Below, one piece after another: positions 1-64,000 of a DNA stretch of 64,000 nucleotides. Location of the stretch: assembly GCF_004120195.1 (NCBI RefSeq), contig NZ_SCHN01000005.1, positions 62,001-126,000 of the forward strand, written 5' to 3'. Made by a program: the position numbers and the translations under genes. This stretch comes from Enterovibrio baiacu (GTDB lineage: Bacteria; Pseudomonadota; Gammaproteobacteria; Enterobacterales; Vibrionaceae). The notes beneath the pieces were generated by a model. It had not been told where the DNA came from, made no database searches, and saw only the letters and a list, made by a program, of their open reading frames with translations. Every line of letters starts with the position of its first letter. The stretch's first letter is position 1.

Positions 1-2
1 AA

Positions 3-413
3 GAGGTGGCTGCTGAAGTGAAATCTGCCTTCGATGCAGGCGTCGTGGCGGAACACAAGCTTGATAAGGTGGCTGGTAAAGGCACTTTTAACGCACTGAT
101 CCCACTGTTTGAAGCGTGGGAAGAAAATGGCTTGGTCTACCTTGAAAGAAGCGATGCCGAGTTCACCAATCGTGGCTACTTGAAGCTCACGCTGGCAGGG
201 CAATTCTGGGCTGTTACGCTTGCACAGAACCTGATTGAAGTGATTCAAGGCAGTGCACCAAAAGCCTCCGGCGCGACGGCACCTAGGATCATGGGTGGAA
301 TGGCAATGCCAAAAATGGGCATGCCGGGCGCCTTGATGCCTAGCGACGAAAAGAAAACAACATCAGAAGACCAAAAAGAATTAGAAAGTAAAGCGGCTCA
401 CGTCGCTGCATAG
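3..413 (+). CDS. hutW: HutW C-terminal end (radical SAM haem-utilization protein), cut by window edge
   Basis: Only the last 137 or so codons are present; the frame is open to the left edge, so the apparent start inside the window is not real. The segment has the winged-helix-like end of HemN/HutW proteins (around 'FTNRGYLKLTLAGQFW'), followed by a Met/Gly-rich tail. It is called HutW mainly because hutX starts 13 bp downstream on the same strand and hutZ follows, the usual hutWXZ order in vibrios. HutW is a HemN-like radical SAM protein that works with HutX and HutZ in using imported haem. The radical SAM CxxxCxxC motif lies outside the window and cannot be checked. Confidence 0.8.
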   Translation, partial: EVAAEVKSAFDAGVVAEHKLDKVAGKGTFNALIPLFEAWEENGLVYLERSDAEFTNRGYLKLTLAGQFWAVTLAQNLIEVIQGSAPKASGATAPRIMGGMAMPKMGMPGALMPSDEKKTTSEDQKELESKAAHVAA

Positions 414-426
414 GAGTAGTAACACA

Positions 427-951
427 ATGCAACAAGCGATTATCGTCACCTCAGAAACCAAACAGCGCGTTGCTGAATACCTTGAGCAAGATATTCATAC
501 CCCTGTTTCGAACATGGTAGACAGTCTGAAATTGACGGAAGGCGAAATCACGCTGGCACTGCCAGAAGAAATGATCGCGCGCGCAGATGGCGCATTGGCA
601 CAAAGCATTCTTGAAGTGATGCCAACGTGGGGCAAAGTGACCACCATCGTGCATTCTGGTGGTTCAGTTTTCGAATTTAAAGCGGCATTCCCTAAAGGCA
701 AACTTGCTCACGGTTACTACAACCTGATGGGCCGCGAAGGCCAACTGCACGGCCATCTTCGTCTTGAGCTTGTGTCTGACATCGTGTTCGTCAGCAAACC
801 ATTCCGTGGTACAGAAAGTCACTACATTGGTTTCTTCGACAGCACAGGTCATTGTGTATTCAAGATCTACCTGGGTCGCGACAAAAAGCGTCAACTATTC
901 CCAGAGCAAATTGAACTGTTTAATGCCATGAAACAGGAGTTGGCAAAATGA
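427..951 (+). CDS. hutX: HutX, cytosolic haem carrier
   Basis: This 174-aa protein matches the HutX/ChuX-like family in length and content, with a C-terminal stretch including 'FRGTESHYIGFFDSTGHCVFKIYLGR' split over the conserved sheet. HutX binds imported haem in the cytoplasm and passes it to HutZ. The ATG is preceded by a purine-rich 'taggagtag' sequence, a good ribosome binding site. The gene lies 13 bp after hutW, and its stop overlaps the hutZ start by 4 bp, which implies translational coupling. Nothing looks broken. Confidence 0.9.
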   Translation: MQQAIIVTSETKQRVAEYLEQDIHTPVSNMVDSLKLTEGEITLALPEEMIARADGALAQSILEVMPTWGKVTTIVHSGGSVFEFKAAFPKGKLAHGYYNLMGREGQLHGHLRLELVSDIVFVSKPFRGTESHYIGFFDSTGHCVFKIYLGRDKKRQLFPEQIELFNAMKQELAK

Positions 952-1478
952 TCGATAAGGCAGAACGTCTACAAAACCGTCTAGGTCCAGAAATCCAAGA
1001 ATTCCGCGATGCGCGCAAAACGCTGCAATTGGGTACTGTTGATAAAGATGGCAAACCGCATACCAGTTATGCACCGTTCGCATTTTCAGAGCAGGGTTAC
1101 TACATCCTAGTGAGTGACCTTGCTACTCACGGTCAAAACCTAAAGCACAGCAAAGCCGTATCGATCATGATGATCGAAGACGAAAACGAAGCACGCTCTA
1201 TCTTTGCGCGCCGCCGTTTGTCATTCGACACCAATGCAGAGCTTATTGAGCGTGAATCAGCGCTTTGGCAGCAGGGCATCGACGTGATGCAAACGCGCCT
1301 TGGCGAGATGATCGACAACCTTAGCCAGCTAGGTGACTTCCGCCTATACCGCTTAAACCCAGTGATTGGTCGTTACGTGAAGGGCTTCGGTCAAGCCTTC
1401 GACGTAACAGGTGAAGATCTGCTTTCTATCGTGCACCTGAATGAAGGTCACGTTCAGAAAATGAAAGAAGGCATGTAA
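948..1478 (+). CDS. hutZ: HutZ, haem-degrading protein
   Basis: HutZ is a 176-aa protein of the pyridoxamine-phosphate-oxidase-like split-barrel fold that binds haem and degrades it to release iron. The sequence carries the N-terminal 'EFRDARKTLQLGTVD' strand, the central 'FARRRLSFD' stretch and a C-terminal His-containing tail ('HLNEGHVQKMKEG'); in Vibrio cholerae HutZ the haem ligand His lies in this tail. The start overlaps the hutX stop (ATGA). Length and ends fit the family. It is the last gene of the hutWXZ unit before a weak hairpin and the receptor gene. Confidence 0.9.
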   Translation: MIDKAERLQNRLGPEIQEFRDARKTLQLGTVDKDGKPHTSYAPFAFSEQGYYILVSDLATHGQNLKHSKAVSIMMIEDENEARSIFARRRLSFDTNAELIERESALWQQGIDVMQTRLGEMIDNLSQLGDFRLYRLNPVIGRYVKGFGQAFDVTGEDLLSIVHLNEGHVQKMKEGM

Positions 1479-1490
1479 CGCTTTCTACTG

Positions 1491-1518
1491 AGGCTCTGAG
1501 TCCTTTAGAGCCTTTCAT
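1491..1518 (+). terminator. weak terminator-like hairpin after hutZ
   Basis: AGGCTCT (1491-1497) pairs with AGAGCCT (1507-1513) around a 9-nt loop and is followed by a short T-containing stretch. It could attenuate read-through from hutZ into the receptor gene. The tail is poor in T, so termination would be partial at best. Confidence 0.35.
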
Positions 1519-1592
1519 TATAAAAATAACAATTTTTTCGTGCTGAATTCAGCGTGAGCGGCCTTTTATTGCCTAAAGAAAGAGTGAAGGTT

Positions 1593-3764
1593 ATGACAAT
1601 TAAGAAAAACAAACTGGCACTACTCGTCAGTCTTTTCTGCGCGGGAAGTGCTGCCGCACAGGAAGTGTACACGTTTGATGAAGTGGTTGTTTCAGCCACC
1701 CGCAGTGAACAAAACATCAGTGATGTTGCGGTGTCCGTCGATGTTGTTGATAGCAAAAATATCGAAGAAGACCTAGCGCAAGATCTAGAACAAGCCATTG
1801 CCAATGAGCCGGGCGTTTCTATGCCAGGTACTGGCCGCTTTGGTAATTCAGGCTTCAACATTCGTGGCTTGAGCGAGAACTATGTAAAAACCATGGTTGA
1901 TGGCGTCGAACAGCCTGCTTCTTTCGACCCAGGCGCAGATGTCATGCGCAAATATAACAACAACGTAGAAACCGACACACTTCAGCGCATTGAAATCAAT
2001 AAAGGCCCATCATCGAGCCTTTACGGGAGTGATGCTTTAGCGGGTGCCGTGATTATTCGCACCAAAAACCCTGAAGATCTGCTGGCTGACGAAGGTGACG
2101 ATACCTACGCCGCAGTGAAAACTGGCTACTACAGCGTTGATGAAAGCTACAAAGCAACCGCAACGATTGCTAACCGCACGGGTGACTTGGAAACTTTGCT
2201 GATTTTCACGCACCGTGATGGACACGAAACGGCGACGCACGGAAGTGGCGCAGACATTGAGAACCGCGATCGCGGGCAAGCTGACCCATTCGACATCAAC
2301 TCTGATAACTTGCTTGCGAAGGCGTTCTACCAACTGAATGACGACCACCGCATCGGCATTACCGGTGAAATTTTTAATCGCGAAGCAGACGGTTTGATTC
2401 TGTCGAATGAAGGCTATGAAATCATGCCGGGCTTCGTGTATACCCGCAACAGTGCAAGCGACGAAGATCGCCGTAAACGTTTAACGTTTGAACATGATTG
2501 GCAAGCAAACCTGATTGCGTTTGATCGCTTAAAATGGCACCTAACTGGGCTAGAAAGCGAAAGCCTGCACAACACCTACGACGAAACACCTGCTCACGGC
2601 TACCGTAACCGCATGCGTAACGGTGAAGACAAGAGCGTTCAGCTTGATGCGCAATTTGATAAAGCGTTTGAGCTAGACACGAGTTATCACGAAATCAGCT
2701 ACGGGTTTAACTACATTACCAATGAGTTCAACCTTGATTACCGTGACATGTACTTGGAAGGACACAAAGCGGGCACGTTTGAAAACAAAGACGGCGATGT
2801 GCCAAATGCTGAGTCCGTAAAGTGGGGCATCTTCATTCAAGATCAGGCTTTCTTCCTAGAAGAGCGTTTGGTGCTTAATGCCGGCCTTCGTTACGACAAT
2901 TTCTCTGCAGAACCGAAAGGTACTTCAGATTACGCCAAGTCAGACAGTGACGCTGTAACGGCGAAATTGGGTGCGGTATACCATTGGAATCAGAGCCTTA
3001 GCTCTTATGCCAACGTCAGCCAAGGCTTTAAAGCCCCAACGCTGCAAGACTTGTACTACTTCTATGAAACAGACGCGGCTTACGGCGCTGTTTACGAAGC
3101 TAACCCAGATTTGAAGCCTGAAGAGAGCCTAGGCTACGAAACCGGTCTGCGTATTACACAAGATTACGGTCGCTTCGATTTCGCCGTGTACTACAACGAT
3201 TACAAAAACTTTATCGAAGGCACTAAGCTGGCTGACGACAATGGTGAAGGTAAAGAGTTGTGGTCTAAGCAGAATATCAGCAAAGCAGAAATCTACGGTG
3301 CTGAGTTTAAAGCACAACTGGCGTTGGATGTTCTGATGGATGCGCCGACAGGCCTATATTCAGATTTCAGCGTGGCGTACACCCAAGGTAAAGACAAAGA
3401 GAATGGCGAGGCGCTAGATACCGTTTCTCCACTTTCTGCCTACTTTGCGCTGGGTTACACCGATGTAGAAGGCGAGTTTGGTGGCAAGGTTGCGCTGAAA
3501 GCCGTCGCGGGTAAATCTGATTCTGACTGGAGCAATGCGAACGGCAACGATAACGTCACTGCACCAGGTTACGCTGTCACAGATGTAACTGCGTTCTACC
3601 GTCCAATGACAGATTTAACCCTTCGTGCTGGTCTATTTAATGCCTTCGATAAAAAATACTGGGAATACACCAACCTGATTGGTGCAGAAGCGACTGACCA
3701 AGGACTTGATCGTCGCACGCAGCCAGGACGTAATTGGGGTATAGAAGCCGAATACGTCTTCTAA
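1593..3764 (+). CDS. TonB-dependent outer-membrane receptor, haem type (HutA/HutR/HuvA-like)
   Basis: The 723-aa protein starts at ATG 1593 with a signal peptide ending around 'GSAAAQ'; an upstream in-frame GTG (1554) would add residues that spoil the signal peptide. The TonB-box region 'DEVVVSATR' follows the signal, then a plug domain with 'NEPGVSMPG', 'FNIRGL' and 'IEINKGPSSSLYGSDALAGAV', then a 22-strand-type barrel ending in an aromatic residue (Phe). Haem-receptor signatures are visible as FKAP ('SQGFKAPTLQDLYY') and NPDL ('YEANPDLKPEES'), close to the FRAP and NPNL boxes. Position after hutWXZ supports haem or haemoprotein uptake; which named receptor it is cannot be settled by eye. 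Confidence 0.88.
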   Translation: MTIKKNKLALLVSLFCAGSAAAQEVYTFDEVVVSATRSEQNISDVAVSVDVVDSKNIEEDLAQDLEQAIANEPGVSMPGTGRFGNSGFNIRGLSENYVKTMVDGVEQPASFDPGADVMRKYNNNVETDTLQRIEINKGPSSSLYGSDALAGAVIIRTKNPEDLLADEGDDTYAAVKTGYYSVDESYKATATIANRTGDLETLLIFTHRDGHETATHGSGADIENRDRGQADPFDINSDNLLAKAFYQLNDDHRIGITGEIFNREADGLILSNEGYEIMPGFVYTRNSASDEDRRKRLTFEHDWQANLIAFDRLKWHLTGLESESLHNTYDETPAHGYRNRMRNGEDKSVQLDAQFDKAFELDTSYHEISYGFNYITNEFNLDYRDMYLEGHKAGTFENKDGDVPNAESVKWGIFIQDQAFFLEERLVLNAGLRYDNFSAEPKGTSDYAKSDSDAVTAKLGAVYHWNQSLSSYANVSQGFKAPTLQDLYYFYETDAAYGAVYEANPDLKPEESLGYETGLRITQDYGRFDFAVYYNDYKNFIEGTKLADDNGEGKELWSKQNISKAEIYGAEFKAQLALDVLMDAPTGLYSDFSVAYTQGKDKENGEALDTVSPLSAYFALGYTDVEGEFGGKVALKAVAGKSDSDWSNANGNDNVTAPGYAVTDVTAFYRPMTDLTLRAGLFNAFDKKYWEYTNLIGAEATDQGLDRRTQPGRNWGIEAEYVF

Positions 3765-3803
3765 CGCGATAAACAGAAACCTCTGTAACGTGTTAGTGAT
3801 AAG

Positions 3804-3829
3804 CACCCCGGTTCAGCTGGGGTGTTTTT
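3804..3829 (+). terminator. rho-independent terminator of the haem receptor gene
   Basis: CACCCC (3804-3809) pairs with GGGGTG (3819-3824), followed by TTTTT. It lies 40 bp past the receptor stop codon and closes the hut block. Confidence 0.8.
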
Positions 3830-3970
3830 GGTTTCAGCGAAACGTGTTTTAAGTGGCAGAAAGCCTGCCGTGTTTATTCAACCCGCAACCAGGAGCGTTA
3901 CACTGTTTGAGTAGGTTTTATTCTTCAGCGACAATGCCCCTCTATAACGATAAGAAAAATTGGAGACTCA

Positions 3971-5773
3971 GTGAGTAAAGGTGTTCTAACCGAGCTATCA
4001 ACAGGATGGCTTATTCAACAGGCGAAAAAGCAAAAGAAACGCCTGATCATCGCAAACATCATTGCCGTATTCGCCACATTAATCAGTGTGCCAATCCCTT
4101 TGCTTATGCCCCTGATGGTTGATGAAGTGCTTTTGAATCAACCAGACAAAGGCATCGCATTCTTTAACCATCTTTTGCCAGCGTCTCTCCAGCAGCCAGC
4201 CAGCTACATTGTCTTGGTGCTATTGATGGTGATCGTCATGCGCGTGGCGAGTCAGGCGCTAAACATTTGGCAAAGCCGACAGTTCACACTGGTATCTAAA
4301 AACATCACCTGTTTCATCCGTCAACAGCTTCTCGACAAGCTTGGGCGTGTGAGCATGAAAGAGTTCGAGCAGCGCGGCAGCGGCGGTGTGAGCTCGCACC
4401 TTGTGACAGACATTGAAACCCTCGACAACTTCATTGGTAACAGCCTGAGTCGTTTCGTGGTGGGTGTGCTGACCGTCTTCGGTACCGCGATAATTCTTCT
4501 GTGGCTTGATTGGATGCTCGGTTTGTTCATCTTGCTGGTAAACCCGCTGGTGATTTTCCTTTCACGCAAAATGGGTCAGCGCGTTAAGCACCTTAAGAAA
4601 GCCGAGAACCAATCTTTTGAGCGCTTTCAACAGCGTTTGGTCGAAACCCTTGATGGTATCTATCAGCTTCGGGCAGCAAACCGTGAGAAAGCCTACCTCG
4701 ACGTGTTGAAGCAAGATGCCGATGCTATCCGTCATGATGCCGCCAAATACGCGTGGCAATCGGAAGCGGCAGGGCGCATTTCCTTCCTGATGTTCCTCAT
4801 TGGTTTTGAACTTTTCCGTGCCGCAGCCATGTTGATGGTGCTGTTCAGTGATTTGAGTATCGGTCAGATCTTCGCCGTGTTCGGTTACCTGTGGTTCATG
4901 TTGAGCCCAATTCAAGAATTGCTTGGCATTCAATATGCGTGGTTCAGTGCATCTGCGGCCATGAAACGCTTGAATGGTTTGCTTGCGCTAGAAGAAGAGC
5001 AAGTTATCGACACCAAAGGTGAAGACCCTCTAGCGAAGCGCGATACCTTTGGCGTTGAAGTGAAAGATGTCACGTTCGCGTATGATGATGAGAAAACCGT
5101 GCTTAACGGTTTGTCGTTGTCGTTGCCTGCAGGTAAGCGCGTCGCATTGGTGGGTGCATCGGGCGGCGGTAAATCAACGCTTATTCAGCTTCTGCTTGGC
5201 CTTTACCGCAAATCAGATGGCGACATTCTGATTGATGGCGAATCGCTGGATACGCTGGGTTACGACACCCTTCGTCAGCATACCGCCGTGGTATTGCAGC
5301 AGCCGGTGATTTTCAACGACACGCTTCGTGCAAACCTCACGCTAGGCCGTACTGATTTCACTGACGAGCAATTGTGGCAATCACTTGAAATTGCGCAATT
5401 GGGCGAAGTGGTTGAGAAGCTTGATAGCGGACTGGAGTCACAGCTTGGTCGTCAAGGCTTGAAGCTGTCTGGCGGTCAACGTCAACGCCTTGCGATTGCA
5501 CGTATGATCCTCACCAATCCAAAGTTGGTGATCTTGGACGAAGCAACGTCAGCGCTAGATACCGCAACAGAAGCCGCACTGCATGAAGCGCTGAACAACT
5601 TCTTGCAAGGGCGCACCACTCTCATCGTGGCGCACCGTTTATCTGCCGTAAAACAAGCGGATCTGATTTACGTATTAGAAGATGGCAAAGTGGCGCAATG
5701 TGGCAGCCACCAAGACTTGGTGAATGCAGATGGCCTTTACCAAACCCTGTACGGCAACCTTCAAGCGGGTTAA
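3971..5773 (+). CDS. ABC exporter with fused membrane and ATPase domains
   Basis: This 600-aa half-transporter has an N-terminal type I exporter membrane domain (about residues 20-310, six hydrophobic segments) and a C-terminal ATPase domain. The ATPase shows Walker A 'GASGGGKST', Q-loop 'VVLQQPVIF', signature 'LSGGQRQR', Walker B 'LVILDEATSALD' and H-loop 'IVAHRLS'. Such proteins work as dimers in the inner membrane and export lipids, peptides or small molecules; the cargo is not evident. The start is GTG 3971 with 'ggag' 6 bp upstream. The gene stands alone between two terminators, so it is probably not cotranscribed with the receptor. Confidence 0.88.
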   Translation: MSKGVLTELSTGWLIQQAKKQKKRLIIANIIAVFATLISVPIPLLMPLMVDEVLLNQPDKGIAFFNHLLPASLQQPASYIVLVLLMVIVMRVASQALNIWQSRQFTLVSKNITCFIRQQLLDKLGRVSMKEFEQRGSGGVSSHLVTDIETLDNFIGNSLSRFVVGVLTVFGTAIILLWLDWMLGLFILLVNPLVIFLSRKMGQRVKHLKKAENQSFERFQQRLVETLDGIYQLRAANREKAYLDVLKQDADAIRHDAAKYAWQSEAAGRISFLMFLIGFELFRAAAMLMVLFSDLSIGQIFAVFGYLWFMLSPIQELLGIQYAWFSASAAMKRLNGLLALEEEQVIDTKGEDPLAKRDTFGVEVKDVTFAYDDEKTVLNGLSLSLPAGKRVALVGASGGGKSTLIQLLLGLYRKSDGDILIDGESLDTLGYDTLRQHTAVVLQQPVIFNDTLRANLTLGRTDFTDEQLWQSLEIAQLGEVVEKLDSGLESQLGRQGLKLSGGQRQRLAIARMILTNPKLVILDEATSALDTATEAALHEALNNFLQGRTTLIVAHRLSAVKQADLIYVLEDGKVAQCGSHQDLVNADGLYQTLYGNLQAG

Positions 5774-5795
5774 CGCCTCGCCTGACATGCACATG

Positions 5796-5823
5796 AAAGC
5801 CTCGCGAAAGCGGGGCTTTTTTT
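5796..5823 (+). terminator. rho-independent terminator of the ABC exporter gene
   Basis: The stem AAAGCCTCGC / GCGGGGCTTT closes on a GAAA tetraloop (5806-5809) and runs into a T-tract. The 243 bp from here to the next gene show no convincing coding sequence. Confidence 0.85.
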
Positions 5824-6066
5824 CATCTTGATTGAATCTCCATATGCGCAATCAGTTCCATGTACGGAAGTGAGAACGAAGAATAGAAACTCAGTAAAAC
5901 GGAAGGGGAAATTGTCAGGTCGTGATGTAAAGCCGAGGTTCTTGAATCCAAATTGGCAAGTGCGTGAAGTGTGTTCCACCATTAGTAGGAATTCTTTATT
6001 TTTGCCGCCACCAACTGCAGCAAAATCATTACCAATAAACGCCTTTTCTACATGCAGTGAGAGCCA

Positions 6067-6285
6067 ATGAAAGTCATTTTGAAGTCAGACGTAACGTGCC
6101 CCAATTGTGGACACACAAAAACAGAACTCATGCCCATTGGGGAATCGCAGCAGCATTACGAGTGCGAGAACTGCCATGAGGTATTGTTGGTTACTGAAGG
6201 CGGTTGCTGCATCTTTTGTTCTTATGGCGATGTGTCCTGTCCACCGGTTCAAGTCAACGGGACATGCACGAAAAAGCTCCACTAA
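6067..6285 (+). CDS. GDCCVxC-type small cysteine-rich protein
   Basis: The 72-aa product has an N-terminal zinc-ribbon-like pair ('CPNCGH' and 'CENCHE') and a C-terminal 'GGCCIFCSYGDVSCPP' motif. This resembles the GDCCVxC family of small redox or metal-binding proteins, some of whose members carry selenocysteine; here the position is Cys and the first Asp of the motif is Gly. The ATG is taken as written; no strong ribosome binding site is visible. Function is unknown. It converges with the cupin gene. Confidence 0.7.
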   Translation: MKVILKSDVTCPNCGHTKTELMPIGESQQHYECENCHEVLLVTEGGCCIFCSYGDVSCPPVQVNGTCTKKLH

Positions 6286-6342
6286 TGCACCTTTCTTTTT
6301 CTCTCAATGTTCACACTGCCAAGCACCGCAACTTGGCGCTTC

Positions 6343-6675
6343 TCACTCATCATCACGATAAAACACAGCTAACCAGACCGTATCTTGGTCGGGATCTGTC
6401 CAGCTAACACGGTGTTTTGTATGGGCAGGTAGCGTTACCTGATCGCCTTTACACATTTCTAAACGTCTACCGTCCTCGAAGAGTAATTCCGCATTGCCTT
6501 CCAGCACCATGACCCATTCATGTTCGTCTTGGTCATACCAATCTGTTTCAGGCGTCGTTTGTCCACGCGACACTATTCTCTCTATTCGGACAAACGGGTG
6601 TTTGATTATTTCATCAAAAACCTCAGCATTTCGGGCATTTGGAAGGTTTTCTAGTAGGTTGTTTTGTTTAAACAT
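6343..6675 (-). CDS. cupin-domain protein
   Basis: This small single-domain cupin (110 aa from the ATG at 6675) shows the two cupin motif regions 'DQDEHEWVMVLEGNAELLFEDG' (in two parts) and 'LPAHTKHRVSWTDPDQDTVW'. An upstream in-frame TTG at 6699 would add eight residues; the ATG gives the usual family beginning ('MFKQNNLLENLPN'). The metal site is incomplete (few His in motif 1), so a binding rather than catalytic role is possible. Substrate is unknown. Confidence 0.75.
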   Translation of the reverse strand: MFKQNNLLENLPNARNAEVFDEIIKHPFVRIERIVSRGQTTPETDWYDQDEHEWVMVLEGNAELLFEDGRRLEMCKGDQVTLPAHTKHRVSWTDPDQDTVWLAVFYRDDE

Positions 6676-6909
6676 GTTTTCACACTCAGTGTTATGCAAA
6701 TCATTGATAAAAAATAATAAACTCTTTCATCCAGTATCATTGAACGTGGAAAAGAAGAGGGGGTATTAGGGAAATTTATGCTTAGAACCCCCGACAAAAT
6801 TACAAAAACATAACAATTTCACCGTTGTCTCACAAATGCGTCGTATTTCGAAAGTGATATGAAATTACACTCAGCGCGTTAGAGGTCAATTTATACCAAG
6901 GAGATAACG

Positions 6910-7128
6910 ATGAGTGTACATATGTGGTATTGCGATAGCTGCAAAGCCGAAACTGGTCATGACGTACGTGAGCAAGGCCACCACGATCAAGCCGTTCGCG
7001 CGAAAACAACCCCGCCAGCAGGCACACATTCAGATTCAACAGAATGTACGTGTACGGTATGCGGCAATATTCAGTGGGTCGATCCTGTCGATATCTTCCA
7101 TCTTGATGTGCACGATTTTGGCGACTAA
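6910..7128 (+). CDS. small zinc-ribbon protein of unknown function
   Basis: The 72-aa protein begins at ATG 6910 with a good ribosome binding site ('aaggagat', 6898-6905). It has two Cys pairs, 'CDSC' near residue 8 and 'CTVC' near residue 50, typical of a zinc ribbon, plus many His and Asp residues in the C-terminal half ('DIFHLDVHDFGD'). I do not recognise a named family. It is monocistronic and followed by a terminator-like hairpin. Confidence 0.7.
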   Translation: MSVHMWYCDSCKAETGHDVREQGHHDQAVRAKTTPPAGTHSDSTECTCTVCGNIQWVDPVDIFHLDVHDFGD

Positions 7129-7213
7129 CACAACAAGCGGTATCAACCACGAATAGAAGCTCACACGAGTGCGCCAACGTGGTACGTAAACCGTGCTGTA
7201 AGCATGAGAGAGG

Positions 7214-7236
7214 GCAGAATGTTTCTGCTCTTTTTT
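7214..7236 (+). terminator. rho-independent terminator
   Basis: GCAGAA (7214-7219) pairs with TTCTGC (7223-7228) and runs into TCTTTTTT. It is 85 bp beyond the zinc-ribbon gene and probably ends its transcript. Confidence 0.6.
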
Positions 7237-7348
7237 GTTTCTACCTTTCGTCAAACATCTGCTTTCTTTTCTACGTTCTCACCATTCTTATTCCATGCGA
7301 GTTCTCCTTCCATGTTAACGACGTAATTAAGTAGGTTTTAAGTGGGTT

Positions 7349-7367
7349 ATAACGCACTATAACTTAT
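7349..7367 (+). repeat. 19-bp sequence shared with the recombinase upstream region (inverted)
   Basis: ATAACGCACTATAACTTAT occurs here and, as its exact reverse complement, at 35670-35688, immediately before the tyrosine recombinase gene. The surrounding bases are partly alike too: a TTTAAA next to a G-run lies about 30-40 bp further out in both places. It sits in a gene-free AT-rich gap (7129-7601) with no recombinase of its own. Confidence 0.6.
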
Positions 7368-7490
7368 ATTTTATGACCACCTAATCTATACACAATAATG
7401 GGTTTAAATACCGGTATTAGTCGTAATGCACTGAAATGTAATGGATAGTTTAAAGCGTGGCTTACTACGTGATTAGGAGGAAGGCCGATA

Positions 7491-7637
7491 GTGAAAACAG
7501 GATACAAACACATGCAGAAGGTCATGTGTTTACTCAATACAAAACGCCCTCAATCACTGAGGGCGTTTGTTTTTCTCTTCTTGTCACTGAAGCCAGAGTC
7601 GTTAAAGTGCTCTGACTTTTACGTTCTTACCGCATGA
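7491..7637 (+). CDS. possible 48-aa small protein (doubtful)
   Basis: A GTG at 7491 follows a very strong Shine-Dalgarno sequence ('taggaggaag', 7473-7482) and opens 48 codons ending at TGA 7635. The product begins 'MKTGYKHMQKVMCLLNTK' and has a short hydrophobic run ('AFVFLFLSL'). Against it: the frame reads straight through the terminator hairpin at 7542-7568 and into the end of the RNase T2 gene. It may instead be a leader or chance ORF. Confidence 0.2.
   Translation: MKTGYKHMQKVMCLLNTKRPQSLRAFVFLFLSLKPESLKCSDFYVLTA
7542..7575 (-). terminator. bidirectional terminator for the RNase T2 gene
   Basis: An 11-bp stem, AAACGCCCTCA (7542-7552) with TGAGGGCGTTT (7558-7568), has a 5-nt loop. T-rich tails follow on the plus strand, and TTTTG on the minus strand. 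It lies 34 bp past the end of the RNase T2 gene. Confidence 0.8.
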
Positions 7638-8486
7638 ACGTTCCATCTCGGTACAGGCTTCGGCGATACCTTCTTTAGAGAAACAGATTCGGATTTCATC
7701 CAGCGTGTTTTTCGGACCAGAGCCTTCATCACAGGCCAATTCGATCATGTTTGCTTTCAGGCGTGGATTCTTGTCGATAACCGCTTGTCGGATCTCGTCT
7801 TGAGAAAACTTTCCTGACGACAGATCGGGCAAAGAGAGGGAATCCCACAGTTGGCCAGTGAAGTCATAATACTCCGAACGCGAAAGGCCAGAGCAGGTGC
7901 CGTGCTTTTTCCATTCGTGGCTAATCAGGTAATCCGATGGCATAAACGCGAAGATTTCCTTCTTGTTAATGCTGTCCACCATGTTTGCTGGCACGTCGCA
8001 GTTGCCAGGGTAACCTTTGTTGTATTGCGGCCATAAGCCGTGAACGATCCATTCACGTGAACATTGAGGCTGGTTCTTGCCTTTCACAAGACAGAATTCC
8101 GGCGAATAGCTTAGCGCTAACTTGTAGTAATCAAATTGTCCTGCCACATGCTTGTTATCGCTACGCGAGTACTTCTTTGATTTCGGCGGTTTAGCGCCGT
8201 CACCACGGGTTTTGATGGTGTCTTTGTCCTTCACTGTGCCGCAGTCTGTTTTTGTCCATTTGTCGCCGACACCATCAATACGAATACGCACAAAATCTTT
8301 GGCTGCGTTGTTGTACGTCAGAGTTTGATAGGTCGTGCCGACATCGAGAGTCGATAAGTTAGAGTTTGATAGTTGTTTAATGCGCTGTGCGTACGGACAT
8401 TCTTGCGTCGCAGTGAAGGTGTCGGCGAGAGAATGCGAAGAGAAAAGCATCGCCGCGAAGATAATAGGGACGTTAAGGCGTTTCAT
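7602..8486 (-). CDS. ribonuclease T2 family protein, exported
   Basis: The 294-aa protein has a signal peptide ending at 'HSLA', an N-terminal extension of about 100 residues, then an RNase T2 domain. Both active-site blocks are present: CAS-1 'WIVHGLWPQ' and CAS-2 'HEWKKHGTCSG', with the catalytic His residues and the Lys/Glu between them. These enzymes (RNase I in E. coli) cut single-stranded RNA in the periplasm or outside the cell through 2',3'-cyclic phosphates. The Cys count suits disulfides in an exported enzyme. Its extra N-terminal domain makes it longer than E. coli RNase I (268 aa). It is monocistronic. Confidence 0.9.
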   Translation of the reverse strand: MKRLNVPIIFAAMLFSSHSLADTFTATQECPYAQRIKQLSNSNLSTLDVGTTYQTLTYNNAAKDFVRIRIDGVGDKWTKTDCGTVKDKDTIKTRGDGAKPPKSKKYSRSDNKHVAGQFDYYKLALSYSPEFCLVKGKNQPQCSREWIVHGLWPQYNKGYPGNCDVPANMVDSINKKEIFAFMPSDYLISHEWKKHGTCSGLSRSEYYDFTGQLWDSLSLPDLSSGKFSQDEIRQAVIDKNPRLKANMIELACDEGSGPKNTLDEIRICFSKEGIAEACTEMERSCGKNVKVRAL

Positions 8487-8811
8487 GTCTGAACCTGAAA
8501 ATGGAAAGGAACGATAAGCATACTGATAACCGCAGCGTATCTTGTCTAATTAGCGATACTTATGCCGCTGTTGGCTTGGCATTTCAAGTGTCTGCTGGTG
8601 GATTTATCAATAATTTACACGAAAAAAGCAAAAAAGAGATTGTCTCTAACCGCAACCATGTGCTTGAATAAAACACTGTTCAATATATTATCGCGCATTG
8701 ACTTTCATCTGACATTTCAAGCTTTTCGTGTGCGTAATATCAAATCGAAACAAGCAATACGCAAACATGCTCGGGACAGGGCATGCACAATAACAGTGGA
8801 GATCAATCACT
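8487..8811. other. divergent intergenic region, no gene seen
   Basis: This 325-bp AT-rich gap separates the divergent RNase T2 and OmpA-lipoprotein genes and must hold both promoters. A frame open from 8562 lacks a ribosome binding site and has no family resemblance; it is not called. Confidence 0.5.
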
Positions 8812-9438
8812 ATGCGTAAATCGATCCCAGTCATCACTTTGGTGGCAGCGTCAATTATTTTAAGTGGATGTGCAACAAACACGGGCAGCGGAGCGGCAAT
8901 TGGTGCGGCGACAGGTGCCATTCTTGGTAAAGCGACGGGCAACCACAAAGATAAACGTATTTTCATTGGCGCGGCAATCGGTGCAGTTGCAGGCGCGGCG
9001 GTTGGCCAATACATGGATCAACAAGAAGCGGCGTTCCGTGAAGAACTTTCAGGTTCCGGTATAGAAGTAGTGCGTGAAGGGGACAACATTCGTCTCGTTA
9101 TGCCGTCAAACATTACGTTCTCGACTAACCAAAGCAACATTTCCCCCGGCTTTGATGAATCGCTCGATGCCGTTGCGAAAGTCATGAACAAATACGACAA
9201 AACCTTCTTGAGCATTGAAGGGCACACAGACAGCACTGGCGATGCCGCTTACAACATGACACTGTCAGAAAAGCGCGCGGAAAGCGTAAAACGCTACCTG
9301 CAAATGCAGGCCGTGAACGCAGATCGTTTGTATGTGACGGGGTATGGTGAAACACAGCCACTGGTATCGAATGATTCAGCAGCAAACCGTTCAAAAAACC
9401 GTCGCGTAGAAGTGCAAATCGTGCCTAACACGGCGTGA
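8812..9438 (+). CDS. OmpA-family lipoprotein with glycine-zipper segment (YiaD-like)
   Basis: This 208-aa outer-membrane lipoprotein has a lipobox LSGC with the modified Cys at residue 20. A glycine-rich zipper segment follows (about residues 25-70, 'GAAIGAATGAILG' and 'GAAIGAVAGAAVGQ'), then an OmpA-like peptidoglycan-binding domain (about 95-205). That domain shows 'SIEGHTDSTGDAAYN', 'LSEKRAESV', 'GYGETQPLVSN' and 'NRRVEVQI', including the conserved Asp and Arg that hold diaminopimelate. It should anchor the outer membrane to the cell wall. Start ATG 8812 follows 'gtggag'. A terminator follows. Confidence 0.88.
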   Translation: MRKSIPVITLVAASIILSGCATNTGSGAAIGAATGAILGKATGNHKDKRIFIGAAIGAVAGAAVGQYMDQQEAAFREELSGSGIEVVREGDNIRLVMPSNITFSTNQSNISPGFDESLDAVAKVMNKYDKTFLSIEGHTDSTGDAAYNMTLSEKRAESVKRYLQMQAVNADRLYVTGYGETQPLVSNDSAANRSKNRRVEVQIVPNTA

Positions 9439-9468
9439 TGATACGAAATAACATATTGTAAAGATTAG

Positions 9469-9496
9469 AAAAGGGGCTTAGCGGCTCCTTTTTCTT
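9469..9496 (+). terminator. rho-independent terminator of the OmpA lipoprotein gene
   Basis: AAAAGGGGC pairs with GCTCCTTTT (one G-T pair) around a short loop, followed by TTC. Confidence 0.7.
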
Positions 9497-9648
9497 ACGT
9501 GAGAGTCAGACAGGAGTATGAAAACGGTATGAAATTACCGCGAGTATCTCACTTGGGGCAGAAAAATCCGCAATTAGGCTAGAGCGCTTCGCAAGTAAGT
9601 AATACCATACGTGCAAATGAAAAACTTACTCGTGAAAGGAATTTATTG

Positions 9649-9855
9649 ATGGCATTAGTCGCTTGCCCAACCTGTGAAAAACAAGTCTCTAAACGTGCGC
9701 TTGCATGTCCTGGTTGCGGAGAACCTGATCCTGCGCGCTATCACTCTCGCAATACTTGGCTTGGCCGTCTTTTTTGGCTAGCCGTTTGGGCTGCAATTGG
9801 TGCGCTAGTTTGGATTAAAGTGGTACCGCTTGTGATGGATGTATTCAAACAGTAA
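9649..9855 (+). CDS. small zinc-ribbon membrane protein
   Basis: The 68-aa protein starts at ATG 9649 (a TTG directly before it is less likely) with 'gaaagga' upstream. Its N-terminus is a zinc ribbon ('CPTCEK' and 'CPGCGE', residues 6-27) and its C-terminus one transmembrane helix (about 40-62). This layout is common in bacterial membrane-tethered zinc-ribbon proteins of unknown role. Confidence 0.7.
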   Translation: MALVACPTCEKQVSKRALACPGCGEPDPARYHSRNTWLGRLFWLAVWAAIGALVWIKVVPLVMDVFKQ

Positions 9856-9994
9856 TTCATCCCAACACAAGCCGCGGAGGAGAGGAATCGCAGCAAGCAC
9901 GCGCTTTCACTTCTCCGTTCTATCTCTCTTTTCTCTCATTCGTTAATCAGTACGTTTTCTTTGCAGTAATCGCGCCATTTCACGCCATTACGAA

Positions 9995-10270
9995 TCACTG
10001 AACGTTATCGTACCTTCTGGCTTCCATGTACACATCGCAGTCTTGCCAATCGGTAATGCTGAGGTGAGTCAATAAGACACCTGGCGAGCAATCTCCGACT
10101 GCAATTTTATAGAAAATCAGCGCCGTTTCTTCATCTCCGCCGAAGCACTTCTGAATAGAACTGATCGCATTTTCTTTTTCCGTCCCTTCGCTCACTAACT
10201 GGCGAACCCAGTCATACTCCAAAGCGCCTTCGTTAATGATGGTTTTCCTTCCCAGCGTGAATGCGGCCAT
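9995..10270 (-). CDS. hypothetical 91-aa protein
   Basis: The product is soluble with no signal peptide and no family I recognise; it is rich in acidic residues and contains two Cys. ATG 10270 has a good ribosome binding site on the minus strand (AAGGAAG, 9 bp upstream), which supports it as a real gene. It has no operon partner. Confidence 0.55.
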   Translation of the reverse strand: MAAFTLGRKTIINEGALEYDWVRQLVSEGTEKENAISSIQKCFGGDEETALIFYKIAVGDCSPGVLLTHLSITDWQDCDVYMEARRYDNVQ

Positions 10271-10571
10271 CTTTCAGCTTCCTTATGAATATTAAAGAGT
10301 TGTGACAGATGTATTACTACGTTTATTAAAACGTAAAAGCCCACGCTTTAATTCGATGCTCGTCGCAAAAATATGCATGCATTAGCACATGATATGCGCT
10401 AAAAATTCATGAAAACACAGGGAAATGCAGAGAAAATCTCATCGTTTTGAACAAGCGCTTCGAATTGTTCCCATTTTTATAACCCATCACACAATTTCAT
10501 CAGTCCATTTGAGGATCAAAATTAAATCGGTGTTAGCCTGACTCGGTTCATTGGCCACATACTTAAACACC
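10271..10571. other. intergenic gap, nothing recognised
   Basis: This 301-bp AT-rich region lies between divergently placed hypothetical genes. It presumably holds their promoters; no coding frame, RNA gene or strong repeat was seen. Confidence 0.4.
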
Positions 10572-11060
10572 ATGAAATGGATTTTGTCGAACTGGCTTCG
10601 AAAGAAGAAATACGAAAAGTTCTTTAGTCGTGTGGAAGAGGATTTCTTCAAGAACGACAAATACAGGCCTTACATCGAAGAGAAGATCCTCGAATCGCTA
10701 CGAGATAGCCAAAACACCAAGCCCAAAAGGGCGGTGAAAATTGTTCTCGCTTGTATTCGTCAGTCTTTACTTGATAAGTATTTGACTGAAAACCGCTATA
10801 TCCGTTTCTTAGAAGACAACAAGCAAGAGTTCTTTGCTACCAGTGAAGAGGGCACAGACGTTGCCCAAGGCTACGAAAAACTCATCCAGAACTTCATCCA
10901 CAACAAACAGAGTGAATCCTCCGATTACATCGCGTCACACCTTCCTAAATTCTACAGAAAGCTCGCCAAAGACTTAGACGTCGATATCGAATACCCGACG
11001 TGTGAGAAAGGCGAACAAGACATGCTTGATGACATCATCATGATCCTTAACAACAAGTAG
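10572..11060 (+). CDS. hypothetical 162-aa protein, charged and helical
   Basis: This Lys/Glu-rich, probably all-helical cytoplasmic protein has no signal peptide or motif I can name. The start is uncertain: ATG 10572 gives 'MKWILSNWLRKKKYEKFF', while a TTG at 10551 would add seven residues; neither has a clear ribosome binding site. A stop codon at 10539 limits the frame. It lies just upstream of the LexA-box gene, but two hairpins separate them, so cotranscription is unlikely. Confidence 0.55.
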   Translation: MKWILSNWLRKKKYEKFFSRVEEDFFKNDKYRPYIEEKILESLRDSQNTKPKRAVKIVLACIRQSLLDKYLTENRYIRFLEDNKQEFFATSEEGTDVAQGYEKLIQNFIHNKQSESSDYIASHLPKFYRKLAKDLDVDIEYPTCEKGEQDMLDDIIMILNNK

Positions 11061-11214
11061 TCGTTCCGCTGGGTACGCCCCTAATGCCCAGTTTTACAGT
11101 CTTATTCACGAATTCATACGCCAATATGTTGTATAACGCTTTGTTGTTTAACAATAAAGCGAGATTTTCTCGTGACCTAGCAAGACAACGATGAGTCTTA
11201 GGGTGACTGTTATA

Positions 11215-11247
11215 GCAAGGGTTTCAACTCTCCCTTGCCGTATTTTT
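11215..11247 (+). terminator. terminator-like hairpin upstream of the LexA-box gene
   Basis: GCAAGGG (11215-11221) pairs with CCCTTGC (11232-11238) over a 10-nt loop, followed by a T-rich stretch (TATTTTTAATTT). It would insulate the downstream LexA-regulated gene from upstream transcription. It may also end a short transcript from 11061-11214. Confidence 0.5.
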
Positions 11248-11283
11248 AATTTGGATTAATATATACTGTATGTATAAACAGTA
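11235..11283 (+). promoter_or_regulatory. promoter with near-perfect LexA (SOS) box
   Basis: TACTGTATGTATAAACAGTA at 11264-11283 differs at only two central positions from the gammaproteobacterial LexA consensus (TACTGTATATATATACAGTA) and keeps CTGT-N8-ACAG intact. A possible sigma70 promoter precedes it (TTGCCG 11235-11240, 16-bp spacer, TAATAT 11257-11262), so LexA would sit over the start point. The box ends 9 bp before the ATG at 11293. Confidence 0.85.
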
Positions 11284-11292
11284 GTAACGTAT

Positions 11293-11604
11293 ATGCCAGC
11301 AATTAGATACCAGCACAACTACCGATCTGTCGTGCTTTCCGATGAAAACCTGCACCTCAAGCATCCGTTAATACCGGCTTTCCTCAAAGACGGCAGCCTC
11401 GTTTACTATCCATTTGGTGGGTTTGTACGACGTGAAGTGCTGACGTATGAGCAGTACGTCAAACTGACGTTCATTAGCGCTTTTTCCCCCGAAGGAGAAG
11501 ACAGTGCCTGGGAAGACATCACCAGCCACAAAGTACTTGGTGTGTTTATCAAAGGGGAATACTTTGTCGTGCTTTCCGAAGGAAAGCCGATCATGGTGCA
11601 GTGA
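11293..11604 (+). CDS. hypothetical 103-aa protein, probably SOS-induced
   Basis: This soluble small protein has no signal peptide, no transmembrane helix and no family I recognise; it mixes strands and aromatic residues ('DGSLVYYPFGGFVRREVL', 'FIKGEYFVVLSEGK'). Its interest lies in the promoter: a near-consensus LexA box ends 9 bp before the ATG, so expression should rise after DNA damage. The leader must be very short, and no strong ribosome binding site is seen. It is monocistronic. It does not resemble SulA, UmuD, DinI or other SOS proteins that I can recall. Confidence 0.7.
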   Translation: MPAIRYQHNYRSVVLSDENLHLKHPLIPAFLKDGSLVYYPFGGFVRREVLTYEQYVKLTFISAFSPEGEDSAWEDITSHKVLGVFIKGEYFVVLSEGKPIMVQ

Positions 11605-11669
11605 GCAAGCGTATTTTAGTGTTCATGGAACAGACACCGTCACGAAGCCTATTCGTTAATCGTTGCGCG

Positions 11670-12044
11670 TTACTCATTGCGATAGCGCGCTAACCTTTCT
11701 TGTCTGCGGTGGCTTTCTGCTTCTAAGATTGTGGTCGCGTCTAACGCTTGGAGTGACTCATCATTTCTGAGTAATGCGCCGTCCGCAATCAAAGACAAAT
11801 AACGGCTGCAGCACACCCTCAGAAACGACGTGAAGTTGCTGATATCATGATTTGATTCCAGCGATTCAAAATACAGACTCGTGATCATCTTATTGAGAGG
11901 CAGTGCATCCCTGTGCGCGATTTCAGCTAGGGTGTTCCAATAAAACAATTCGAGCCGAACGGAGGTAACCACGCCATCAATTCTTATTGAGCGCGTTTGG
12001 CTTTCCCACAACGATTCATCCGCACCGATAAACAACTGACACAT
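11670..12044 (-). CDS. ribbon-helix-helix domain protein (RHH_4 type)
   Basis: The 124-aa protein starts at ATG 12044, chosen because GGAGGT lies 4 bp upstream and the family begins with 'MCQLFIGADESLWESQTRSI'. The N-terminal half ('SIRIDGVVTSVRLELFYWNTLAEIAHRD') is a ribbon-helix-helix fold of the RHH_4 family; the 'ISNFTSFLRVCCSRYL' segment is also typical. Such proteins are presumed DNA-binding regulators. The start lies 16 bp downstream of the PfpI-like gene on the same strand, so the two probably form an operon. Confidence 0.75.
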   Translation of the reverse strand: MCQLFIGADESLWESQTRSIRIDGVVTSVRLELFYWNTLAEIAHRDALPLNKMITSLYFESLESNHDISNFTSFLRVCCSRYLSLIADGALLRNDESLQALDATTILEAESHRRQERLARYRNE

Positions 12045-12060
12045 ACTTACCTCCTTGTTT

Positions 12061-12618
12061 CTACAGCAAACGCGTAAATTGCGAAAGCATGGCAGGATGA
12101 GCAGGCCAAGCGGGTGCTGTGACCAATTGCCCATCTGTGATTGCTTGATCAAGCGGTATCTCCACGTACGTCCCGCCAGCCATTTCCACTTCAGGCTTAC
12201 ACGCTGGGTAAGCCGTGAGTTTTCGCCCCTCAACAACATGAGAAGCCGTCAGAAGTTGAATACCGTGACAAATTGACGCAACTGGCTTGTTAGCCGCAAA
12301 AAACGCACGGATAAGCGCTGTAACACGTTGATCTAATCGCAAATACTCAGGAGAGCGTCCCCCTGGAAGGTATAGGCCGTCAAACTGATCTGCTTTAACT
12401 GTGTTGAAGTCAGCGTTTAACTGAAAGTTATGCCCACGCTTTTCTGTGTAGGTTTGATCTCCTTCAAAGTCATGAATCGACGTTGCGATGAAATCACCAG
12501 CGCGTTTCTCAGGGCAAACCGCATGCACTTCATGGCCCATCGCAATAAGCGCCTGATAGGGAACCATGTTCTCGTAATCTTCAACAAAGTCACCAGTAAT
12601 CATTAGAATTTTAGCCAT
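12061..12618 (-). CDS. DJ-1/PfpI superfamily protein
   Basis: The 185-aa protein has the PfpI-type alpha/beta fold: 'ILMITGDFVEDYENMVPYQAL' (in two parts) at the N-terminus, 'GLYLPGGRSPEYLR' in the middle, and the nucleophile elbow 'SICHGIQLL' with its reactive Cys near residue 117. The family includes protein/nucleotide deglycases, chaperones and isonitrile hydratases; the exact activity is not readable from sequence. Cotranscribed with the RHH protein directly downstream. Confidence 0.85.
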   Translation of the reverse strand: MAKILMITGDFVEDYENMVPYQALIAMGHEVHAVCPEKRAGDFIATSIHDFEGDQTYTEKRGHNFQLNADFNTVKADQFDGLYLPGGRSPEYLRLDQRVTALIRAFFAANKPVASICHGIQLLTASHVVEGRKLTAYPACKPEVEMAGGTYVEIPLDQAITDGQLVTAPAWPAHPAMLSQFTRLL

Positions 12619-12833
12619 TGTTAAGACCTTCTCCGTTTAATAAATGTCGTCACGTTGAGAAGCCATTAAACGGCCTTGCGTTAACAAAGTGGTAACATGT
12701 GGTTATTACATCTGGCACAGTGGGATCATAAAGGCGAAATTGGCGGGAGATGTACGGAGGAAGTGTTACATCTACGAACAGGATAGGATTGAGCCACATG
12801 TTTTGGAAGGCGCTGAGAGGGCGTTTGTGTGTT

Positions 12834-13325
12834 TTAGTCACGCACGACGCGAATGTTTAACATTTCCGTGTCAGAAGGCACGTCAAAATACGCAGAGACA
12901 TGGTAAAACATCGCTTCTGTATCAAAGGCTTGCCGTTCTGGTTGTGCCTGCCTACGTTGCGCAATTTGTTGTAGGCATCGCGCATCATTCCTATCCAAAA
13001 AGATAAGTTCATGAGAGGCAGAGATAGCATTCGCCAATTCTAAGAACCCTTTTCGTTGACCTTTCGTGTTCGCAGGAAAATCCATGACCACACTTGTCCC
13101 CGTTTTCAGGATGCGCTGAACATGGTCATGAACGAGGGGTTTCATGCGGCGAGAGAGGATCAAATAGTCATCAAAACTGTTAATCTGATTCGGGTACAGC
13201 GCTGACAGCCAATCGTCTTCAGAGAGTAAAACGGCATTCTTTTCTTGGGCTAACGTTAGGGAGTACGTCGATTTCCCTGCGCCCATTTTGCCGCAGAAAA
13301 AGTACAGCGTGCCAATCGCTTGCAT
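12834..13325 (-). CDS. P-loop ATPase/kinase-like protein (AAA_33 type)
   Basis: This 163-aa protein has a Walker A motif at the N-terminus ('FFCGKMGAGKSTYS'), a possible Walker B or second acidic motif 'VVMDFPAN', and the overall size of small nucleotide or zeta-toxin-like kinases. Start ATG 13325 is preferred to a TTG six codons upstream because GGAG lies 8 bp before it. The product probably phosphorylates a small molecule, but the substrate is unknown. It may be cotranscribed with the ACT-domain gene 39 bp upstream. Confidence 0.7.
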   Translation of the reverse strand: MQAIGTLYFFCGKMGAGKSTYSLTLAQEKNAVLLSEDDWLSALYPNQINSFDDYLILSRRMKPLVHDHVQRILKTGTSVVMDFPANTKGQRKGFLELANAISASHELIFLDRNDARCLQQIAQRRQAQPERQAFDTEAMFYHVSAYFDVPSDTEMLNIRVVRD

Positions 13326-13364
13326 GTGTTGCTCCAACGCCAATGAACGAGATAAGTTGCGCTG

Positions 13365-13763
13365 TTAGCTTTGCACAAATTCCAGCAACGCCGCCAATGC
13401 AGGTTCTGCTTTTTCGGCCTGAACGAAAATATGATCGTGATAATACGCAGCAATGACATTGGCACTGATGCCATTATCCGCCAGCTTGTTGGCCACCGCC
13501 GCCGTCAAGCCAACCGCATCAAGGCTCGAATGCACGGTCAGCGTGATTTGCTTATATACGCCTTCATAGTTAAGCCCAGCTTGATCTGCCGCGGATTTGC
13601 TCACGAGCAAGGTCATGCCTTCTTCCTCTTGGAACGTCGCCCGAGGGTTGAGCGCAATATACTCACTCAAGGCGCCCGATACCGTACAAAACACCCAGTC
13701 GCCCTCAATGAGTGCAGGGTGCATTGATGCTAACAACTGATCGAGTTCTTTAATGCCTGCCAT
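13365..13763 (-). CDS. ACT-domain protein (DUF2241/ACT_3 type)
   Basis: The 132-aa protein matches the two-part ACT_3 layout: an N-terminal strand domain ('GDWVFCTVSGAL', 'EEEGMTLLVSK') and a C-terminal ACT module ('LTVHSSLDAVGLTAAVANKL', 'GISANVIAAYYHDHIFV'). ACT modules bind amino acids or similar ligands to regulate other activities. ATG 13763 has AAGGAC upstream and gives the family's usual start 'MAGIKELDQLL'; longer in-frame forms are less likely. No partner is obvious. Confidence 0.8.
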   Translation of the reverse strand: MAGIKELDQLLASMHPALIEGDWVFCTVSGALSEYIALNPRATFQEEEGMTLLVSKSAADQAGLNYEGVYKQITLTVHSSLDAVGLTAAVANKLADNGISANVIAAYYHDHIFVQAEKAEPALAALLEFVQS

Positions 13764-14006
13764 GATGATGTCCTTATGTTGAATGCTGATGTGTACCGAC
13801 GACATTGATTCCGCTTTCCATGTTTCGCCATCATCTTCGATTCAGCATGGGCAACACAATGCCAAACGCCATGAAAACACCCTGATCGAAGAATAAATGC
13901 CAACACCGTCAAACTCCCGAAAGTGCCACTTTTACGTGGGACTGTTTAAATATACAGTGGTGATGATATTTGCATCATAAAACCACGAAATAAGGAGCAA
14001 AGCGCA

Positions 14007-14231
14007 ATGCATCCCATGCTTCGCGAGAAAATGTTGAAGGTGTGCCAACAGAAAATAGAGAAAAAAGGCGAGGGCGTGAATGTGTCCTTCTATGCTTTTT
14101 TTGCCAACAAGAACGACAACCCTGAACGCCTCATGGAAGCCGCGACATGGTGGATCCAAACGCACAAGCTCGACCACTTTGAAAAAGCCACCAAGATTTT
14201 GTCCTTGGTGCACGAAGACGTTGAGATGTGA
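14007..14231 (+). CDS. small conserved protein (DUF6500-like)
   Basis: The 74-aa protein is preceded by a clear ribosome binding site ('ataaggagc'). It has the pattern 'KIEKKGEGVNVSFYAFFANKND' (in two parts), then 'ATWWIQTHKLDHFEKATKI', which I associate, from memory, with DUF6500. No function is known to me. It is 52 bp upstream of a VOC-family gene, likely in the same transcript. Confidence 0.65.
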   Translation: MHPMLREKMLKVCQQKIEKKGEGVNVSFYAFFANKNDNPERLMEAATWWIQTHKLDHFEKATKILSLVHEDVEM

Positions 14232-14283
14232 AGTACATCGCCAACAAGCACACGAATAACCCAAAGCATTCTAGGAGTATGTC

Positions 14284-14679
14284 ATGACCATTTTTAGCCA
14301 CGTCACGTTAGGCACCAATGATTACGATAAAGCGGCGCAATTCTATGATGCCGTGCTTGCGCCGCTGGGTATTCATCGCGTACCAAAGCCCGCCGGTAAA
14401 CCGCTCAAGTACGCAAAAGGGGACGAATTCACCGTGCTCTACATTTATCTTCCGTTTGACGGAAACCCAGCCTCATGGGGAAACGGCACACACGTCGCGT
14501 TCTTAGCGGAAAGCCGAGATGCTGTTGATGCGTTTCATGCGCAAGCCATCGCAAAGGGCGGTATTGATGAAGGCAAACCAGGGCTGAGAGAAAACTACAG
14601 TGCCAATTACTACGCCGCGTATGTACGGGATTTAGACGGGAATAAGCTACAAGCGGTCTGTTATGCAGAGCAAGCGTGA
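14284..14679 (+). CDS. VOC/glyoxalase-family protein
   Basis: The 131-aa protein has the vicinal-oxygen-chelate fold: opening strand 'FSHVTLGTNDYDKAAQFYDAVL' (in two parts), a central 'HVAFLAESRDAVDAFHAQA' and a final 'YVRDLDGNKLQAVCY'. Candidate metal ligands are a His in the opening strand, His in 'THVAF' and a late acidic residue. The reaction cannot be assigned; relatives include lactoylglutathione lyases and resistance proteins. An 'aggagt' ribosome binding site precedes ATG 14284. Confidence 0.85.
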   Translation: MTIFSHVTLGTNDYDKAAQFYDAVLAPLGIHRVPKPAGKPLKYAKGDEFTVLYIYLPFDGNPASWGNGTHVAFLAESRDAVDAFHAQAIAKGGIDEGKPGLRENYSANYYAAYVRDLDGNKLQAVCYAEQA

Positions 14680-14689
14680 TAGGTGCTAA

Positions 14690-14718
14690 TGAAGCACGTC
14701 GCCCAGCAACGTGCTTCA
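14690..14718. terminator. bidirectional terminator-like hairpin between convergent genes
   Basis: A perfect 10-bp stem, TGAAGCACGT (14690-14699) with ACGTGCTTCA (14709-14718), lies between the converging VOC and cytochrome genes. T-tracts are weak on both sides. Confidence 0.55.
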
Positions 14719-14725
14719 GTAATCA

Positions 14726-15238
14726 TTATTGAACCGGCATCATGGGATATTGCGGATCGACCACTTTCACAAAGCCGACCTTTTCCGCCACGTGGCAAGC
14801 ATTACACACCGCTTTTGTGGTTTCGAATGTTTCCCAAATCTTCGCATCGTCTTTTGAATCAATGGCAGTCTGCATCACCTTCCACTGAGAATCGATAAAC
14901 ATGGCATCGGCATTCGCTTTGCGCGCAGGGCGACGTTCAGTGCCATTCACAATGGTTTTCTTTATCTTCTTCCATTGATAGGTTGCCATGTCATAGTTCT
15001 GGTTTTTAAGCGCAAAGTAAAACGTGTTAAAGCGAGCGCCAGTCTCGAACATGGTCATGTCAAAGCCCCGCATTTGTTTCTGCAGCACTTTAAAGCGTTC
15101 ATCATTGGTTTCTTTATTCATCACCCAGTCATTTTGACCTTTGAATTGCGTCACGGTCGCAATGGCCGAAGCAGATGAAAGCAGAGCAGGGGCTAGCACT
15201 AAACTGACGCACAGGGCGCGTTTTAATATTGGCGACAT
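14726..15238 (-). CDS. exported c-type cytochrome (class II/c'-like)
   Basis: The 170-aa protein has a signal peptide (cleavage near 'SASAIA'), a probable helical-bundle body and one haem-binding motif CNACH near the C-terminus (about residue 150). A single C-terminal CxxCH in a helical protein of this size is the layout of class II cytochromes (c' and c-556 types), which handle electron transfer or bind NO/CO in the periplasm. No redox partner is adjacent, so the role is open. Confidence 0.72.
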   Translation of the reverse strand: MSPILKRALCVSLVLAPALLSSASAIATVTQFKGQNDWVMNKETNDERFKVLQKQMRGFDMTMFETGARFNTFYFALKNQNYDMATYQWKKIKKTIVNGTERRPARKANADAMFIDSQWKVMQTAIDSKDDAKIWETFETTKAVCNACHVAEKVGFVKVVDPQYPMMPVQ

Positions 15239-15577
15239 TGTTCACCGTCCTTTTTTATTGTGGTTTATTGAGCGTTGACAGGCTAACGCAACCAAGAAGG
15301 CGAGGGATACAGTGAAAACAGGGGATTAGAACGGGAAAGCACGAATAGAACATCATTCAATGTATCAATACCTACTGCGTCATAATGAGAAAGCGACATG
15401 ACAGCGACAAATTATTGATACATAAGCCTTTAATTTTCACAACTTTTGACAAGTGCGCATTAAATAAAGGGTGTTATGGTAAATAGGAGGGGCGTAAAAA
15501 GCAGTAGTGGGTACCACAAAGAAAAGGGCGCACTGACACGGCTTAAAACACGTGCTGTGCACCCAAATCGTTAAAGA
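15239..15577. other. intergenic gap with an inverted repeat
   Basis: No gene is seen in these 339 bp. The gap contains the promoter of the cytochrome gene and an 11-bp inverted repeat (15360-15370 and 15413-15423). A run 'aggagggg' at 15486 resembles a ribosome binding site but leads only to a ten-codon frame. Confidence 0.5.
15360..15423. repeat. 11-bp inverted repeat, arms 42 bp apart
   Basis: ATGTATCAATA (15360-15370) and TATTGATACAT (15413-15423) are exact inverted copies. They could be paired operator sites about six helical turns apart (centre to centre 53 bp). Confidence 0.5.
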
Positions 15578-16435
15578 TTACTTCTCGATTTCAGAAAGCA
15601 GATCTTTGTTTACCACAAGGTTTCTTACGCCGTGAGCGTGGTCTTCATCAAAATCATTGCCTTCACACCACTCGCCAACGGTCGCGATGTTAACTTTGGC
15701 AATTTTAGGACGAACACTCCATGTTACCTGGAACGGCGAGCCTTCTTCGTTGTAACCCGGGCCCGTTGTTGAACCTGCATACTGAATAGGCTTACCCGTG
15801 TTGTTTGGAATGTTGATCGCCTGATGCACGCCGTCTTTTTTCTCATGCTCATTCAGCTCTTCAAAATCCAGCGCCGTCGTGTCATTCACCACGACATAAA
15901 CTTGGGTTTCTACGCGCAATTGCGGGTTTTTATTGGCATCGTTAAAACATGCGCCCAGCGTTTCACCCGGTTCAACTTGCGCGGTGGAGTGTACGTAGTG
16001 CACTTCAATGGTGTCGCCCGGTTGCACATCGCCGTGTTTGCTTGGGCAGATTTCGCCTTTCACCGGTGCCAGTTCAGCCGCCGTCAGTTGGCCAGAATAC
16101 TTGAAGCCGCTTTGGTAACCATGACCATCGCCATTGCCCGCATACTTGGTGAATTCACCGCCTTTGTGCTCAGCATTCTTGTGAAAATGGATATTACACA
16201 AGTTCATCTCAGTATATTTTGGCGCAGCATTAAACGTCAGCGTGTTATTACCCGCCGCCGAATCAATGTCACGTGGAGATTGAGGACCAAAGCCTTCGCC
16301 TTCAGTGTTTTCTGCCAGCTCTTGACGCTGCTCCGCGATAACTTTATCAGAAACAGTCTCGTGGGCACTTTTTGCCATCGCACCAAAAGACGCGGACACA
16401 GCTAATGCGAGGATACACAATTTGGTAGTTTTCAC
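15578..16435 (-). CDS. delta-class carbonic anhydrase, exported
   Basis: The 285-aa protein has a signal peptide ending at 'GAMA'. It matches the delta-class carbonic anhydrases first described in diatoms and found in marine bacteria. Visible family blocks are 'NLCNIHFHKNAEHKGGEF', 'YAGNGDGHGYQSGFKYSG' and 'TIEVHYVHSTAQVEPG'; the clustered His residues (HFH and HYVH) are likely zinc ligands. The enzyme would interconvert CO2 and bicarbonate in the periplasm. Four Cys may form disulfides. It has its own promoter in the 388-bp divergent gap and no terminator was noted after it. Confidence 0.8.
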   Translation of the reverse strand: MKTTKLCILALAVSASFGAMAKSAHETVSDKVIAEQRQELAENTEGEGFGPQSPRDIDSAAGNNTLTFNAAPKYTEMNLCNIHFHKNAEHKGGEFTKYAGNGDGHGYQSGFKYSGQLTAAELAPVKGEICPSKHGDVQPGDTIEVHYVHSTAQVEPGETLGACFNDANKNPQLRVETQVYVVVNDTTALDFEELNEHEKKDGVHQAINIPNNTGKPIQYAGSTTGPGYNEEGSPFQVTWSVRPKIAKVNIATVGEWCEGNDFDEDHAHGVRNLVVNKDLLSEIEK

Positions 16436-16823
16436 TGGTTCATTCCCTTTTTATTGAAATTTAACGGAACAGCGCTTCAGTACGAACAAATCAAAGCGAA
16501 GACCGTTATCAGAGAGTATCTAATCTTTAGTGCATTTTTTAGCGCCATAGTATGCAAGTGCCGAGTCTTTAAGGCAGCGTCTCTAAATTGCATCACAATA
16601 AATCACACACACCCTATGCAATTGTGATTCGGTTTAAAGTTAACGTGGTGTAGAAGCAAGCCGATGAAGAAAGGGGAAGAGGGTATTTATTGATTGTTCC
16701 GCTCAACAGAACAGTGACTTCTAGAAACAGTGAGTATTCCTAACATATCGCTAACTTTATAGTTTACGTGCTCGACAACCGTCTTGAAGGACAAGACGGG
16801 TTATCTCAAAGGAGAGTTATCGA
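16436..16823. other. divergent intergenic region, no gene seen
   Basis: These 388 bp separate the carbonic anhydrase from the two-gene exported pair. They hold both promoters, an ATCACAAT/ATTGTGAT inverted pair around 16583-16628, and a leader hairpin at 16779-16799. No coding frame is supported. Confidence 0.5.
16779..16799 (+). promoter_or_regulatory. leader hairpin just upstream of a ribosome binding site
   Basis: CCGTCTTG (16779-16786) and CAAGACGG (16792-16799) form an 8-bp stem with a 5-nt loop. It ends about 10 bp before the 'aaggagag' ribosome binding site of the gene at 16824. It may stabilise the mRNA or tune translation. Confidence 0.5.
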
Positions 16824-18062
16824 ATGTTTTGTTTAAAAAAAACAGTACTGAGTTCACTGATTCTGGCGTCTACGTTTACTGCTAGCGCAATGGCTGAAAA
16901 CACGCAGCTAGACCTCAAATTTGCTGGCGCACTCGAATTTTCAGATACCGGCACCATGTTTGTCGGGGACAACTACAACGGTGCGATTTATGCCTTTGAT
17001 TTAACCGAATCAAAGGCCCCAAAAAGCGTTGAACCCGTTTTCCTGACGGACATTGATGCAAGAATTGCGAGCATCCTTGGTGTAGGAAAAAGCGCGATTG
17101 CCATCAATGATATGGCTGTTCATCCTGTCACATCGGATATCTACATTTCCGTGTCACGCCTTGGTAATTTTGATTCATCACCGGCCATCATGAAGGTGAC
17201 ACAGAATGCACAGGTCGAGTTACTTGACCTCGATACGATTCCACATCAAAAACAAGCGTTAAGCCACTATCCTGATCAGAAAACCACCTTTAGACCACGC
17301 GGATTTGGACCAACGCATCCACTCGATCGTGATTTGGCAAAAGGCAAGGTCACACTAAGTTCTCTCGCCATTTTGGACATGGAATATTACAAAGGGGAGC
17401 TTTTTGTATCTGGCGTCGCGTTCGATAACTTCCTATCAACGCTCCGTCGAATGCCTTACCCGTTCACAGGCGAACAGACGGCGGCCAATGTAGAGATGTA
17501 TCACATTGCCCATGACCAGTTCGAAACCAGAGCACCGATTCGCACCATGTCTGTTCAAGAGATAGACGGCAAACCTCAGCTTGTTGCCGCCTATACATGC
17601 AGCCCGATTGTGCTGATAGGCTTAGATGAGATAGTCGATGGCGCGAAAATCTCTGCTCGCACCGTCATGGACTACGGCAATGGTCAACCCATCGACATGC
17701 TCTCGTACACACTTAACGGCGAAAAATCGCTATTTTTAACCAGCAACAGTCGTTCGCCACATGTGATTCCTGTCAACAGCTTAAATGGTGCGAAAAGCTA
17801 CACGAAAGGCGATCTTCCCGAAGGTGGAAAGACGGACACGCATCCACTGATGCCTGTTGGTGACACGGGTAAAACGGTCATGTTCGAAGGTATGTCAATG
17901 CACATCGACAAGTTAGGCGGTGGCAGGTTCGTCTCTTTAACGCGAGATATGTACACGGGAAGTTTAAACCTCGATTCAAACTTCGATTGGTTCCCTAACC
18001 GCATTCATAACTTGCAAGCCGAGTACGACTTCCCCCAATACTGGGCTGAGAAAAAACAGTAA
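16824..18062 (+). CDS. exported protein of unknown function, possibly beta-propeller
   Basis: The 412-aa protein has a signal peptide ending at 'ASAMA' and an excellent ribosome binding site. Repeating strand-turn units such as 'GTMFVGDNYNGAIYAFDL', 'DIYISVSRLGN' and 'GELFVSGVAFDNF' suggest a beta-propeller of the NHL or quinoprotein-like type, but I recognise no named family. It is periplasmic or secreted. The downstream Ig-like gene starts 15 bp after its stop, so they form an operon and may act together. A role next to the carbonic anhydrase is not implied by strand, because the two are divergent. Confidence 0.7.
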   Translation: MFCLKKTVLSSLILASTFTASAMAENTQLDLKFAGALEFSDTGTMFVGDNYNGAIYAFDLTESKAPKSVEPVFLTDIDARIASILGVGKSAIAINDMAVHPVTSDIYISVSRLGNFDSSPAIMKVTQNAQVELLDLDTIPHQKQALSHYPDQKTTFRPRGFGPTHPLDRDLAKGKVTLSSLAILDMEYYKGELFVSGVAFDNFLSTLRRMPYPFTGEQTAANVEMYHIAHDQFETRAPIRTMSVQEIDGKPQLVAAYTCSPIVLIGLDEIVDGAKISARTVMDYGNGQPIDMLSYTLNGEKSLFLTSNSRSPHVIPVNSLNGAKSYTKGDLPEGGKTDTHPLMPVGDTGKTVMFEGMSMHIDKLGGGRFVSLTRDMYTGSLNLDSNFDWFPNRIHNLQAEYDFPQYWAEKKQ

Positions 18063-18077
18063 ACTCAGGCGAAATAT

Positions 18078-19196
18078 ATGACGAGAACCATGCTCACATT
18101 GAGTGTGTTCATTGGCGTATTGCTTCATGGTCAGGCTGCTTTTGCACAAGAAAGCAGCCTGACCATACCCAAGCAGCCCAGTGACAACATCGAACTTACC
18201 GTGCACAGCAATCAAGCTGTATCAAATCCATCGGAACTGTTAGCCGTGTTTGTTGGCGCACCTGAACATTGCTGCGACAGCAGATTTCCCATTGCTGGCA
18301 AATACCGTGTTGATGGCAATACAGTGCTGTTTGACCCTGCGTTTGACTTCGTCAAAGGGCAACAATATACGATTTCCACACGTGGGCAGGGCGCTGATAA
18401 ACCCGCCTTGGAAGGCTTCGTCATCAAGCCAGACCAAGCATTCTCTTCACCCCAAGTCACCCAGATTTATCCGAGCGGCGATGACATCCCTGAAAACACG
18501 CTCCGCTTCTACATTCAATTTTCCTCGCCAATGCAGCCACATATGGCGACGCGGTTTATCAAACTGGTCAACGAAAACGGAATAACCGACGACGCAGCTT
18601 TCATGCATTTCAAACAAGAGTTATGGAGTGAAGATCGCACGCGATTAACGCTGTTAATGGACCCTGGTCGCATCAAACGCGGCGTGGCACAGAACCTAAC
18701 CTTGGGGCCGGCACTGCTCGAAGGAAGCCGCTACTCAATCATCATAAAAGAAGGTTGGCCAACGGCAAATAATGGACTGAGTACCCAGCGTTACGAAAAG
18801 ACGTTTACGGTGTCAAAAGCATTACGACATCTACCCAGCACAAATTCGTGGCAAATCGACGCGCCAGAAACACAAACTAAGGGGCCGTTAACCCTTCGTT
18901 TTGATCGTCCGTTCGATCAGCAGCTTCTGAAGAAAGCCATTCGTGTATTGGATAGCTCGGGACAAATCATCGCAGGAAACATGACGGTTGATGACAACGA
19001 AACGCGTTGGCAATTTACACCTGATTCGGTTTGGCAAACAGACAGTATCCAGATTGAAATCGATGCGCGACTTGAAGATGTGGCAGGCAATAATTTCCGC
19101 GAATTGATGGATCACACCGTCACAGCAAAAGCACGAGACGTTGACCAACACACGATCGTCGTAAAACTTGCAGCGCCAAACAGTGATGATGTTTAG
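18078..19196 (+). CDS. exported protein with bacterial Ig-like domains, unknown function
   Basis: The 372-aa protein has a signal peptide ending at 'AAFAQ'. The rest is beta-rich, with segments resembling Big_5/SbsA Ig-like domains ('PENTLRFYIQFSSPMQP', 'GPLTLRFDRPFDQQLL') that often bind calcium or mediate assembly, and an early 'EHCCDSRF' motif. No enzyme motif is seen. It forms an operon with the propeller-like gene upstream and ends at a good terminator. The DNA coding residues 17-30 contains a perfect 16-bp inverted repeat, described separately. Confidence 0.65.
   Translation: MTRTMLTLSVFIGVLLHGQAAFAQESSLTIPKQPSDNIELTVHSNQAVSNPSELLAVFVGAPEHCCDSRFPIAGKYRVDGNTVLFDPAFDFVKGQQYTISTRGQGADKPALEGFVIKPDQAFSSPQVTQIYPSGDDIPENTLRFYIQFSSPMQPHMATRFIKLVNENGITDDAAFMHFKQELWSEDRTRLTLLMDPGRIKRGVAQNLTLGPALLEGSRYSIIIKEGWPTANNGLSTQRYEKTFTVSKALRHLPSTNSWQIDAPETQTKGPLTLRFDRPFDQQLLKKAIRVLDSSGQIIAGNMTVDDNETRWQFTPDSVWQTDSIQIEIDARLEDVAGNNFRELMDHTVTAKARDVDQHTIVVKLAAPNSDDV
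18127..18166. repeat. perfect 16-bp inverted repeat inside a coding sequence
   Basis: Arms ATGGTCAGGCTGCTTT (18127-18142) and AAAGCAGCCTGACCAT (18151-18166) are exact reverse complements with an 8-nt spacer. It starts 49 bp into the Ig-like protein gene and spans the signal-peptide cleavage region. As RNA it would form a very stable hairpin. Confidence 0.85.
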
Positions 19197-19228
19197 ATAC
19201 GTCAGCGTTTAAATTCTGCATCAAACCA

Positions 19229-19265
19229 AAATGAGCCTGCATAAAGCGGGCTCATTTCTATTCTA
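19229..19265 (+). terminator. rho-independent terminator of the exported two-gene operon
   Basis: A 12-bp stem (19229-19240 with 19246-19257, one G-T pair) is followed by TTTCTATTCTATTT. Confidence 0.8.
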
Positions 19266-19690
19266 TTTACCGCGCTCGGCATGGTGAAGTTCAACGAAGA
19301 CGATGGAAGCCATCCACAAAAGAACAAAAGGGCGCTGATATAGAATTGCTCCCGAATTGAATCGATCGCAAGCCTCTGTTCCAGCGCTAAATTCTGCTCA
19401 AACCTCCGCTCTGATCCTCCAACTTTCCAAGGGGGAGTTAGTGGGGGTTGTTTGCTCGAAGAGCAAATGCTTTTAACTACGGAAGAATGACCGCAAGTTT
19501 GCTGCCACCATGCGCAAGAAATTGAGCGCCGCAGGTAAGAAGGGCGCCAAGGCCAAGAAACAAGGAAAGCTGTTTTGATAAAGCACGCCAGAAAGACCGC
19601 ACGCAAGGTTGATTGAGAGTTTGAGAAGAAGCGCAAACAGGAAGAACAAGAAAACCGCACATAGCGGCTTTTTAATTTTTAGCGACCCCA
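19266..19690. pseudogene. non-coding or decayed stretch with Lys/Arg-rich fragments
   Basis: No intact gene is supported. On the plus strand, short interrupted frames with strongly biased content appear (for example residues 'MRKKLSAAGKKGAKAKKQG' from 19509, then a Lys/Glu-rich run near 19620), followed by a terminator-like CCGC/GCGG hairpin with a T-rich tail at 19655-19680. This is what a worn-out small gene would look like. A segment near 19421-19445 (a C/G-rich near-palindrome) resembles widespread intergenic repeats. A long minus-strand open frame here has no family resemblance and is probably chance. Confidence 0.3.
19655..19680 (+). terminator. terminator-like hairpin ahead of the low-GC cassette
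   Basis: CCGC (19655-19658) and GCGG (19664-19667) with loop ACATA run into CTTTTTAATTTTT. It ends whatever is transcribed from 19.3-19.65 kb, and base composition drops sharply right after it. Confidence 0.5.
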
Positions 19691-19768
19691 AAGTTGATAC
19701 AAAAAAATTGACAACAAGAATTAATAATTCAAAATCGAACCATTATATTAAGTGTAAAATTAAATGGC

Positions 19769-20182
19769 ATGCTAAAAACTAACTGGCTAGTAAATACAGT
19801 TTTCATTGGGATGATACCAATCTTCTTTAGGTATGTTGTGTACATGTTAACAGGCGGTGAAAGTATCGAGAGTGTTGCCGTGTCGGATTACATAATTCTG
19901 GGGTTAGTCATACATTTATCAATGATAAACGAATCAAAAAGAATAATAGACGTGCATCCGGGTTGGGGGACAACTAAAACCACATTATCATGCTTTTTTG
20001 TTGGGCTTTATAGCTTGCTATTTACATTATCGCTCGGAGGAGAGTCTTGGAATGTAGATATGGTTATGTTAACCAAAGGTTCCCAATATATATGCATAGT
20101 TTCATTTATTATAGGTCTGGCTGTTTTTTATGTGATTTCAAACGCTGAAAAGAACAAAGAAGGAAGTATTGTATATGATTAA
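19769..20182 (+). CDS. low-GC membrane protein of unknown function
   Basis: The 137-aa product has about four hydrophobic segments (residues 8-28, 42-52, 70-90 and 108-128) and no recognised family. It is the first gene of an AT-rich cassette unlike its surroundings. ATG 19769 lacks a strong ribosome binding site. Its last 8 bp overlap the start of the 41-codon gene at 20175, indicating coupled translation. It is probably horizontally acquired, and its membrane location suggests a partner for the third gene. Confidence 0.6.
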   Translation: MLKTNWLVNTVFIGMIPIFFRYVVYMLTGGESIESVAVSDYIILGLVIHLSMINESKRIIDVHPGWGTTKTTLSCFFVGLYSLLFTLSLGGESWNVDMVMLTKGSQYICIVSFIIGLAVFYVISNAEKNKEGSIVYD

Positions 20183-20300
20183 TACGATTCTTTTAGTTGT
20201 TCTTGTTCTAGGTGGCATAGCTGGGTTGGCTTTCTCTATTTGGTCATTTCATATAACAAGAAATAAATACCATAGCGAATATTTAAGCAGAAAAAAATAA
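20175..20300 (+). CDS. 41-aa single-pass membrane protein
   Basis: The frame opens with ATG 20175 inside the end of the preceding gene (8-bp overlap) and ends at TAA 20298. The product has one transmembrane helix (about residues 4-25, 'ILLVVLVLGGIAGLAF') and a basic, polar C-terminal tail ending in 'SRKK'. Overlap, same strand and matching base composition make it a credible gene although it is short. The third cassette gene begins 18 bp later. Confidence 0.55.
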   Translation: MINTILLVVLVLGGIAGLAFSIWSFHITRNKYHSEYLSRKK

Positions 20301-20318
20301 AAAACAAGAGTTTAAAAG

Positions 20319-21209
20319 ATGATTAAGAATTTTATATATGTTGATGAATATAAGCTGCAGTCATTGAGTGCCCAAGTCTTTTCTGGTGTTACTGACTATC
20401 TTATTAAAGATTACAAAGGTATAAATTCCAAGCTGGAATCTCAAAGGGGGCCAATTGGTAGTGGCAGAGATTATGAAGACACCGATGTGGTTGAAAGTTC
20501 CGTCTCTGAGAGGAAGAGCCTACATGACTTTGCATTTGTTCAATTTGAAAAGCACTTGATTGAAAATAACAAGGTCATTGAAGTTAATTCAGGAAATATC
20601 TCAAGTAAAATAGAAAGGATAAACGAATCATCTTTTATTAAAGTGACAGGTTCGGTCGCTTTTAATGACATGGATTCACTAAAATTGATGATGAAGAACT
20701 TCAACAATTTTGGCGAGGCTCTTACATTTTTAAACTTTACCAATGAACATGGTTTATCTTTAAAAAGCAATGCTGACAAATCAAAGCTTCACAATTTCAA
20801 GAAAGACATAAAGAGAGTTGCTCAAGAATGCAACCTTAGACAGGATGAAGACTTTATTAAGTATATGACCTATCTAATCGAATTTGGTTATGACGGGCAG
20901 TTTGAGTTCAACTTAGATTGTAATGGAGTTAAATTTATATCTCCGCTAGATAGAAACAATTTACGAGAAAGTGAAAAAACAATAATTAATAAATATTCTC
21001 GTCATACAATGAAAGAATTTACTCTTTTTGGTATCATAACTCAATCTGGACCAACTAAAAATGTTGATCTCAGGGGTAATAACTTCTCTAACCTTAAAAA
21101 TGGAATAAGAAACTTAATCAACCATTTAGCTAACATAGAAAACACGTATTCAGGTAGAGACAGTTCTGAATTCGTAGTTGAGCCGCTAGCAATATATACC
21201 GAACTATAA
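20319..21209 (+). CDS. DUF6414-like protein in a low-GC cassette
   Basis: This 296-aa soluble protein begins 'MIKNFIYVDEYKLQSLSAQ' and continues 'VFSGVTDYLIKDY'. That opening (a YVDE-type start, then S-x-QxFSGxTxYL) is what I remember for DUF6414, an uncharacterised family scattered over bacteria and often on accessory DNA. Domains beyond that cannot be named; a central 'IKVTGSVAFNDMDSLKLMMKNF' stretch resembles a ligand-binding or ferredoxin-like fold. It is the last gene of the cassette with the two membrane proteins and is followed by a strong terminator. A role in defence is only a guess from its patchy context. Confidence 0.6.
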   Translation: MIKNFIYVDEYKLQSLSAQVFSGVTDYLIKDYKGINSKLESQRGPIGSGRDYEDTDVVESSVSERKSLHDFAFVQFEKHLIENNKVIEVNSGNISSKIERINESSFIKVTGSVAFNDMDSLKLMMKNFNNFGEALTFLNFTNEHGLSLKSNADKSKLHNFKKDIKRVAQECNLRQDEDFIKYMTYLIEFGYDGQFEFNLDCNGVKFISPLDRNNLRESEKTIINKYSRHTMKEFTLFGIITQSGPTKNVDLRGNNFSNLKNGIRNLINHLANIENTYSGRDSSEFVVEPLAIYTEL

Positions 21210-21222
21210 ATACACATTGTGA

Positions 21223-21248
21223 AAAAAGCCCGCAGTAGCGGGCTTTTT
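21223..21248 (+). terminator. strong terminator of the low-GC cassette
   Basis: A perfect 11-bp stem, AAAAAGCCCGC (21223-21233) with GCGGGCTTTTT (21238-21248), has a 4-nt loop and ends 39 bp past the DUF6414-like gene. Confidence 0.9.
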
Positions 21249-21992
21249 ATCACTTCAATTTACCCCGAATCGGTATCCAAGGCGCAGGCTGTTGGCGCTT
21301 GCCGCCACAGTCGTTATACAACCACGGGTTTGATGAGAAGCAGCCTCAGCATCGCTTGAAGTCCTTAAAGCTCAACGTGTTGATAAGCATAAGAGGACAT
21401 TACTAATGGGCTCAGATATGACACTACTAAAGAGCTCTAACATTGCCAGTGCGCATTATCTATCTTATGTTAAATAAGAAGTGCAGGAGAATGAAATCTA
21501 TCGCCCTCATGTTTGTAATCGCCTTCCTTTGCTCCACTTTTCTCTTGTCCTTCAATCTATTGAACGTAATTGGCTATTTACCATAAAGTAGATAATTACC
21601 AGTCTACTAAGACGCCTTCCATGAAACGTGGTTTCCTATGGCTTCTTCTTATTCTGGGAATTATTTAAGAGCGCGGATTTTCAATCCTTGTGGCGATGTT
21701 GAATGATGCGCGGCTTTTTTGCCGATGCTGTGTGGAAACCTTCTCGGTGAAATGTGCGACTCTGCTTTTGTTTGTTCCACGTTCGCAGCATCCACTCAGT
21801 GCATTGTCGTTCATGGGTATCATCACATTGCCGCGTTTGTTCGTTCTATCGTGTCACCGCATTCAGGTTTATGGATTGGCTGTGTTGACGGAAAATCGTC
21901 GCTAACCTGCATAACGTTGATTTCGTATCTGGTAACTCTCGGTTCGTTTGATATATTGAGCGCATACTAATAACGGAAAGCAAGATACCAGC
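21249..21992. other. 744-bp region with one tiny ORF, otherwise no gene seen
   Basis: Apart from the 31-codon ORF at 21491-21586, no coding sequence is convincing. Overlapping open frames between 21690 and 21970 lack ribosome binding sites and resemble nothing known. Composition returns to normal here, so the right edge of the acquired segment may be near 21250 or within this gap. Confidence 0.4.
21491..21586 (+). CDS. possible 31-aa hydrophobic peptide
   Basis: ATG 21491 has a good ribosome binding site ('gcaggaga', 21483-21490). The product starts with one Lys and is otherwise a single hydrophobic helix ('IALMFVIAFLCSTFLLSF') with a short polar end. It could be a small membrane protein or a type I toxin-like peptide; no antisense RNA was identified. 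It may also be a chance frame. Confidence 0.4.
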   Translation: MKSIALMFVIAFLCSTFLLSFNLLNVIGYLP

Positions 21993-22337
21993 ATGTCATC
22001 AGATTACTACGGCACCAGTGCCAGTTACGCGCGTAAAGAAAGCGGATACCGTGAAAAAGCGTTGAAGCTTTACCCTTGGGTTTGTGGACGCTGTGCGCGT
22101 GAATTTGTGTATTCGAACTTGCGTGAATTGACGGTTCACCATATCGACCATGACCATACCAACAACCCGCCAGACGGCAGCAACTGGGAATTGTTGTGCC
22201 TTTTCTGTCACGATCATGAGCATTCAAAGTACACGGATCACGACCAGTATGGCACTGAAATCAAAGCTGGGGACGATGATCACGTCGCGGCGACGCACAA
22301 TCCTTTCGCCAACTTGAAAGATTTAATGAAGAAATAA
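21993..22337 (+). CDS. yajD: YajD-family HNH nuclease
   Basis: This 114-aa protein is a close match in length and pattern to YajD. It has two zinc Cys pairs ('CGRCAREF' and 'CLFCHDHEH') around the HNH core 'LTVHHIDHDHTNNPPDG', with the His and Asn residues of a beta-beta-alpha metal nuclease. Its biological role is not established. It is monocistronic, and a terminator follows at 22393. Confidence 0.9.
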   Translation: MSSDYYGTSASYARKESGYREKALKLYPWVCGRCAREFVYSNLRELTVHHIDHDHTNNPPDGSNWELLCLFCHDHEHSKYTDHDQYGTEIKAGDDDHVAATHNPFANLKDLMKK

Positions 22338-22392
22338 CCTCGCTTTTCCGGCATTACACGTCGATGTTTGATGCCAGAATCTCGAAACATTG

Positions 22393-22435
22393 AGCCAGAA
22401 TGTGGGTGTTTATCACACGCTGTTCTGGCTTTTTT
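22393..22435 (+). terminator. rho-independent terminator after yajD
   Basis: AGCCAGAA (22393-22400) pairs with TTCTGGCT (22423-22430); an inner GTGT/ACAC pairing extends the hairpin, and TTTTT follows. Confidence 0.75.
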
Positions 22436-22595
22436 GCCTCTGTTATCTCAACAAATACACCCGATTCTCAATCCTCGACCAACATGCGCACCTTGATTAG
22501 CCTTATGGTTAATAAGCAGTTGTTAGAAATCAGTGGGTCGGCAAATGCAAAGACATGACGTCTGTTCCGTCGATTCACGCTATGCAGGAGTTGTA

Positions 22596-23348
22596 GTGTT
22601 GAAACCGGCAAGGATTGTCATCGTTGACGACGAAGCGTCTATTCGAGACGTGTTATCAGATGTGCTGTCTCAACAAGGACATGATGTAGTGTGTGCCGCT
22701 AACGGCCAAGAAATGCAGGCGCTGGGCGCGGTTGATTTGGCGGTGATCGATCTCAGGCTCGACAATGAAGATGGCCTGCAACTCGCGCGAGAAGTCAGAG
22801 AAACCAGCAATATTCCCATCATGATGCTCACGGGAAAAGGCGATGAAACCGATAAAATCGTCGGACTTGAAGTCGCGGCAGATGACTATATGTTGAAGCC
22901 ATTCAACCTGCGAGAGTTCACGGCACGCATTACCGCCCTACTTCGTCGAAGCCTTGGGCCGCAAGCCTCAGAGGCGGGTGCAAAGCCGGTGACAACCGAA
23001 GAAACCATTTACCGCTTTTCATCCTGGAAGCTGAATGCAACGCGCAGGCAATTGACGCATGAAGACGGGCATCAACCCGTGTTAACCCACGGCGAGTTTA
23101 CTTTGCTTGAAGCCTTAGTCTGTGCGCCTCATCGTGTGTTATCCCGCGAACAACTGATCGTGCAAACCCACGGGTATAACTGCGATTCGTTAGACCGGAC
23201 CATCGACGTGCTCATACTGCGTTTACGACGGAAAATCGAACCCAATCCGCGCGTGCCTTCATTGATCAAAACTGAACGTGGCATTGGGTATGTGTTTGCG
23301 CATGATGTACTTCGCTCTTCGAGCGTGAATCAAGACGCGAGTGCGTGA
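22596..23348 (+). CDS. OmpR-family response regulator
   Basis: The receiver domain (about residues 5-120) shows the acidic pocket 'VDDE', phospho-acceptor Asp near residue 52 ('LAVIDLRL') and 'MLKPF'. A winged-helix DNA-binding domain follows (about 140-235, 'HGEFTLLEALV', 'LDRTIDVLILRLRRKIE', 'IKTERGIGYVF'). The start is set at GTG 22596 because 'aggag' lies 5 bp upstream; a longer frame from 22533 would add a tail without family support. The stop overlaps the kinase start (TGATG). It probably controls the neighbouring sugar transporter operon. Confidence 0.88.
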   Translation: MLKPARIVIVDDEASIRDVLSDVLSQQGHDVVCAANGQEMQALGAVDLAVIDLRLDNEDGLQLAREVRETSNIPIMMLTGKGDETDKIVGLEVAADDYMLKPFNLREFTARITALLRRSLGPQASEAGAKPVTTEETIYRFSSWKLNATRRQLTHEDGHQPVLTHGEFTLLEALVCAPHRVLSREQLIVQTHGYNCDSLDRTIDVLILRLRRKIEPNPRVPSLIKTERGIGYVFAHDVLRSSSVNQDASA

Positions 23349-25927
23349 TGAAAACGACCAGCATCCGCTTTCAATTGATGTTGGCGCTGTTTATTTTGCT
23401 CGCGCTCACCACCGGTATGGCGGCGGTTTCCATGTCGACGCTGTGGAAAAACCAAACCATTCTGGACACCGTTTCCAGCACCACACTCACAGACACCAAC
23501 ACCGCGCTCAATTTGTCTGAGGGCGTGGCACAAATCGCCGCTATTGCGCCGTATGCCGCCAATTCTGTTCGGCCCATCTTGGTGCAAATAGAACGCACAC
23601 ACCTTGAAACGCGAATTGGCGAACTCAAGCGCCAAGCCTTGAGCCTGCATCAGAAAGAGTTTTCGGATGAGCTGTTGTCGCGGGTTTCTCAAGTCGAAAC
23701 CTTGATTTATCAATTGCTCACGAACATCGAGAACGAGCTGTTTATTCGCGAAGATTTGCTGGCGAGCCAGTTTTCACTCGATCCCTATTTGTCTTCCCAA
23801 ACCGAATTGAGCTTCATTGACGCCTTGTCTCAAGATCCGTCGTCCATCCCTGATGGGTGGATAGCGTTCATTGAAGACGAACTCACTCAAACCTACAGCG
23901 CGGATTCTGTTGTGCTGCAACAACTGCTGCCTGTGCTTTCATCACTGCGTCGTAGCAAGGTGCAAATCCAAGCCATTAAAGCAGAGAACGCCTTTTTACT
24001 GTCGTCCATTCGTGCCCAATCCGATCGCATGGCCGCGTACGTGCTCAACTTGGTGAAAACACATCAAGCTGACGTAAAGCAGCGGCAAAAAGAGAGTCGA
24101 GAAGCCATTAACAGTGCATCAGGCATGATGGCGTTCATCTTGGTGATCTTCCTGGGCGGCGTGTATTACCTCTACCGTTTCAACAGCAAAATGACCAAAG
24201 ATTTGTCTGCCGTCACCGAGGAAATGTTGAGCCTTGCAATGGGTGAAACCAACATGACCGCCGCGCATATTCCTCGGCAAGATGAGATTGGGCAGCTAGC
24301 GAAAGCCTTTCGCGCGTTTCACCGCAATGCCTTGGATAAACAGCGCGTCACGGCGGATCTCAACCGACAAAACATCATGCTCGAAACCATTTTCAACCAG
24401 ATGCAAGATGGCCTGAGCGCGTTTGATGGGAACAATCGCTTGTTGGTGTGGAATCAACGATACCCGATATTAATGAAGCTCAACCCCACCTTATTAACCC
24501 CAGGCATGCACCTTGATGAGATCAAAGCATTAATAGCCAACACGGAACATGAAAACCGTCTGCCTGATCGCTCGGTGGCGGAATACGATGACATGGCCGC
24601 AAACCGACACATCAAGCCTGTGGTGTTTGAACGCCATTTTGAAGACGGCACCATCATTGAATTCAGCAGTCGCCCCATTCCATCCGGCGGTTTTGTCACG
24701 CTTTATCGAGACTTAACCGAACGCCGCAAGATCGAACAGCAACTCGTCCAATCGCAGAAAATGGAAACCTTGGGACAACTGACGGGCGGCATTGCTCACG
24801 ATTTCAATAATCTGCTCGCCGCGCAAAAAGGCAATTTAGAGCTCATGGACATGACGGCCAGCCTTGATGATACCAATCGGCGTTACTTGAATCGCGCACT
24901 GACGGTGACGGAAAAAGGCATTCAAATGGTGGAACGCTTGCTGGCCTTTAGCAGCAAACAAGCTTTAAACCCAAGCGCGGTGGTGATTGATGAATTGATT
25001 GAAGAAATCCTCGATCTGTTGGATTACACCGTGTCGTCAGGTGAAGAGCTTCGTATCGAGCTTTCTACTGCGCCGTCTGCGGTCTACATAGACATAGGCG
25101 GCCTTGAGAATGCCTTGTTGAATCTCGCACTTAACGCCAATGCGGCCATGGAAGGAAAAGGTACGTTAACCTTGAGTACAGGGCATTGCTGCTTGATTTC
25201 GTCAAGGCAAATGGCCGTCGCCATCGAGGTGAGAGACACAGGTAAAGGCATGGATGGTGAGGTGTTGAATCGCGCCATCGAGCCTTTTTTTACGACCAAA
25301 GAAAAAGGCCAAGGCAGTGGCTTAGGTTTGAGTATGGTGTTTGGGTTTGTGCAGCAGTCTGGGGGCGAGTTGTGCCTGTCATCCAGCCCTGAACGGGGAT
25401 CTTCTGTCGCCATTCTTCTGCCGCTGTATGAGCCGGATTGCCTCCCAAACGCTGAAGAACACATAGGCGGTAAAGACAATAATCAGGCAGTGGGTGAAAG
25501 CGCCACATTCATGGCTGACCATCTAGATGCGTTAGTCGGAAAACGGATTGTACTGGTGGAAGATGATTCCGATGTGGCCTCGCCTCTCATTGAGATCCTG
25601 ACGCATTATGGGTTGGATGTGTGCCCCGTTCACAGCGCGGAAGAAGCGCTGAATGTGCTTCATCGCTCGGCGAGTCACGACGGCATTGATCTGGTTTTGA
25701 GCGACATCAACCTCGGCAGTGCCCGCACAGGCGTGTGGCTTTATGAAGAGATGTCGACACAGTTTCCAGACTTGCCTGTGGTGCTCATGTCAGGCTTGCC
25801 GGCACATGAACTCGAAATGCACTATATGCTAAAACCGCATTGGCCACTGCTCGCAAAGCCTGTATCCCGCGAACAATTACTTCACGCCCTCGGCATGCAA
25901 ATATTAAAGCACACCGCTTCAAATTGA
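23348..25927 (+). CDS. hybrid sensor histidine kinase
   Basis: This 859-aa membrane kinase has TM1 (about 8-30), a helical periplasmic sensor (30-255), TM2 (256-279), a HAMP region, and a PAS_7-like domain (about 345-455, 'MQDGLSAFDGNNRLLVWNQRY'). HisKA follows with the phospho-His near residue 484 ('GGIAHDFNNLLA'), then HATPase_c ('VRDTGKGMD', 'GQGSGLGLSMVFGF') and a C-terminal receiver with Asp near 786 ('LVLSDINLG'). There is no Hpt domain in the protein. The layout recalls TorS, which senses through a periplasmic binding protein. A spare binding-protein gene lies downstream at 29159, which fits such a scheme. Confidence 0.88.
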   Translation: MKTTSIRFQLMLALFILLALTTGMAAVSMSTLWKNQTILDTVSSTTLTDTNTALNLSEGVAQIAAIAPYAANSVRPILVQIERTHLETRIGELKRQALSLHQKEFSDELLSRVSQVETLIYQLLTNIENELFIREDLLASQFSLDPYLSSQTELSFIDALSQDPSSIPDGWIAFIEDELTQTYSADSVVLQQLLPVLSSLRRSKVQIQAIKAENAFLLSSIRAQSDRMAAYVLNLVKTHQADVKQRQKESREAINSASGMMAFILVIFLGGVYYLYRFNSKMTKDLSAVTEEMLSLAMGETNMTAAHIPRQDEIGQLAKAFRAFHRNALDKQRVTADLNRQNIMLETIFNQMQDGLSAFDGNNRLLVWNQRYPILMKLNPTLLTPGMHLDEIKALIANTEHENRLPDRSVAEYDDMAANRHIKPVVFERHFEDGTIIEFSSRPIPSGGFVTLYRDLTERRKIEQQLVQSQKMETLGQLTGGIAHDFNNLLAAQKGNLELMDMTASLDDTNRRYLNRALTVTEKGIQMVERLLAFSSKQALNPSAVVIDELIEEILDLLDYTVSSGEELRIELSTAPSAVYIDIGGLENALLNLALNANAAMEGKGTLTLSTGHCCLISSRQMAVAIEVRDTGKGMDGEVLNRAIEPFFTTKEKGQGSGLGLSMVFGFVQQSGGELCLSSSPERGSSVAILLPLYEPDCLPNAEEHIGGKDNNQAVGESATFMADHLDALVGKRIVLVEDDSDVASPLIEILTHYGLDVCPVHSAEEALNVLHRSASHDGIDLVLSDINLGSARTGVWLYEEMSTQFPDLPVVLMSGLPAHELEMHYMLKPHWPLLAKPVSREQLLHALGMQILKHTASN

Positions 25928-25983
25928 TGCGTAGCCACTAGGGTTAAAAACCCATTTTATCAGTTAATTATCCGATTTATTTC

Positions 25984-26000
25984 AATTGTTAACGACAATT
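25984..26000. promoter_or_regulatory. palindromic candidate operator upstream of the sugar ABC operon
   Basis: AATTGT and ACAATT flank a 5-bp centre, in the gap between the kinase gene and the binding-protein gene. It is a plausible regulator site for the transporter operon, 110 bp before its ATG. No assignment to a specific regulator is possible. Confidence 0.4.
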
Positions 26001-26110
26001 CTTCAGCACTGAAACCGTTCATTCGTATTGCTTCTTCATGCTCTTTACCACGGCATGGAGGATGCGACTTTCCTTCGAATTTAGCGTGTTACCGTAATTG
26101 GAGAATAGAC

Positions 26111-27133
26111 ATGAAGTCTTTGTTTAAAACTACCCTTCTCGCAGCCATGATGGCGTCTGTACCTTTCGCAAGTGCACAAGCAGAAGACGTGCTTATCGGT
26201 CTTATCACGAAAACCAACACCAATCCCTTCTTCGTCAAAATGAAAGAAGGTGCGAATGCCAAAGCTGAAGCACTGGGGGCGAAAGTCAGTTCCTTTGCAG
26301 GACGCTACGACGGCGACACGGATTCACAAGTTCAAGCGATTGAAAACCTGATTGCAGCGGGCGCAAGCGGCATTCTGATCACGCCTAGCGACCCTGATGC
26401 TCTTGCACCCGCGGTTAAACGTGCGCGAGATGCAGGCGTGCTGGTGATTGCGTTAGACACCCCTTTTACGCCAGAAAGCATGGCGGATGCGACCTTTGCG
26501 ACGGATAACTTCCTCGCCGGCAAGCTGATCGGTGAATGGGCGAAAGCCACCATGGGCGACAAAGCGGCAGACGCGAAAATTGCGCTCTTGGATTTGAGCA
26601 CGTCAAACATTTCTGTGGATGTGGCGCGAAATCAAGGGTTTTTGACGGGGTTCGGCATTGATGTGAAAAAGCCGAACATCATGCGTGATGAGAATGACCC
26701 ACGCATTGTCGGTAACGACGTGACGCAAGGCTCGGAAGAAGGTGGACGCCGCGCCATGGAAAACCTGCTTCAGAAAGATCCAAGTATCAACCTTGTTTAC
26801 ACCATCAATGAACCCGCTGCGGCTGGCGCGTATGAAGCATTGAAAGCGGTTGGCAAAGAGAAAGAGGTGCTGATTGTGTCTGTGGATGGCGGTTGTCCGG
26901 GTGTTGCCAATGTGGGTGACGGCGTGATTGGTGCGACGTCTATGCAGTTCCCGCTTCAAATGGCGGCATTGGGCGTGGAAGCGGTGGTCGAGTTTTCGAA
27001 ATCCGGCGTGAAACCTGGCGCGACACCCGGTAAAGCCTTCTTCGATACTGGTGTAGAACTCATTACTGATCAACCTGCTGATGGTGTTCCTTCCTCAACC
27101 TCAAGCGAAGGGAAAGCAAAGTGTTGGGGCTAA
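26111..27133 (+). CDS. sugar ABC transporter, periplasmic binding protein (FrcB-like)
   Basis: The 340-aa protein has a signal peptide ending at 'ASAQA' and a periplasmic binding protein fold of the ribose/fructose class. Blocks include '[19 protein letters not shown]', '[12 protein letters not shown]', 'VIALDTPF', '[15 protein letters not shown]' and '[11 protein letters not shown]', very like FrcB of rhizobia. It should bind a monosaccharide, perhaps fructose, and deliver it to the permease. Start ATG 26111 has 'ttggaga' upstream. A strong hairpin separates it from the permease gene, probably giving the binding protein more expression than the membrane parts. Confidence 0.87.
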
Positions 27134-27141
27134 GTTAACCC

Positions 27142-27185
27142 GCGTGCCCCCAAGTCTTATTCGCTTGGGGGCACGCTTCGTTTTT
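27142..27185 (+). terminator. intercistronic hairpin between binding protein and permease genes
   Basis: A perfect 13-bp GC-rich stem (27142-27154 with 27164-27176) is followed by TTCGTTTTT. In ABC operons such hairpins stop most transcription or protect the upstream mRNA, raising binding protein output. Confidence 0.85.
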
Positions 27186-27222
27186 ACACCTTTGTTGTTG
27201 GCATCTCTCTACAGGATTATTC

Positions 27223-28281
27223 ATGGGAACTTCACAAGGAAATGAAGGCCAAGGTCAGCACCGTACCGCCGGTGAATCGCTAGGCGATCAATCTTTGCCG
27301 CTCGGGCTTCGTATTCAACGTTATCTGCACAACCACCCTACTGCCGCCCCCATTTTGGTGCTATTGCTCGCCGTGACCGTATTTTCTGCGTTGATTGGCG
27401 ATCGTTTTTTCCACCCGTTTAACCTCTCGCTGGTCGTGCAGCAAGTCACCATCATTGGCATTATTGGTATCGCCCAAACCTTGATCATTCTGACCGCAGG
27501 CATCGACTTGTCCGTCGGCGCCATCATGGTGCTCTCGTCCGTGGTCATGGGGCGCATGGCCATTGATTTTGGCCTACCACCGTCAGTATCGTTATTGATC
27601 GGTATTGCCGTTGGCGCGGCGGTGGGTGCAGTGAACGGCTTTTTGGTGTCTCGGATAAAGTTGCCGCCTTTCATTGCCACACTGGGTACGTGGAATATCT
27701 TCTTTGCCCTCAACCTGTGGTATTCGAACAGCCAAACCATTCGCTCTCAAATCATCGCCAGCCAAGCACCGCTATTGCAGTGGCTCGGCACGACCATCGA
27801 TGTGTTTGGTGCGCGGGTGACGTACAGCTCCCTCTTAATGTTGGCGCTTTTTGGCTTCGTTTGGTATTTGCTCAACTGGACGGCATGGGGTCGCCATGTG
27901 TATGCCGTGGGTGATGATGCCGATGCTGCCCGTTTAGCGGGAATACGCGTGCGTCGCATCCAGCTTTCAGTTTACGTGCTCGCTGGCGTGATTTGCGCGA
28001 TTGCCGCTTGGGCACTTATCGGGCGTATCGGTTCAATTAGCCCGCAATCCGGTTATACCGCCAATCTTGATTCCATTACGGCGGTGGTGATTGGAGGCAC
28101 CAGTTTATTTGGCGGCCGAGGCTCGGTACTGGGTACTTTGATCGGTGCGCTAGTGGTTGGTGTGTTCAGAAATGGCTTGGCGCTATTGAGCGTTGACGTG
28201 CTGTGGCAAGAGTTCACGGTCGGGTTGTTGATCATCATCGCGGTCAGTATTGACCAGTGGCTAAGGAAGGTGTCGTCATGA
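27223..28281 (+). CDS. sugar ABC transporter permease (FrcC/RbsC-like)
   Basis: This 352-aa inner-membrane permease has a polar N-terminus of about 35 residues followed by eight to ten hydrophobic segments. Family motifs include 'TLIILTAGIDLSVGAIM' near residue 85, 'PPFIATLGTWNIF', 'AVGDDADAARLAGI' (the loop that meets the ATPase) and 'ITAVVIGGTSLFGGRGSVLG'. It forms the channel for the sugar bound by the FrcB-like protein. It overlaps the ATPase start by 4 bp (ATGA). Confidence 0.88.
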   Translation: MGTSQGNEGQGQHRTAGESLGDQSLPLGLRIQRYLHNHPTAAPILVLLLAVTVFSALIGDRFFHPFNLSLVVQQVTIIGIIGIAQTLIILTAGIDLSVGAIMVLSSVVMGRMAIDFGLPPSVSLLIGIAVGAAVGAVNGFLVSRIKLPPFIATLGTWNIFFALNLWYSNSQTIRSQIIASQAPLLQWLGTTIDVFGARVTYSSLLMLALFGFVWYLLNWTAWGRHVYAVGDDADAARLAGIRVRRIQLSVYVLAGVICAIAAWALIGRIGSISPQSGYTANLDSITAVVIGGTSLFGGRGSVLGTLIGALVVGVFRNGLALLSVDVLWQEFTVGLLIIIAVSIDQWLRKVSS

Positions 28282-29072
28282 GCGCAAATAATGAGGTAAA
28301 CGTACGCCCTGTATTGCAGGCTCGAGGGCTAGTTAAGCGCTATGGCAGAGTGACTGCACTCAATGGTTCAGACTTTGACCTAATGCCGGGCGAAATCTTA
28401 GCCGTGATTGGTGATAACGGCGCAGGGAAATCCAGCTTGATCAAAGCGTTATCCGGGGCAATTACCCCAGATGAAGGCGAAATCATGCTCGAAGGAAAAG
28501 CGTTACGTTTCAGCAATCCGATGGAAGCGCGCGAAATTGGCATTGAAACCGTTTATCAAAACCTCGCGGTAGCACCGTCGCTGAACATTGCAGATAACCT
28601 GTTTTTGGGCCGTGAACTCCGTTGCCCTGGCTTTCGTGGAAAATGGCTGCGCATGCTTGATAAGAAAGCGATGCGGGAAAAAGCCAAGAAGCAACTCACC
28701 GATCTTGGGCTTCTGACGATTCAAGATATCACGCAGGCCGTGGAATCTTTATCGGGTGGTCAGAGGCAAGGTGTTGCTGTGGCACGCTCGGCGTTGTTTG
28801 GCAGCAAGGTGGTGATCATGGATGAGCCCACTGCCGCCCTCGGTGTGAATGAATCTCGACGGGTGCTGAATCTTATCCAAGAAGTTCGCACGAGAGGTTT
28901 GCCGGTGATCCTTATCAGTCATAACATGCCCCATGTGTTTGAGGTCGCAGATAGGATCCACGTTCACCGTTTGGGTAAGCGCATCGACATTATTTCACCG
29001 CAAACGCATACTATGTCTGATGCCGTTGCCATCATGACAGGCGCAATGGCACCCAGTGGCGTGACAGCGTAA
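28278..29072 (+). CDS. sugar ABC transporter ATPase, single domain (FrcA-like)
   Basis: The 264-aa protein has one ATPase domain: Walker A 'GDNGAGKSS', Q-loop 'VYQNLAVAP', signature 'LSGGQRQG', Walker B 'VVIMDEPTAALG' and 'ILISHNMPHV'. A single-domain ATPase, rather than the usual double-length RbsA type, is characteristic of the Frc subgroup. The start is ATG 28278, overlapping the permease stop; a longer frame from 28257 lies inside the permease gene. It powers sugar uptake with the two preceding proteins. Confidence 0.88.
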   Translation: MSANNEVNVRPVLQARGLVKRYGRVTALNGSDFDLMPGEILAVIGDNGAGKSSLIKALSGAITPDEGEIMLEGKALRFSNPMEAREIGIETVYQNLAVAPSLNIADNLFLGRELRCPGFRGKWLRMLDKKAMREKAKKQLTDLGLLTIQDITQAVESLSGGQRQGVAVARSALFGSKVVIMDEPTAALGVNESRRVLNLIQEVRTRGLPVILISHNMPHVFEVADRIHVHRLGKRIDIISPQTHTMSDAVAIMTGAMAPSGVTA

Positions 29073-29158
29073 CTAAATGAGCGAATGGATTTCGCTCTTG
29101 TTACTCGCCGAAAAAGGCACGACTAGCGCATAAATATCAAAGAGATAAGGAAGCCAAC

Positions 29159-30118
29159 ATGAAGCACTGTTTAAACCGATTTGGCGTTTTCATTGCTTTG
29201 CTGTTGGCTTTCATGCCCCCTGCCCAAGCAACATCGGAATCCATCACCACAGGCTTTGCTTTCAAAGAAAAAGTGACTGTCGGTATCAGCGTGTTTGACC
29301 TGAGCAACCCTTTTTTCGTGACCATGGTGCGAAGTATTCGCGATGAATTAACGGTGATTTATGGTGAGCCACCGCATTTGTTGGTGCGTTCAAGCGGCCA
29401 TATGTTTGAGCGCCAAGAACGCCAATTGGCGGAGTTCATTGCAGAAGGTGCTGACATGATTTTCTTGGTGGCATCCGATGAGCACCGACTGAAACCGACC
29501 ATACAACGCGCGATCAGCCAGAACATTCCCGTGATCGCCGTTGATGCACATGCCATGGGTTCGTCAGCCAGCATCACAACAGACAATGTACAAGCGGGTG
29601 AAATTGCTTGCCAACGCTTAGCGGAACACCTTGATAATCAGGGCGACATCGTCATATTGAATGGCCCTGCGGTTTCTTCCGTGATTGAACGTGTTGAAGG
29701 CTGCAAACGCGCGCTGTCAGGCACGGAAGTAAGCATTCTTTCAGACGAATTAAACGCGACAGGCAGTTACGAAGGTGGGCTTGAAACCATGGCTTATGCA
29801 CTTCAAGCCTTTGAACGCATCGACGGTGTGTTCGCGATCAATGACCCTTCAGCACTGGGCGCGGAGCAAGCCTTAAAACAAGCAGGCGCAGATGCCGTAT
29901 TGGTGTCCGTTGATGGCAGCCCAAAGGTGCGCGAAGCCTTGCAACAAAAACGTCAATGGTGGCTAGCAACGGCCACGCAGTTTCCAGATCGAATGAGCCG
30001 TGAAGCCGTCAGAATTGGGCATCAAATTCGTCAGAACGGTGTGTTATCCAACACACATAAACTGATCCCCACCGAACTCATCGACAGCGAAAACGTTCAC
30101 CAGTTTGTAAGGTGGTAA
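29159..30118 (+). CDS. second periplasmic sugar-binding-type protein, likely sensor partner
   Basis: The 319-aa protein has a signal peptide ending at 'PAQA' and a ribose-binding-type fold ('GISVFDLSNPFFVTMVRSI', 'GADMIFLVASDEH', 'PVIAVDAHA', 'GVFAINDPSALGAEQAL', 'VSVDGSPKVREAL'). It differs clearly from the FrcB-like protein at 26111, so it is not a recent copy. A good ribosome binding site ('ataaggaagcc') precedes ATG 29159, 86 bp after the ATPase. Possible roles are a second specificity for the transporter or, as with TorT and TorS, delivery of the ligand signal to the hybrid kinase encoded upstream. Confidence 0.8.
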   Translation: MKHCLNRFGVFIALLLAFMPPAQATSESITTGFAFKEKVTVGISVFDLSNPFFVTMVRSIRDELTVIYGEPPHLLVRSSGHMFERQERQLAEFIAEGADMIFLVASDEHRLKPTIQRAISQNIPVIAVDAHAMGSSASITTDNVQAGEIACQRLAEHLDNQGDIVILNGPAVSSVIERVEGCKRALSGTEVSILSDELNATGSYEGGLETMAYALQAFERIDGVFAINDPSALGAEQALKQAGADAVLVSVDGSPKVREALQQKRQWWLATATQFPDRMSREAVRIGHQIRQNGVLSNTHKLIPTELIDSENVHQFVRW

Positions 30119-30201
30119 TTGGGGCTGCGATTGATGGGCTTTTGGAAAGGCGCTTGAGATAGCGCGTTTGGGAATGTTTGAGTGTAAAGCCTTTGCTTGC
30201 C

Positions 30202-30663
30202 TTATCGCATCATGCGCTTTAGGCGGCTATCGTAATAAAAATCACGTTCATCAATGATTTTAATGGCACGGCTTTCTGGGTGCATAGGGTTAATCAGGAA
30301 GTTGTATTCGCTGGCAATAATGGCGGAAGGAAGCTGGATCACGGGCGTGCTCATGCTTTGTAGCCACTCTGTACCATAACGTCGTGACACATCCGCATCT
30401 GGCACGGCATCCCACCCTTCTGGCAGTTCTTTTTCGCTCACGCGAATCATGGCAATGTCATCAGGAATATAGATGGTCATCATCACCAATTGCGGCATTT
30501 GCACTGGGCTTTCATGCACGAAACGTTCGAGTGCTGACAATGAACGTGAGCCTGCGGTATACAGAATCGGCTGACCTTTCTGGTGCCAACGCCCTGAACC
30601 AAACATGCCGCCAGTTCCCGTTAAATCGGCATAGCGTTTTACGGAAAGGCGGAATACTTCCAT
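30202..30663 (-). CDS. RES-domain toxin
   Basis: The 153-aa protein covers the full RES domain. It has an N-terminal Arg block 'MEVFRLSVKRYADLTGTGG' and the core 'GRWHQKGQPILYTAGSRSLSAL' in which the Glu follows ('ERFVH'). A Ser-containing segment ('QLPSAIIASEYNFLINP') completes the R-E-S trio. RES toxins deplete NAD+ in other bacteria. It overlaps the antitoxin stop by 1 bp (TAATG), the usual antitoxin-first operon order. It looks intact. Confidence 0.9.
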   Translation of the reverse strand: MEVFRLSVKRYADLTGTGGMFGSGRWHQKGQPILYTAGSRSLSALERFVHESPVQMPQLVMMTIYIPDDIAMIRVSEKELPEGWDAVPDADVSRRYGTEWLQSMSTPVIQLPSAIIASEYNFLINPMHPESRAIKIIDERDFYYDSRLKRMMR

Positions 30664-31085
30664 TATGCGGTCATGCCATGCATGAGGCGGTTCAGGATGG
30701 TTTCGACATATTGAATGCCTGTGTTGGTATCTAAGTAATCAACGGCGGCTTTCCCACCGAACGCCACTTGCGGCGTTTTCAACCAATCCAACGCAACAGG
30801 CCGACTCCCGTAGTAATCGACGGCTAAATCAACCACACGGCGGATTGCCAAGGTTTTCTCAGATTGCGATGGCGTGAGTAAGTCAGAGTCACTTTTGCGC
30901 TGCAAACTGCGCGGGCTTAAACCGATCAAGCCAACCCACTCGCCGCTGCTCATGGCCATGTCTTTCATCACTTTGCGTGCATGCTTCACTGACAAGCCGT
31001 GTCGAATAATGTCCAACTCTGTGTCTTGGTTGATCACTTGCCCTTTCTTTACAAGGCCAAGCGATACTAGCTGTTCTGCATACAT
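30663..31085 (-). CDS. Xre/MbcA/ParS-type antitoxin of the RES module
   Basis: The 140-aa protein has an N-terminal helix-turn-helix-like region ('SSGEWVGLIGLSPRSLQRK') and a C-terminal DUF2384 domain ('ALDWLKTPQVAFGGKAAVDYL', in part, then 'TGIQYVETILNRLMHG'). ATG 31085 is chosen because GGAGG lies 5 bp upstream. It should neutralise the RES toxin by covering its active site and repress the operon. Two direct repeats in its promoter (31123-31154) are likely operators. Confidence 0.88.
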   Translation of the reverse strand: MYAEQLVSLGLVKKGQVINQDTELDIIRHGLSVKHARKVMKDMAMSSGEWVGLIGLSPRSLQRKSDSDLLTPSQSEKTLAIRRVVDLAVDYYGSRPVALDWLKTPQVAFGGKAAVDYLDTNTGIQYVETILNRLMHGMTA

Positions 31086-31111
31086 ACACACCTCCAAATA
31101 CCAATGGTTAA

Positions 31112-31154
31112 ATTATGAGCGCCATTTGTCGCATTGTAAAGCGTCATTTGTCGC
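31112..31154 (-). promoter_or_regulatory. toxin-antitoxin promoter with two direct-repeat operators
   Basis: On the minus strand, TTTACA (31140-31135) and CATAAT (31117-31112) are separated by exactly 17 bp. CATTTGTCGC occurs on the plus strand at 31123-31132 and 31145-31154, 22 bp apart (two helical turns); one copy lies inside the spacer and one just upstream of the -35. This is the arrangement expected for autorepression by the antitoxin. Confidence 0.65.
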
Positions 31155-31337
31155 GTAGGCATATTCATGCGTACGCCACGCTTCGAAACCAACGCGAGGC
31201 AATATTGCAGATAGGCGCCGTCGTATAGAGATAAGAGGAGAAAAATGCAGACAGAGAAGAAAGTAGAAAAATAGATAAAGAAGGCAACAAGAGAATCTGA
31301 GAGGCGAAGACGTTACAAGGCGTAGCGCTAACAAACC

Positions 31338-31889
31338 CTACGGTGCATCAAACACTGGCAATGACGATGCGCTCGCGCGAGTATGTTGATCATGCATGTC
31401 GACATAACACAGCGTGACTTGGTACTGGTTCGTCATATCAGAATGATATCGCAGCGTCGTGTGCATCTGCTCGATCTGTTCTCTTAACTGGTGGTGAGGC
31501 TCGCAGTCATTATCGCCAAAACGGTAGAGTTCGCTATGTGGCTGATGGTTAACGTTTTCTCTCACTATCTCAATCTTCATGGCTAACTGTTCACGGTCGA
31601 ACAAATACGATTGCTTCTTCAAGTCCCTCGCTAAGCTTTCTTCCAAGCTTAAAAACTGAGTTGGAGTTAAAATCTGCGAACCACTATCGATGAGAGAACT
31701 TTGTACTTTTACCATCTCCAATGCGATGGGGGCGAGCACATAAAGGTAATCGATAAGGATTCTTTCTTCCGAGCATTGGCGTTTTTTAAGCAAGACAAAA
31801 GCGACGGAGAGAGTCAGGACAAGGCAAGAGACAACAAATAGATATCGTCCGGTTAACCCTTTTAGTGGAGTTTTTTTCATTCTCGCCAT
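31338..31889 (-). CDS. hypothetical membrane-anchored protein
   Basis: The protein (183 aa from ATG 31889; ATG 31880 is an alternative) has one N-terminal transmembrane helix (about residues 14-34) after a basic stretch, then a mostly helical domain probably in the periplasm. No motif or family was recognised. It could be a sensor-like or cell-envelope protein. No neighbour shares its strand closely. Confidence 0.5.
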   Translation of the reverse strand: MARMKKTPLKGLTGRYLFVVSCLVLTLSVAFVLLKKRQCSEERILIDYLYVLAPIALEMVKVQSSLIDSGSQILTPTQFLSLEESLARDLKKQSYLFDREQLAMKIEIVRENVNHQPHSELYRFGDNDCEPHHQLREQIEQMHTTLRYHSDMTNQYQVTLCYVDMHDQHTRASASSLPVFDAP

Positions 31890-32539
31890 CACCAAACATT
31901 AGATTGTGAATATCTATTCCAATGTCTCGAATTTAAATTCATTACATTGCGAAATGTATACAAATGCCATTATATAAACAAAAGATATATCTTATACCCG
32001 CTAGTTTAAATATGGACCATGTTGCATGACTCATTTGTGAGAATGTCGTTATATATATATCACTAATACTTTTCTAGTTATGGTGCTATTTTCTTATTAA
32101 ATTACATTTGCTTTATATTTAAGACAGGAATCACTAAAGAGAAAGTGTCATTAAACCCTTAAGCAATAGGGTTTTTATTGGTGCAACTAAGTACAATTTT
32201 ACATTTTCACAACATCCCTTGCAGGCCTCGTATATAAAGGCTTTTAAGCACTCAAAGTAAATTCAAACACTCGACTGCACTATTTACTGTGCAAGGCATG
32301 CACACATATAAAGCCATTCCCAATGTTTACTGATATATATATTTACAGATTGATATTCGAGAAAAGTGTGAGCCTTATATCTACTTATAAAAAATGAAGA
32401 ATCTGCACATCGAAAAATATTGCAAATATGTTTATAAATGGAATAATCCGCAACGTAACAAATGTTAACATTCCTGTTACATGGTTACGGTTCGGTAGGA
32501 AATACATATAAAGCAAAAAAACTGAAAAGGACTCGGTAA
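31890..32539. other. 650-bp AT-rich intergenic region, no protein gene seen
   Basis: This region upstream of the symporter gene has no credible coding frame. It holds an orphan terminator-like hairpin (32153-32180) and a trio of TGCAC/GTGCA half-sites (32276-32303). Its length and AT content suggest a complex promoter or a small RNA. No glycine riboswitch was found. Confidence 0.5.
32153..32180 (+). terminator. orphan terminator-like hairpin
   Basis: AAACCCT (32153-32159) pairs with AGGGTTT (32168-32174) and runs into TTATT. There is no upstream gene on this strand for 2 kb, so it may end a small RNA. Confidence 0.45.
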
Positions 32540-34048
32540 ATGAAGCGTTTAATGACGATGCTTGGCCTTTCGTTATTTGCGAGCTCTGCAACTGCAGGGA
32601 TCGATGAGCAAATTAATGAAATTGTTGCCCCAATAGTAAACCCATTCGTGGGTATGATTTTCTCAACCATTCCCCTTCCCTTCACAGATACGCAAGCGCC
32701 ATGGATTGTGCTTTGGCTCGTAGTCGCAGCTGTCATCTTCACTCTCTACCTCGGTTTCATCAACGTTCGTGGTTTCACTCACGCTATCCGCCTTGTTAAA
32801 GGTGACTACACAGACCCTAAAGAGCCAGGTGAAGTATCACACTTCCAAGCACTTGCTACGGCACTGTCTGGTACTGTTGGTCTTGGTAACATCGCAGGTG
32901 TTGCAGTCGCAATCTCCATCGGTGGTGCAGGTGCAACCTTCTGGATGATCCTTGCAGGTCTTCTAGGTATGTCTACGAAGTTCGTAGAGTGTGCTCTAGG
33001 TGTTAAATACCGTAACACGAACCCAGACGGTTCAGTGTCAGGTGGTCCAATGTACTACCTGAGCAAAGGTCTGGCTAACCGTGGTAACCCAGCACTCGGC
33101 CGTACTCTAGCCGTTTTGTTCTCAGTTTGTGCAGTAGGCGGTGCACTGGGTGGCGGTAACATGTTCCAGGCTAACCAAGCGTTTAAGCAAGTGGTTGGTG
33201 TAACTGGCGGCGACATGTCTTTCTTCGCAGATAAAGGCTGGTTGTTCGGTCTTATCATGGCTGTCATCGTAGGTGTAGTAATCATCGGCGGTATCAAGTC
33301 GATCGCGAAAGTAACCGAGAAAGTTGTACCACTAATGGCTGTTGTCTACGTGGGTGCTGCTATGATCATCATCCTTCTGAACCTAGGTTCTGTTGGTGAT
33401 GCGTTTGCAGCTATCTTCAATGGTGCGTTTACTGGCGAAGGTGTTGCCGGTGGTATCATTGGTGCGATGATTCAAGGTTTCAAACGTGCAGCGTTCTCGA
33501 ACGAAGCGGGTGTTGGTTCGGCGGCAATTGCTCACGCAGCAGTAAAAACCAAAGAACACATGTCAGAAGGTTTCGTATCTCTGCTTGAACCGTTCATCGA
33601 TACCGTTGTTATCTGTACGATGACTGCCTTGGTTATCATCATCACCGGTCAATTGCACGATGGTCAAACACTGACAGGTGTTGAACTGACTTCTGCAGCA
33701 TTCGGAAGCGCAATTTCTTGGTTCCCACTGATTCTTGCAATCGCTGTTGTTCTGTTTGCTTTCTCTACCATGATTTCTTGGTCTTACTACGGCCTGAAAG
33801 CATGGACTTACCTATTCGGTGAGAGCAAGCGCGCTGAGATGATTTTCAAAATCATGTTCTGCTGCTTCGTAGTGATCGGTGCATCTATGAACCTTGGTCC
33901 AGTTATCGACTTCTCTGATGCAATGATCTTTGCAATGGCATTGGTGAACATCATCGGTCTATACCGTCTTGTTCCAGAAATCAAAGTCGACATGCAAGAC
34001 TACCTTGCACGTTTGGACAGCGGTGCAATCGCACGCTTTAAAGGTTAA
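32540..34048 (+). CDS. sodium:alanine/glycine symporter (AGCS family)
   Basis: The 502-aa inner-membrane transporter opens with a signal-like segment ('[14 protein letters not shown]'). AGCS core motifs follow: '[22 protein letters not shown]' (in part), '[16 protein letters not shown]', 'GGPMYYL' and '[16 protein letters not shown]'. It imports alanine or glycine with Na+, a common vibrio uptake system. Ribosome binding site 'aaaaggac' is present. The gene is monocistronic with a strong terminator. Codon choice looks optimised (many GGT, CGT and CTG), suggesting high expression. Confidence 0.93.
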
Positions 34049-34082
34049 TTGCACCCCCTCTTGCAATGCATAACCTAAAACG

Positions 34083-34116
34083 AAAAAGAGATGCCAAATG
34101 GCATCTCTTTTTTTAT
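34083..34116 (+). terminator. strong terminator of the symporter gene
   Basis: A 13-bp stem (34083-34095 with 34100-34112) has loop AAAT and a T-tract. It would work in both directions. Confidence 0.9.
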
Positions 34117-34174
34117 GTCTGATTGTATTCGTTCAACCAAGCAAGCCGCCAAACGAAACCAACACGCTGTGCGC

Positions 34175-34504
34175 TTAACCGCCAGCTAGCTTAACGGTAT
34201 GGCCTTTCTTCTCAAGGTACGCTTTGATTTGATCGCGCTTGTCACCTTGAATTTCAATCACGCCATCTTTCACTGCGCCGCCACAGCCGCACACTTTCTT
34301 CAATTCAGCCGCCACCAACTTCAGCTGCGTGTCGTCTAAGTCGAGGCCTGTTACTAAACACACACCTTTGCCCTTGCGGCCTTTGGTTTGGCGTTGAATG
34401 CGAACAATCCCGTCGCCTTTCTCACGCTGAGGTGCTTGCTTCTCTTCTTTAATTCGCCCAGTTTCCGTAGAAAAAACCAAGCGGCTGTTATCGTCGTTCA
34501 TCAT
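34175..34504 (-). CDS. yciH: YciH, SUI1-family translation factor
   Basis: This 109-aa protein is the bacterial SUI1/eIF1 homologue YciH: 'GIVRIQRQTKGRKGKGVCLVTGL' (in part), 'LKKVCGCGGAVKDGVIEIQGD' (in part) and 'AYLEKKGHTVKLAGG'. It is thought to influence start-site fidelity under stress. Two adjacent ATG codons (34504 and 34501) could start it. It has its own promoter downstream of a terminator for the DUF3319 gene. Confidence 0.92.
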   Translation of the reverse strand: MMNDDNSRLVFSTETGRIKEEKQAPQREKGDGIVRIQRQTKGRKGKGVCLVTGLDLDDTQLKLVAAELKKVCGCGGAVKDGVIEIQGDKRDQIKAYLEKKGHTVKLAGG

Positions 34505-34562
34505 TCACTCTATGACGTGTCAATTTGGCATTATGGTATCAAATGTTTCCTGTCTGTATATA

Positions 34563-34599
34563 CAGAAAACAAAAGGCATTCACTTTCGGGAATGCCTTT
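34563..34599 (-). terminator. terminator of the DUF3319 gene at 34642
   Basis: A 10-bp stem (34572-34581 with 34590-34599) is followed on the minus strand by TTTTGTTTTC. Confidence 0.75.
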
Positions 34600-34641
34600 A
34601 AATCCAATCGCTTTGTTTACAAGTGCTGTAACGGCACTTGT

Positions 34642-34980
34642 TTAGCGAGAAAGCGAGTTTTGATCGATAAACTGCTTTAGCTTTGGCAGAGGCCCTTTTA
34701 ACAGTTGACCACGGACGAGCATGTACCAAAGCCCAGGCTGCTTTTCATCACTCATGATTTGAAAGCCTTTGTAGCTTTCAGAAGAGCGCGATGCCGCCGT
34801 TTTAAAACCTTGGCGTTCAAACTCAGCAGGACGACGGAAAATACGCGTGTCGCACCACCAATCGATGCATTGTTTAACGCCTAGCAGACTGCCAGATACA
34901 CTTTTTCCACCCACATTTGATGAGTAAATCTCATCACGGCTTTCGATGGTATGCCCACGATGCGTGAACCGCTTCTTCAT
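34642..34980 (-). CDS. DUF3319-type protein, copy 2
   Basis: The 112-aa protein shares its whole length with the product of 35120-35482. Both have an N-terminal 'HRGHTIE/HRGYNVE' block, the central 'SLLGVKQxIDWWCDT' motif, 'YKGxQIM', and the ending 'LLKGxLPxLKQFID'. This pattern fits DUF3319, a vibrio-specific family of unknown function (assigned from memory). The DNA between the two genes contains a long perfect inverted repeat. Confidence 0.72.
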   Translation of the reverse strand: MKKRFTHRGHTIESRDEIYSSNVGGKSVSGSLLGVKQCIDWWCDTRIFRRPAEFERQGFKTAASRSSESYKGFQIMSDEKQPGLWYMLVRGQLLKGPLPKLKQFIDQNSLSR

Positions 34981-35071
34981 GCTGACCTTTGTTAGATGTG
35001 TAATATTTTACTTATGGCAGGATTTTAATAAATTGCGGGTGTATTGACGATATCTATTGGAGTTTACCAAT

Positions 35072-35112
35072 CAAATATTTGTCTAATTGGTTCACAATTA
35101 GACAAATATTTG
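35072..35112. repeat. perfect 18-bp inverted repeat between the DUF3319 paralogues
   Basis: CAAATATTTGTCTAATTG (35072-35089) and CAATTAGACAAATATTTG (35095-35112) are exact reverse complements with a 5-bp centre. Each arm also contains CAAATATTTG, itself a palindrome. It starts 92 bp upstream of copy 2 and ends just past the stop of copy 1. It lacks a T-tract, so an operator or mRNA-processing element is more likely than a terminator. Confidence 0.85.
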
Positions 35113-35119
35113 CGAGCAG

Positions 35120-35482
35120 TTACGGCTTTGTAACGACATTTTTATCAATAAATTGCTTGAGTGCAGGCAACGAGCCTTTGAGGAGGTTGCCTTTGATGAT
35201 CATGTACCATGCTTTGTCATCTTCTTCGGCATCATTCATGATTTGAATGCCTTTGTACTCTTCTTGTTTCTTGTTCTTCGCGTCCTCGAAATCTTGTTTA
35301 TCAAAATCATTCGGCTCACGAAGGATATTGGTATCACACCACCAGTCTATTGACTGTTTAACACCAAGCAGTGAACCCAAAATGCGCTTCCCGCCCACAC
35401 GAGCACTGTATTCTTCTGTTTTGTCATCAGCAAGTTCTACGTTGTAACCGCGATGGTAGAGACGCTTTTTCAAAAGACTCAC
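35120..35482 (-). CDS. DUF3319-type protein, copy 1
   Basis: This 120-aa paralogue of the product at 34642 differs mainly by an acidic/Lys-rich middle ('DFDKQDFEDAKNKKQEEYKG'). Shared blocks are 'SLLGVKQSIDWWCDT', 'GIQIM', 'AWYMIIKGNLLKGSLPALKQ'. Function is unknown. The two genes are head-to-tail and may respond to the same signal. A partial copy of the repeat motif (AATTAGAC) lies upstream near 35534. Confidence 0.72.
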   Translation of the reverse strand: MSLLKKRLYHRGYNVELADDKTEEYSARVGGKRILGSLLGVKQSIDWWCDTNILREPNDFDKQDFEDAKNKKQEEYKGIQIMNDAEEDDKAWYMIIKGNLLKGSLPALKQFIDKNVVTKP

Positions 35483-35669
35483 CCTAAATCGTTAATTATG
35501 TGAAACATACGACACATTTATTGTTATTAGTCACAAATTAGACCAGTTTTTATTGCAATGCCAAATTTCCTGGTTGATGACGATTCTGTGGTGTTTTATC
35601 CATATGCGTTCGAATTAACAGGAATACGCTTTAAATCCCCCCTATCTGTGCTAATGTTGTTAGTAATAC

Positions 35670-35688
35670 ATAAGTTATAGTGCGTTAT
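35670..35688 (-). repeat. 19-bp sequence directly upstream of the recombinase gene
   Basis: The exact reverse complement of the sequence at 7349-7367 lies here, ending 3 bp before the recombinase ATG at 35692. Its place next to an integrase-type gene suggests an attachment or self-regulatory site. Confidence 0.6.
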
Positions 35689-35691
35689 GAC

Positions 35692-36654
35692 ATGAAGAAG
35701 ATACAAGCGCTTACCGAGCCCGATGACATCAAAGCAAGCATGACGACATTTCGTAAAAGCGATGTGTCGCTCGACACGTGGAAAGCGATCGCGAATGGTG
35801 CATACAGCCACAATTCCTTGTTGAGCTTTCAGAATGATTGGGAAACGTTTCTCGGCTTTTGTCGCGAGCACAACGTCTCACCCCTTCCCGCGGCTGTTAC
35901 TGCCGTCAGGCGCTTCATCGAACGAGCGGCTAAGACGCGTAAAGCGGCGAGCATTAAGCGCTACATCATCACTATTTCAATGATTCACCGTGTTCATGCC
36001 TGCCCTGATCCCACCAAACACCGCGAAGTGAGATTTACCCTCAATAAGCTCTATCGCGAGAAAGCGGATGATGCAGGTCAAGCGACGGCATTCCATCTCG
36101 AACATCTCAATGCCCTGCACGAAAAACTCAGCGACAGCGATCGCTTAAAAGACATTCGTGACCTGTTGATTTGGACGCTGTGTTTCGAAGGCATGCTTAA
36201 ACGCAGTGAGCTTTCCGCTTTGTCCTATGATGCGCCACAAAAGACGGACAGCGGCTTTGTGCTGAATGTCGGCGAGCATGTCATTGCGCTGAGTGAACAA
36301 GCAGGCGATTTGATAGAGCGCTGGTTATTGACCTCAGGCATCGTCGATGGCCCACTCTTACGCGGCATCAATAAGCACGAACAGCTTGGTGAAACGCCCA
36401 TGGACCACTCTTCCATCTATCGTGTGTTTCGACGGGCGGCCAGTGAATTGGGAGAAGAGAATACGTTCACGTTTTCGGGCCAGTCGCCGCGCGTTGGGGC
36501 AAGCCAAGATTTGTCGCAAGCAGGATTGTCGATTAAGGAAATTCAGCAACAGGGAAGATGGAAAAGCCCCGCTATGCCAGCTCAATACGTGGGTAATAAG
36601 CAGGCAAGAGACGAGGCTATGGACAAGCTGAAACGAAAGATCGAACTGGATTAG
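35692..36654 (+). CDS. tyrosine recombinase/integrase-like protein
   Basis: The 320-aa protein has an N-terminal SAM-like core-binding domain (about 30-110) and a C-terminal catalytic domain. Box I Arg is in 'LKRSELSAL'. Box II reads 'GQSPRVGASQDL', where the usual His of HxxR appears to be Gln. Then come 'IQQQGRWKSPAMPAQYVGN', with Trp at the late His/Trp position and the nucleophile Tyr. Start is ATG 35692; a GTG at 35680 lies inside the 19-bp repeat. Its end overlaps the convergent ddl stop by 4 bp. Similar small recombinases occur alone in vibrio chromosomes; substrate unknown. Confidence 0.8.
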   Translation: MKKIQALTEPDDIKASMTTFRKSDVSLDTWKAIANGAYSHNSLLSFQNDWETFLGFCREHNVSPLPAAVTAVRRFIERAAKTRKAASIKRYIITISMIHRVHACPDPTKHREVRFTLNKLYREKADDAGQATAFHLEHLNALHEKLSDSDRLKDIRDLLIWTLCFEGMLKRSELSALSYDAPQKTDSGFVLNVGEHVIALSEQAGDLIERWLLTSGIVDGPLLRGINKHEQLGETPMDHSSIYRVFRRAASELGEENTFTFSGQSPRVGASQDLSQAGLSIKEIQQQGRWKSPAMPAQYVGNKQARDEAMDKLKRKIELD

Positions 36655-37652
36655 TTCGCAGCAATTCCGCTTTTAATGCAGCTTTCTAAATAGTCGGCAA
36701 AAACATGGCCATTATGTTCTACCAGTTTAGGGAACATAGAGATTGGCGTCATACCAGGGAAGGTATTGATTTCATTCAATAGCACGTCACCTTCGTCCGT
36801 CAGGAAGAAATCGATACGCGACAAATCTTTCAGCTTCAAATGCACAAAGGCCCTTTCCGCATACTCACGCATCTTCGCAATGTTTTCTTCCGTTAAGTTA
36901 TCCGGCGTTACCGTCGTCAAACTGTGGCTTGATGTGCTGTACTTTTCTTCATACGTGTAGAACGTATCTTCAGGTGCACAGATCTCGCCTGGGTTAGTCA
37001 CGACCACGTCGCCATTAAAGTGATACGCCGCAATTTCAAGCTCACGCGGGCGCACAGATTTTTCAATGAGCACTTTGTGAGAGAAGGTGAACGCATCTTC
37101 AACAGCCTGTTTCACTGCCGCTTTGTCCGTGACTTTGTAACAACCGACAGATGACCCCTGACACGCAGCTTTCACAAAGATAGCGCCCCAAAGATCAAAG
37201 GCTTCTTCTGCTTTCGCCACACTTTCTTCGTTGTTGTCCGTTAAGAAAATGTACGGCGTGTTTGGAATACCAATCGCGTCAAACCACAGCTTTGATGTGA
37301 TTTTATTGAAACAGACAATGCTTGCTGACGCATCACAGCCCATGAACGGTAATCCCGATAAGGTTAACAGCGATTGAATGTCGCCCGTTTCGCCTGGGAA
37401 GCCGTGAATGCAGGGAACAACATAATCAATCGCGACCGTTGTACCACCTACATTGACGGTTTTATCGAGGTTTAGACGGCAAGGTTGTCCATTTGCATCC
37501 TTCCATCCTTCGTCTTTCGTGATTTCGACGCGAATGACAGAGACGGAAGCAATTTTCGAGAGCTCTGATTCGAGATAATTCGCGGAAACCATGGAGACTT
37601 CATGCTCTGCGCTGCCACCGCCGCACAGTAGTAATACTTGAGTTGGGTTCAT
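36651..37652 (-). CDS. ddl: D-alanine--D-alanine ligase
   Basis: The 333-aa ATP-grasp ligase joins two D-alanines for peptidoglycan. Visible motifs are 'LLCGGGSAEHEVS', 'CIHGFPGETGDIQ', 'VKAACQGSSVGCYKV', 'RELEIA', 'DLSRIDFFL' and 'LNEINTFPGMTPISMFP', covering substrate, ATP and Mg2+ sites. AAGGTC precedes ATG 37652. It stands alone rather than in the division and cell wall cluster, which suggests a ddlA-type second ligase. Confidence 0.93.
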   Translation of the reverse strand: MNPTQVLLLCGGGSAEHEVSMVSANYLESELSKIASVSVIRVEITKDEGWKDANGQPCRLNLDKTVNVGGTTVAIDYVVPCIHGFPGETGDIQSLLTLSGLPFMGCDASASIVCFNKITSKLWFDAIGIPNTPYIFLTDNNEESVAKAEEAFDLWGAIFVKAACQGSSVGCYKVTDKAAVKQAVEDAFTFSHKVLIEKSVRPRELEIAAYHFNGDVVVTNPGEICAPEDTFYTYEEKYSTSSHSLTTVTPDNLTEENIAKMREYAERAFVHLKLKDLSRIDFFLTDEGDVLLNEINTFPGMTPISMFPKLVEHNGHVFADYLESCIKSGIAAN

Positions 37653-37863
37653 GACCTTACATACTCCGCCCTAAAACAGTTTAGGGATAACAAAAATTCT
37701 GCTGCACAATCCGGTGCATAACATGGAAGGTGAGCCGCCTATAGTAGACAAACCCCTGCCACCTTTCATCCAATCGAGATCAATTATCTTGTAAAATCTG
37801 TCCAATCGCTCAAAAACGCGCCGCATTGCATCATCAAAATCATTACACCGCTGAATAAATACA

Positions 37864-37889
37864 AAAAAGAGAGCATATGCTCTCTTTTT
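37864..37889. terminator. bidirectional terminator
   Basis: A 26-bp self-complementary sequence, AAAAAGAGAGCAT with ATGCTCTCTTTTT, lies 52 bp past the SPOR lipoprotein gene on the minus strand. Confidence 0.8.
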
Positions 37890-37941
37890 CTAGGTTCCTT
37901 CCGCCCCTAAACTCGCCGATACATCAGCCAGTTCGGTCTCT

Positions 37942-38541
37942 TTAATTCAGTCGCGTCATATCAGGCGTTGACGAATTTTTGATGGAAGAGATCGAACGAA
38001 TAAAAGGCCCGTACTCTTTGATGTTTTTCGGCAGCGCATTCAAAGCAGATTTTGCCGCTTCTTTTGATGGGAACTCACCATAAAGCAGCGTATACCACGG
38101 CAAACCTTCAACCATTTTCTTGTTTGACCACACAGGTTTGTCAGACGGCAACTTATCCATGTACTCAGTGAAACCTTTGTTATGGCTTAGCGCGATAACC
38201 TGAATGGTGTATTTTTTCGATGACGTTGATGCTGGCTTTTCCATCATCGGTTTTTCAGCCTTCGCACTTTTTACCATAGGTTTTTCTTTCACGGGTGCAG
38301 CCATTGGCTTAGGTGTAGCAGTCGCGGCAACCTTAGGCGCAGGTTTTGGCATAGGCTCAACCTTTGCGGGCATCTTAGGTGCCGGTTTTACGGCTTCAGG
38401 TGCCACATTCGACGGCTCAGTAGAAGACAAAGGCATAACCTCTGCCCCTGAGCTTTGCGTCAGCAGCAACTGTGTTGTATTCGATCCACCAGCACAGCCG
38501 GCAAGCGCTAAGGTCAGCGCGACAGAAAAGATTTTCTTCAT
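37942..38541 (-). CDS. SPOR-domain lipoprotein
   Basis: From ATG 38541 the protein has a lipobox LAGC with Cys at residue 16. A Pro/Lys/Ala/Met-rich linker follows (about 45-110, repeated 'PMPKPAPK'-like units), then a C-terminal SPOR domain (about 112-190, 'YTIQVIALSHNKGFTEYM', 'WYTLLYGEFPSKEAAKSAL'). SPOR domains bind denuded glycan strands at the division septum. An upstream in-frame codon eight residues earlier would displace the lipobox. It is probably an outer-membrane lipoprotein acting on the cell wall. Confidence 0.85.
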   Translation of the reverse strand: MKKIFSVALTLALAGCAGGSNTTQLLLTQSSGAEVMPLSSTEPSNVAPEAVKPAPKMPAKVEPMPKPAPKVAATATPKPMAAPVKEKPMVKSAKAEKPMMEKPASTSSKKYTIQVIALSHNKGFTEYMDKLPSDKPVWSNKKMVEGLPWYTLLYGEFPSKEAAKSALNALPKNIKEYGPFIRSISSIKNSSTPDMTRLN

Positions 38542-38798
38542 GAATATTCTACTTTTAGGACTCACTGTCTTTTATTCTGACCCTAGCATTGGATTCATTC
38601 AACCTTAACGACAGCAACACTCCCAAGTATCTGCCACGTATCACACATCCCTACAAATCGCGTGCGACCAATGATCCACTTTCTTGGTCAAATATCCCTT
38701 ATTTCGCTGTGGATCACAGGCAGGTTATTGGAGACATGCAGCATTGAATAAACACGGTAATATACCTAAATAACTTGAAGATTCTTCAGGAGAGGGAA

Positions 38799-41483
38799 AT
38801 GACCAACCTCGATGCGCTATTCAAACCCAAATCGATTGCTGTTATCGGCGCGTCTAACACTCTAGGCCGCGCAGGCAATATCATCATTAGAAATCTGCAA
38901 TCCGGTGGCTTTCAAGGCCCTATCATGCCCGTTACACCCAAGTATCAGGCAGTGGCTGGCATCCTTGCGTATCCTACGATTGAAAAACTCCCACTTGTGC
39001 CCGATATGGCTGTGCTTTGTACCCACGCGAGCAGAAACAGTGAGCTGATCCGCCAGCTTGGCGAAAAAGGCGTCAAAGTCGCCATCATCCTTGCGGCTGG
39101 CATGAAGAAAACACTAAACGAAGACGGACAAACTGAATTTGATGTGATGCGCGATATCGCCTCACAATACGCCATGCGCGTGATTGGCCCCAACAGTTTG
39201 GGGATGATCCAACCTTGGATTAACCTCAATGCGTCGTTTTCCCCTATTCCAGCGAACCGCGGCAACATTGCGTTTGTTTCCCAATCCGCCGCGGTGTGTA
39301 CCACGATCCTCGACTGGGCGAAAAACCGTCGTGTTGGGTTTTCTACTTTCATCTCGCTAGGTGAAGCCAGTGACATTGATTTCCCTGAATTACTTGATTA
39401 CCTCAGCAGAGAAAGCAAAACCGATGCGATTTTGCTCTATATCGACAACATTCAAGATGCGAGACGATTTATTTCCGCCGCCCGAGCCGCATCGAGAAAC
39501 CGTCGAGTTCTGGTGCTGAAAAGTGGGCGAACCCCCGAAGGTGCTGGCGCACTTCCTCATTTGTCTGAGTTCTCTCATGGCCTTGATGGCGCGTATGACG
39601 CCGCTATTCGCCGTTCAGGGATGCTCCGCGTAAGAACAACTCACGAGCTGTTCGCTGCAGTAGAAACCCTCTCACACTCTGTGCCGCTTCGAGGTGAACG
39701 TCTGGCCATCATTTCAAATGGCGGCGGCCCAGCCGTTATGGCAGTGGATACCTTGGTGGAAATGGGCGGAAAGCTCGCTGTGCTCAGTGACGAAACCATT
39801 GAGAAACTCAATCAGGTGCTCCCCGTGAGCTGGTCGCACGGCAACCCCATTGACATCGTGGGTGATGCTGACACCACACGTTACCAAAAGGCGACCGAGA
39901 TACTGCTGGAAAGCGATGAAGCGGATGCGCTGCTGATCTTGCATTCTCCCTCCGTGACCGCACCAGGGTTAAGCACGGCGAAAGCCTTGATCGAAACCTT
40001 AAAGAACAACCCAAGGGCGAAACGCTTTAACATCTTGACCAACTGGCAAGGAGAAAGTGATGACGCCACCGTGGCAAGGCTTGCCTTTGCACATGGCGGA
40101 TTCCCTGCCTATCGCACACCAGAAAGTGCGGTAACGGCTTTCATGCACTTGGTCGAATACCGCCGAAACCAAAAACAACTGATGGAAACACCCACATCCA
40201 TCGGCCAAATTGATTACGACGTTGAAGGTGGCAATGCGCTGATTCAACAAGCACTGGAAAACCACCAGACCACATTAACCACTCATGAAGCGCGTCCTTT
40301 CTTAGAGAAATACGGCATCAATGTCATGGCGACATGGCTCGCAGCCGATCCCTCAGAAGCGGCGCAAATTACCGAACAAGTCGGTTATCCCGTTGCGGTG
40401 AAATTGCGCTCTCCCGACATTCCACATAAATCTGACGTGAATGGCGTCATGCTGGACCTGAACAACGCGACGGAAGTTGCCAATGCCGCTCAACTCATGT
40501 TGAACCGCGTTTCCTTGGCTTACCCAACCGCACGCATTCAAGGCTTACAGATCCAAAGCATGGCAAGTCGCGCCGGTGCGCAAGAGTTACGCGTTTGTGT
40601 TCGTCACGACCCTGTTTTTGGGCCTGTGATTTTGGTGGGTGAAGGGGGATCAGAATGGGATGTAAACCGCGATGCAGCCGTCGCTATCCCGCCGTTGAAC
40701 ATGGCGCTGGCCCGTTATTTGGTAATAGGCGCGGTTAAATCTGGGAAATTACGGCAGCGCAGTCACCCTTACAGCCTTGATGTGAATGCACTTTGTCATT
40801 TTCTAGTGACGTTGTCACAGATAATCATCGATTACCCTCAAATTGCAGGGCTGGATATTCACCCTCTGCTCGCGTCTGGAGATGAACTGCGCGTATTGGA
40901 CGCGTCTATCAAGTTATCTCCCTACGAGGACGACATACATTCTCGCCTCGCGATTCGCCCTTACCCGAAAGAACTCGAACAACGCGTTACGCTGAGAGAT
41001 GGCAGACCCGTGTTACTGCGCCCTATTCTTCCTGAAGATGAGCCTAACCATAAGACCTTCGTCGAGCATGTCTCCGTTGAGGATTTGTACAAACGCTTTT
41101 TCTCGGATGTGGGCGAGTTAAACCATGAAGCGTTAGCAAACCTCACACAGATTGATTATGACCGTGAAATGGCCTTTGTCGCCGTTTACAGAAACGAAGA
41201 GACGCAAGAAGACGACATTCTTGGCGTGGTGCGCGCGCTGTCGAATCCAGAGCACACAGATGCTGAATTTGCCGTGTTGGTACGCTCTGATCTTAAAGGT
41301 GTTGGCTTAGGGCGTATTCTGATGGAGAAAGTCATCGACTATGGCCGTGTCAGCGGATTAAAGCGGTTCAACGGTATGACAATGCCATCGAATGCTGGCA
41401 TGATCGCCCTTGCTCAGAAAGTCGGTTTTAGTATCGATGTGCAGTTGCAAGATGGCATTGTGGAAATGGACATGATGTTGTAG
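38799..41483 (+). CDS. acyl-CoA synthetase (NDP-forming)-like / GNAT acetyltransferase (PatZ type)
   Basis: The 894-aa protein has a CoA-binding domain (1-130, 'KPKSIAVIGASNTLGRAGN'), a succinyl-CoA-synthetase-like domain ('IAFVSQSAAVCTT', 'AIISNGGGPAVMAVDTL') and an ATP-grasp part ('GYPVAVKLRSPDIPHKSDVNG', in part). A C-terminal GNAT acetyltransferase follows (about 735-890, 'AVLVRSDLKGVGLGRILMEKV'). This is the order of PatZ/YfiQ/Pka, which acetylates lysines of acetyl-CoA synthetase and other proteins. ATG 38799 has 'aggagaggg' 5 bp upstream; a frame eight codons longer has none. Confidence 0.9.
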   Translation: MTNLDALFKPKSIAVIGASNTLGRAGNIIIRNLQSGGFQGPIMPVTPKYQAVAGILAYPTIEKLPLVPDMAVLCTHASRNSELIRQLGEKGVKVAIILAAGMKKTLNEDGQTEFDVMRDIASQYAMRVIGPNSLGMIQPWINLNASFSPIPANRGNIAFVSQSAAVCTTILDWAKNRRVGFSTFISLGEASDIDFPELLDYLSRESKTDAILLYIDNIQDARRFISAARAASRNRRVLVLKSGRTPEGAGALPHLSEFSHGLDGAYDAAIRRSGMLRVRTTHELFAAVETLSHSVPLRGERLAIISNGGGPAVMAVDTLVEMGGKLAVLSDETIEKLNQVLPVSWSHGNPIDIVGDADTTRYQKATEILLESDEADALLILHSPSVTAPGLSTAKALIETLKNNPRAKRFNILTNWQGESDDATVARLAFAHGGFPAYRTPESAVTAFMHLVEYRRNQKQLMETPTSIGQIDYDVEGGNALIQQALENHQTTLTTHEARPFLEKYGINVMATWLAADPSEAAQITEQVGYPVAVKLRSPDIPHKSDVNGVMLDLNNATEVANAAQLMLNRVSLAYPTARIQGLQIQSMASRAGAQELRVCVRHDPVFGPVILVGEGGSEWDVNRDAAVAIPPLNMALARYLVIGAVKSGKLRQRSHPYSLDVNALCHFLVTLSQIIIDYPQIAGLDIHPLLASGDELRVLDASIKLSPYEDDIHSRLAIRPYPKELEQRVTLRDGRPVLLRPILPEDEPNHKTFVEHVSVEDLYKRFFSDVGELNHEALANLTQIDYDREMAFVAVYRNEETQEDDILGVVRALSNPEHTDAEFAVLVRSDLKGVGLGRILMEKVIDYGRVSGLKRFNGMTMPSNAGMIALAQKVGFSIDVQLQDGIVEMDMML

Positions 41484-41504
41484 CGCGGCGCATTTCATTC
41501 AATC

Positions 41505-41531
41505 AAAAAAGGCTGCTTAGCAGCCTTTTTT
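41505..41531 (+). terminator. strong terminator of the patZ-type gene
   Basis: AAAAAAGGCTGC and GCAGCCTTTTTT form a 12-bp stem with a 3-nt loop. Confidence 0.9.
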
Positions 41532-41586
41532 AATCAGGTATTCACTCGACTCAAGTTACAGTGTAACAACGTGTAGTTAGTTGATA

Positions 41587-41883
41587 TTAAAGCGTATAAT
41601 CAACCACGATCAAGTCTTCAATATGAGGGCCGAATACCACTTTAAGCGCATCATGTTCAGGGTCAACAAGGTAGCGCTGACGAGCATCTTCATCATTAAA
41701 CGTCATGAAAATAATATGGGTATACCCTTTGTTTTTACCTTCAGGGCTGTCGTTTTCACCCCACTCTACGGACACAACCCCTTCCACACGCTCTGTCATT
41801 GATTCAAACTCTTCACGAATTTCTCCAAGATCAGCTTCATTCGTAGTTGGTTTGAAGGTTACCAGTAATATGTGTCGGATCAT
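41587..41883 (-). CDS. Dabb-family (stress-responsive A/B barrel) protein
   Basis: The 98-aa protein has the dimeric alpha-beta barrel pattern: 'MIRHILLVTFKPTTNEADL', 'VEGVVSVEWGENDSPEGKNKGYTHIIFMTF' (in parts) and 'DALKVVFGPHIEDLIVVDY'. The start is ATG 41883, with GGAG 8 bp upstream. The family contains small enzymes and stress proteins of mostly unknown activity. It lies downstream of the LysR gene on the same strand. Confidence 0.82.
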   Translation of the reverse strand: MIRHILLVTFKPTTNEADLGEIREEFESMTERVEGVVSVEWGENDSPEGKNKGYTHIIFMTFNDEDARQRYLVDPEHDALKVVFGPHIEDLIVVDYTL

Positions 41884-41971
41884 CTTGTTGCTCCATAAAG
41901 GTTTTAGCGAAACAACCGAACACAATGCTTAGCACGTGTTCGGCTGATTTATGATGGTGTTTCCAGCCTAC

Positions 41972-42868
41972 TCATTCTTTTGGTAGAGGTTGAATCACTT
42001 TTAGTACTTTCGGCAATTCACGGATCATCCAGCTTTTCGCGTTCCCCATGCGGTTACGCTTCCATGCCATCACCCACTCCAAGCGATAGACCTCGCTCCC
42101 TTTGATGATTTTCAATTCACCGTTATCGAGCTCTTTTTGTATCCACCAATCTGGCATGGTGCCAATCCCCAACCCCTTTTGAATGGCATGATACTTTTCC
42201 GCCATCGAAGACACGGTTAATCGCGGCTGCTCATCCAAAATATTGAAGGTATAGGTTTTAGCATTGCGCGCGGTATCTGCGACCGAAATACTACGGTACT
42301 TACGTCGCGTGTCCGCATCATAAGGATTGGCTTCGTTATGAATGGGATGATCTGCGTGTGCCACCCAATGGCCTTCAGTGAACCCTAATGGGTGCACCTT
42401 CAAACTTTGAGGGTAGCTCGGTGCCGTTGGGCAAATCAGTATATCAGCACGATCTTCTTCTAATGCTTCCCAAGATCCTGCAAGAATTTCTTCCTGTAAC
42501 CTTACACGCGTCGTCGCTTCTTGGCTTAGCTTATCGATAATTGGAAAAAATTGACGCGCAGAGAGCAAGCCATCGTAAGCGATGGTGATGTCTAACTCCC
42601 ATCCATGCGCTAACGATTTCGCATCGGCGACAAGCTCATCAGCGGCATTGCTCAGCACGCGCCCCCGTTCTAGCAGAAGCCTACCCGCATCAGTAAATGA
42701 AGCCTTATGACCTGAACGGTCAAAAATCACCAAATCTAAATCTTGCTCGAGCTTTTGCACCTGATAACTCAGGGATGAAGGCGCACGGTTTAAGGAATCT
42801 GCGGCAGCGGCAAAACTTCCCTTTCGATCTATCGCGTCCAATACTTGCAGCGCTTCGAAAGATATCAT
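41972..42868 (-). CDS. LysR-family transcriptional regulator
   Basis: The 298-aa protein has an N-terminal winged helix-turn-helix ('ALQVLDAIDRKGSFAAAADSL', in part, then 'APSSLSYQVQKLEQDL') and a C-terminal effector-binding domain. The C-terminal part keeps 'GLGIGTMPDWWIQKEL', a typical substrate-pocket region. The regulated genes are unknown; the downstream Dabb gene is a candidate only through position. LysR proteins usually regulate their neighbours. Confidence 0.9.
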   Translation of the reverse strand: MISFEALQVLDAIDRKGSFAAAADSLNRAPSSLSYQVQKLEQDLDLVIFDRSGHKASFTDAGRLLLERGRVLSNAADELVADAKSLAHGWELDITIAYDGLLSARQFFPIIDKLSQEATTRVRLQEEILAGSWEALEEDRADILICPTAPSYPQSLKVHPLGFTEGHWVAHADHPIHNEANPYDADTRRKYRSISVADTARNAKTYTFNILDEQPRLTVSSMAEKYHAIQKGLGIGTMPDWWIQKELDNGELKIIKGSEVYRLEWVMAWKRNRMGNAKSWMIRELPKVLKVIQPLPKE

Positions 42869-43180
42869 TGTTGTTTCTCCCTCTTCTGGAACTCGCTTTT
42901 ACTCAAACCTTCTTGATCCAATCTGGCTTCTTAGTGAGCCTCTCCGCATTGCTCGAGGTTCTATCAAAACGGTGCTAATTTTTTATCATTTGCTCCATAG
43001 CGAGTTGACCTGTCTTTTATCTATTTCTATTCACAGCAGTGCATAACGGCGTTAAACACTTATTTTAATCTGTCACAATTCACTGAAAAAAAACAACTTT
43101 CCAACAACAAATCATAAATTTCGTGATGTACACATCGCCATAAGCCTTCTATCTGTCTTACTCTTACAGGAGAGGTGCCT
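42869..43180. other. divergent intergenic region, no gene seen
   Basis: These 312 bp contain the promoters of the LysR gene and ybjD and the ybjD ribosome binding site ('acaggagagg', 43167-43176). Nothing else was recognised. Confidence 0.4.
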
Positions 43181-44809
43181 ATGAAGTTAGATCGCATTGA
43201 AATAGCAGGGTTTCGCGGCATTCGTCGACTATCGCTAAGTCTTGATGAGCTTACCGTACTCATTGGAGAAAATGCTTGGGGCAAAAGTTCACTTTTAGAT
43301 GCACTGACACTCTGCCTACCTTCCACAGGGGAAACCTATCCCTTCCAACGTTCCGATTTTCATATCGACCATACCTTAGGCAATGCCCAAACCAACCAAA
43401 TTCTCATTGTCTTTCGATGGCTTGAAAGTTATTCGGGTGAACACAGGGCAAGGCGATACAGGAAGTTCTCTCAGGTATGGAATGGGAATACCGAGGGGCT
43501 GCGCCGCATTGATTTTCGTATCAATGCGGAATTTGATGATGGGAAGATCACCGTCAATCGTGATTTCCTGACGGAACGAGGCGATGTCGTTGATATCGAC
43601 AACAACGAAGAACTCGCCCACCAGCTTGTGGTGCTTCACCCTATTATACGGATGCAAGATGCGCGGCGGTTACGCGATGCTGAGCTACTGCAAAATGGCA
43701 ACAAAACACGCTTAGAGAAGCGGCTAGAGAATACCGTGCGCCGCTTGCAGCAAAAACCCGGTCACGTGAACAAAGGGGAAGTGCGAAGCGGGCTTAAAGC
43801 CATGCGCACTTTGCTCGACCATTATTTTGCATTTGACTCTCACAATCGCTCCCCCTGTGATGTTGAGCCGTCTCGCCACCTCAACATGCGAACCAACTAC
43901 ATTCACCCGTTAGAACATGTGGCAAAAAATACCTCGAACCAAAGTCGGCTGTTGCTAATGGGTTTACTTAGCGCGTTTGTACGCGCACGTGGACCTAAGC
44001 AACTTAAAGCGAATGCGCGCCCGATTGTTATATTCGAAGACCCCGAAAGCCGTTTGCACCCAACATTGCTCAACCAAGCATGGCGTTTGATTCGATTGAT
44101 GCCGATGCAAAAGATATTAACCACCAACAGTGGCGATCTCCTCTCTGCAGCCCCATTGGCAAGCATTCGACGGTTAGAACGCGGGTCTACGCACACAGTG
44201 TCGCATCAGGTGTCACCGGATGCGCTGTCGAAAGATCAAGAGAGGCGAGTGTCATTCCACGTTCGTATTCATCGCCCGAGCGCACTCTTTGCGCGATGTT
44301 GGCTACTGGTGGAAGGCGAAACGGAAATCTGGTTGTTCAACGAATTAGCGCGGTTACAAGGCTACGACTTGGCTGCTGAAGGTGTTCAGCTGATTGAGTT
44401 TGCGCAAAGTGGCTTAAAACCGCTGATTAAGCTGGCAATCGAGCTTGGTATTGAATGGCACCTTATTGCGGATGGCGACATGGCAGGGCAAAAATACGCG
44501 TACTCCGCACGCAATATGCTCAATGGCGATCAGGAGAATCATCGATTAACGGTGTTACCAGACAGAGATATAGAGCATTACCTCTATCACAATGGCTACG
44601 AGCCGCTATTCAGGAAAATGGCGCATTTGGAAGGGCAAACAAAGCTTTCTCCCAAAAAGATCATTGATAAAGCGTTGAAGAAGTATGCGAAGCCAGACGC
44701 AGCGTTGGCCATCATTGAATACACAGAGCAACATCACGATGAAAACATACCGCTATTACTGCGCTGGACGCTTCAACGCGTTATTGGCATGGCAAGAGGT
44801 GCTGGGTAA
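43181..44809 (+). CDS. ybjD: YbjD, OLD-family ATPase/nuclease
   Basis: From ATG 43181 the protein has 542 aa. An SMC/RecF-like ATPase half carries Walker A 'GENAWGKSSLLDAL', 'IVIFEDPESRLHP' as Walker B region and 'ILTTNSGDLL'. A TOPRIM half with 'LLVEGETEIWLFNELA' and 'HLIADGDMAGQKY' has the Glu and Asp residues for metal-dependent nicking. This is the class 2 OLD layout of YbjD (DUF2813). Roles in DNA repair or phage defence are proposed for OLD proteins; this one stands alone. Confidence 0.9.
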   Translation: MKLDRIEIAGFRGIRRLSLSLDELTVLIGENAWGKSSLLDALTLCLPSTGETYPFQRSDFHIDHTLGNAQTNQILIVFRWLESYSGEHRARRYRKFSQVWNGNTEGLRRIDFRINAEFDDGKITVNRDFLTERGDVVDIDNNEELAHQLVVLHPIIRMQDARRLRDAELLQNGNKTRLEKRLENTVRRLQQKPGHVNKGEVRSGLKAMRTLLDHYFAFDSHNRSPCDVEPSRHLNMRTNYIHPLEHVAKNTSNQSRLLLMGLLSAFVRARGPKQLKANARPIVIFEDPESRLHPTLLNQAWRLIRLMPMQKILTTNSGDLLSAAPLASIRRLERGSTHTVSHQVSPDALSKDQERRVSFHVRIHRPSALFARCWLLVEGETEIWLFNELARLQGYDLAAEGVQLIEFAQSGLKPLIKLAIELGIEWHLIADGDMAGQKYAYSARNMLNGDQENHRLTVLPDRDIEHYLYHNGYEPLFRKMAHLEGQTKLSPKKIIDKALKKYAKPDAALAIIEYTEQHHDENIPLLLRWTLQRVIGMARGAG

Positions 44810-44858
44810 ACGTGGGTAAACGCGTGATATGAATGAGTGAGTGAAAGATAAGTGAGGA

Positions 44859-44881
44859 AGAAAAAGGGGTCTTCACCCCTT
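44859..44881 (-). terminator. terminator of the photolyase/lipid operon
   Basis: On the minus strand AAGGGGT and ACCCCTT pair around a GAAG loop and are followed by TTTTCTT. It lies 66 bp beyond the last gene of the eleven-gene operon. Confidence 0.75.
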
Positions 44882-44946
44882 AGCATCGGTTACGGTGCCA
44901 TATGTTGCCCATTTGGGAAATCAGATGTCTAGGGCAACAAGGTTAG

Positions 44947-45468
44947 TCACTGCTTTTCAAAGAAAATGGTAATGCGCCCTACTTCAATGCCAAATTTCTT
45001 CATTGAGGTGAGGTTGAACACGCGCTTGTCGTCTTGTCGGTATAACCAATCATCAAGCGTTAGTACATAGTTGCTTTCGCCAACGTCAACGCTCAAATCA
45101 TACGCCCAATTCAGTGCGTTTCCTTCTTCACGTCCAGTGGCAATACCGACAACATCACCCGCTGTGCCTTGGTATGAACCGTCTTCATTTTGCGTGATCG
45201 TCCAAACGCGCTTTTGCTTTTCACCGTCAGCGAAATCAAAGTCTTCATCTAACGTGAGTTGATTGCCTTCCACCGTGCCTCGAATGATCACTTCAAAGCG
45301 ACGGGTTTCCATGCCTGAGTAGTCTTGAACCATTCCCCAAGCTTTTACTTCGCCGTCAAAATACTCAAACAGATTGAACGCTGGTGACGTGGTTTTGTAG
45401 TCATCGATGGAACTGGAGCATCCCACCAACCCGAAAAAGATGGCGCTTAAAAGTGTTATTATTCTCAT
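44947..45468 (-). CDS. DUF3833-type lipoprotein
   Basis: From ATG 45468 (AGGAAA upstream) the 173-aa product has a lipobox LVGC (Cys 17). A DUF3833-like body follows: 'FNLFEYFDGEVKAWGMVQDY' and 'RRFEVIIRGTVEGNQLTLDEDF' (in part), then 'KRVWTI' and 'FNLTSMKKFGIEVGRITIFF'. The fold is probably a lipocalin-like barrel that could hold a lipid. It is the last gene of the operon that begins at 54540, 2 bp after the chalcone-isomerase-like gene, and genes of this family accompany cfa/DUF1365 clusters in other proteobacteria. Confidence 0.82.
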   Translation of the reverse strand: MRIITLLSAIFFGLVGCSSSIDDYKTTSPAFNLFEYFDGEVKAWGMVQDYSGMETRRFEVIIRGTVEGNQLTLDEDFDFADGEKQKRVWTITQNEDGSYQGTAGDVVGIATGREEGNALNWAYDLSVDVGESNYVLTLDDWLYRQDDKRVFNLTSMKKFGIEVGRITIFFEKQ

Positions 45469-45470
45469 GT

Positions 45471-46133
45471 TTATTTCCTGTTTGACGCGTCGCCGCCAAT
45501 CAGCGCGAGCCTGAGTGTTGGGTAGGCGGTATCCGGGGAAAGCCATATGTTGGCGAATGCCTCGGCGAGGACTGCTTCACGCAATGAGCCTGTCGGTTTC
45601 GCCGCTTCATTCAATGCTTGATAAAAGAACTGGCCCGTTTGATTCGAAAGCACATAAATCAAACGATCCCCTTCTTTCACGTTCGGCCACACGCCCTTCA
45701 TGCTGGGCAGCCAGCTATCAATCTGTTTTTTGCTGTATCCGAGGTGTTCCCACTGCTCGACCGTCGCATCAAGCAAGTCTTCAGCATCAATATCACGGCT
45801 ATAAGTGATCACCAACGCCAGTGGCTCGCTGCTCTCTGATACGTATTTGCCGTTAGGGGTACGCAGTTCGCTGTCGTAGATCTTCCAAAAGCCCCACGTT
45901 AGCGTGGCATTGCCCACAGGCTTCCACCACACCCACGAATCGCTTTTCGAGCTTGTTGTTGAAGATTGTTCCTCAGTCGCTTTTGGCACCGCGTCTGTTG
46001 GCTTCACGTCTGCAAAAGACGCCGATGAGGCTGTTAGCGCCGCCATGAACAAGCACAGCGCAGAGAAAGCCTTTGGGCGTGACCAAGGCTTACTCAACCT
46101 TTGTTTGTTCATCATCGCAGTGGTTAACGTCAT
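45471..46133 (-). CDS. chalcone-isomerase-like exported protein
   Basis: The protein (about 220 aa from ATG 46133, alternatives at 46163 GTG and 46115 ATG) has a signal peptide ending at 'SASFA'. A domain resembling bacterial chalcone-isomerase-fold proteins follows: 'WGFWKIYDSELRTPNGKY', 'EPLALVITYSRDIDAEDLLDAT', 'MKGVWPNVKEGDRLIYVL'. Bacterial members are thought to bind fatty acids rather than flavonoids. Its place among lipid-modifying genes supports a role in handling modified acyl chains in the periplasm. Confidence 0.78.
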   Translation of the reverse strand: MTLTTAMMNKQRLSKPWSRPKAFSALCLFMAALTASSASFADVKPTDAVPKATEEQSSTTSSKSDSWVWWKPVGNATLTWGFWKIYDSELRTPNGKYVSESSEPLALVITYSRDIDAEDLLDATVEQWEHLGYSKKQIDSWLPSMKGVWPNVKEGDRLIYVLSNQTGQFFYQALNEAAKPTGSLREAVLAEAFANIWLSPDTAYPTLRLALIGGDASNRK

Positions 46134-46162
46134 CAGTGTGCAATCCTTATTCTTCGCAGGCA

Positions 46163-46684
46163 CTATTTCTTCAGCGACATCGCTGCATCGTTATCAATAG
46201 CCGGCTTAGTTTTTCTCGTTAGCACCCTGAGCATAGAGAGGAATAACAGCGTGTACATCAGCCACATCCCAAACAGAATCAGCGCCGTCTTCTCGATAGG
46301 ATCCCCGAACGTGACTGCACCTAAGCGCTCGCCGCCGAGGTAACTGAGCATTCCCCCTACGCTGCCTGCAACGAGTAATATCCACGTCTTTTGCGACAAC
46401 AACCAATCGCGAAGTAACCAGAGGTAGGAAGCAAAACCAGCCCACATTAGGCAAAGCCAAAGCGGCAAATGCGGATGCGGGAATTGCAGAATGCCCAAAT
46501 GCGAAAGCACGCTATCTCCGACAATCCCAATTACCGCAAACAGTGGCATTGCCCAGTATAAGGCGCGATCCAACAGCAGCGCCCCGATAAGCAACAGCAC
46601 CAACACTGGGATCCAATCACTACGTCCAACGACAGCGGCAAACCAAAACACATTGAACGCTAACGAAAGTAAAATGACGCGCAT
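46163..46684 (-). CDS. DUF2878-type membrane protein
   Basis: The 173-aa inner-membrane protein has about six transmembrane segments filling nearly the whole length and a His/Pro loop ('LQFPHPHLPLWLCLMWAG'). ATG 46684 follows AAGGGG; a frame seven codons longer is less likely. DUF2878 proteins are uncharacterised but recur beside cfa, DUF1365 and DUF3833 genes, as here. Its stop overlaps the longest possible start of the next gene. Confidence 0.8.
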   Translation of the reverse strand: MRVILLSLAFNVFWFAAVVGRSDWIPVLVLLLIGALLLDRALYWAMPLFAVIGIVGDSVLSHLGILQFPHPHLPLWLCLMWAGFASYLWLLRDWLLSQKTWILLVAGSVGGMLSYLGGERLGAVTFGDPIEKTALILFGMWLMYTLLFLSMLRVLTRKTKPAIDNDAAMSLKK

Positions 46685-46724
46685 ACGTTCCCCTTTCTCG
46701 GCCATGCCGTTGTTTCAGAACGCA

Positions 46725-46746
46725 TCATTCACACTAGGGTGAATGA
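46725..46746. repeat. 8-bp inverted repeat in the only large gap of the operon
   Basis: TCATTCAC (46725-46732) and GTGAATGA (46739-46746) flank a 6-nt loop between the cfa-like gene and the DUF2878 gene (69-bp gap). It may stabilise or partly terminate the upstream message, or mark a second promoter. Confidence 0.5.
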
Positions 46747-46753
46747 CACACAA

Positions 46754-47992
46754 TTACTCTCTCCAGCCCGGACGGCTCATGACCAGTTGCACCGTACTGA
46801 TCGTGCGCTCGCGGAAGCCACCTTCGCAGTAGCAGAAGTAGTAGCGCCACAAGCGAATAAAGCGCTCGTCATAGCCCAGAGCCATCAATTCTGATTGGCT
46901 TTCGTTAAAGCGTTGATGCCAGTCTTCAAGGGTTTTTGCGTAATCTAACCCGATGTCTTTCAAGTCGCGCACCACCAAGTCACTGTGGCGTGTGAAGTGA
47001 GAGAGCAGCACGTTGACGGACGGCAGGAAGCCCCCTGGGAAGATGTGTTTCTGAATGAAGTCCACGTTATTGCTGTAGTAGTCATAACGTTGGTCGGCGA
47101 TGGTGATGGCTTGGATTGCCATCAAGCCGTCATGCTTGAGCAGCGATTGGCATTTCTGGATATAGGTTGTCAGGTACTGTTTACCGACCGCCTCGATCAT
47201 TTCGATGGATACCAACTTGTCGTATTCACCCGTAAGATCACGGTAATCTTCTTTGAGCAAGGTGATCTTGTCTTCCAAGCCTTCTTGTTCAACGCGGCTT
47301 TTCGCCCATTCAAACTGCTCATTGGAAATCGTTGTGGTGGTCACACGGCATCCGTAGTGTTTCGCCGCATGAATCGCCATCGCGCCCCAACCTGTACCAA
47401 TTTCGATCAAGTGGTCAGTGGGTTTCAATTCAAGCTGGCGGCACAAACGATCCATCTTTTGAAATTGCGCTTGCTCTAACGAATCGGATTCCGCTTCGTA
47501 AATACCACTCGAATACAACATTTCTTGGTCTAGGAATTGCTCATAAAGCGCATTGCCCAGGTCATAATGTGCGGAAATGTTGTTTCGTGAATTCTCTTTG
47601 GTATTGCGGTTCTTCCAATGCGCAATCTTGGTCACGATGTCAGCGAGCCACCCGACCTTGCTTTCCAAGCGATCAAGCGCAGGCATGTTTCGACAACACA
47701 CACGAATCACATTGGTAAGATCTGGGGAATCCCACCAGCCATCGACATAGGCTTCTGCTGCACCAATGCTGCCGCCGGTGAGAAGTCTTTGATAAAAGCC
47801 TGGGTGCTTAATGATGATTTCTGCATGCAACTCGGCAGAGGGATCACCCAATTGGTGTGTTTGTCCATCATGATCAACAAGCGTGAGACCCGCGTCTTCG
47901 ATGTATCCGAACGTTTTCAACAGCACATTTCTTGCGAAAGTGTCTTTCTTGGTCACCGCGCAGGATGTGGTTTCGATTTGGCTTGAATACAT
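46754..47992 (-). CDS. cyclopropane-fatty-acyl-phospholipid synthase family methyltransferase
   Basis: The 412-aa SAM enzyme has an N-terminal sterol-carrier-like part, the nucleotide-binding motif 'LIEIGTGWGAMAIHAAKHYG', then 'TTTISNEQFEWAKSRV', 'YDKLVSIEMIEAVG', 'IFPGGFLP' and a C-terminal 'FRLWRYYFCYCEGGF'-like end (written here as 'RYYFCYCEGGFRERTI'). It adds a methylene or methyl group across acyl chains in membrane phospholipids. In photo-oxidative-stress clusters related enzymes also make branched precursors of furan fatty acids, so the exact product is open. It is 2 bp from the DUF1365 gene. Confidence 0.9.
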   Translation of the reverse strand: MYSSQIETTSCAVTKKDTFARNVLLKTFGYIEDAGLTLVDHDGQTHQLGDPSAELHAEIIIKHPGFYQRLLTGGSIGAAEAYVDGWWDSPDLTNVIRVCCRNMPALDRLESKVGWLADIVTKIAHWKNRNTKENSRNNISAHYDLGNALYEQFLDQEMLYSSGIYEAESDSLEQAQFQKMDRLCRQLELKPTDHLIEIGTGWGAMAIHAAKHYGCRVTTTTISNEQFEWAKSRVEQEGLEDKITLLKEDYRDLTGEYDKLVSIEMIEAVGKQYLTTYIQKCQSLLKHDGLMAIQAITIADQRYDYYSNNVDFIQKHIFPGGFLPSVNVLLSHFTRHSDLVVRDLKDIGLDYAKTLEDWHQRFNESQSELMALGYDERFIRLWRYYFCYCEGGFRERTISTVQLVMSRPGWRE

Positions 47993-47994
47993 AG

Positions 47995-48732
47995 TTACTC
48001 CTTAACCTGAGCCGGATGAGAATAAAACGGTGCGCCTTTAATCCAGAGCTTCAATGCTTGCCAATAAATGGAAGCCACCACTTTTACTGTCATCACCGGT
48101 GTCTTAACGATGAGTTTGCTGAGTTCTTTTGATGTGAAAGGCTTCTTTGTTAGCGCAAGCGTTGCATCAAATTCCTTCTCGCCGCGGTGTGTTTCTAAGT
48201 GCACAAACGCGGTTTTGTCCAAAGGACGAAGCTTCCACACGTATTTTTGATCGACGGGATTAAACGGGGAGACATGAAACGCTTTATTGTTCTCCCAACG
48301 TTTGCCCGCAGGAATCGCGTAATAATGACGCTGATTCCAAGGTGTATTGCTGACCTCGGCAAGAATGTATTGCCATTGGTCATTTTCGTCATACAGGTAG
48401 TAAAAATTCACAGGGCTAAAATAGAGCCCGAAATACCGCAGGTGACAGAGCGCGAAAACTTTTCCCTCGACGCGCTTGCCGGTTAACGCATGAACCTTGT
48501 CTTGTACCGCTTGTTTGGTGTCTACGCGCCCTTCCATGTAGTCAGGACGGTGAAACGTTGCCACGCCCCACTTTCTTAACGAAAAGCCACGCACGTTTTG
48601 TACCAATGCATCTAGCTCATCAAGATCAATCATGGGCATGAACATGGGATAGGTGAATCCGTGCTCAACCGGCGTAAAACGACGGTGACGAACGCTGCCT
48701 ACAAACAGACCGCTGTTGGCGTCTGTGTTCAT
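47995..48732 (-). CDS. DUF1365 protein
   Basis: The 245-aa protein shows the DUF1365 pattern 'LFVGSVRHRRFTPVEHGFTYPMFM' (in part), 'FHRPDYM', 'CHLRYFGLYFSPVNFYYLYD' and 'EVSNTPWNQRHYYAIP'. It almost always accompanies the FAD oxidoreductase and cfa-like genes, as here, and is presumed to act on the same lipids; mechanism unknown. It overlaps the FAD oxidoreductase stop by 4 bp. Confidence 0.88.
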   Translation of the reverse strand: MNTDANSGLFVGSVRHRRFTPVEHGFTYPMFMPMIDLDELDALVQNVRGFSLRKWGVATFHRPDYMEGRVDTKQAVQDKVHALTGKRVEGKVFALCHLRYFGLYFSPVNFYYLYDENDQWQYILAEVSNTPWNQRHYYAIPAGKRWENNKAFHVSPFNPVDQKYVWKLRPLDKTAFVHLETHRGEKEFDATLALTKKPFTSKELSKLIVKTPVMTVKVVASIYWQALKLWIKGAPFYSHPAQVKE

Positions 48733-50015
48733 GACGCGCTCCTTAGTGGAACGGGTAGATCGTTAATCGCGCTAACAACGTCTAGTCCGCTTCTTACGCC
48801 GTCTTCATGGAATCCGTTGTACCAATACGCACCGCAGAACCATGTGCGATCAATTCCGTTTACCAAATGACGTTCTTTTTGTGCATCGATGCACTTTTGG
48901 TCGAAAACCGGGTGCGCATACACAAACTCACGGAGCACTTTTTCTGGCGCAATATGGTCTGTTTGATTGAGGGTGACACAGAAGGTCTCTGGCGCATCAA
49001 TCCCTTGCAAGATGTTCATGTCATAGGTCAGGGCCGCAGGTCGATCTTCCCGTCCATCACTGGCACCTAGGTGGTAATTCCAGCTTGCCCATGCGGCTTT
49101 GCGACGTGGCAATAAGGATTCATCAGTGTGCAGCACCACGTCGTTATCTTGGTAATCGATCGCGCCGAGAATGGCTGACTCATCTTTGCTCGGGTCAATG
49201 AGCATTTTTAGCGCTTGATCGCTGTGACACGCAAAAATCACATGATCAAATCTCTCAATGCCTGTATATGTTTCAATGACTACATCGTGTGATGTGCGTT
49301 CAACGCGAAGTACTGGCGTGCTCAAGCGGATTGAGGATTCAAACGCCGGCACCATTTTTCTTACGTATTCACGAGAACCACCTGGGATCACATACCACTG
49401 TGGGCGATTGGTGACATCCAGCAAGCCGTGGTTTTGGAAGAAACGCAGGAAGAACTTGAGAGGAAACGCGCGCATATCTGACAAGGTGGAAGACCAAATC
49501 GCCGCGCCCATCGGAAGAATGTAGTTCTGGCAGAAGTAGTCGCTGAATTTGCGGCTTTCGAGAAAATCGCCCAGCGTTTGCTCAATCAATGGATCGCCGT
49601 GGGTTGCGATGGAATGCGCTTCTCTGGCTTCTTTATTAAAACGCAAGATTTCTCGGATAAACAAGTAGAACTTTGGATTGAACAGATTACGCTTTTGCGC
49701 AAACAAAGAGGCCACGCTGTGGCCATTGTATTCAAGGCCGTTGTCTTCGTTGCGAACACTGAAGCTCATTTCAGAATCTTGACCCGTGATACCAATGTCG
49801 GCCATGAGTTTCTGGAAGTTTGGGTACGTGCGATCGTTGAAAACAATAAAGCCTGTATCAATGGCGTATTTGCCGCTTTCAACTTCAACGTCGACGGTCG
49901 CTGTGTGCCCGCCTATATAATCGTTGGCTTCGAACAGCGTGATGTCGTGGTTTTTGTGTAGGTAATGCGCACAGGTAAGACCTGAAATACCTGAGCCGAT
50001 GATTGCAATTTTCAT
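48729..50015 (-). CDS. FAD-dependent amine-oxidase-like oxidoreductase
   Basis: The 428-aa flavoprotein has an N-terminal dinucleotide motif ('IAIIGSGISGLTCAHYL'), 'LFEANDYIGGHTATVDV' and 'GFIVFNDRTYPNF', with a C-terminal FAD region around 'NGIDRTWFCGAYWYNGFHEDG'. It belongs to the NAD(P)-binding/amine-oxidase-like group found next to DUF1365 and cfa-like genes. It may desaturate or oxidise acyl chains. Both ends overlap neighbours by 4 bp. Confidence 0.88.
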   Translation of the reverse strand: MKIAIIGSGISGLTCAHYLHKNHDITLFEANDYIGGHTATVDVEVESGKYAIDTGFIVFNDRTYPNFQKLMADIGITGQDSEMSFSVRNEDNGLEYNGHSVASLFAQKRNLFNPKFYLFIREILRFNKEAREAHSIATHGDPLIEQTLGDFLESRKFSDYFCQNYILPMGAAIWSSTLSDMRAFPLKFFLRFFQNHGLLDVTNRPQWYVIPGGSREYVRKMVPAFESSIRLSTPVLRVERTSHDVVIETYTGIERFDHVIFACHSDQALKMLIDPSKDESAILGAIDYQDNDVVLHTDESLLPRRKAAWASWNYHLGASDGREDRPAALTYDMNILQGIDAPETFCVTLNQTDHIAPEKVLREFVYAHPVFDQKCIDAQKERHLVNGIDRTWFCGAYWYNGFHEDGVRSGLDVVSAINDLPVPLRSAS

Positions 50016-50743
50016 TGTGCATTCCTTGTTATTTTTTTAACGAGCGCAAACTGACATGCCATTGGCAAAGTGGCTAAGAACTTGAGTATGTAACTGAATT
50101 TTTTCGGGAAATGCACCTCGGCTTTTCTTTTTTCTAAGCCTTGGCGTATTGCGAGCGATGCTTCCTCAGATGAGACCATCATAGGCATAGCGAAATCGTT
50201 TTTGTCCGTGAGCGGTGTTTTTACAAACCCCGGCGAGACAAGTGACACCGTCACTCCTTTTGGTTCTAAATCCACGGAAAGTGAGCGAGAAAGATAAGAT
50301 ACCGCCGCTTTTGACGCGCCGTAGGCTTCGGCTCGCGGCAAACCGAGGTAAGCGGCTGTAGAGCCCATTAGCGCAAGGTGTGTGCCGTCAGTAAAGCGTG
50401 CTTGTAGCGCTTCAATGCAATTCAAGATGCCAAACACATTGATGTCGAAAACACGTCGGAACAAGGTTACGTCAATACGACCTTCTTCGATGTATTCGCA
50501 CGTGCCTGCATTTAGGATGATTAAGTCGAAGCGCTCAGTTTGAGATGACAGAGCACGTTTGGTGTCATCCAAATCGGTGGCGTCAAAGCGCAATGAAGTG
50601 ACATTGTCACGCTCTAAGGCAAGTGCATCAATGTGCTGTGTGTTGCGGCCGCAGCCCACGACATGCCAGCCATTTTCAGCATAGTCTTTCGCGAGCTGTA
50701 GGCCTATGCCCGATGAAGCGCCGGTGATTAATACGCGTTTCAT
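50012..50743 (-). CDS. short-chain dehydrogenase/reductase
   Basis: The 243-aa SDR has the NAD(P) motif 'VLITGASSGIGLQLA', 'ILNAGTCEY', catalytic Ser ('LALMGSTAAYLG') and the Tyr-x3-Lys pair ('EAYGASKAAVSYLSRSLS'). After it comes 'PGFVKTPLTDKNDF'. It is a soluble oxidoreductase, substrate unknown, and belongs to the conserved photo-stress gene set. It overlaps both neighbours by 4 bp. Confidence 0.9.
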   Translation of the reverse strand: MKRVLITGASSGIGLQLAKDYAENGWHVVGCGRNTQHIDALALERDNVTSLRFDATDLDDTKRALSSQTERFDLIILNAGTCEYIEEGRIDVTLFRRVFDINVFGILNCIEALQARFTDGTHLALMGSTAAYLGLPRAEAYGASKAAVSYLSRSLSVDLEPKGVTVSLVSPGFVKTPLTDKNDFAMPMMVSSEEASLAIRQGLEKRKAEVHFPKKFSYILKFLATLPMACQFALVKKITRNAQ

Positions 50744-51207
50744 TGGCCTAACCTCTTTTTGATCATTTTGACCGCAGACCCCAACACTGGCAGCGCTTCA
50801 TACAGCATTTCACCTAAGTCAAAAAAGTCGCGGTGCATCACCACGCGCCCTTCTTTCAATCCCAACTTGGTACACCCTTTAACGGCACGCTCTGCACCGC
50901 CTTCAAGCTTGGGATGCGACAACGTCATGGTCCAACTGATAAAGGCAATGTCGCCATTTACAGCGTGATCATGAATTTCGAAACGGCAGTCCGTCACGTT
51001 GGTGTACATGGTGTCGAAATAGCGCGCGAGGTTGTCGTACCCCTCTATGCGGTGTGCAGGGTCTTCGAAGACAACATCGTGACTGTAAATCGCGTCCAGC
51101 GTATCGAGGTTGTCTTTACGCAAGGCCTGATAAACATGAATAAACCGTTCAAGCGTTGCCGCTTCTGAGGAATAAATGTGGTCTGACGTTGCAGTGCTTT
51201 GCATCAT
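50740..51207 (-). CDS. NTF2/SnoaL-like small protein
   Basis: The 155-aa protein has the cone-shaped NTF2-like fold signature: 'RFIHVYQALRKDNLDTLDAIYSHDVVFEDP' (in parts), 'IEGYDNLARYFDTMYTNV', 'HDHAVNGDIAFISWTMTLSHP' (in part) and 'HRDFFDLGEMLYEALP'. Such folds act as isomerases, hydrolases or binding proteins. It is coupled by 4-bp overlaps to the photolyase upstream and the SDR downstream. Confidence 0.85.
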   Translation of the reverse strand: MMQSTATSDHIYSSEAATLERFIHVYQALRKDNLDTLDAIYSHDVVFEDPAHRIEGYDNLARYFDTMYTNVTDCRFEIHDHAVNGDIAFISWTMTLSHPKLEGGAERAVKGCTKLGLKEGRVVMHRDFFDLGEMLYEALPVLGSAVKMIKKRLGQ

Positions 51208-52655
51208 GATTCAACCCTTTGTTTGGACGGTCCCGACTTCGCCGTTTCGAACATTTCAATCGCTTTTTGACGTGCAAGTTTATGGTCAACAATGGGTTTC
51301 ACGTATGACAGCTCAATGCCATTTTTTTCCGCCCATTTATGCGGTTCATGTATCGACTTGTCTGGAACAGTTTCTAATTCTTTCAACCATCTACGGATGA
51401 ATCTCGCATTGGGATCAAACTTCTTGCCCTGCGTGGTTGGGTTAAACACTCTGAAATAAGGTTGGGCATCCGTGCCTACAGACGCAGACCACTGCCATCC
51501 ACCATTATTGGCAGCGAAATCGCCATCAATAAGCTTCCAGTTAAAGTAACGCTCACCCCATCGCCAATCGATGTGTAAGTCCTTAACAAGGAAACTGGCA
51601 ACAATCATTCGCAGGCGATTGTGCATCCACCCCGTTTCATTCAACTGGCGCATGGCGGCATCAACGATGGGATACCCGGTTTTCCCCTGCTTCCAACGCT
51701 CAAACAACAGCTCGTCTCGGTTCCACGCGATGTTGTCTGTCCATTCGAGGAAGGCTTTTCCGCGGCTGATCGCAGGATAGGTAGCCGCAATGTGTTGGTA
51801 GAATTCTCGCCAAACGATTTCAGACAACCAAACGTTCGCCCCGCCGGTGCCTTTCTCTAAGCAATCTTTCGACTCCAGCATTAATCGTGCAATACATTGT
51901 CGCGGTGAAATAGCCCCTATCGCGAGGTAAGGTGATAACTGGCTGGTGGCCGGAATGGCGGGAAAATCGCGCAAATTTTCATATTGTTCGACGCGATAGC
52001 GACAGAAATCACGCATGCGTTGAATGATGGCGCTGTCATCTACAGGCCAGCTGACCGAATCATCTTGGTGATAGTGCAGTTCTATCTCACCTTGCCCTCT
52101 CAGCATGCTTGAAGTGATAGAACACGCTGGCACAGGCTCGGGCGACGCCAGAGGTGCAACACCATGTAAGGCGAGTTTTGCTATCCATGTTTTCTTAAAA
52201 GGCGTGAAAACGCGATACATGGTTCCTGAGCCATTCGTCACCGTGCCAGGCGCGAAAACGCACTTATAGTCATACGCATGGAAGCTTGTCCCTGTGAGAC
52301 TCAATAAACCCGCAATGGCGTTATCACGGTTAATCTCATCAATTTCATGGTCCCGCGTGCAATAGACATCCGAGATTTGATATTGCTGACAGAGCTGCGC
52401 AATCAGGGGATTGATGTCGCTGTAGTAATTCGCACAATGCACCATCAACGGAATGTTCAGCGCTTCGAGCTCAGTACGTAATACGTGCAGACGACGACGA
52501 ATCAAATCAGCCTGAATGGGAGCGTTGCAGTACCTTTTCCACTGTAAAGGCGTTTCATAGTACACTGCGATAACCGACTCGCCAGACTTACACGCTTCCG
52601 TCAGTGCAAGGTTGTCCTTTACGCGCAGATCTCGCCTAAACCAAACCAATTTCAT
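51204..52655 (-). CDS. phrB: deoxyribodipyrimidine photolyase
   Basis: The 483-aa class I photolyase has an N-terminal antenna-binding domain ('LVWFRRDLRVKDNLAL') and a C-terminal FAD domain. The latter shows 'LSPYLAIGAISPRQC', 'WLSEIVWREFYQHI', 'GKTGYPIVDAAMRQL', 'GWMHNRLRMIVASFLVKDL' and 'NNGGWQWSASVGTDAQPYFR'. The Trp residues for electron transfer and the Asn/Gly FAD site are present. It repairs UV pyrimidine dimers with blue light. It is third in the operon, coupled by 4-bp overlaps to the MerR gene and the NTF2-like gene. Confidence 0.95.
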   Translation of the reverse strand: MKLVWFRRDLRVKDNLALTEACKSGESVIAVYYETPLQWKRYCNAPIQADLIRRRLHVLRTELEALNIPLMVHCANYYSDINPLIAQLCQQYQISDVYCTRDHEIDEINRDNAIAGLLSLTGTSFHAYDYKCVFAPGTVTNGSGTMYRVFTPFKKTWIAKLALHGVAPLASPEPVPACSITSSMLRGQGEIELHYHQDDSVSWPVDDSAIIQRMRDFCRYRVEQYENLRDFPAIPATSQLSPYLAIGAISPRQCIARLMLESKDCLEKGTGGANVWLSEIVWREFYQHIAATYPAISRGKAFLEWTDNIAWNRDELLFERWKQGKTGYPIVDAAMRQLNETGWMHNRLRMIVASFLVKDLHIDWRWGERYFNWKLIDGDFAANNGGWQWSASVGTDAQPYFRVFNPTTQGKKFDPNARFIRRWLKELETVPDKSIHEPHKWAEKNGIELSYVKPIVDHKLARQKAIEMFETAKSGPSKQRVES

Positions 52656-53572
52656 TGAAATTGCTCCCTTTCACTTTTTTCACTTACCGATGAACTCGAC
52701 GCCTTCTCGGCATGTTGAGTTTTTGAGGTGGTGAACAAATCTGAATGAATAACGCGGCACTTCCCCAGCAAAGACACAGACACAAGTTCTTCGTCGGCGA
52801 TGGTGACGACATCGCGTTTCATGGATGCTGACAGTGCAACCTCAGAAAAAATAACTAACTCCTTGGTATCGCTGTTTTTAATCGTTTTCACCAAAGAAAT
52901 AAGATTAGAATCAAGCCCTTCTATAGTTGTGACGGCGTAACCTTTTGATTGATAGTTGAGCGCTTGTCCATAGAAAAGGTGCAAATCATTCATAGACGTC
53001 GACACCAACACACAGTGTTTTTTGCTCGGTGCTTTCTGGCCCAATTGAAAACAGCGCAACAACTCATGGCGCAACGCCGTTAACCAAGTATTTAAACAAA
53101 GGCCTATCACGTCAGATTTCTGCTCAGAGAAGAATGCTGTCAGCGGAATAAACAGGTTTCGTTCTAACACTGTAATGGGATAGTGCTTGGTGAGTTCAGA
53201 CAGCAGACGCTTCAATCGCGGCACGTCAAAATCCATCACTGCTTTTTTGAGCTCATCGGCTTCCCTCGCCATTTCAGTATCAGACGAGGTGTTGGGTGTG
53301 AATGTCTCATCGTTAAGTAGCGCTTTTACTTGTCCCACAGGTACACCACGATCGAGCCATTTAAGAATGTTATTGATGAGCGCCACATCCTTGCTTGTGT
53401 ACATGCGATGACCTTTGGGCGTTCGCTGCGGCTTTAACAAGCCGTAGCGACGTTGCCAAGCTCTCAGCGTGACGGTGTTAACCCCCGTCACCTCTGAGAC
53501 TTCTCCAATAGAGAGCAACGGCTTTTCATCCGAAAGGTTGTTCTCTATGACGTGGTCGTTTATCGCTTTCAT
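52652..53572 (-). CDS. MerR-family regulator, class II LitR-like
   Basis: The protein (306 aa from ATG 53572, with AGGAAG 6 bp upstream) has an N-terminal MerR helix-turn-helix ('LSIGEVSEVTGVNTVTLRAW', then 'RRYGLLKPQRTPKGHRMY'). The longer C-terminal part resembles the B12-binding region of LitR/CarH, but its key motifs are altered: 'NDLHLFYG' stands where DxHxxG would be, and the Trp/Glu-His adenosyl pocket is not evident. This matches class II LitR proteins, which do not sense light through B12 themselves. With photolyase next door and two TGTACA-N12-TGTACA sites upstream, it is the likely operon regulator. Confidence 0.82.
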   Translation of the reverse strand: MKAINDHVIENNLSDEKPLLSIGEVSEVTGVNTVTLRAWQRRYGLLKPQRTPKGHRMYTSKDVALINNILKWLDRGVPVGQVKALLNDETFTPNTSSDTEMAREADELKKAVMDFDVPRLKRLLSELTKHYPITVLERNLFIPLTAFFSEQKSDVIGLCLNTWLTALRHELLRCFQLGQKAPSKKHCVLVSTSMNDLHLFYGQALNYQSKGYAVTTIEGLDSNLISLVKTIKNSDTKELVIFSEVALSASMKRDVVTIADEELVSVSLLGKCRVIHSDLFTTSKTQHAEKASSSSVSEKSEREQFQ

Positions 53573-53583
53573 ACCCAGCTTCC

Positions 53584-54540
53584 TCACAGCCCGTAACGGA
53601 GTCTTAGGCTGTCTGGATAAGGATGGAGGTAGCTTTGTCGCGACAAGTATTCATCCGGATGCTGTTGCAAGTGGTGATTGATCAGCGTCAATGGCGCGAG
53701 TAATGGCATTTCACCCTTACGGTATGCATGGATGAGGTTTGAAAGCTCTGCTTTTGAAGATTTATCTAAATCACGTTTGAAGTACCCCTGCAGGTGCATA
53801 AGCACATTGGTGTTGTTCTTTTTGCTCGCACAGTGAGCAATGGCTTTCATGAAACGATTGCGGTATTCGATGTAGAATTCATCGATGTCATGATCGGCAA
53901 TGTTGGCAACGAACTTACCGAGGGATTTGTATTCTGTTGGGCAATGCGCCATCAGCACCAATTTATAGCGGGAGTGAAACTCAACCACGGCACGGCGCGT
54001 AATGCCCTCGGCCATTGAGTCATGTAGATCTTTTAACGCAAACACACGAAACACAAAATTCTCGCGTAATACTGGATCGTTCAAACGGCCGTCTTCTTCA
54101 ACGGGCAACCAAGGCATGCGTTCCATCAGTTGTTTGGTATACAGACCAACACCGCTTTTCTCAGACGCGGCATAACCGCTTTCTTTGTACACCTTTACAC
54201 GTTCCATGCCACACGTTGGCGACTTCGCGCATACGACATAGCCACACAGATCCATGCTCGCTAATTGTTCCGTCTTCTTACGGCTGAAGGCTTCCATCTT
54301 TTCAGTGTGGTCAGCAGCGCTGTCTTTGGTTTCTACCAAACGGATGCCAATTTCGTCTCTGTCCAACAAACGAATGGTTGGGCGAGGAACTGACATGCCA
54401 ATAGCGACTTCAGGGCAGACAGGCACAAACTCTACATACGGCAACAATTCTTTCGCCACAAAGTGGCTGCGCTTATGACCGCTATCAAATCGGACCTTCT
54501 CTCCGATGACACAGGCGCTTACACCTAATTTAATGCTCAT
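53584..54540 (-). CDS. DUF523 and DUF1722 protein (YbgA-like)
   Basis: From ATG 54540 (GGGAGA upstream) the 318-aa protein has an N-terminal DUF523 domain ('KLGVSACVIGEKVRFDSGHKR', in part, 'CPEVAIGMSVPRPTIRL', 'CGYVVCAKSPTCGMERVKVY') with several Cys residues. A C-terminal DUF1722 (YbgA) domain follows ('LVEFHSRYKLVLMAHCP'-like, here 'VVEFHSRYKLVLMAH'). The pairing is typical beside phr genes. Activity is unknown, although E. coli ybgA sits next to phr. It is the first gene of the operon. Confidence 0.9.
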   Translation of the reverse strand: MSIKLGVSACVIGEKVRFDSGHKRSHFVAKELLPYVEFVPVCPEVAIGMSVPRPTIRLLDRDEIGIRLVETKDSAADHTEKMEAFSRKKTEQLASMDLCGYVVCAKSPTCGMERVKVYKESGYAASEKSGVGLYTKQLMERMPWLPVEEDGRLNDPVLRENFVFRVFALKDLHDSMAEGITRRAVVEFHSRYKLVLMAHCPTEYKSLGKFVANIADHDIDEFYIEYRNRFMKAIAHCASKKNNTNVLMHLQGYFKRDLDKSSKAELSNLIHAYRKGEMPLLAPLTLINHHLQQHPDEYLSRQSYLHPYPDSLRLRYGL

Positions 54541-54555
54541 CACACATCTCCCTGT

Positions 54556-54629
54556 TGTACATGCTTTTCTATTTGTACAACTTAGATAAGAAAAAAGATC
54601 ACTCTTGTACAAAATTTTTTATGTGTACA
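54556..54629 (-). promoter_or_regulatory. operon promoter with two TGTACA-N12-TGTACA operators
   Basis: Four TGTACA hexamers occur at 54556-54561, 54574-54579, 54606-54611 and 54624-54629, forming two pairs, each with exactly 12 bp between. A minus-strand promoter fits between them: -35 TTGTAC (54612-54607) overlapping the upstream pair and -10 TTATCT (54589-54584), 17-bp spacer. The downstream pair then covers the start point. This matches the T(G/A)TACA-N12-TGTA(C/T)A operator I recall for Pseudomonas putida PplR1, a class II LitR. Confidence 0.85.
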
Positions 54630-54645
54630 GTTTAGTAATAGCAAA

Positions 54646-54673
54646 ACGCCCCGACATTTACATGGCGGGGCGT
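54646..54673 (-). terminator. terminator of the SbmA-like transporter gene
   Basis: ACGCCCCG (54646-54653) and CGGGGCGT (54666-54673) pair; on the minus strand TTTTG follows. It insulates the photolyase operon promoter from the upstream gene. Confidence 0.75.
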
Positions 54674-54704
54674 AACAGTTTTCTTACTAATTTTTAATGT
54701 GTTA

Positions 54705-55709
54705 TTAGTCAGTAGCGGCTGATTTTTCCGCTTTTATCGCGAGATCAATTTCTTGTTCAAAGGCCTTCAGACGCTTGTGAATCGACATCAACTCAACAAT
54801 GGTCTTCCAAGAATTCACCAAAAACTGGAACGATTCTTCCACCTTGCCAAAGGCACGAACGATTTGTTGGAGCACGCCCAGCGTGATCACACCAGAAATA
54901 ATGGTAGGACCCAGTGCGATGTAAGGCACAATCACAGTGCCCTGCAGATAGGACCATTTTGCGATATCGAAATATAAATAGTGCTTATACAGGTTGAAGT
55001 AGTTTTTACGGACATTGGCAAACAGCTCACTCAGCGTTTCTGGCTCCGCGCGATTTTCATAATCTTCACCGTAAACCAGCTCTTTACGGTATGCCGCTTC
55101 AACTTTCTGATTCTTAAACTCAAGCCCTGGCAGTTTAATCCCCACCACAGCCAGCAACACGGTACCGAACAACGCCGAAATGATGGCGATGTAGACAAGA
55201 GAGTGCTCTACAGGCCCAATCCAAGGCAATTCAGTCACATTCTTACTGAGTTCCCAAAGTATTGGTAAGAAGGCCACCAGCGTCATCAATGAGCGCATAA
55301 ATGCCACACCCAAGGTCTCAACAATGCCAGCAAAACGCATAGTGTCTTCTTGCACACGTTGGGATGCACCTTCTATATGGCTGATCTTGCTCCAATGCGA
55401 GGTATAGTAATCATTCATCGCGGTACGCCAGCGGAACACATAGTGACGAATGAAAAAGTCGAGTACGACCGCAACGGTGATGTAAATTGTCGCGATTTTC
55501 AGGAAGGTTAAACACGACGAGAGGTATTCTTCAAACGTGACTGAGTTGGGCGTAGCAAGCGCCTGTTGAATCAAGTTATAGAAAGAACCAAACCATTCAT
55601 TGATTTCTACATCCAGTTCCACTTTGTACCAAGTCACATACAAGATAAGCGCACTACCGAGGATGGACCAAAGAAACCATCGCTTATCCAGAAAGAAAGA
55701 CTTAAACAT
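54705..55709 (-). CDS. SbmA/BacA-like peptide transporter
   Basis: The 334-aa inner-membrane protein has about six hydrophobic segments and SbmA/BacA landmarks: 'MFKSFF' start, 'FFIRHYVFRWRTAMNDYYTSHW' (in part), 'IEGASQRVQEDTMRFAGIVE' and a C-terminal 'FQFLVNSWKTIVELMSIHKRLKAFE'. ATG 55709 has AAGGA 8 bp upstream. The family resembles ABC exporters without an ATPase and takes up proline-rich peptides and B12-like compounds with protons. At 334 aa it is shorter than E. coli SbmA (406 aa). Monocistronic. Confidence 0.85.
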   Translation of the reverse strand: MFKSFFLDKRWFLWSILGSALILYVTWYKVELDVEINEWFGSFYNLIQQALATPNSVTFEEYLSSCLTFLKIATIYITVAVVLDFFIRHYVFRWRTAMNDYYTSHWSKISHIEGASQRVQEDTMRFAGIVETLGVAFMRSLMTLVAFLPILWELSKNVTELPWIGPVEHSLVYIAIISALFGTVLLAVVGIKLPGLEFKNQKVEAAYRKELVYGEDYENRAEPETLSELFANVRKNYFNLYKHYLYFDIAKWSYLQGTVIVPYIALGPTIISGVITLGVLQQIVRAFGKVEESFQFLVNSWKTIVELMSIHKRLKAFEQEIDLAIKAEKSAATD

Positions 55710-55994
55710 CCACACATCCTTAATTTTTTGTGTCATTCGCTCTTTGAGTCGTAAAACCACAAAGAGTTTATTCGCGCATTCCTAGTTGAACGATTTTCGA
55801 CCGAACATATTTCAATTCTAGACGGAATATTCGGGAATAACATCCAGTTAACAATTTGATCTTATTGATAAATGTATCAAATTAGAGGGTCGTTGACGAC
55901 TGTGTTTTCGAGGAAGAGTACGGCATACGCGGAATTCAGGAGATAAATATACCCAAACGACAACAACAGCGTTTGGGTATAGATCGAGTATTTG

Positions 55995-57515
55995 CTAAAT
56001 GGCTAACCCACTGTTCTCAGAAATATCTTGGCTCAACACGAATTGTTTAAACGCGTCGAACGGAATCGGATCAGCAAAGTAGGAGCCTTGAAGCATTTCT
56101 ACACCGTTATTAATCAGGTGCACCGCCTGCGCTTTTGTCTCTATCCCTTCCGCAACGACATGCAGGTTAGACTCTCTCGCAAACGCTAGGATTGACCCTA
56201 GAATGTTATTTTTAAACTCAGTAAGACCGATGCCCGTCACGAACATGCGATCGATCTTAATCGTATCAATGTTTAACGTATGAAGGTAAGAGAACGCGCC
56301 GTAGCCCGTCCCGCAGTCATCCAATTTGATGGAAATGCCCTTCGCCGTTAAAGCTTCAATACAGATGGCCGCCTTTTTCAAATCACTGAATTTGGTGCGT
56401 TCTGTGATTTCTAAAGACAACACATGCGGATCGAGCCCCGCGCATTCAATTTTATTGAGCAGTTTTTCAGCGGTGTCCCACTTCTCTAAGTAGCTCGGAG
56501 ACACATTGATACTGACAAAGAAATCCTTTGGTAACGAGACCGTGGTGATATCTGCCAAAACATTGTCGATGAGCTGATCGGTAATTTTATCTATCGCCCC
56601 GTTTTGCTCAGCGATAGGAATAAAAGAGTCTGGCGGAATAAATTCGCCACTGTCGGCTAACCAGCGCACCAGCACTTCGGCGCCCACGACTTTATACTTG
56701 TTGCCTTCGGGCATCACAATCGGCTGATAGAAAGGCACAAGCGCGTTCGACTCAATCGCTTCATTGAGCAAACCGCTCAAGCCTTTACGATCGGATGTGT
56801 TTAATTCCACACCAACGGCGAGAAGCACACCAAACAACACCACCAAAATGGAGAAGAGATCGACCAAATCGCCCACCAAGAACTCAACACCGCGCTGGTT
56901 GATATAGAGCTTCACACCCATGCCATTATCGAGCGTGCCATTAAATGCTTCTTTGTAAGGTTCTTCCGTGCGCTCATAGAGCTGAACATCTCGCCCACTG
57001 ACATCCACCGTCATGAACAGACAACTGTTACAGTTCGTGAGGAAGTTTCTAGGCTGCTGAAACGCAAATCGCAGCATGCCATCTTGGCTGCTGAATCGCA
57101 TTTCTTCGAATTGATTGCCACTCAGAATGAGCGAGACATTGCCAAATTTGAGTTGATCGTGATCTGGAAACACCATTAACGGTCTGCCAGCATGGTCATT
57201 GTTATAAATTGAGCATGACTTTCCATTTTTAAGGTGCAAATCGACATATTCAACGAATATATTGCGCGCTTTCGCCTGACTCATAAGCTCAATGTCGCCA
57301 TCATCACAGACGAACGACAATTGCTCTGACAGGCCTCTCATTTGTTCAAACCCTTGTCGATATAAGCCAGTGTATAATTGAGAAAGAACAGCAACGTCTT
57401 CTCTAATTTTTTTCTTCACCAACCAATCAGACACAGGTACTTGAGAAAAATAAGCAACTAGAACAGCAACAACAAGAATAATTAGTGCTTTAAGGTGTTT
57501 CTTGAGCCAATCCAC
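55995..57515 (-). CDS. CSS-motif EAL-domain cyclic-di-GMP phosphodiesterase
   Basis: The 506-aa inner-membrane protein has TM1 (about 8-25), a periplasmic CSS-motif-like sensor with Cys residues ('NGKSCSIYN', 'NCNSCLF'), TM2 (about 222-245) and a cytoplasmic EAL domain. Catalytic residues look retained: 'GAEVLVRW', 'SINVSPSYL', 'LEITERTKF', 'KLDDCGTGYGAFSYL', 'KIDRMFV', 'VVAEGIETK'. Such enzymes hydrolyse c-di-GMP in response to periplasmic redox state via DsbA/DsbB. It is divergent from another c-di-GMP gene. Confidence 0.9.
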   Translation of the reverse strand: MDWLKKHLKALIILVVAVLVAYFSQVPVSDWLVKKKIREDVAVLSQLYTGLYRQGFEQMRGLSEQLSFVCDDGDIELMSQAKARNIFVEYVDLHLKNGKSCSIYNNDHAGRPLMVFPDHDQLKFGNVSLILSGNQFEEMRFSSQDGMLRFAFQQPRNFLTNCNSCLFMTVDVSGRDVQLYERTEEPYKEAFNGTLDNGMGVKLYINQRGVEFLVGDLVDLFSILVVLFGVLLAVGVELNTSDRKGLSGLLNEAIESNALVPFYQPIVMPEGNKYKVVGAEVLVRWLADSGEFIPPDSFIPIAEQNGAIDKITDQLIDNVLADITTVSLPKDFFVSINVSPSYLEKWDTAEKLLNKIECAGLDPHVLSLEITERTKFSDLKKAAICIEALTAKGISIKLDDCGTGYGAFSYLHTLNIDTIKIDRMFVTGIGLTEFKNNILGSILAFARESNLHVVAEGIETKAQAVHLINNGVEMLQGSYFADPIPFDAFKQFVLSQDISENSGLAI

Positions 57516-58041
57516 TTAGGCTCCCACAGTTTTCCCAACAGATAGCTATAAGAATAGGACAAGTGCAAGCCTAAGCTTTGAAAAAAAACGAGACTCAAGT
57601 GAATTTTTTTTCAAACTTATGATTAGCAACCTATCTATATATCAGTAACATGCCTCGTAGGTGATACAATCACCTATTCGGTATGCCAATTTCCATGCAT
57701 TCATCAGCGTTTCCTTAAAATCTCACCACGCATTTTACCATACCAAATGATGAGTTTTGGCGCTATGCAACTGATCTTAAACGCAGACACTCAAGACAGA
57801 CTACGCATTATTGATGTATAGATATTCACTTTTATCACATTGCGACCATTTCTCTGCCAAAAGAGACTAAAGACAAAAATCCAACGTTTACACACCCATT
57901 TTGACCCGCAGATCCGCCTTGCGTTCGGCCCCCAAACGTCCCATTTTTAAGACTTTTTTGGCTGAACCTCACATTGCGCTTTACCATATTTGTCATAGAC
58001 TTGTTACAGATACAGGTGACTCATTATTAAGGCTATCACTC
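57516..58041. other. divergent intergenic region between two c-di-GMP genes
   Basis: Over 500 bp separate the EAL gene and the GGDEF-EAL gene (less if the latter begins upstream of 58042). The AT-rich part holds an 8-bp inverted repeat at 57658-57676. No RNA gene or separate ORF was seen. Confidence 0.4.
57658..57676. promoter_or_regulatory. palindromic candidate operator
   Basis: TAGGTGAT (57658-57665) and ATCACCTA (57669-57676) flank a 3-bp centre. It could control both divergent c-di-GMP genes. Confidence 0.45.
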
Positions 58042-60288
58042 TTGTTAAGCACATCAAAAGAAGACACACCCGACTTTCAAAATCCCAATGGTCCTCGATT
58101 CACTTCGATCATTGCGATTTCTATCATTTGTATGCTTATCCTGATCTCAACCTTCACGCTTTATAAAAGCGCACAATCTCGTCAGGTAGATTTACAGGGG
58201 AAAATGCTTAACGTAGAAGTGAACCGCGTTCAGCGCGCAATTGAAGTCAATCTGCAAAAGGAAGCGTATTTTCTTGTTTGGCTTGCCAACAGTTTCGAAA
58301 CCGACGGTACGATAGACGGGAATTCTTGGCGCGTTGCCACTCAAGACGTCACCCGCACCTTCCCTTTTTTCTCAGGTCTTTACTGGCTTAATCTCGAACA
58401 CAAGCTGCAATGGACCACGCCAACCACCTTCAACCCTAATCATTTAAAAGCAGATTGGCAGATCGCTCCGCCAGTCGGTTTAAACAAAATGCCTGTGCTG
58501 TCAAAGCTATCGACATCTGACGTCATCAGACACAGTAGCGGCGACTTATCAATTGAAATGCTTCACCCTGTAATCATTGAAGGAAATGTGGTGGGGTATC
58601 TAGGGGCAAGCTACAACATCAAAAAAATGGTAGAAGCCATCGCCACGCAATTCCTTACTGACAATCAAACCTTGGTGCTGAGTGCAGGCAGCGTGCCCTT
58701 CTTTGGTGAGTTACCTGAGAGTTTTGTCCCACTCTCGACCATGGTGGATGTCTTTGCATTAGGCGATGTGTGGCAAATGACGGTATGGCAACAATCGACC
58801 TTCGATATCGCCTATTTCTCATTACCGATGCTGATCTTCATCTCTGGCATTGTAGTGACCGTGCTAGTGGGTATTTCTTTATACCTTCTTGAAGTCAATA
58901 TCATTGGTCGACGGGCAGAATCAGACACCGTTTCCATGCTGAAAGAAGAAATTTTGCAGCGTCGCGAAATGGAATCACAATTGCAGTTCACAGCAAACCA
59001 TGACCCGCAAACCCATTTGCCCAATCGCTTTGCGATGGAAACCTACCTCGAGCGATCTATCCGTTCAGACCAAGACATTGTTCTGCTTTGTGTCGCGCTC
59101 GATAAGCTGCAAGAAATCAATGATATGTATGGCCATATCGTGGCTGACCAACTGCTACTACAGGCCGCCAAGCGCTTTAAAACCGTCCTGCCCCCCCACG
59201 CGATCCTAGCGCGTGTTAGTAACGATCAATTCATGGTGGCGTGTGCAGGTATGTCTCAGCTCGAAGCCGAGATGCAGGCCAATAACCTCAAAATTTGTCT
59301 CGAAGAAGAATTCTACATTGAAGACAATGACATTCTAACAACCTGCGCCATCGGCATTGCCTTTCGCTACAACAATGACTTACAGGCCGAAGAATTGCTG
59401 CGACACGCAGACACGGCGGCGCATAAAGCCAAAACCCTTAGCAGCCGAAAGGTCGTTGCCTACAACCAAACCATGCAAGAACAGCTAACGCGCAAAAAAG
59501 AACTCGAACGCGCCATTCGAAACGCGATCAATAACGACGAACTTAAACTGCACTTTCAACCCCAAGTTGACTTGCGAACCCACCAAATAGTTGGCGTGGA
59601 AGCCTTGGTGCGCTGGGAATCTGACAATGGTACGGTGATCAGCCCCGACATCATTATCCAAACTGCCGAAGAAACAGGTTTGATGCAGCGCTTAGGACAC
59701 TGGGTGGTAGATACCGCACTCAAGCAATTTTCCCACATGTTAGATGAACGCTGCGCGCCTAAATGCATTGCTATCAATGTATCTGGTCATGAATTCCAAG
59801 ATGGCTACTTGGCAGACTATGTGATTCGTTCTGTGACCCGTTACGACATTCCCCCTTCGCGTGTTCAAATAGAACTGACAGAACAGGTGTTTATCGAGAA
59901 CTTAGAACGCAACCAACACATACTGAATCGCCTCACAACATCGGGCATTAGCTTGGCGATTGACGATTTCGGCACAGGGTATTCATCCCTCGCGTATCTT
60001 AAGCACTTCCCTGTCAACACAGTGAAGATTGACCGAGGCTTCATTAAGGATCTCCCGCAATCAAAAGATGATTTGGTGATTTGTCAGGCCGTGGTCAGTA
60101 TGGCGAACTTGCTGCAATTGAAAGTGGTTGCGGAAGGTGTGGAAACGCTAGATCAGCAAGAGCTGCTTAGGAATATCGGCTGTAACTTTGCGCAGGGGCA
60201 TTATTACTACACGCCAATGCCTGCGGAAGAACTGATGGTACTGCTAAAAAAACAAAGAGCCGGGCGTTTATTCCCGGCATCTAGTTAA
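58042..60288 (+). CDS. GGDEF-EAL protein with degenerate GGDEF (probable phosphodiesterase)
   Basis: The protein has a TM near residue 25, a periplasmic CHASE-like sensor, a second TM (about 270-292), then GGDEF and EAL domains. The GGDEF motif reads SNDQF ('ARVSNDQFMVA'), so cyclase activity is probably lost. The EAL domain looks intact: 'GVEALVRW', 'IELTEQVFIENL', 'AIDDFGTGYSSLAYL', 'KIDRGFI', 'VVAEGVET'. The start is uncertain: no ATG exists before the first TM, and TTG 58042 (AAGG 9 bp upstream) is chosen, while the frame is open from 57901. A degenerate GGDEF often binds GTP to activate the EAL domain. Confidence 0.82.
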   Translation: MLSTSKEDTPDFQNPNGPRFTSIIAISIICMLILISTFTLYKSAQSRQVDLQGKMLNVEVNRVQRAIEVNLQKEAYFLVWLANSFETDGTIDGNSWRVATQDVTRTFPFFSGLYWLNLEHKLQWTTPTTFNPNHLKADWQIAPPVGLNKMPVLSKLSTSDVIRHSSGDLSIEMLHPVIIEGNVVGYLGASYNIKKMVEAIATQFLTDNQTLVLSAGSVPFFGELPESFVPLSTMVDVFALGDVWQMTVWQQSTFDIAYFSLPMLIFISGIVVTVLVGISLYLLEVNIIGRRAESDTVSMLKEEILQRREMESQLQFTANHDPQTHLPNRFAMETYLERSIRSDQDIVLLCVALDKLQEINDMYGHIVADQLLLQAAKRFKTVLPPHAILARVSNDQFMVACAGMSQLEAEMQANNLKICLEEEFYIEDNDILTTCAIGIAFRYNNDLQAEELLRHADTAAHKAKTLSSRKVVAYNQTMQEQLTRKKELERAIRNAINNDELKLHFQPQVDLRTHQIVGVEALVRWESDNGTVISPDIIIQTAEETGLMQRLGHWVVDTALKQFSHMLDERCAPKCIAINVSGHEFQDGYLADYVIRSVTRYDIPPSRVQIELTEQVFIENLERNQHILNRLTTSGISLAIDDFGTGYSSLAYLKHFPVNTVKIDRGFIKDLPQSKDDLVICQAVVSMANLLQLKVVAEGVETLDQQELLRNIGCNFAQGHYYYTPMPAEELMVLLKKQRAGRLFPASS

Positions 60289-60336
60289 TCTCGCGTCTTT
60301 TAACGAACAGCGAACTGCAATATGCAATGCGATTCG

Positions 60337-60888
60337 CTATTTCGCTTCTGCTGTTTTCCAGACATCAGGTTGGATAGAAATCACCACCTCCCCGACAGAG
60401 AACCACACTTGTCCATCTTCAATGGTTGCTTGAATGGTCATGTTGCGGCCAGAAGCTGCCGCTGCCGCGTCCAGCACTTCATCCATAACATTGATCACGG
60501 TTAGGTTCTTGTACGGATGAAGTTTGTTGAGCAGTGAGGCTTTCCATGCCGCTGCAGCATTGTCACCATAAGTGAACAGAACCACCTGTTTTGACTGAGT
60601 ACATGCTTTCTTGATGCGCTTGTCATCTGGCAAACCCAGTTCAACCCAAAGTTCTATTTCATCACTGTAGTTTTTGATCCACAACTCTGGCTCAGACTCG
60701 TCACAAAGGCCCTTGGTAAACTGCAAACGTTCATCAGCATACAGGGTCCACGCGAGTAATCTCAGCATAAGACGTTGTTCTGTTTCAGATGGGTGCTGTG
60801 CAAGCGTCACCGTGTGATCCATATAAACCTGACGGGTCATATCGGCCACATTGATGGATGCTTTATACACCGTTGCTTTAAGTGCCAT
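60337..60888 (-). CDS. yaeQ: YaeQ family protein
   Basis: The 183-aa protein has YaeQ features: 'ALKATVYKASINVADMTRQVY' (in part), 'HPSETEQRLMLRLLAWTLYA', 'EPELWIKNY', 'ELWVELGLPDDKRIKKAC' and 'GEVVISIQPDVW'. YaeQ has a PD-(D/E)XK-like nuclease fold of uncertain role. ATG 60888 follows AGGAAA. It converges with the GGDEF-EAL gene and lies 12 bp downstream of the GIY-YIG gene, so the pair is probably cotranscribed. Confidence 0.92.
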   Translation of the reverse strand: MALKATVYKASINVADMTRQVYMDHTVTLAQHPSETEQRLMLRLLAWTLYADERLQFTKGLCDESEPELWIKNYSDEIELWVELGLPDDKRIKKACTQSKQVVLFTYGDNAAAAWKASLLNKLHPYKNLTVINVMDEVLDAAAAASGRNMTIQATIEDGQVWFSVGEVVISIQPDVWKTAEAK

Positions 60889-60900
60889 GGTATTTCCTAA

Positions 60901-61233
60901 TTAAATGCTGTCGTTTATTAAGACCTGAATAAGGCCATTGTCAGTACAAAGACGTTCTTTCTCTCGCTTACTCAAGCGTTTAATTTTCCACTCAAGTGAC
61001 ATTGCAAGCCGCTTATCCCCTACTTCGTAGGACCAAGCCAACGTCAATGGCTGTTTTCCTCGTAAATACTTTGCAGTTTTTATGCCGTTTTTCTGGTGCT
61101 CATCAAAACGCCGCGCAACATCGGTTGTTACGCCGCAGTACAGAGCGTTGTCTTTGGTTCTGATGAGATACACATGCCAAAGAGGCGCAGAAAGCGCCTC
61201 TTTACGTTCGTCGGATTGGGGCTGAGTTGTCAT
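60901..61233 (-). CDS. GIY-YIG nuclease-like protein (YhbQ type)
   Basis: The 110-aa protein is a single GIY-YIG domain: 'WHVYLIRTKDNALYCGVTTDVARRFDEHQ' in parts supplies the GIY and YIG variants (VYL and YCG) and catalytic Arg. 'AKYLRGKQPLTLAWSYEV' and a Glu in 'SLEWKIKRLSK' complete the site. YhbQ-type proteins are nucleases linked to DNA repair. It forms a pair with yaeQ. Confidence 0.88.
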   Translation of the reverse strand: MTTQPQSDERKEALSAPLWHVYLIRTKDNALYCGVTTDVARRFDEHQKNGIKTAKYLRGKQPLTLAWSYEVGDKRLAMSLEWKIKRLSKREKERLCTDNGLIQVLINDSI

Positions 61234-61306
61234 TGTTTGCCTGTCGTCGGCGTATTATGGTCGGCTTCAGGCTTACACGGTCAGCCTATATGAATTGTGC
61301 TATCTG

Positions 61307-61948
61307 TTACGAAAGGAGCGAGTTAACGAGCTCTTTCAATTCTTCCACTTCACGTTCTAATTGCTCTACACGCGCGGTCAAATCTGACGTTGGTGCTGAA
61401 GCAGGTGCGCTTTCAGCAAACACGCCAGGGCTTTGCGTTTCAGGTGTTTCCGTTCCGAATAAGTGCGTATAACGGCTTTCACGTTTACCCGGCTCGCGCG
61501 GTAATGCGGCAACATACGCTTTTTCTTGCATCACAGCCAGCACACTTTCCACTTCTTTCACGTCTGTGAATTCACACAAGCGGTTTGTGCGCGTTCTTAG
61601 CTCTCCAAGTGTTTGTGGGCCGCGCAGCAACAGCACGCAAACCATGCCGCGTTGTTGATCGGTAAACTGGAGAGAACCAAACTCAGTGTTGCAAAAACGG
61701 TGCTGATATTTCGTCACACGACTACCGAACCCTTCGAGATCGCTAATCAATCGTTTTGCTTTGAGCTGCTCAACGGCGTCGAGCACTTCTGCTTCTGTCA
61801 GAGAGTAAACCGGATCGCGGTTACTTTTCTGGTTTACGGCAGTGGTTAGGCCATTCAGGGTCAAAGGATATTGTTCAGGGGTCGTTACTTCTTTTTCAAG
61901 CAGACAACCAATAACACGTGCTTCGTACGGAGTAAGTTCAATCGCCAT
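61307..61948 (-). CDS. yceH: YceH (DUF480) protein
   Basis: The 213-aa protein has tandem winged-helix domains of DUF480: 'EARVIGCLLEKEVTTPEQYPL' (in part), 'AVNQKSNRDPVYSLTEAEV', 'LLRGPQTLGELRTRTNRL', followed by an Ala/Pro-rich linker and a short C-terminal coiled coil ('LTARVEQLEREVEELKELV'). The function is not firmly known; its place near mviM/yceM in E. coli is not seen here. Its start faces a 303-bp gap. Confidence 0.92.
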   Translation of the reverse strand: MAIELTPYEARVIGCLLEKEVTTPEQYPLTLNGLTTAVNQKSNRDPVYSLTEAEVLDAVEQLKAKRLISDLEGFGSRVTKYQHRFCNTEFGSLQFTDQQRGMVCVLLLRGPQTLGELRTRTNRLCEFTDVKEVESVLAVMQEKAYVAALPREPGKRESRYTHLFGTETPETQSPGVFAESAPASAPTSDLTARVEQLEREVEELKELVNSLLS

Positions 61949-62251
61949 GATATCGCCCTATTCAGGAGTTTCCTTATAACTCGCGGTTATAGCAATCAAA
62001 ACCCATCACAGCAATATGAAGCCTCGCATATTCGTAAAAAGTAAGACACGACTGACGGTATTATCACCATGTTTTGAGGAATTTAAGACATTAAGCACCA
62101 TAAGTGTCGCACTGTTGTGAATTCACTTGGATGCATAAAAAATAAAGTCACGCCTCTTTTATAATTTCAGATAAAATGCCCCGTATTCTGATTTTTGTAT
62201 GAAATAACCATCTCCAATCACAGGTTTGTTGTTGGAAGAAAGGAGAGAGAA
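61949..62251. other. divergent intergenic region, no gene seen
   Basis: These 303 bp contain promoters for yceH and the bactofilin gene. An in-frame extension of the bactofilin gene from 62195 lacks a ribosome binding site; the real one is 'ggagagag' at 62241. Confidence 0.4.
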
Positions 62252-62674
62252 ATGGGACTGTTTGGTAAAAACACTGCGTCAAAACCATCAATGTCACTGA
62301 TTGCAAAACAATGCCGTGTTGTCGGTGAGTTCGACTTAGACGGTGATATTCAGTTTGATGGGAAAGGCGAAGGTGCAATTCTCAATGCCCGCAATGTTGT
62401 TATCTCTTCAACCGGCCACTTCAAAGGCGATATTCACGCTGAACACGTTACCATCAACGGTCTGGTTGAAGGCAGCATCATTGCGCGTGAAGTGAATATC
62501 CTGAGCGAAGGCAAAATGAAAGGCCAAATCCAAAGTGAACAGCTCACCATCGCGAAAGGTGGTTGTCTATTGGGTGAAAACACACAGAAAGACGAACCTT
62601 CGCTGTCTGTGGTGAACGAAGAAGCATCGAAAACAAAAGCGCCTTCGTCAGATTCTAAGCAGGCGTCTGCGTAA
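62252..62674 (+). CDS. bactofilin
   Basis: The 140-aa polymer-forming cytoskeletal protein has a short N-terminal tail, a central right-handed beta-helix (about 20-105) of repeats such as 'GDIQFDGKGEGAI', 'GHFKGDIHAEHVTING' and 'GSIIAREVNILSEGKMKGQI', and a disordered Ser/Lys tail. Bactofilins assemble into filaments that help shape and cell-wall placement. ATG 62252 is chosen for its ribosome binding site 'aaaggagagag'. Monocistronic. Confidence 0.9.
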   Translation: MGLFGKNTASKPSMSLIAKQCRVVGEFDLDGDIQFDGKGEGAILNARNVVISSTGHFKGDIHAEHVTINGLVEGSIIAREVNILSEGKMKGQIQSEQLTIAKGGCLLGENTQKDEPSLSVVNEEASKTKAPSSDSKQASA

Positions 62675-62805
62675 ACCATTGCTACACTATTTACCCACAA
62701 CCGCTTTAAATATCATCAGTTAATCAAGATGAAACGGCTCAATGCTTGACTTCATCCAAGTGCGATATACGATGCCTGCTGATGAGCGTTATCAGGAATA
62801 AAGAG

Positions 62806-63240
62806 ATGTCAGAACAAGCAAACGAAGCCGTAGAGACAGTGAAACTGGAAAACCTTTCAGCTGAACTGCAACAAGTGATCAAATACGAACAAGTACCCGC
62901 AGAGCTATACACTATGCTGGCGTCAGTGCATGAAGCGGCTGAAGACGTTGTTCGTGAAGCATGGGATGCACTTCCAGCAAGCGCACAGAACATTCTGGAC
63001 AACTTTGAACAATTCCACGCGCTAGTTAGCCTAAGCCAAAGCTACGCGGGCATTGATTTCCTGCAAGAGTGTCAAGATCTTAAGTTTGACGACATGACGC
63101 AAGAACAAACCGAAGACTACAAAGCGACCCTGCTTGATAAGCTTCTGTTCAACTGCGTAAAAGACCTTGCTAAGCAATTGAAGCAAGCGCGCATGAAGCC
63201 AGCAATGAAGCGTGAATTCCGCGAAATCTTCCAAAAGTAA
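62806..63240 (+). CDS. conserved small helical protein (DUF3069-like)
   Basis: From ATG 62806 ('caggaataaag' upstream) the 144-aa protein is acidic and helical, with 'EQVPAELYTMLASVHEAAEDVVREAWDALP' in parts, 'ILDNFEQFHALVSLSQSY' and a basic C-terminal end 'KQARMKPAMKREFREIFQ'. I associate it, with low certainty, with DUF3069, a vibrio-group family of unknown function. It has its own terminator. Confidence 0.65.
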   Translation: MSEQANEAVETVKLENLSAELQQVIKYEQVPAELYTMLASVHEAAEDVVREAWDALPASAQNILDNFEQFHALVSLSQSYAGIDFLQECQDLKFDDMTQEQTEDYKATLLDKLLFNCVKDLAKQLKQARMKPAMKREFREIFQK

Positions 63241-63260
63241 GCCTTCGTGAAAAAGAATAA

Positions 63261-63292
63261 AAAAAGAGGTGACAACGTCACCTCTTTTTTTA
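63261..63292. terminator. strong terminator between converging genes
   Basis: A 13-bp stem (63261-63273 with 63277-63289) has loop AAC and T-tract on the plus strand, A/T-rich on the other. It likely serves both the DUF3069-like gene and ppiC. Confidence 0.9.
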
Positions 63293-63323
63293 TATCTGAA
63301 ACAAATTAGTTGGTTACTCGTAA

Positions 63324-63605
63324 CTAGGTACGATAAAGAACCTTGATAACATGGTAACCGAATTTAGTCTTAACGGGACCGATTGGCTCTAGCACTTTAC
63401 CGCTAAATACCGCTTTATCGAACTGCGGCACCATCTGGCCTTTACGAAACTCACCCAAATCCCCGCCCTTTTTGCCTGATGGGCATGTAGAGTGTTTGCG
63501 AGCAAGATCTGCGAACTTCGCACCTTTGTTAAGTTGCTTGATGATGTCTTGCGCTTGCTCTTGATGCTTCACCAAAATGTGAAGCGCATGTGCTGTACTC
63601 GCCAT
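63324..63605 (-). CDS. ppiC: PpiC-type peptidyl-prolyl isomerase (parvulin)
   Basis: The 93-aa protein is a single parvulin domain without signal peptide: '[19 protein letters not shown]', '[24 protein letters not shown]' (in part), '[19 protein letters not shown]', '[15 protein letters not shown]'. The active-site His and Cys/Asp positions are kept. It catalyses cis-trans proline isomerisation in the cytoplasm. Confidence 0.95.
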
Positions 63606-63688
63606 GCTATATACCTTTTACTGACCGTTTTGGTTGGTGCGCGATTATAAGGAATCGCTCTAAAAAAGCGATACCGTTATACACCGCA

Positions 63689-64000
63689 TTAGTCTTTTGT
63701 TGGCAATTCCGACAACGGTAGCCAAGTGACGTTCACGCCTGATTGCTCAAACATGTCCGCACTGATCTTAATTTTCTCGCCCCAGCGCGATAAGAAATCT
63801 TCGCTTTGCTCTGGGCAGTAAACGTGGGTAATGCCCGTTTGAATGATTTTTGCAGCACAGTTAGGGCAAGGGAAATGCGTTACCCAAATGTCGCAATCGC
63901 TTAGGTCACGCTTAGCGAACAAGATGGCGTTTTCTTCGGCGTGTAGAGTTTTAAGCAGCTTCATTTCGCGATCATCCGTCGCTGCGCTATCAGAAATACC
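63689..64000 (-). CDS. dCMP/cytidine deaminase-like protein, N-terminus beyond window
   Basis: The frame runs to the right edge, so an ATG at 63964 is internal. Visible catalytic motifs are 'LHAEENAILFAKRDL' (zinc His and catalytic Glu) and 'PCPNCAAKIIQTGI' (two Cys ligands), typical of deoxycytidylate deaminases and ComEB-type proteins. It would convert dCMP to dUMP for thymidylate synthesis. The missing part is the N-terminal few dozen residues. Confidence 0.85.
   Translation of the reverse strand, partial: GISDSAATDDREMKLLKTLHAEENAILFAKRDLSDCDIWVTHFPCPNCAAKIIQTGITHVYCPEQSEDFLSRWGEKIKISADMFEQSGVNVTWLPLSELPTKD

Follow-up and report, generated by a model that had tools for sequence, protein, structure and literature searches.

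Paired LitR-type operators and a predicted sigmaE/ChrR promoter upstream of the photolyase operon of Enterovibrio baiacu

Four copies of the hexamer TGTACA lie upstream of a photolyase operon in the 64-kb stretch of the genome of the marine bacterium Enterovibrio baiacu that was analysed here (the window). Their arrangement raises the question of which regulator binds them, which sigma factor reads the promoter and how light might act on it. In the sequence-only reading of this DNA they were taken to be operators for a class II LitR, placed over a sigma70 promoter, and a short LOV protein with its gene elsewhere in the genome was expected to supply the light signal; as a whole, that combination now appears unlikely.

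Paired operators upstream of rudS

The hexamers start at positions 54556, 54574, 54606 and 54624 and form two pairs, op1 and op2, each with 12 bp between its hexamers (Table 1), precisely as that reading had described. Both pairs agree exactly with the LitR-type operator pattern T[G/A]TACA-N12-TGTA[C/T]A in half-sites and spacing. They were the only two exact pairs in the window, and the genome-wide search that had been proposed as a check on the motif (5,371,326 bases, 52 contigs) returned exact TGTACA-N12-TGTACA matches at op1 and op2 only, together with one-mismatch matches at three further places. From the density of the hexamer, approximately 0.34 exact pairs would be expected per genome; for two exact pairs within 100 bp in the window the corresponding figure was approximately 2.5e-8, calculated post hoc for one preset spacing. 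The single hexamer was not enriched in the window (16 observed, shuffle mean 13.66), nor was the pair pattern with up to two mismatches (4 observed, mean 2.18, with at least 4 in 17 of 100 shuffles). A reversed control pattern gave one match in the genome compared to two for the real pattern when no mismatches were allowed, and ten forward matches compared to five when up to one was allowed. The bare pair count thus matters little; it is the clustering and conservation of the sites that carry weight.

The genes of the operon are given in Table 1. Identification of the second product as a LitR-like MerR protein, which the sequence-only reading had already made, was borne out by a MerR_1 match and a CarH-like predicted fold. 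Judged from strand and spacing alone, the DUF2878, chalcone-isomerase-like and DUF3833 genes probably form the tail of the operon. The hairpin upstream of op1 is a possible terminator insulating the operon; it was not reported by the terminator scan. The accessible text of PMC11417400 describes RudS desulfidases as often encoded in light-responsive operons, one of them with LitR and PhrB.

Table 1. Features of the operon and its promoter region (positions in the window)
Feature	Position	Strand	Basis
op1 (upstream operator), TGTACA-N12-TGTACA	54606..54629	.	exact pattern match
op2 (downstream operator), TGTACA-N12-TGTACA	54556..54579	.	exact match; between promoter and RudS start codon
Predicted -35 of sigmaE/ChrR (ECF) promoter, TGATCT	54596..54601	-	TGATC identical in 13/13 genus promoters; TGATCC in 11/13
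Predicted -10 of sigmaE/ChrR promoter, TGTACA (op2 first half-site)	54574..54579	-	distance from TGATC as for the lon-rpoE-chrR CGTA
Sigma70 -35 of the sequence-only reading, TTGTAC	54607..54612	-	present; 3/6 to TTGACA
Sigma70 -10 of the sequence-only reading, TTATCT	54584..54589	-	present; 2/6 to TATAAT; not kept in genus
Possible terminator: GC-rich hairpin then TTTT, past upstream sbmA-like gene	54643..54672	-	read in sequence
RudS-like protein (2-thiouracil desulfurase/TudS + DUF1722), first operon gene	53584..54540	-	Pfam PF04463, PF08349; ATG at 54540
LitR/CarH-like MerR regulator, second operon gene	52652..53587	-	Pfam MerR_1
DNA photolyase PhrB	51204..52655	-	Pfam; NCBIfam NF007955 above cut-off
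SnoaL-like protein	50740..51207	-	Pfam
Short-chain dehydrogenase (SDR)	50012..50743	-	Pfam
FAD-dependent oxidoreductase	48729..50015	-	Pfam
DUF1365 protein	47995..48732	-	Pfam
Cfa/UfaM-like fatty-acid methyltransferase	46754..47992	-	CMAS domain; below NCBIfam cut-off for named Cfa types
DUF2878, chalcone-isomerase-like (26.9 bits, cut-off 27) and DUF3833 genes	44947..46705	-	domain matches

Conservation was assessed in 18 Enterovibrio and Grimontia genomes, the source genome included. A LitR-like MerR orthologue was found in 13 of these (source genome counted), and each of the 13 has the double site at the same place in front of rudS; both pairs are exact in eight operons and have one or two mismatches in total in the other five. 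Across the 13, op1 has zero to two mismatches, the first half-site of op2 (op2a) is identical throughout and the second has a mean pairwise identity of 95%. The op1-op2 distance is 51 instead of 50 in two genomes. The exact-pair search alone also gave 13 of 18 genomes; these include G005, which lacks LitR and whose exact pair was taken as chance, and leave out the LitR-bearing G007, which has inexact pairs only. In G010 a third exact pair is present at C25:34825-34848, on a contig other than that of its LitR operon.

At a wider scale, 80 LitR loci were collected, of which the 39 without a rudS motif match upstream were, except for L159, left out of promoter-layout scoring. The 42 loci scored for arrays comprised 7 from the genus and 35 from outside it. 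Under a loose rule a four-hexamer array was found at 40 of the 42, one of which (L150) was scored at the wrong place, its real array being visible in the upstream sequence; L175 and L191 have no tetrad. Arrays with up to four mismatches were present at 39 of the 42 loci compared to none of 210 shuffled upstream regions. Both pairs have N12 spacing in Enterovibrio, Grimontia, Salinivibrio and Thaumasiovibrio; Photobacterium loci are mostly N11/N12, and the ten Vibrio loci scored are without exception N11/N11. The expectation that orthologous promoters keep precisely 12 bp thus stood for the genus and failed for the family; because Photobacterium and Vibrio loci use N11, N12 is a rule of the former and not of the latter. 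In the Salinicola group (L164, L169, L172, L174, L182, L198, L199 and L215), TGTACA-N12-[TC]GTACA occurs 288-337 bp upstream of the LitR match; these loci have no rudS in front by motif, and their operator layout differs.

A footprinted counterpart of the double site is promoter P6650 of Pseudomonas mendocina, as described in the available part of PMC9758184. It carries TGTACA-N12-TGTACA twice: Site 1 covers the -35, and Site 2 falls after the start point but ahead of the ATG. The PmlR2 footprint is broad and spans both, and changing both Site 2 hexamers abolishes binding. Expression of pmlR1, phrB and ufaM is light-induced about 6 to 33 fold (PMC9758184). The E. baiacu locus resembles this system in gene order as far as the genes are named there (regulator, phrB, SDR, FAD oxidoreductase, UfaM), in its two N12 sites, placed at the -35 region and ahead of the ATG, respectively, and in having a regulator gene inside the operon. 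The E. coli regulators MlrA and BluR are of broadly the same MerR kind and bind GTACA, the MlrA site being TGTACA-N12-TGCACA; they differ in their targets and, for BluR, in having a BLUF-EAL antagonist (BluF), according to the accessible sections of PMC3509220.

The assignment of the motif to the LitR family, also made by the sequence-only reading, is in agreement with the footprinted P6650 sites and with linkage to the operon in 13 of 13 genomes. By analogy, LitR-family operators on an autoregulated operon are well supported. LitR, encoded by the second gene of rudS-litR-phrB-...-cfa, would bind op1 and op2 and repress both itself and the photoprotection genes; since it is encoded inside the operon that it would repress, self-repression is expected. 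Both binding and dark repression are taken from P. mendocina.

Sigma factor use at the promoter

In the sequence-only reading, a sigma70 promoter was fitted to the operators. Both boxes are present, 17 bp apart, and that part of the proposal stood. However, their match to the consensus, counted by eye, is weak (Table 1), a sigma70 promoter scan of 54400-54800 gave no promoter at its threshold, so that the site did not class as sigma70, and the -10 position varies within the genus (e.g. CCTTCT, GCCGCT), several members having TATGCT one base off the proposed place (spacing 16).

A promoter of the sigmaE/ChrR type (ECF11-type) appears to fit better than sigma70. The pattern TGATC[CT]-N16-TGTACA was found in all 13 LitR promoters of the genus, preceded by G in 12, and its TGTACA is op2a; neither TGATC nor op2a varies among the 13, compared to a mean pairwise identity of 64% for the 16-nt spacer. 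Genes for a Lon-domain protein, an ECF sigma factor (Sigma70_r2/r4) and a ChrR-cupin protein lie in a row in the source genome (Pfam; TIGR02451 E 6.9e-55 for ChrR), which thus encodes both an ECF sigma factor and ChrR. Among the 18 genus genomes, ChrR exceeded the cut-off in exactly the 13 that have LitR. In each of these 13 the lon-rpoE-chrR promoter reads GTGATC-N17-CGTA, in the same register as TGATC[CT]-N16-TGTACA; searching for it with TGATC[CT] and CGTA gave 2 of 13 and with GTGATC 13 of 13, the next base being mostly G. Against TGATCC-N16-CGTA, the ChIP-seq consensus of the ChrR-linked ECF sigma factor of P. syringae (accessible text of PMC5507510), the E. baiacu site reads TGATCT, N16, TGTA and agrees at 8 of 10 bases with exact spacing, and its putative -10 TGTA agrees with CGTA at 3 of 4 bases. 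For V. cholerae sigmaE the consensus is given as TGATC-N16-18-CGTAW (in the available part of PMC5241685).

TGATC lies between the pairs in 18 of 40 arrays, 7 of them in the genus (all N16) and 11 outside (9 N16, 2 N17). The op1-op2 gap in TGATC-bearing arrays ranges from 23 to 27 (23 to 26 outside the genus), and in the two genus genomes with an extra base the insertion falls between op1 and TGATC, leaving TGATC-N16-op2 unchanged. Because the TGATC-op2 spacing holds while the op1-op2 gap varies, the position of TGATC is tied to op2 rather than to op1, as expected of a -35 and its -10. Half-site op2a therefore probably has a second role, that of the -10 in a sigmaE/ChrR promoter. Within a single genus the conservation of TGATC partly reflects descent, and a single occurrence of TGATC-N17-[CT]GTA proves nothing, since four lie in the window (shuffle mean 0.87). 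A strict genome search with TGATCS-N16-CGTAWW gave three matches, compared to one for the reversed control: the lon-rpoE-chrR promoter, a site upstream of a lipocalin-like gene and a site inside a TonB-receptor-like gene (the last two genes named by eye). These are too few to define a regulon. The lipocalin-like match lies directly upstream of its gene, at C8:49137-49164 on the minus strand (L223:1501-1528). A perfect TGATCC-N16-CGTA inside phrB (51392-51417, minus strand), which recurs in relatives, was rejected as an internal sigmaE promoter; it spells photolyase residues (FDP...FIRR in the window), and coding constraint explains its recurrence.

The operators are not tied to this promoter type across the family. 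None of the ten Vibrio loci scored has TGATC between the pairs; V. jasicida, V. rotiferianus and Vibrio ES.051 have TTGTAC-N17-TATAAG, and the other Vibrio loci match TATAAT at 3 to 5 of 6 positions. In Pseudomonas 8O, TTGACT-N16-TATGAT was found by eye, the same hexamers as in P6650, and the operators are kept without TGATC. These sigma70-like boxes, like the match of operator and operon to P6650, speak for the sequence-only reading; against it stand the poor boxes of E. baiacu and the LOV searches described below. At ten loci in Vibrio and one in Pseudomonas the operators are thus retained and TGATC is absent, which suggests a switch of sigma factor under a fixed operator. A sigma70-like -10 (TACxxT at 17 bp) accompanies TGATC in several promoters of Photobacterium and Salinivibrio, and a dual promoter at which both sigma factors are used is possible there and here.

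The promoter P6650 differs from the E. baiacu promoter in having sigma70 hexamers where an ECF-type -35 is found here (PMC9758184). The V. cholerae MerR-phr operon (VCA0055-VCA0058) is presumed to be orthologous; according to the available part of PMC5241685, it is up-regulated in a chrR mutant, and MerR is needed for the ChrR-independent response to blue light. Since the ten Vibrio loci lack TGATC and this operon rises in the chrR mutant, not every member of the family places the operon under sigmaE control. The rise fits the promoter of a relative, V. mimicus, which differs from that of E. baiacu in its N11/N11 pairs, TATAGA at 17 bp and absence of TGATC. In S. oneidensis, the corresponding operon SO_3386 (ybgA-phrB-cfa) has a predicted RpoE2 promoter, TGATCC-N16-CGTAAT, with one TGTACA in the spacer (accessible text of PMC4336711); there, however, the -10 is CGTA, separate from TGTACA, and the one Shewanella locus read (L175) has no four-hexamer array.

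Both the operator and the operon have been described before in Pseudomonas, and for Shewanella and P. syringae there are predictions or reports that sigmaE controls the operon. No paper was found that places LitR operators together with a sigmaE/ChrR promoter in one piece of DNA; the search covered open-licence literature, outside which most subscription journals lie. Overall, the sequence evidence points with moderate confidence to LitR repression on top of a singlet-oxygen sigmaE/ChrR promoter. The ECF sigma factor of the sigmaE-ChrR system would read the -35 TGATCT and, 16 bp on, op2a as the -10. LitR on op2 would cover the -10 and the start point, with op1 immediately ahead of the -35. For transcription, sigmaE would have to be released from ChrR and LitR removed from op2, so that the operon may depend on two light-linked signals together.

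The LitR regulator and its light input

The closest named LitR is that of Enterovibrio norvegicus DSM 15893 (79%). In the tree, the LitR of the window groups with those of Enterovibrio, Grimontia and Veronia, apart from Pseudomonas, although the deepest forks are weak, and a Pfam scan up to E 10 detected neither PF02607 (the B12-binding_2 four-helix domain) nor any B12 domain. These results do not agree with the class II assignment that had been proposed. Vibrio LitRs are named class IV, and their function is described as unknown, in the available part of PMC9758184. The E. baiacu protein, a Vibrionaceae LitR without an intact B12 motif, may belong to that class (Vibrio-type, without a B12-binding domain). 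Of the B12-binding motifs Wx9EH and D/ExHx2G (given in the accessible text of PMC9304148), the first keeps W168 with EH replaced by R-C and the second reads D-L-H-L-F-Y, without the G. With both motifs broken and no Pfam B12 domain, the protein was rejected as a class I, CarH-type adenosyl-B12 photoreceptor. Its predicted fold nevertheless resembles that of the whole T. thermophilus CarH: the model (mean pLDDT 78.7, 11 sequences) comprises an HTH, a helical bundle and a Rossmann-like domain, and the 12 best solved Foldseek matches were all full-length CarH chains (5c8f/5c8e/5c8d; best E 9.2e-12; TM by query 0.36-0.44).

The LOV partner predicted by the sequence-only reading was not found. The LOV signature gave no match in the source genome with up to one mismatch, and no LOV cysteine motif was seen in the 30 PAS_9 loci inspected out of 35 matches, the other five being covered by the DNA signature search only; these searches are motif-based, and an aberrant LOV protein would escape them. 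Among 159 Vibrionaceae genomes the exact signature was present in two, and 99 of the 101 LitR-bearing genomes lack it. In this the locus differs from P. mendocina, in which a short LOV protein (PmSB-LOV) is the partner and PmlR2 belongs to class II (PMC9758184); the E. baiacu regulator falls in another group.

A stand-alone BLUF protein might instead pass light to LitR, as BluF does on BluR in E. coli, a precedent that involves GTACA half-sites (PMC3509220). The source genome (G000) encodes two such proteins of approximately 140 aa, at C35:278143 and C49:150107, and BLUF occurs in exactly the 13 of 18 genus genomes that have LitR. This co-occurrence is not specific, because ChrR has the identical distribution. 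At the family level, LitR was found in 101 and BLUF in 47 of the 159 genomes (both in 27, LitR only in 74, BLUF only in 20, neither in 38), with no significant association (Fisher p = 0.37); one genus group includes 45 LitR genomes and no BLUF. The flanks of 26 BLUF loci contained no operator pair at zero or one mismatch and one match at two mismatches. BLUF as an obligate partner was rejected, the genus pattern of 13/13 against 0/5 having vanished at the family level, and BLUF signalling to LitR in E. baiacu is considered unlikely. A second BLUF type was read by eye in 12 of the 13 genus LitR genomes (G008 left out).

LitR may also itself respond to light, through another chromophore, or to ROS, through a degenerate CarH-type C-terminal domain. 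Neither BLUF nor the LOV signature was found in 72 of the 101 family LitR genomes, and the predicted fold is CarH-like. Furthermore, V. cholerae no longer responds to blue light once both chrR and merR are mutated, and an action of ROS on MerR has been proposed (accessible part of PMC5241685). That ROS sensing is, however, a mere proposal there, and the broken Wx9EH and D/ExHx2G motifs make B12 an unlikely ligand. Direct sensing by LitR is put forward tentatively, as somewhat less than probable. Class IV LitRs are not known to carry a chromophore. Light sensing by LitR here probably uses neither a short LOV protein nor adenosyl-B12; with no LOV, no BLUF association and broken B12 motifs, the candidate inputs are a chromophore of another kind, ROS, or a partner that varies from genus to genus.

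LitR repression of a sigmaE/ChrR promoter can be combined with these results into a fuller scheme, for which the evidence falls short of an even chance. One hexamer would be both a repressor half-site and a sigma -10, for which repressor and sigma factor compete, giving an AND gate; the operators would have remained in place throughout Vibrionaceae as the promoter beneath them passed between sigma70 and sigmaE; and LitR, free of B12 and LOV, would respond to a light or ROS input of a kind not described before. For the Vibrionaceae LitRs these results predict an operator and an autoregulated target operon, together with a promoter logic that can be tested, and the light input of LOV-free, B12-free LitRs becomes directly testable. 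If the scheme is true, the two reported light-stress inputs of V. cholerae, ChrR/sigmaE and MerR, would meet at one promoter, and the locus would show how a promoter can change its sigma factor beneath an unchanged repressor.

The five genus genomes without LitR (G001, G005, G011, G016 and G017) are also without BLUF and without ChrR over the cut-off. Two of the five are only 2.1 and 2.6 Mb in size and could be luminous anglerfish symbionts.
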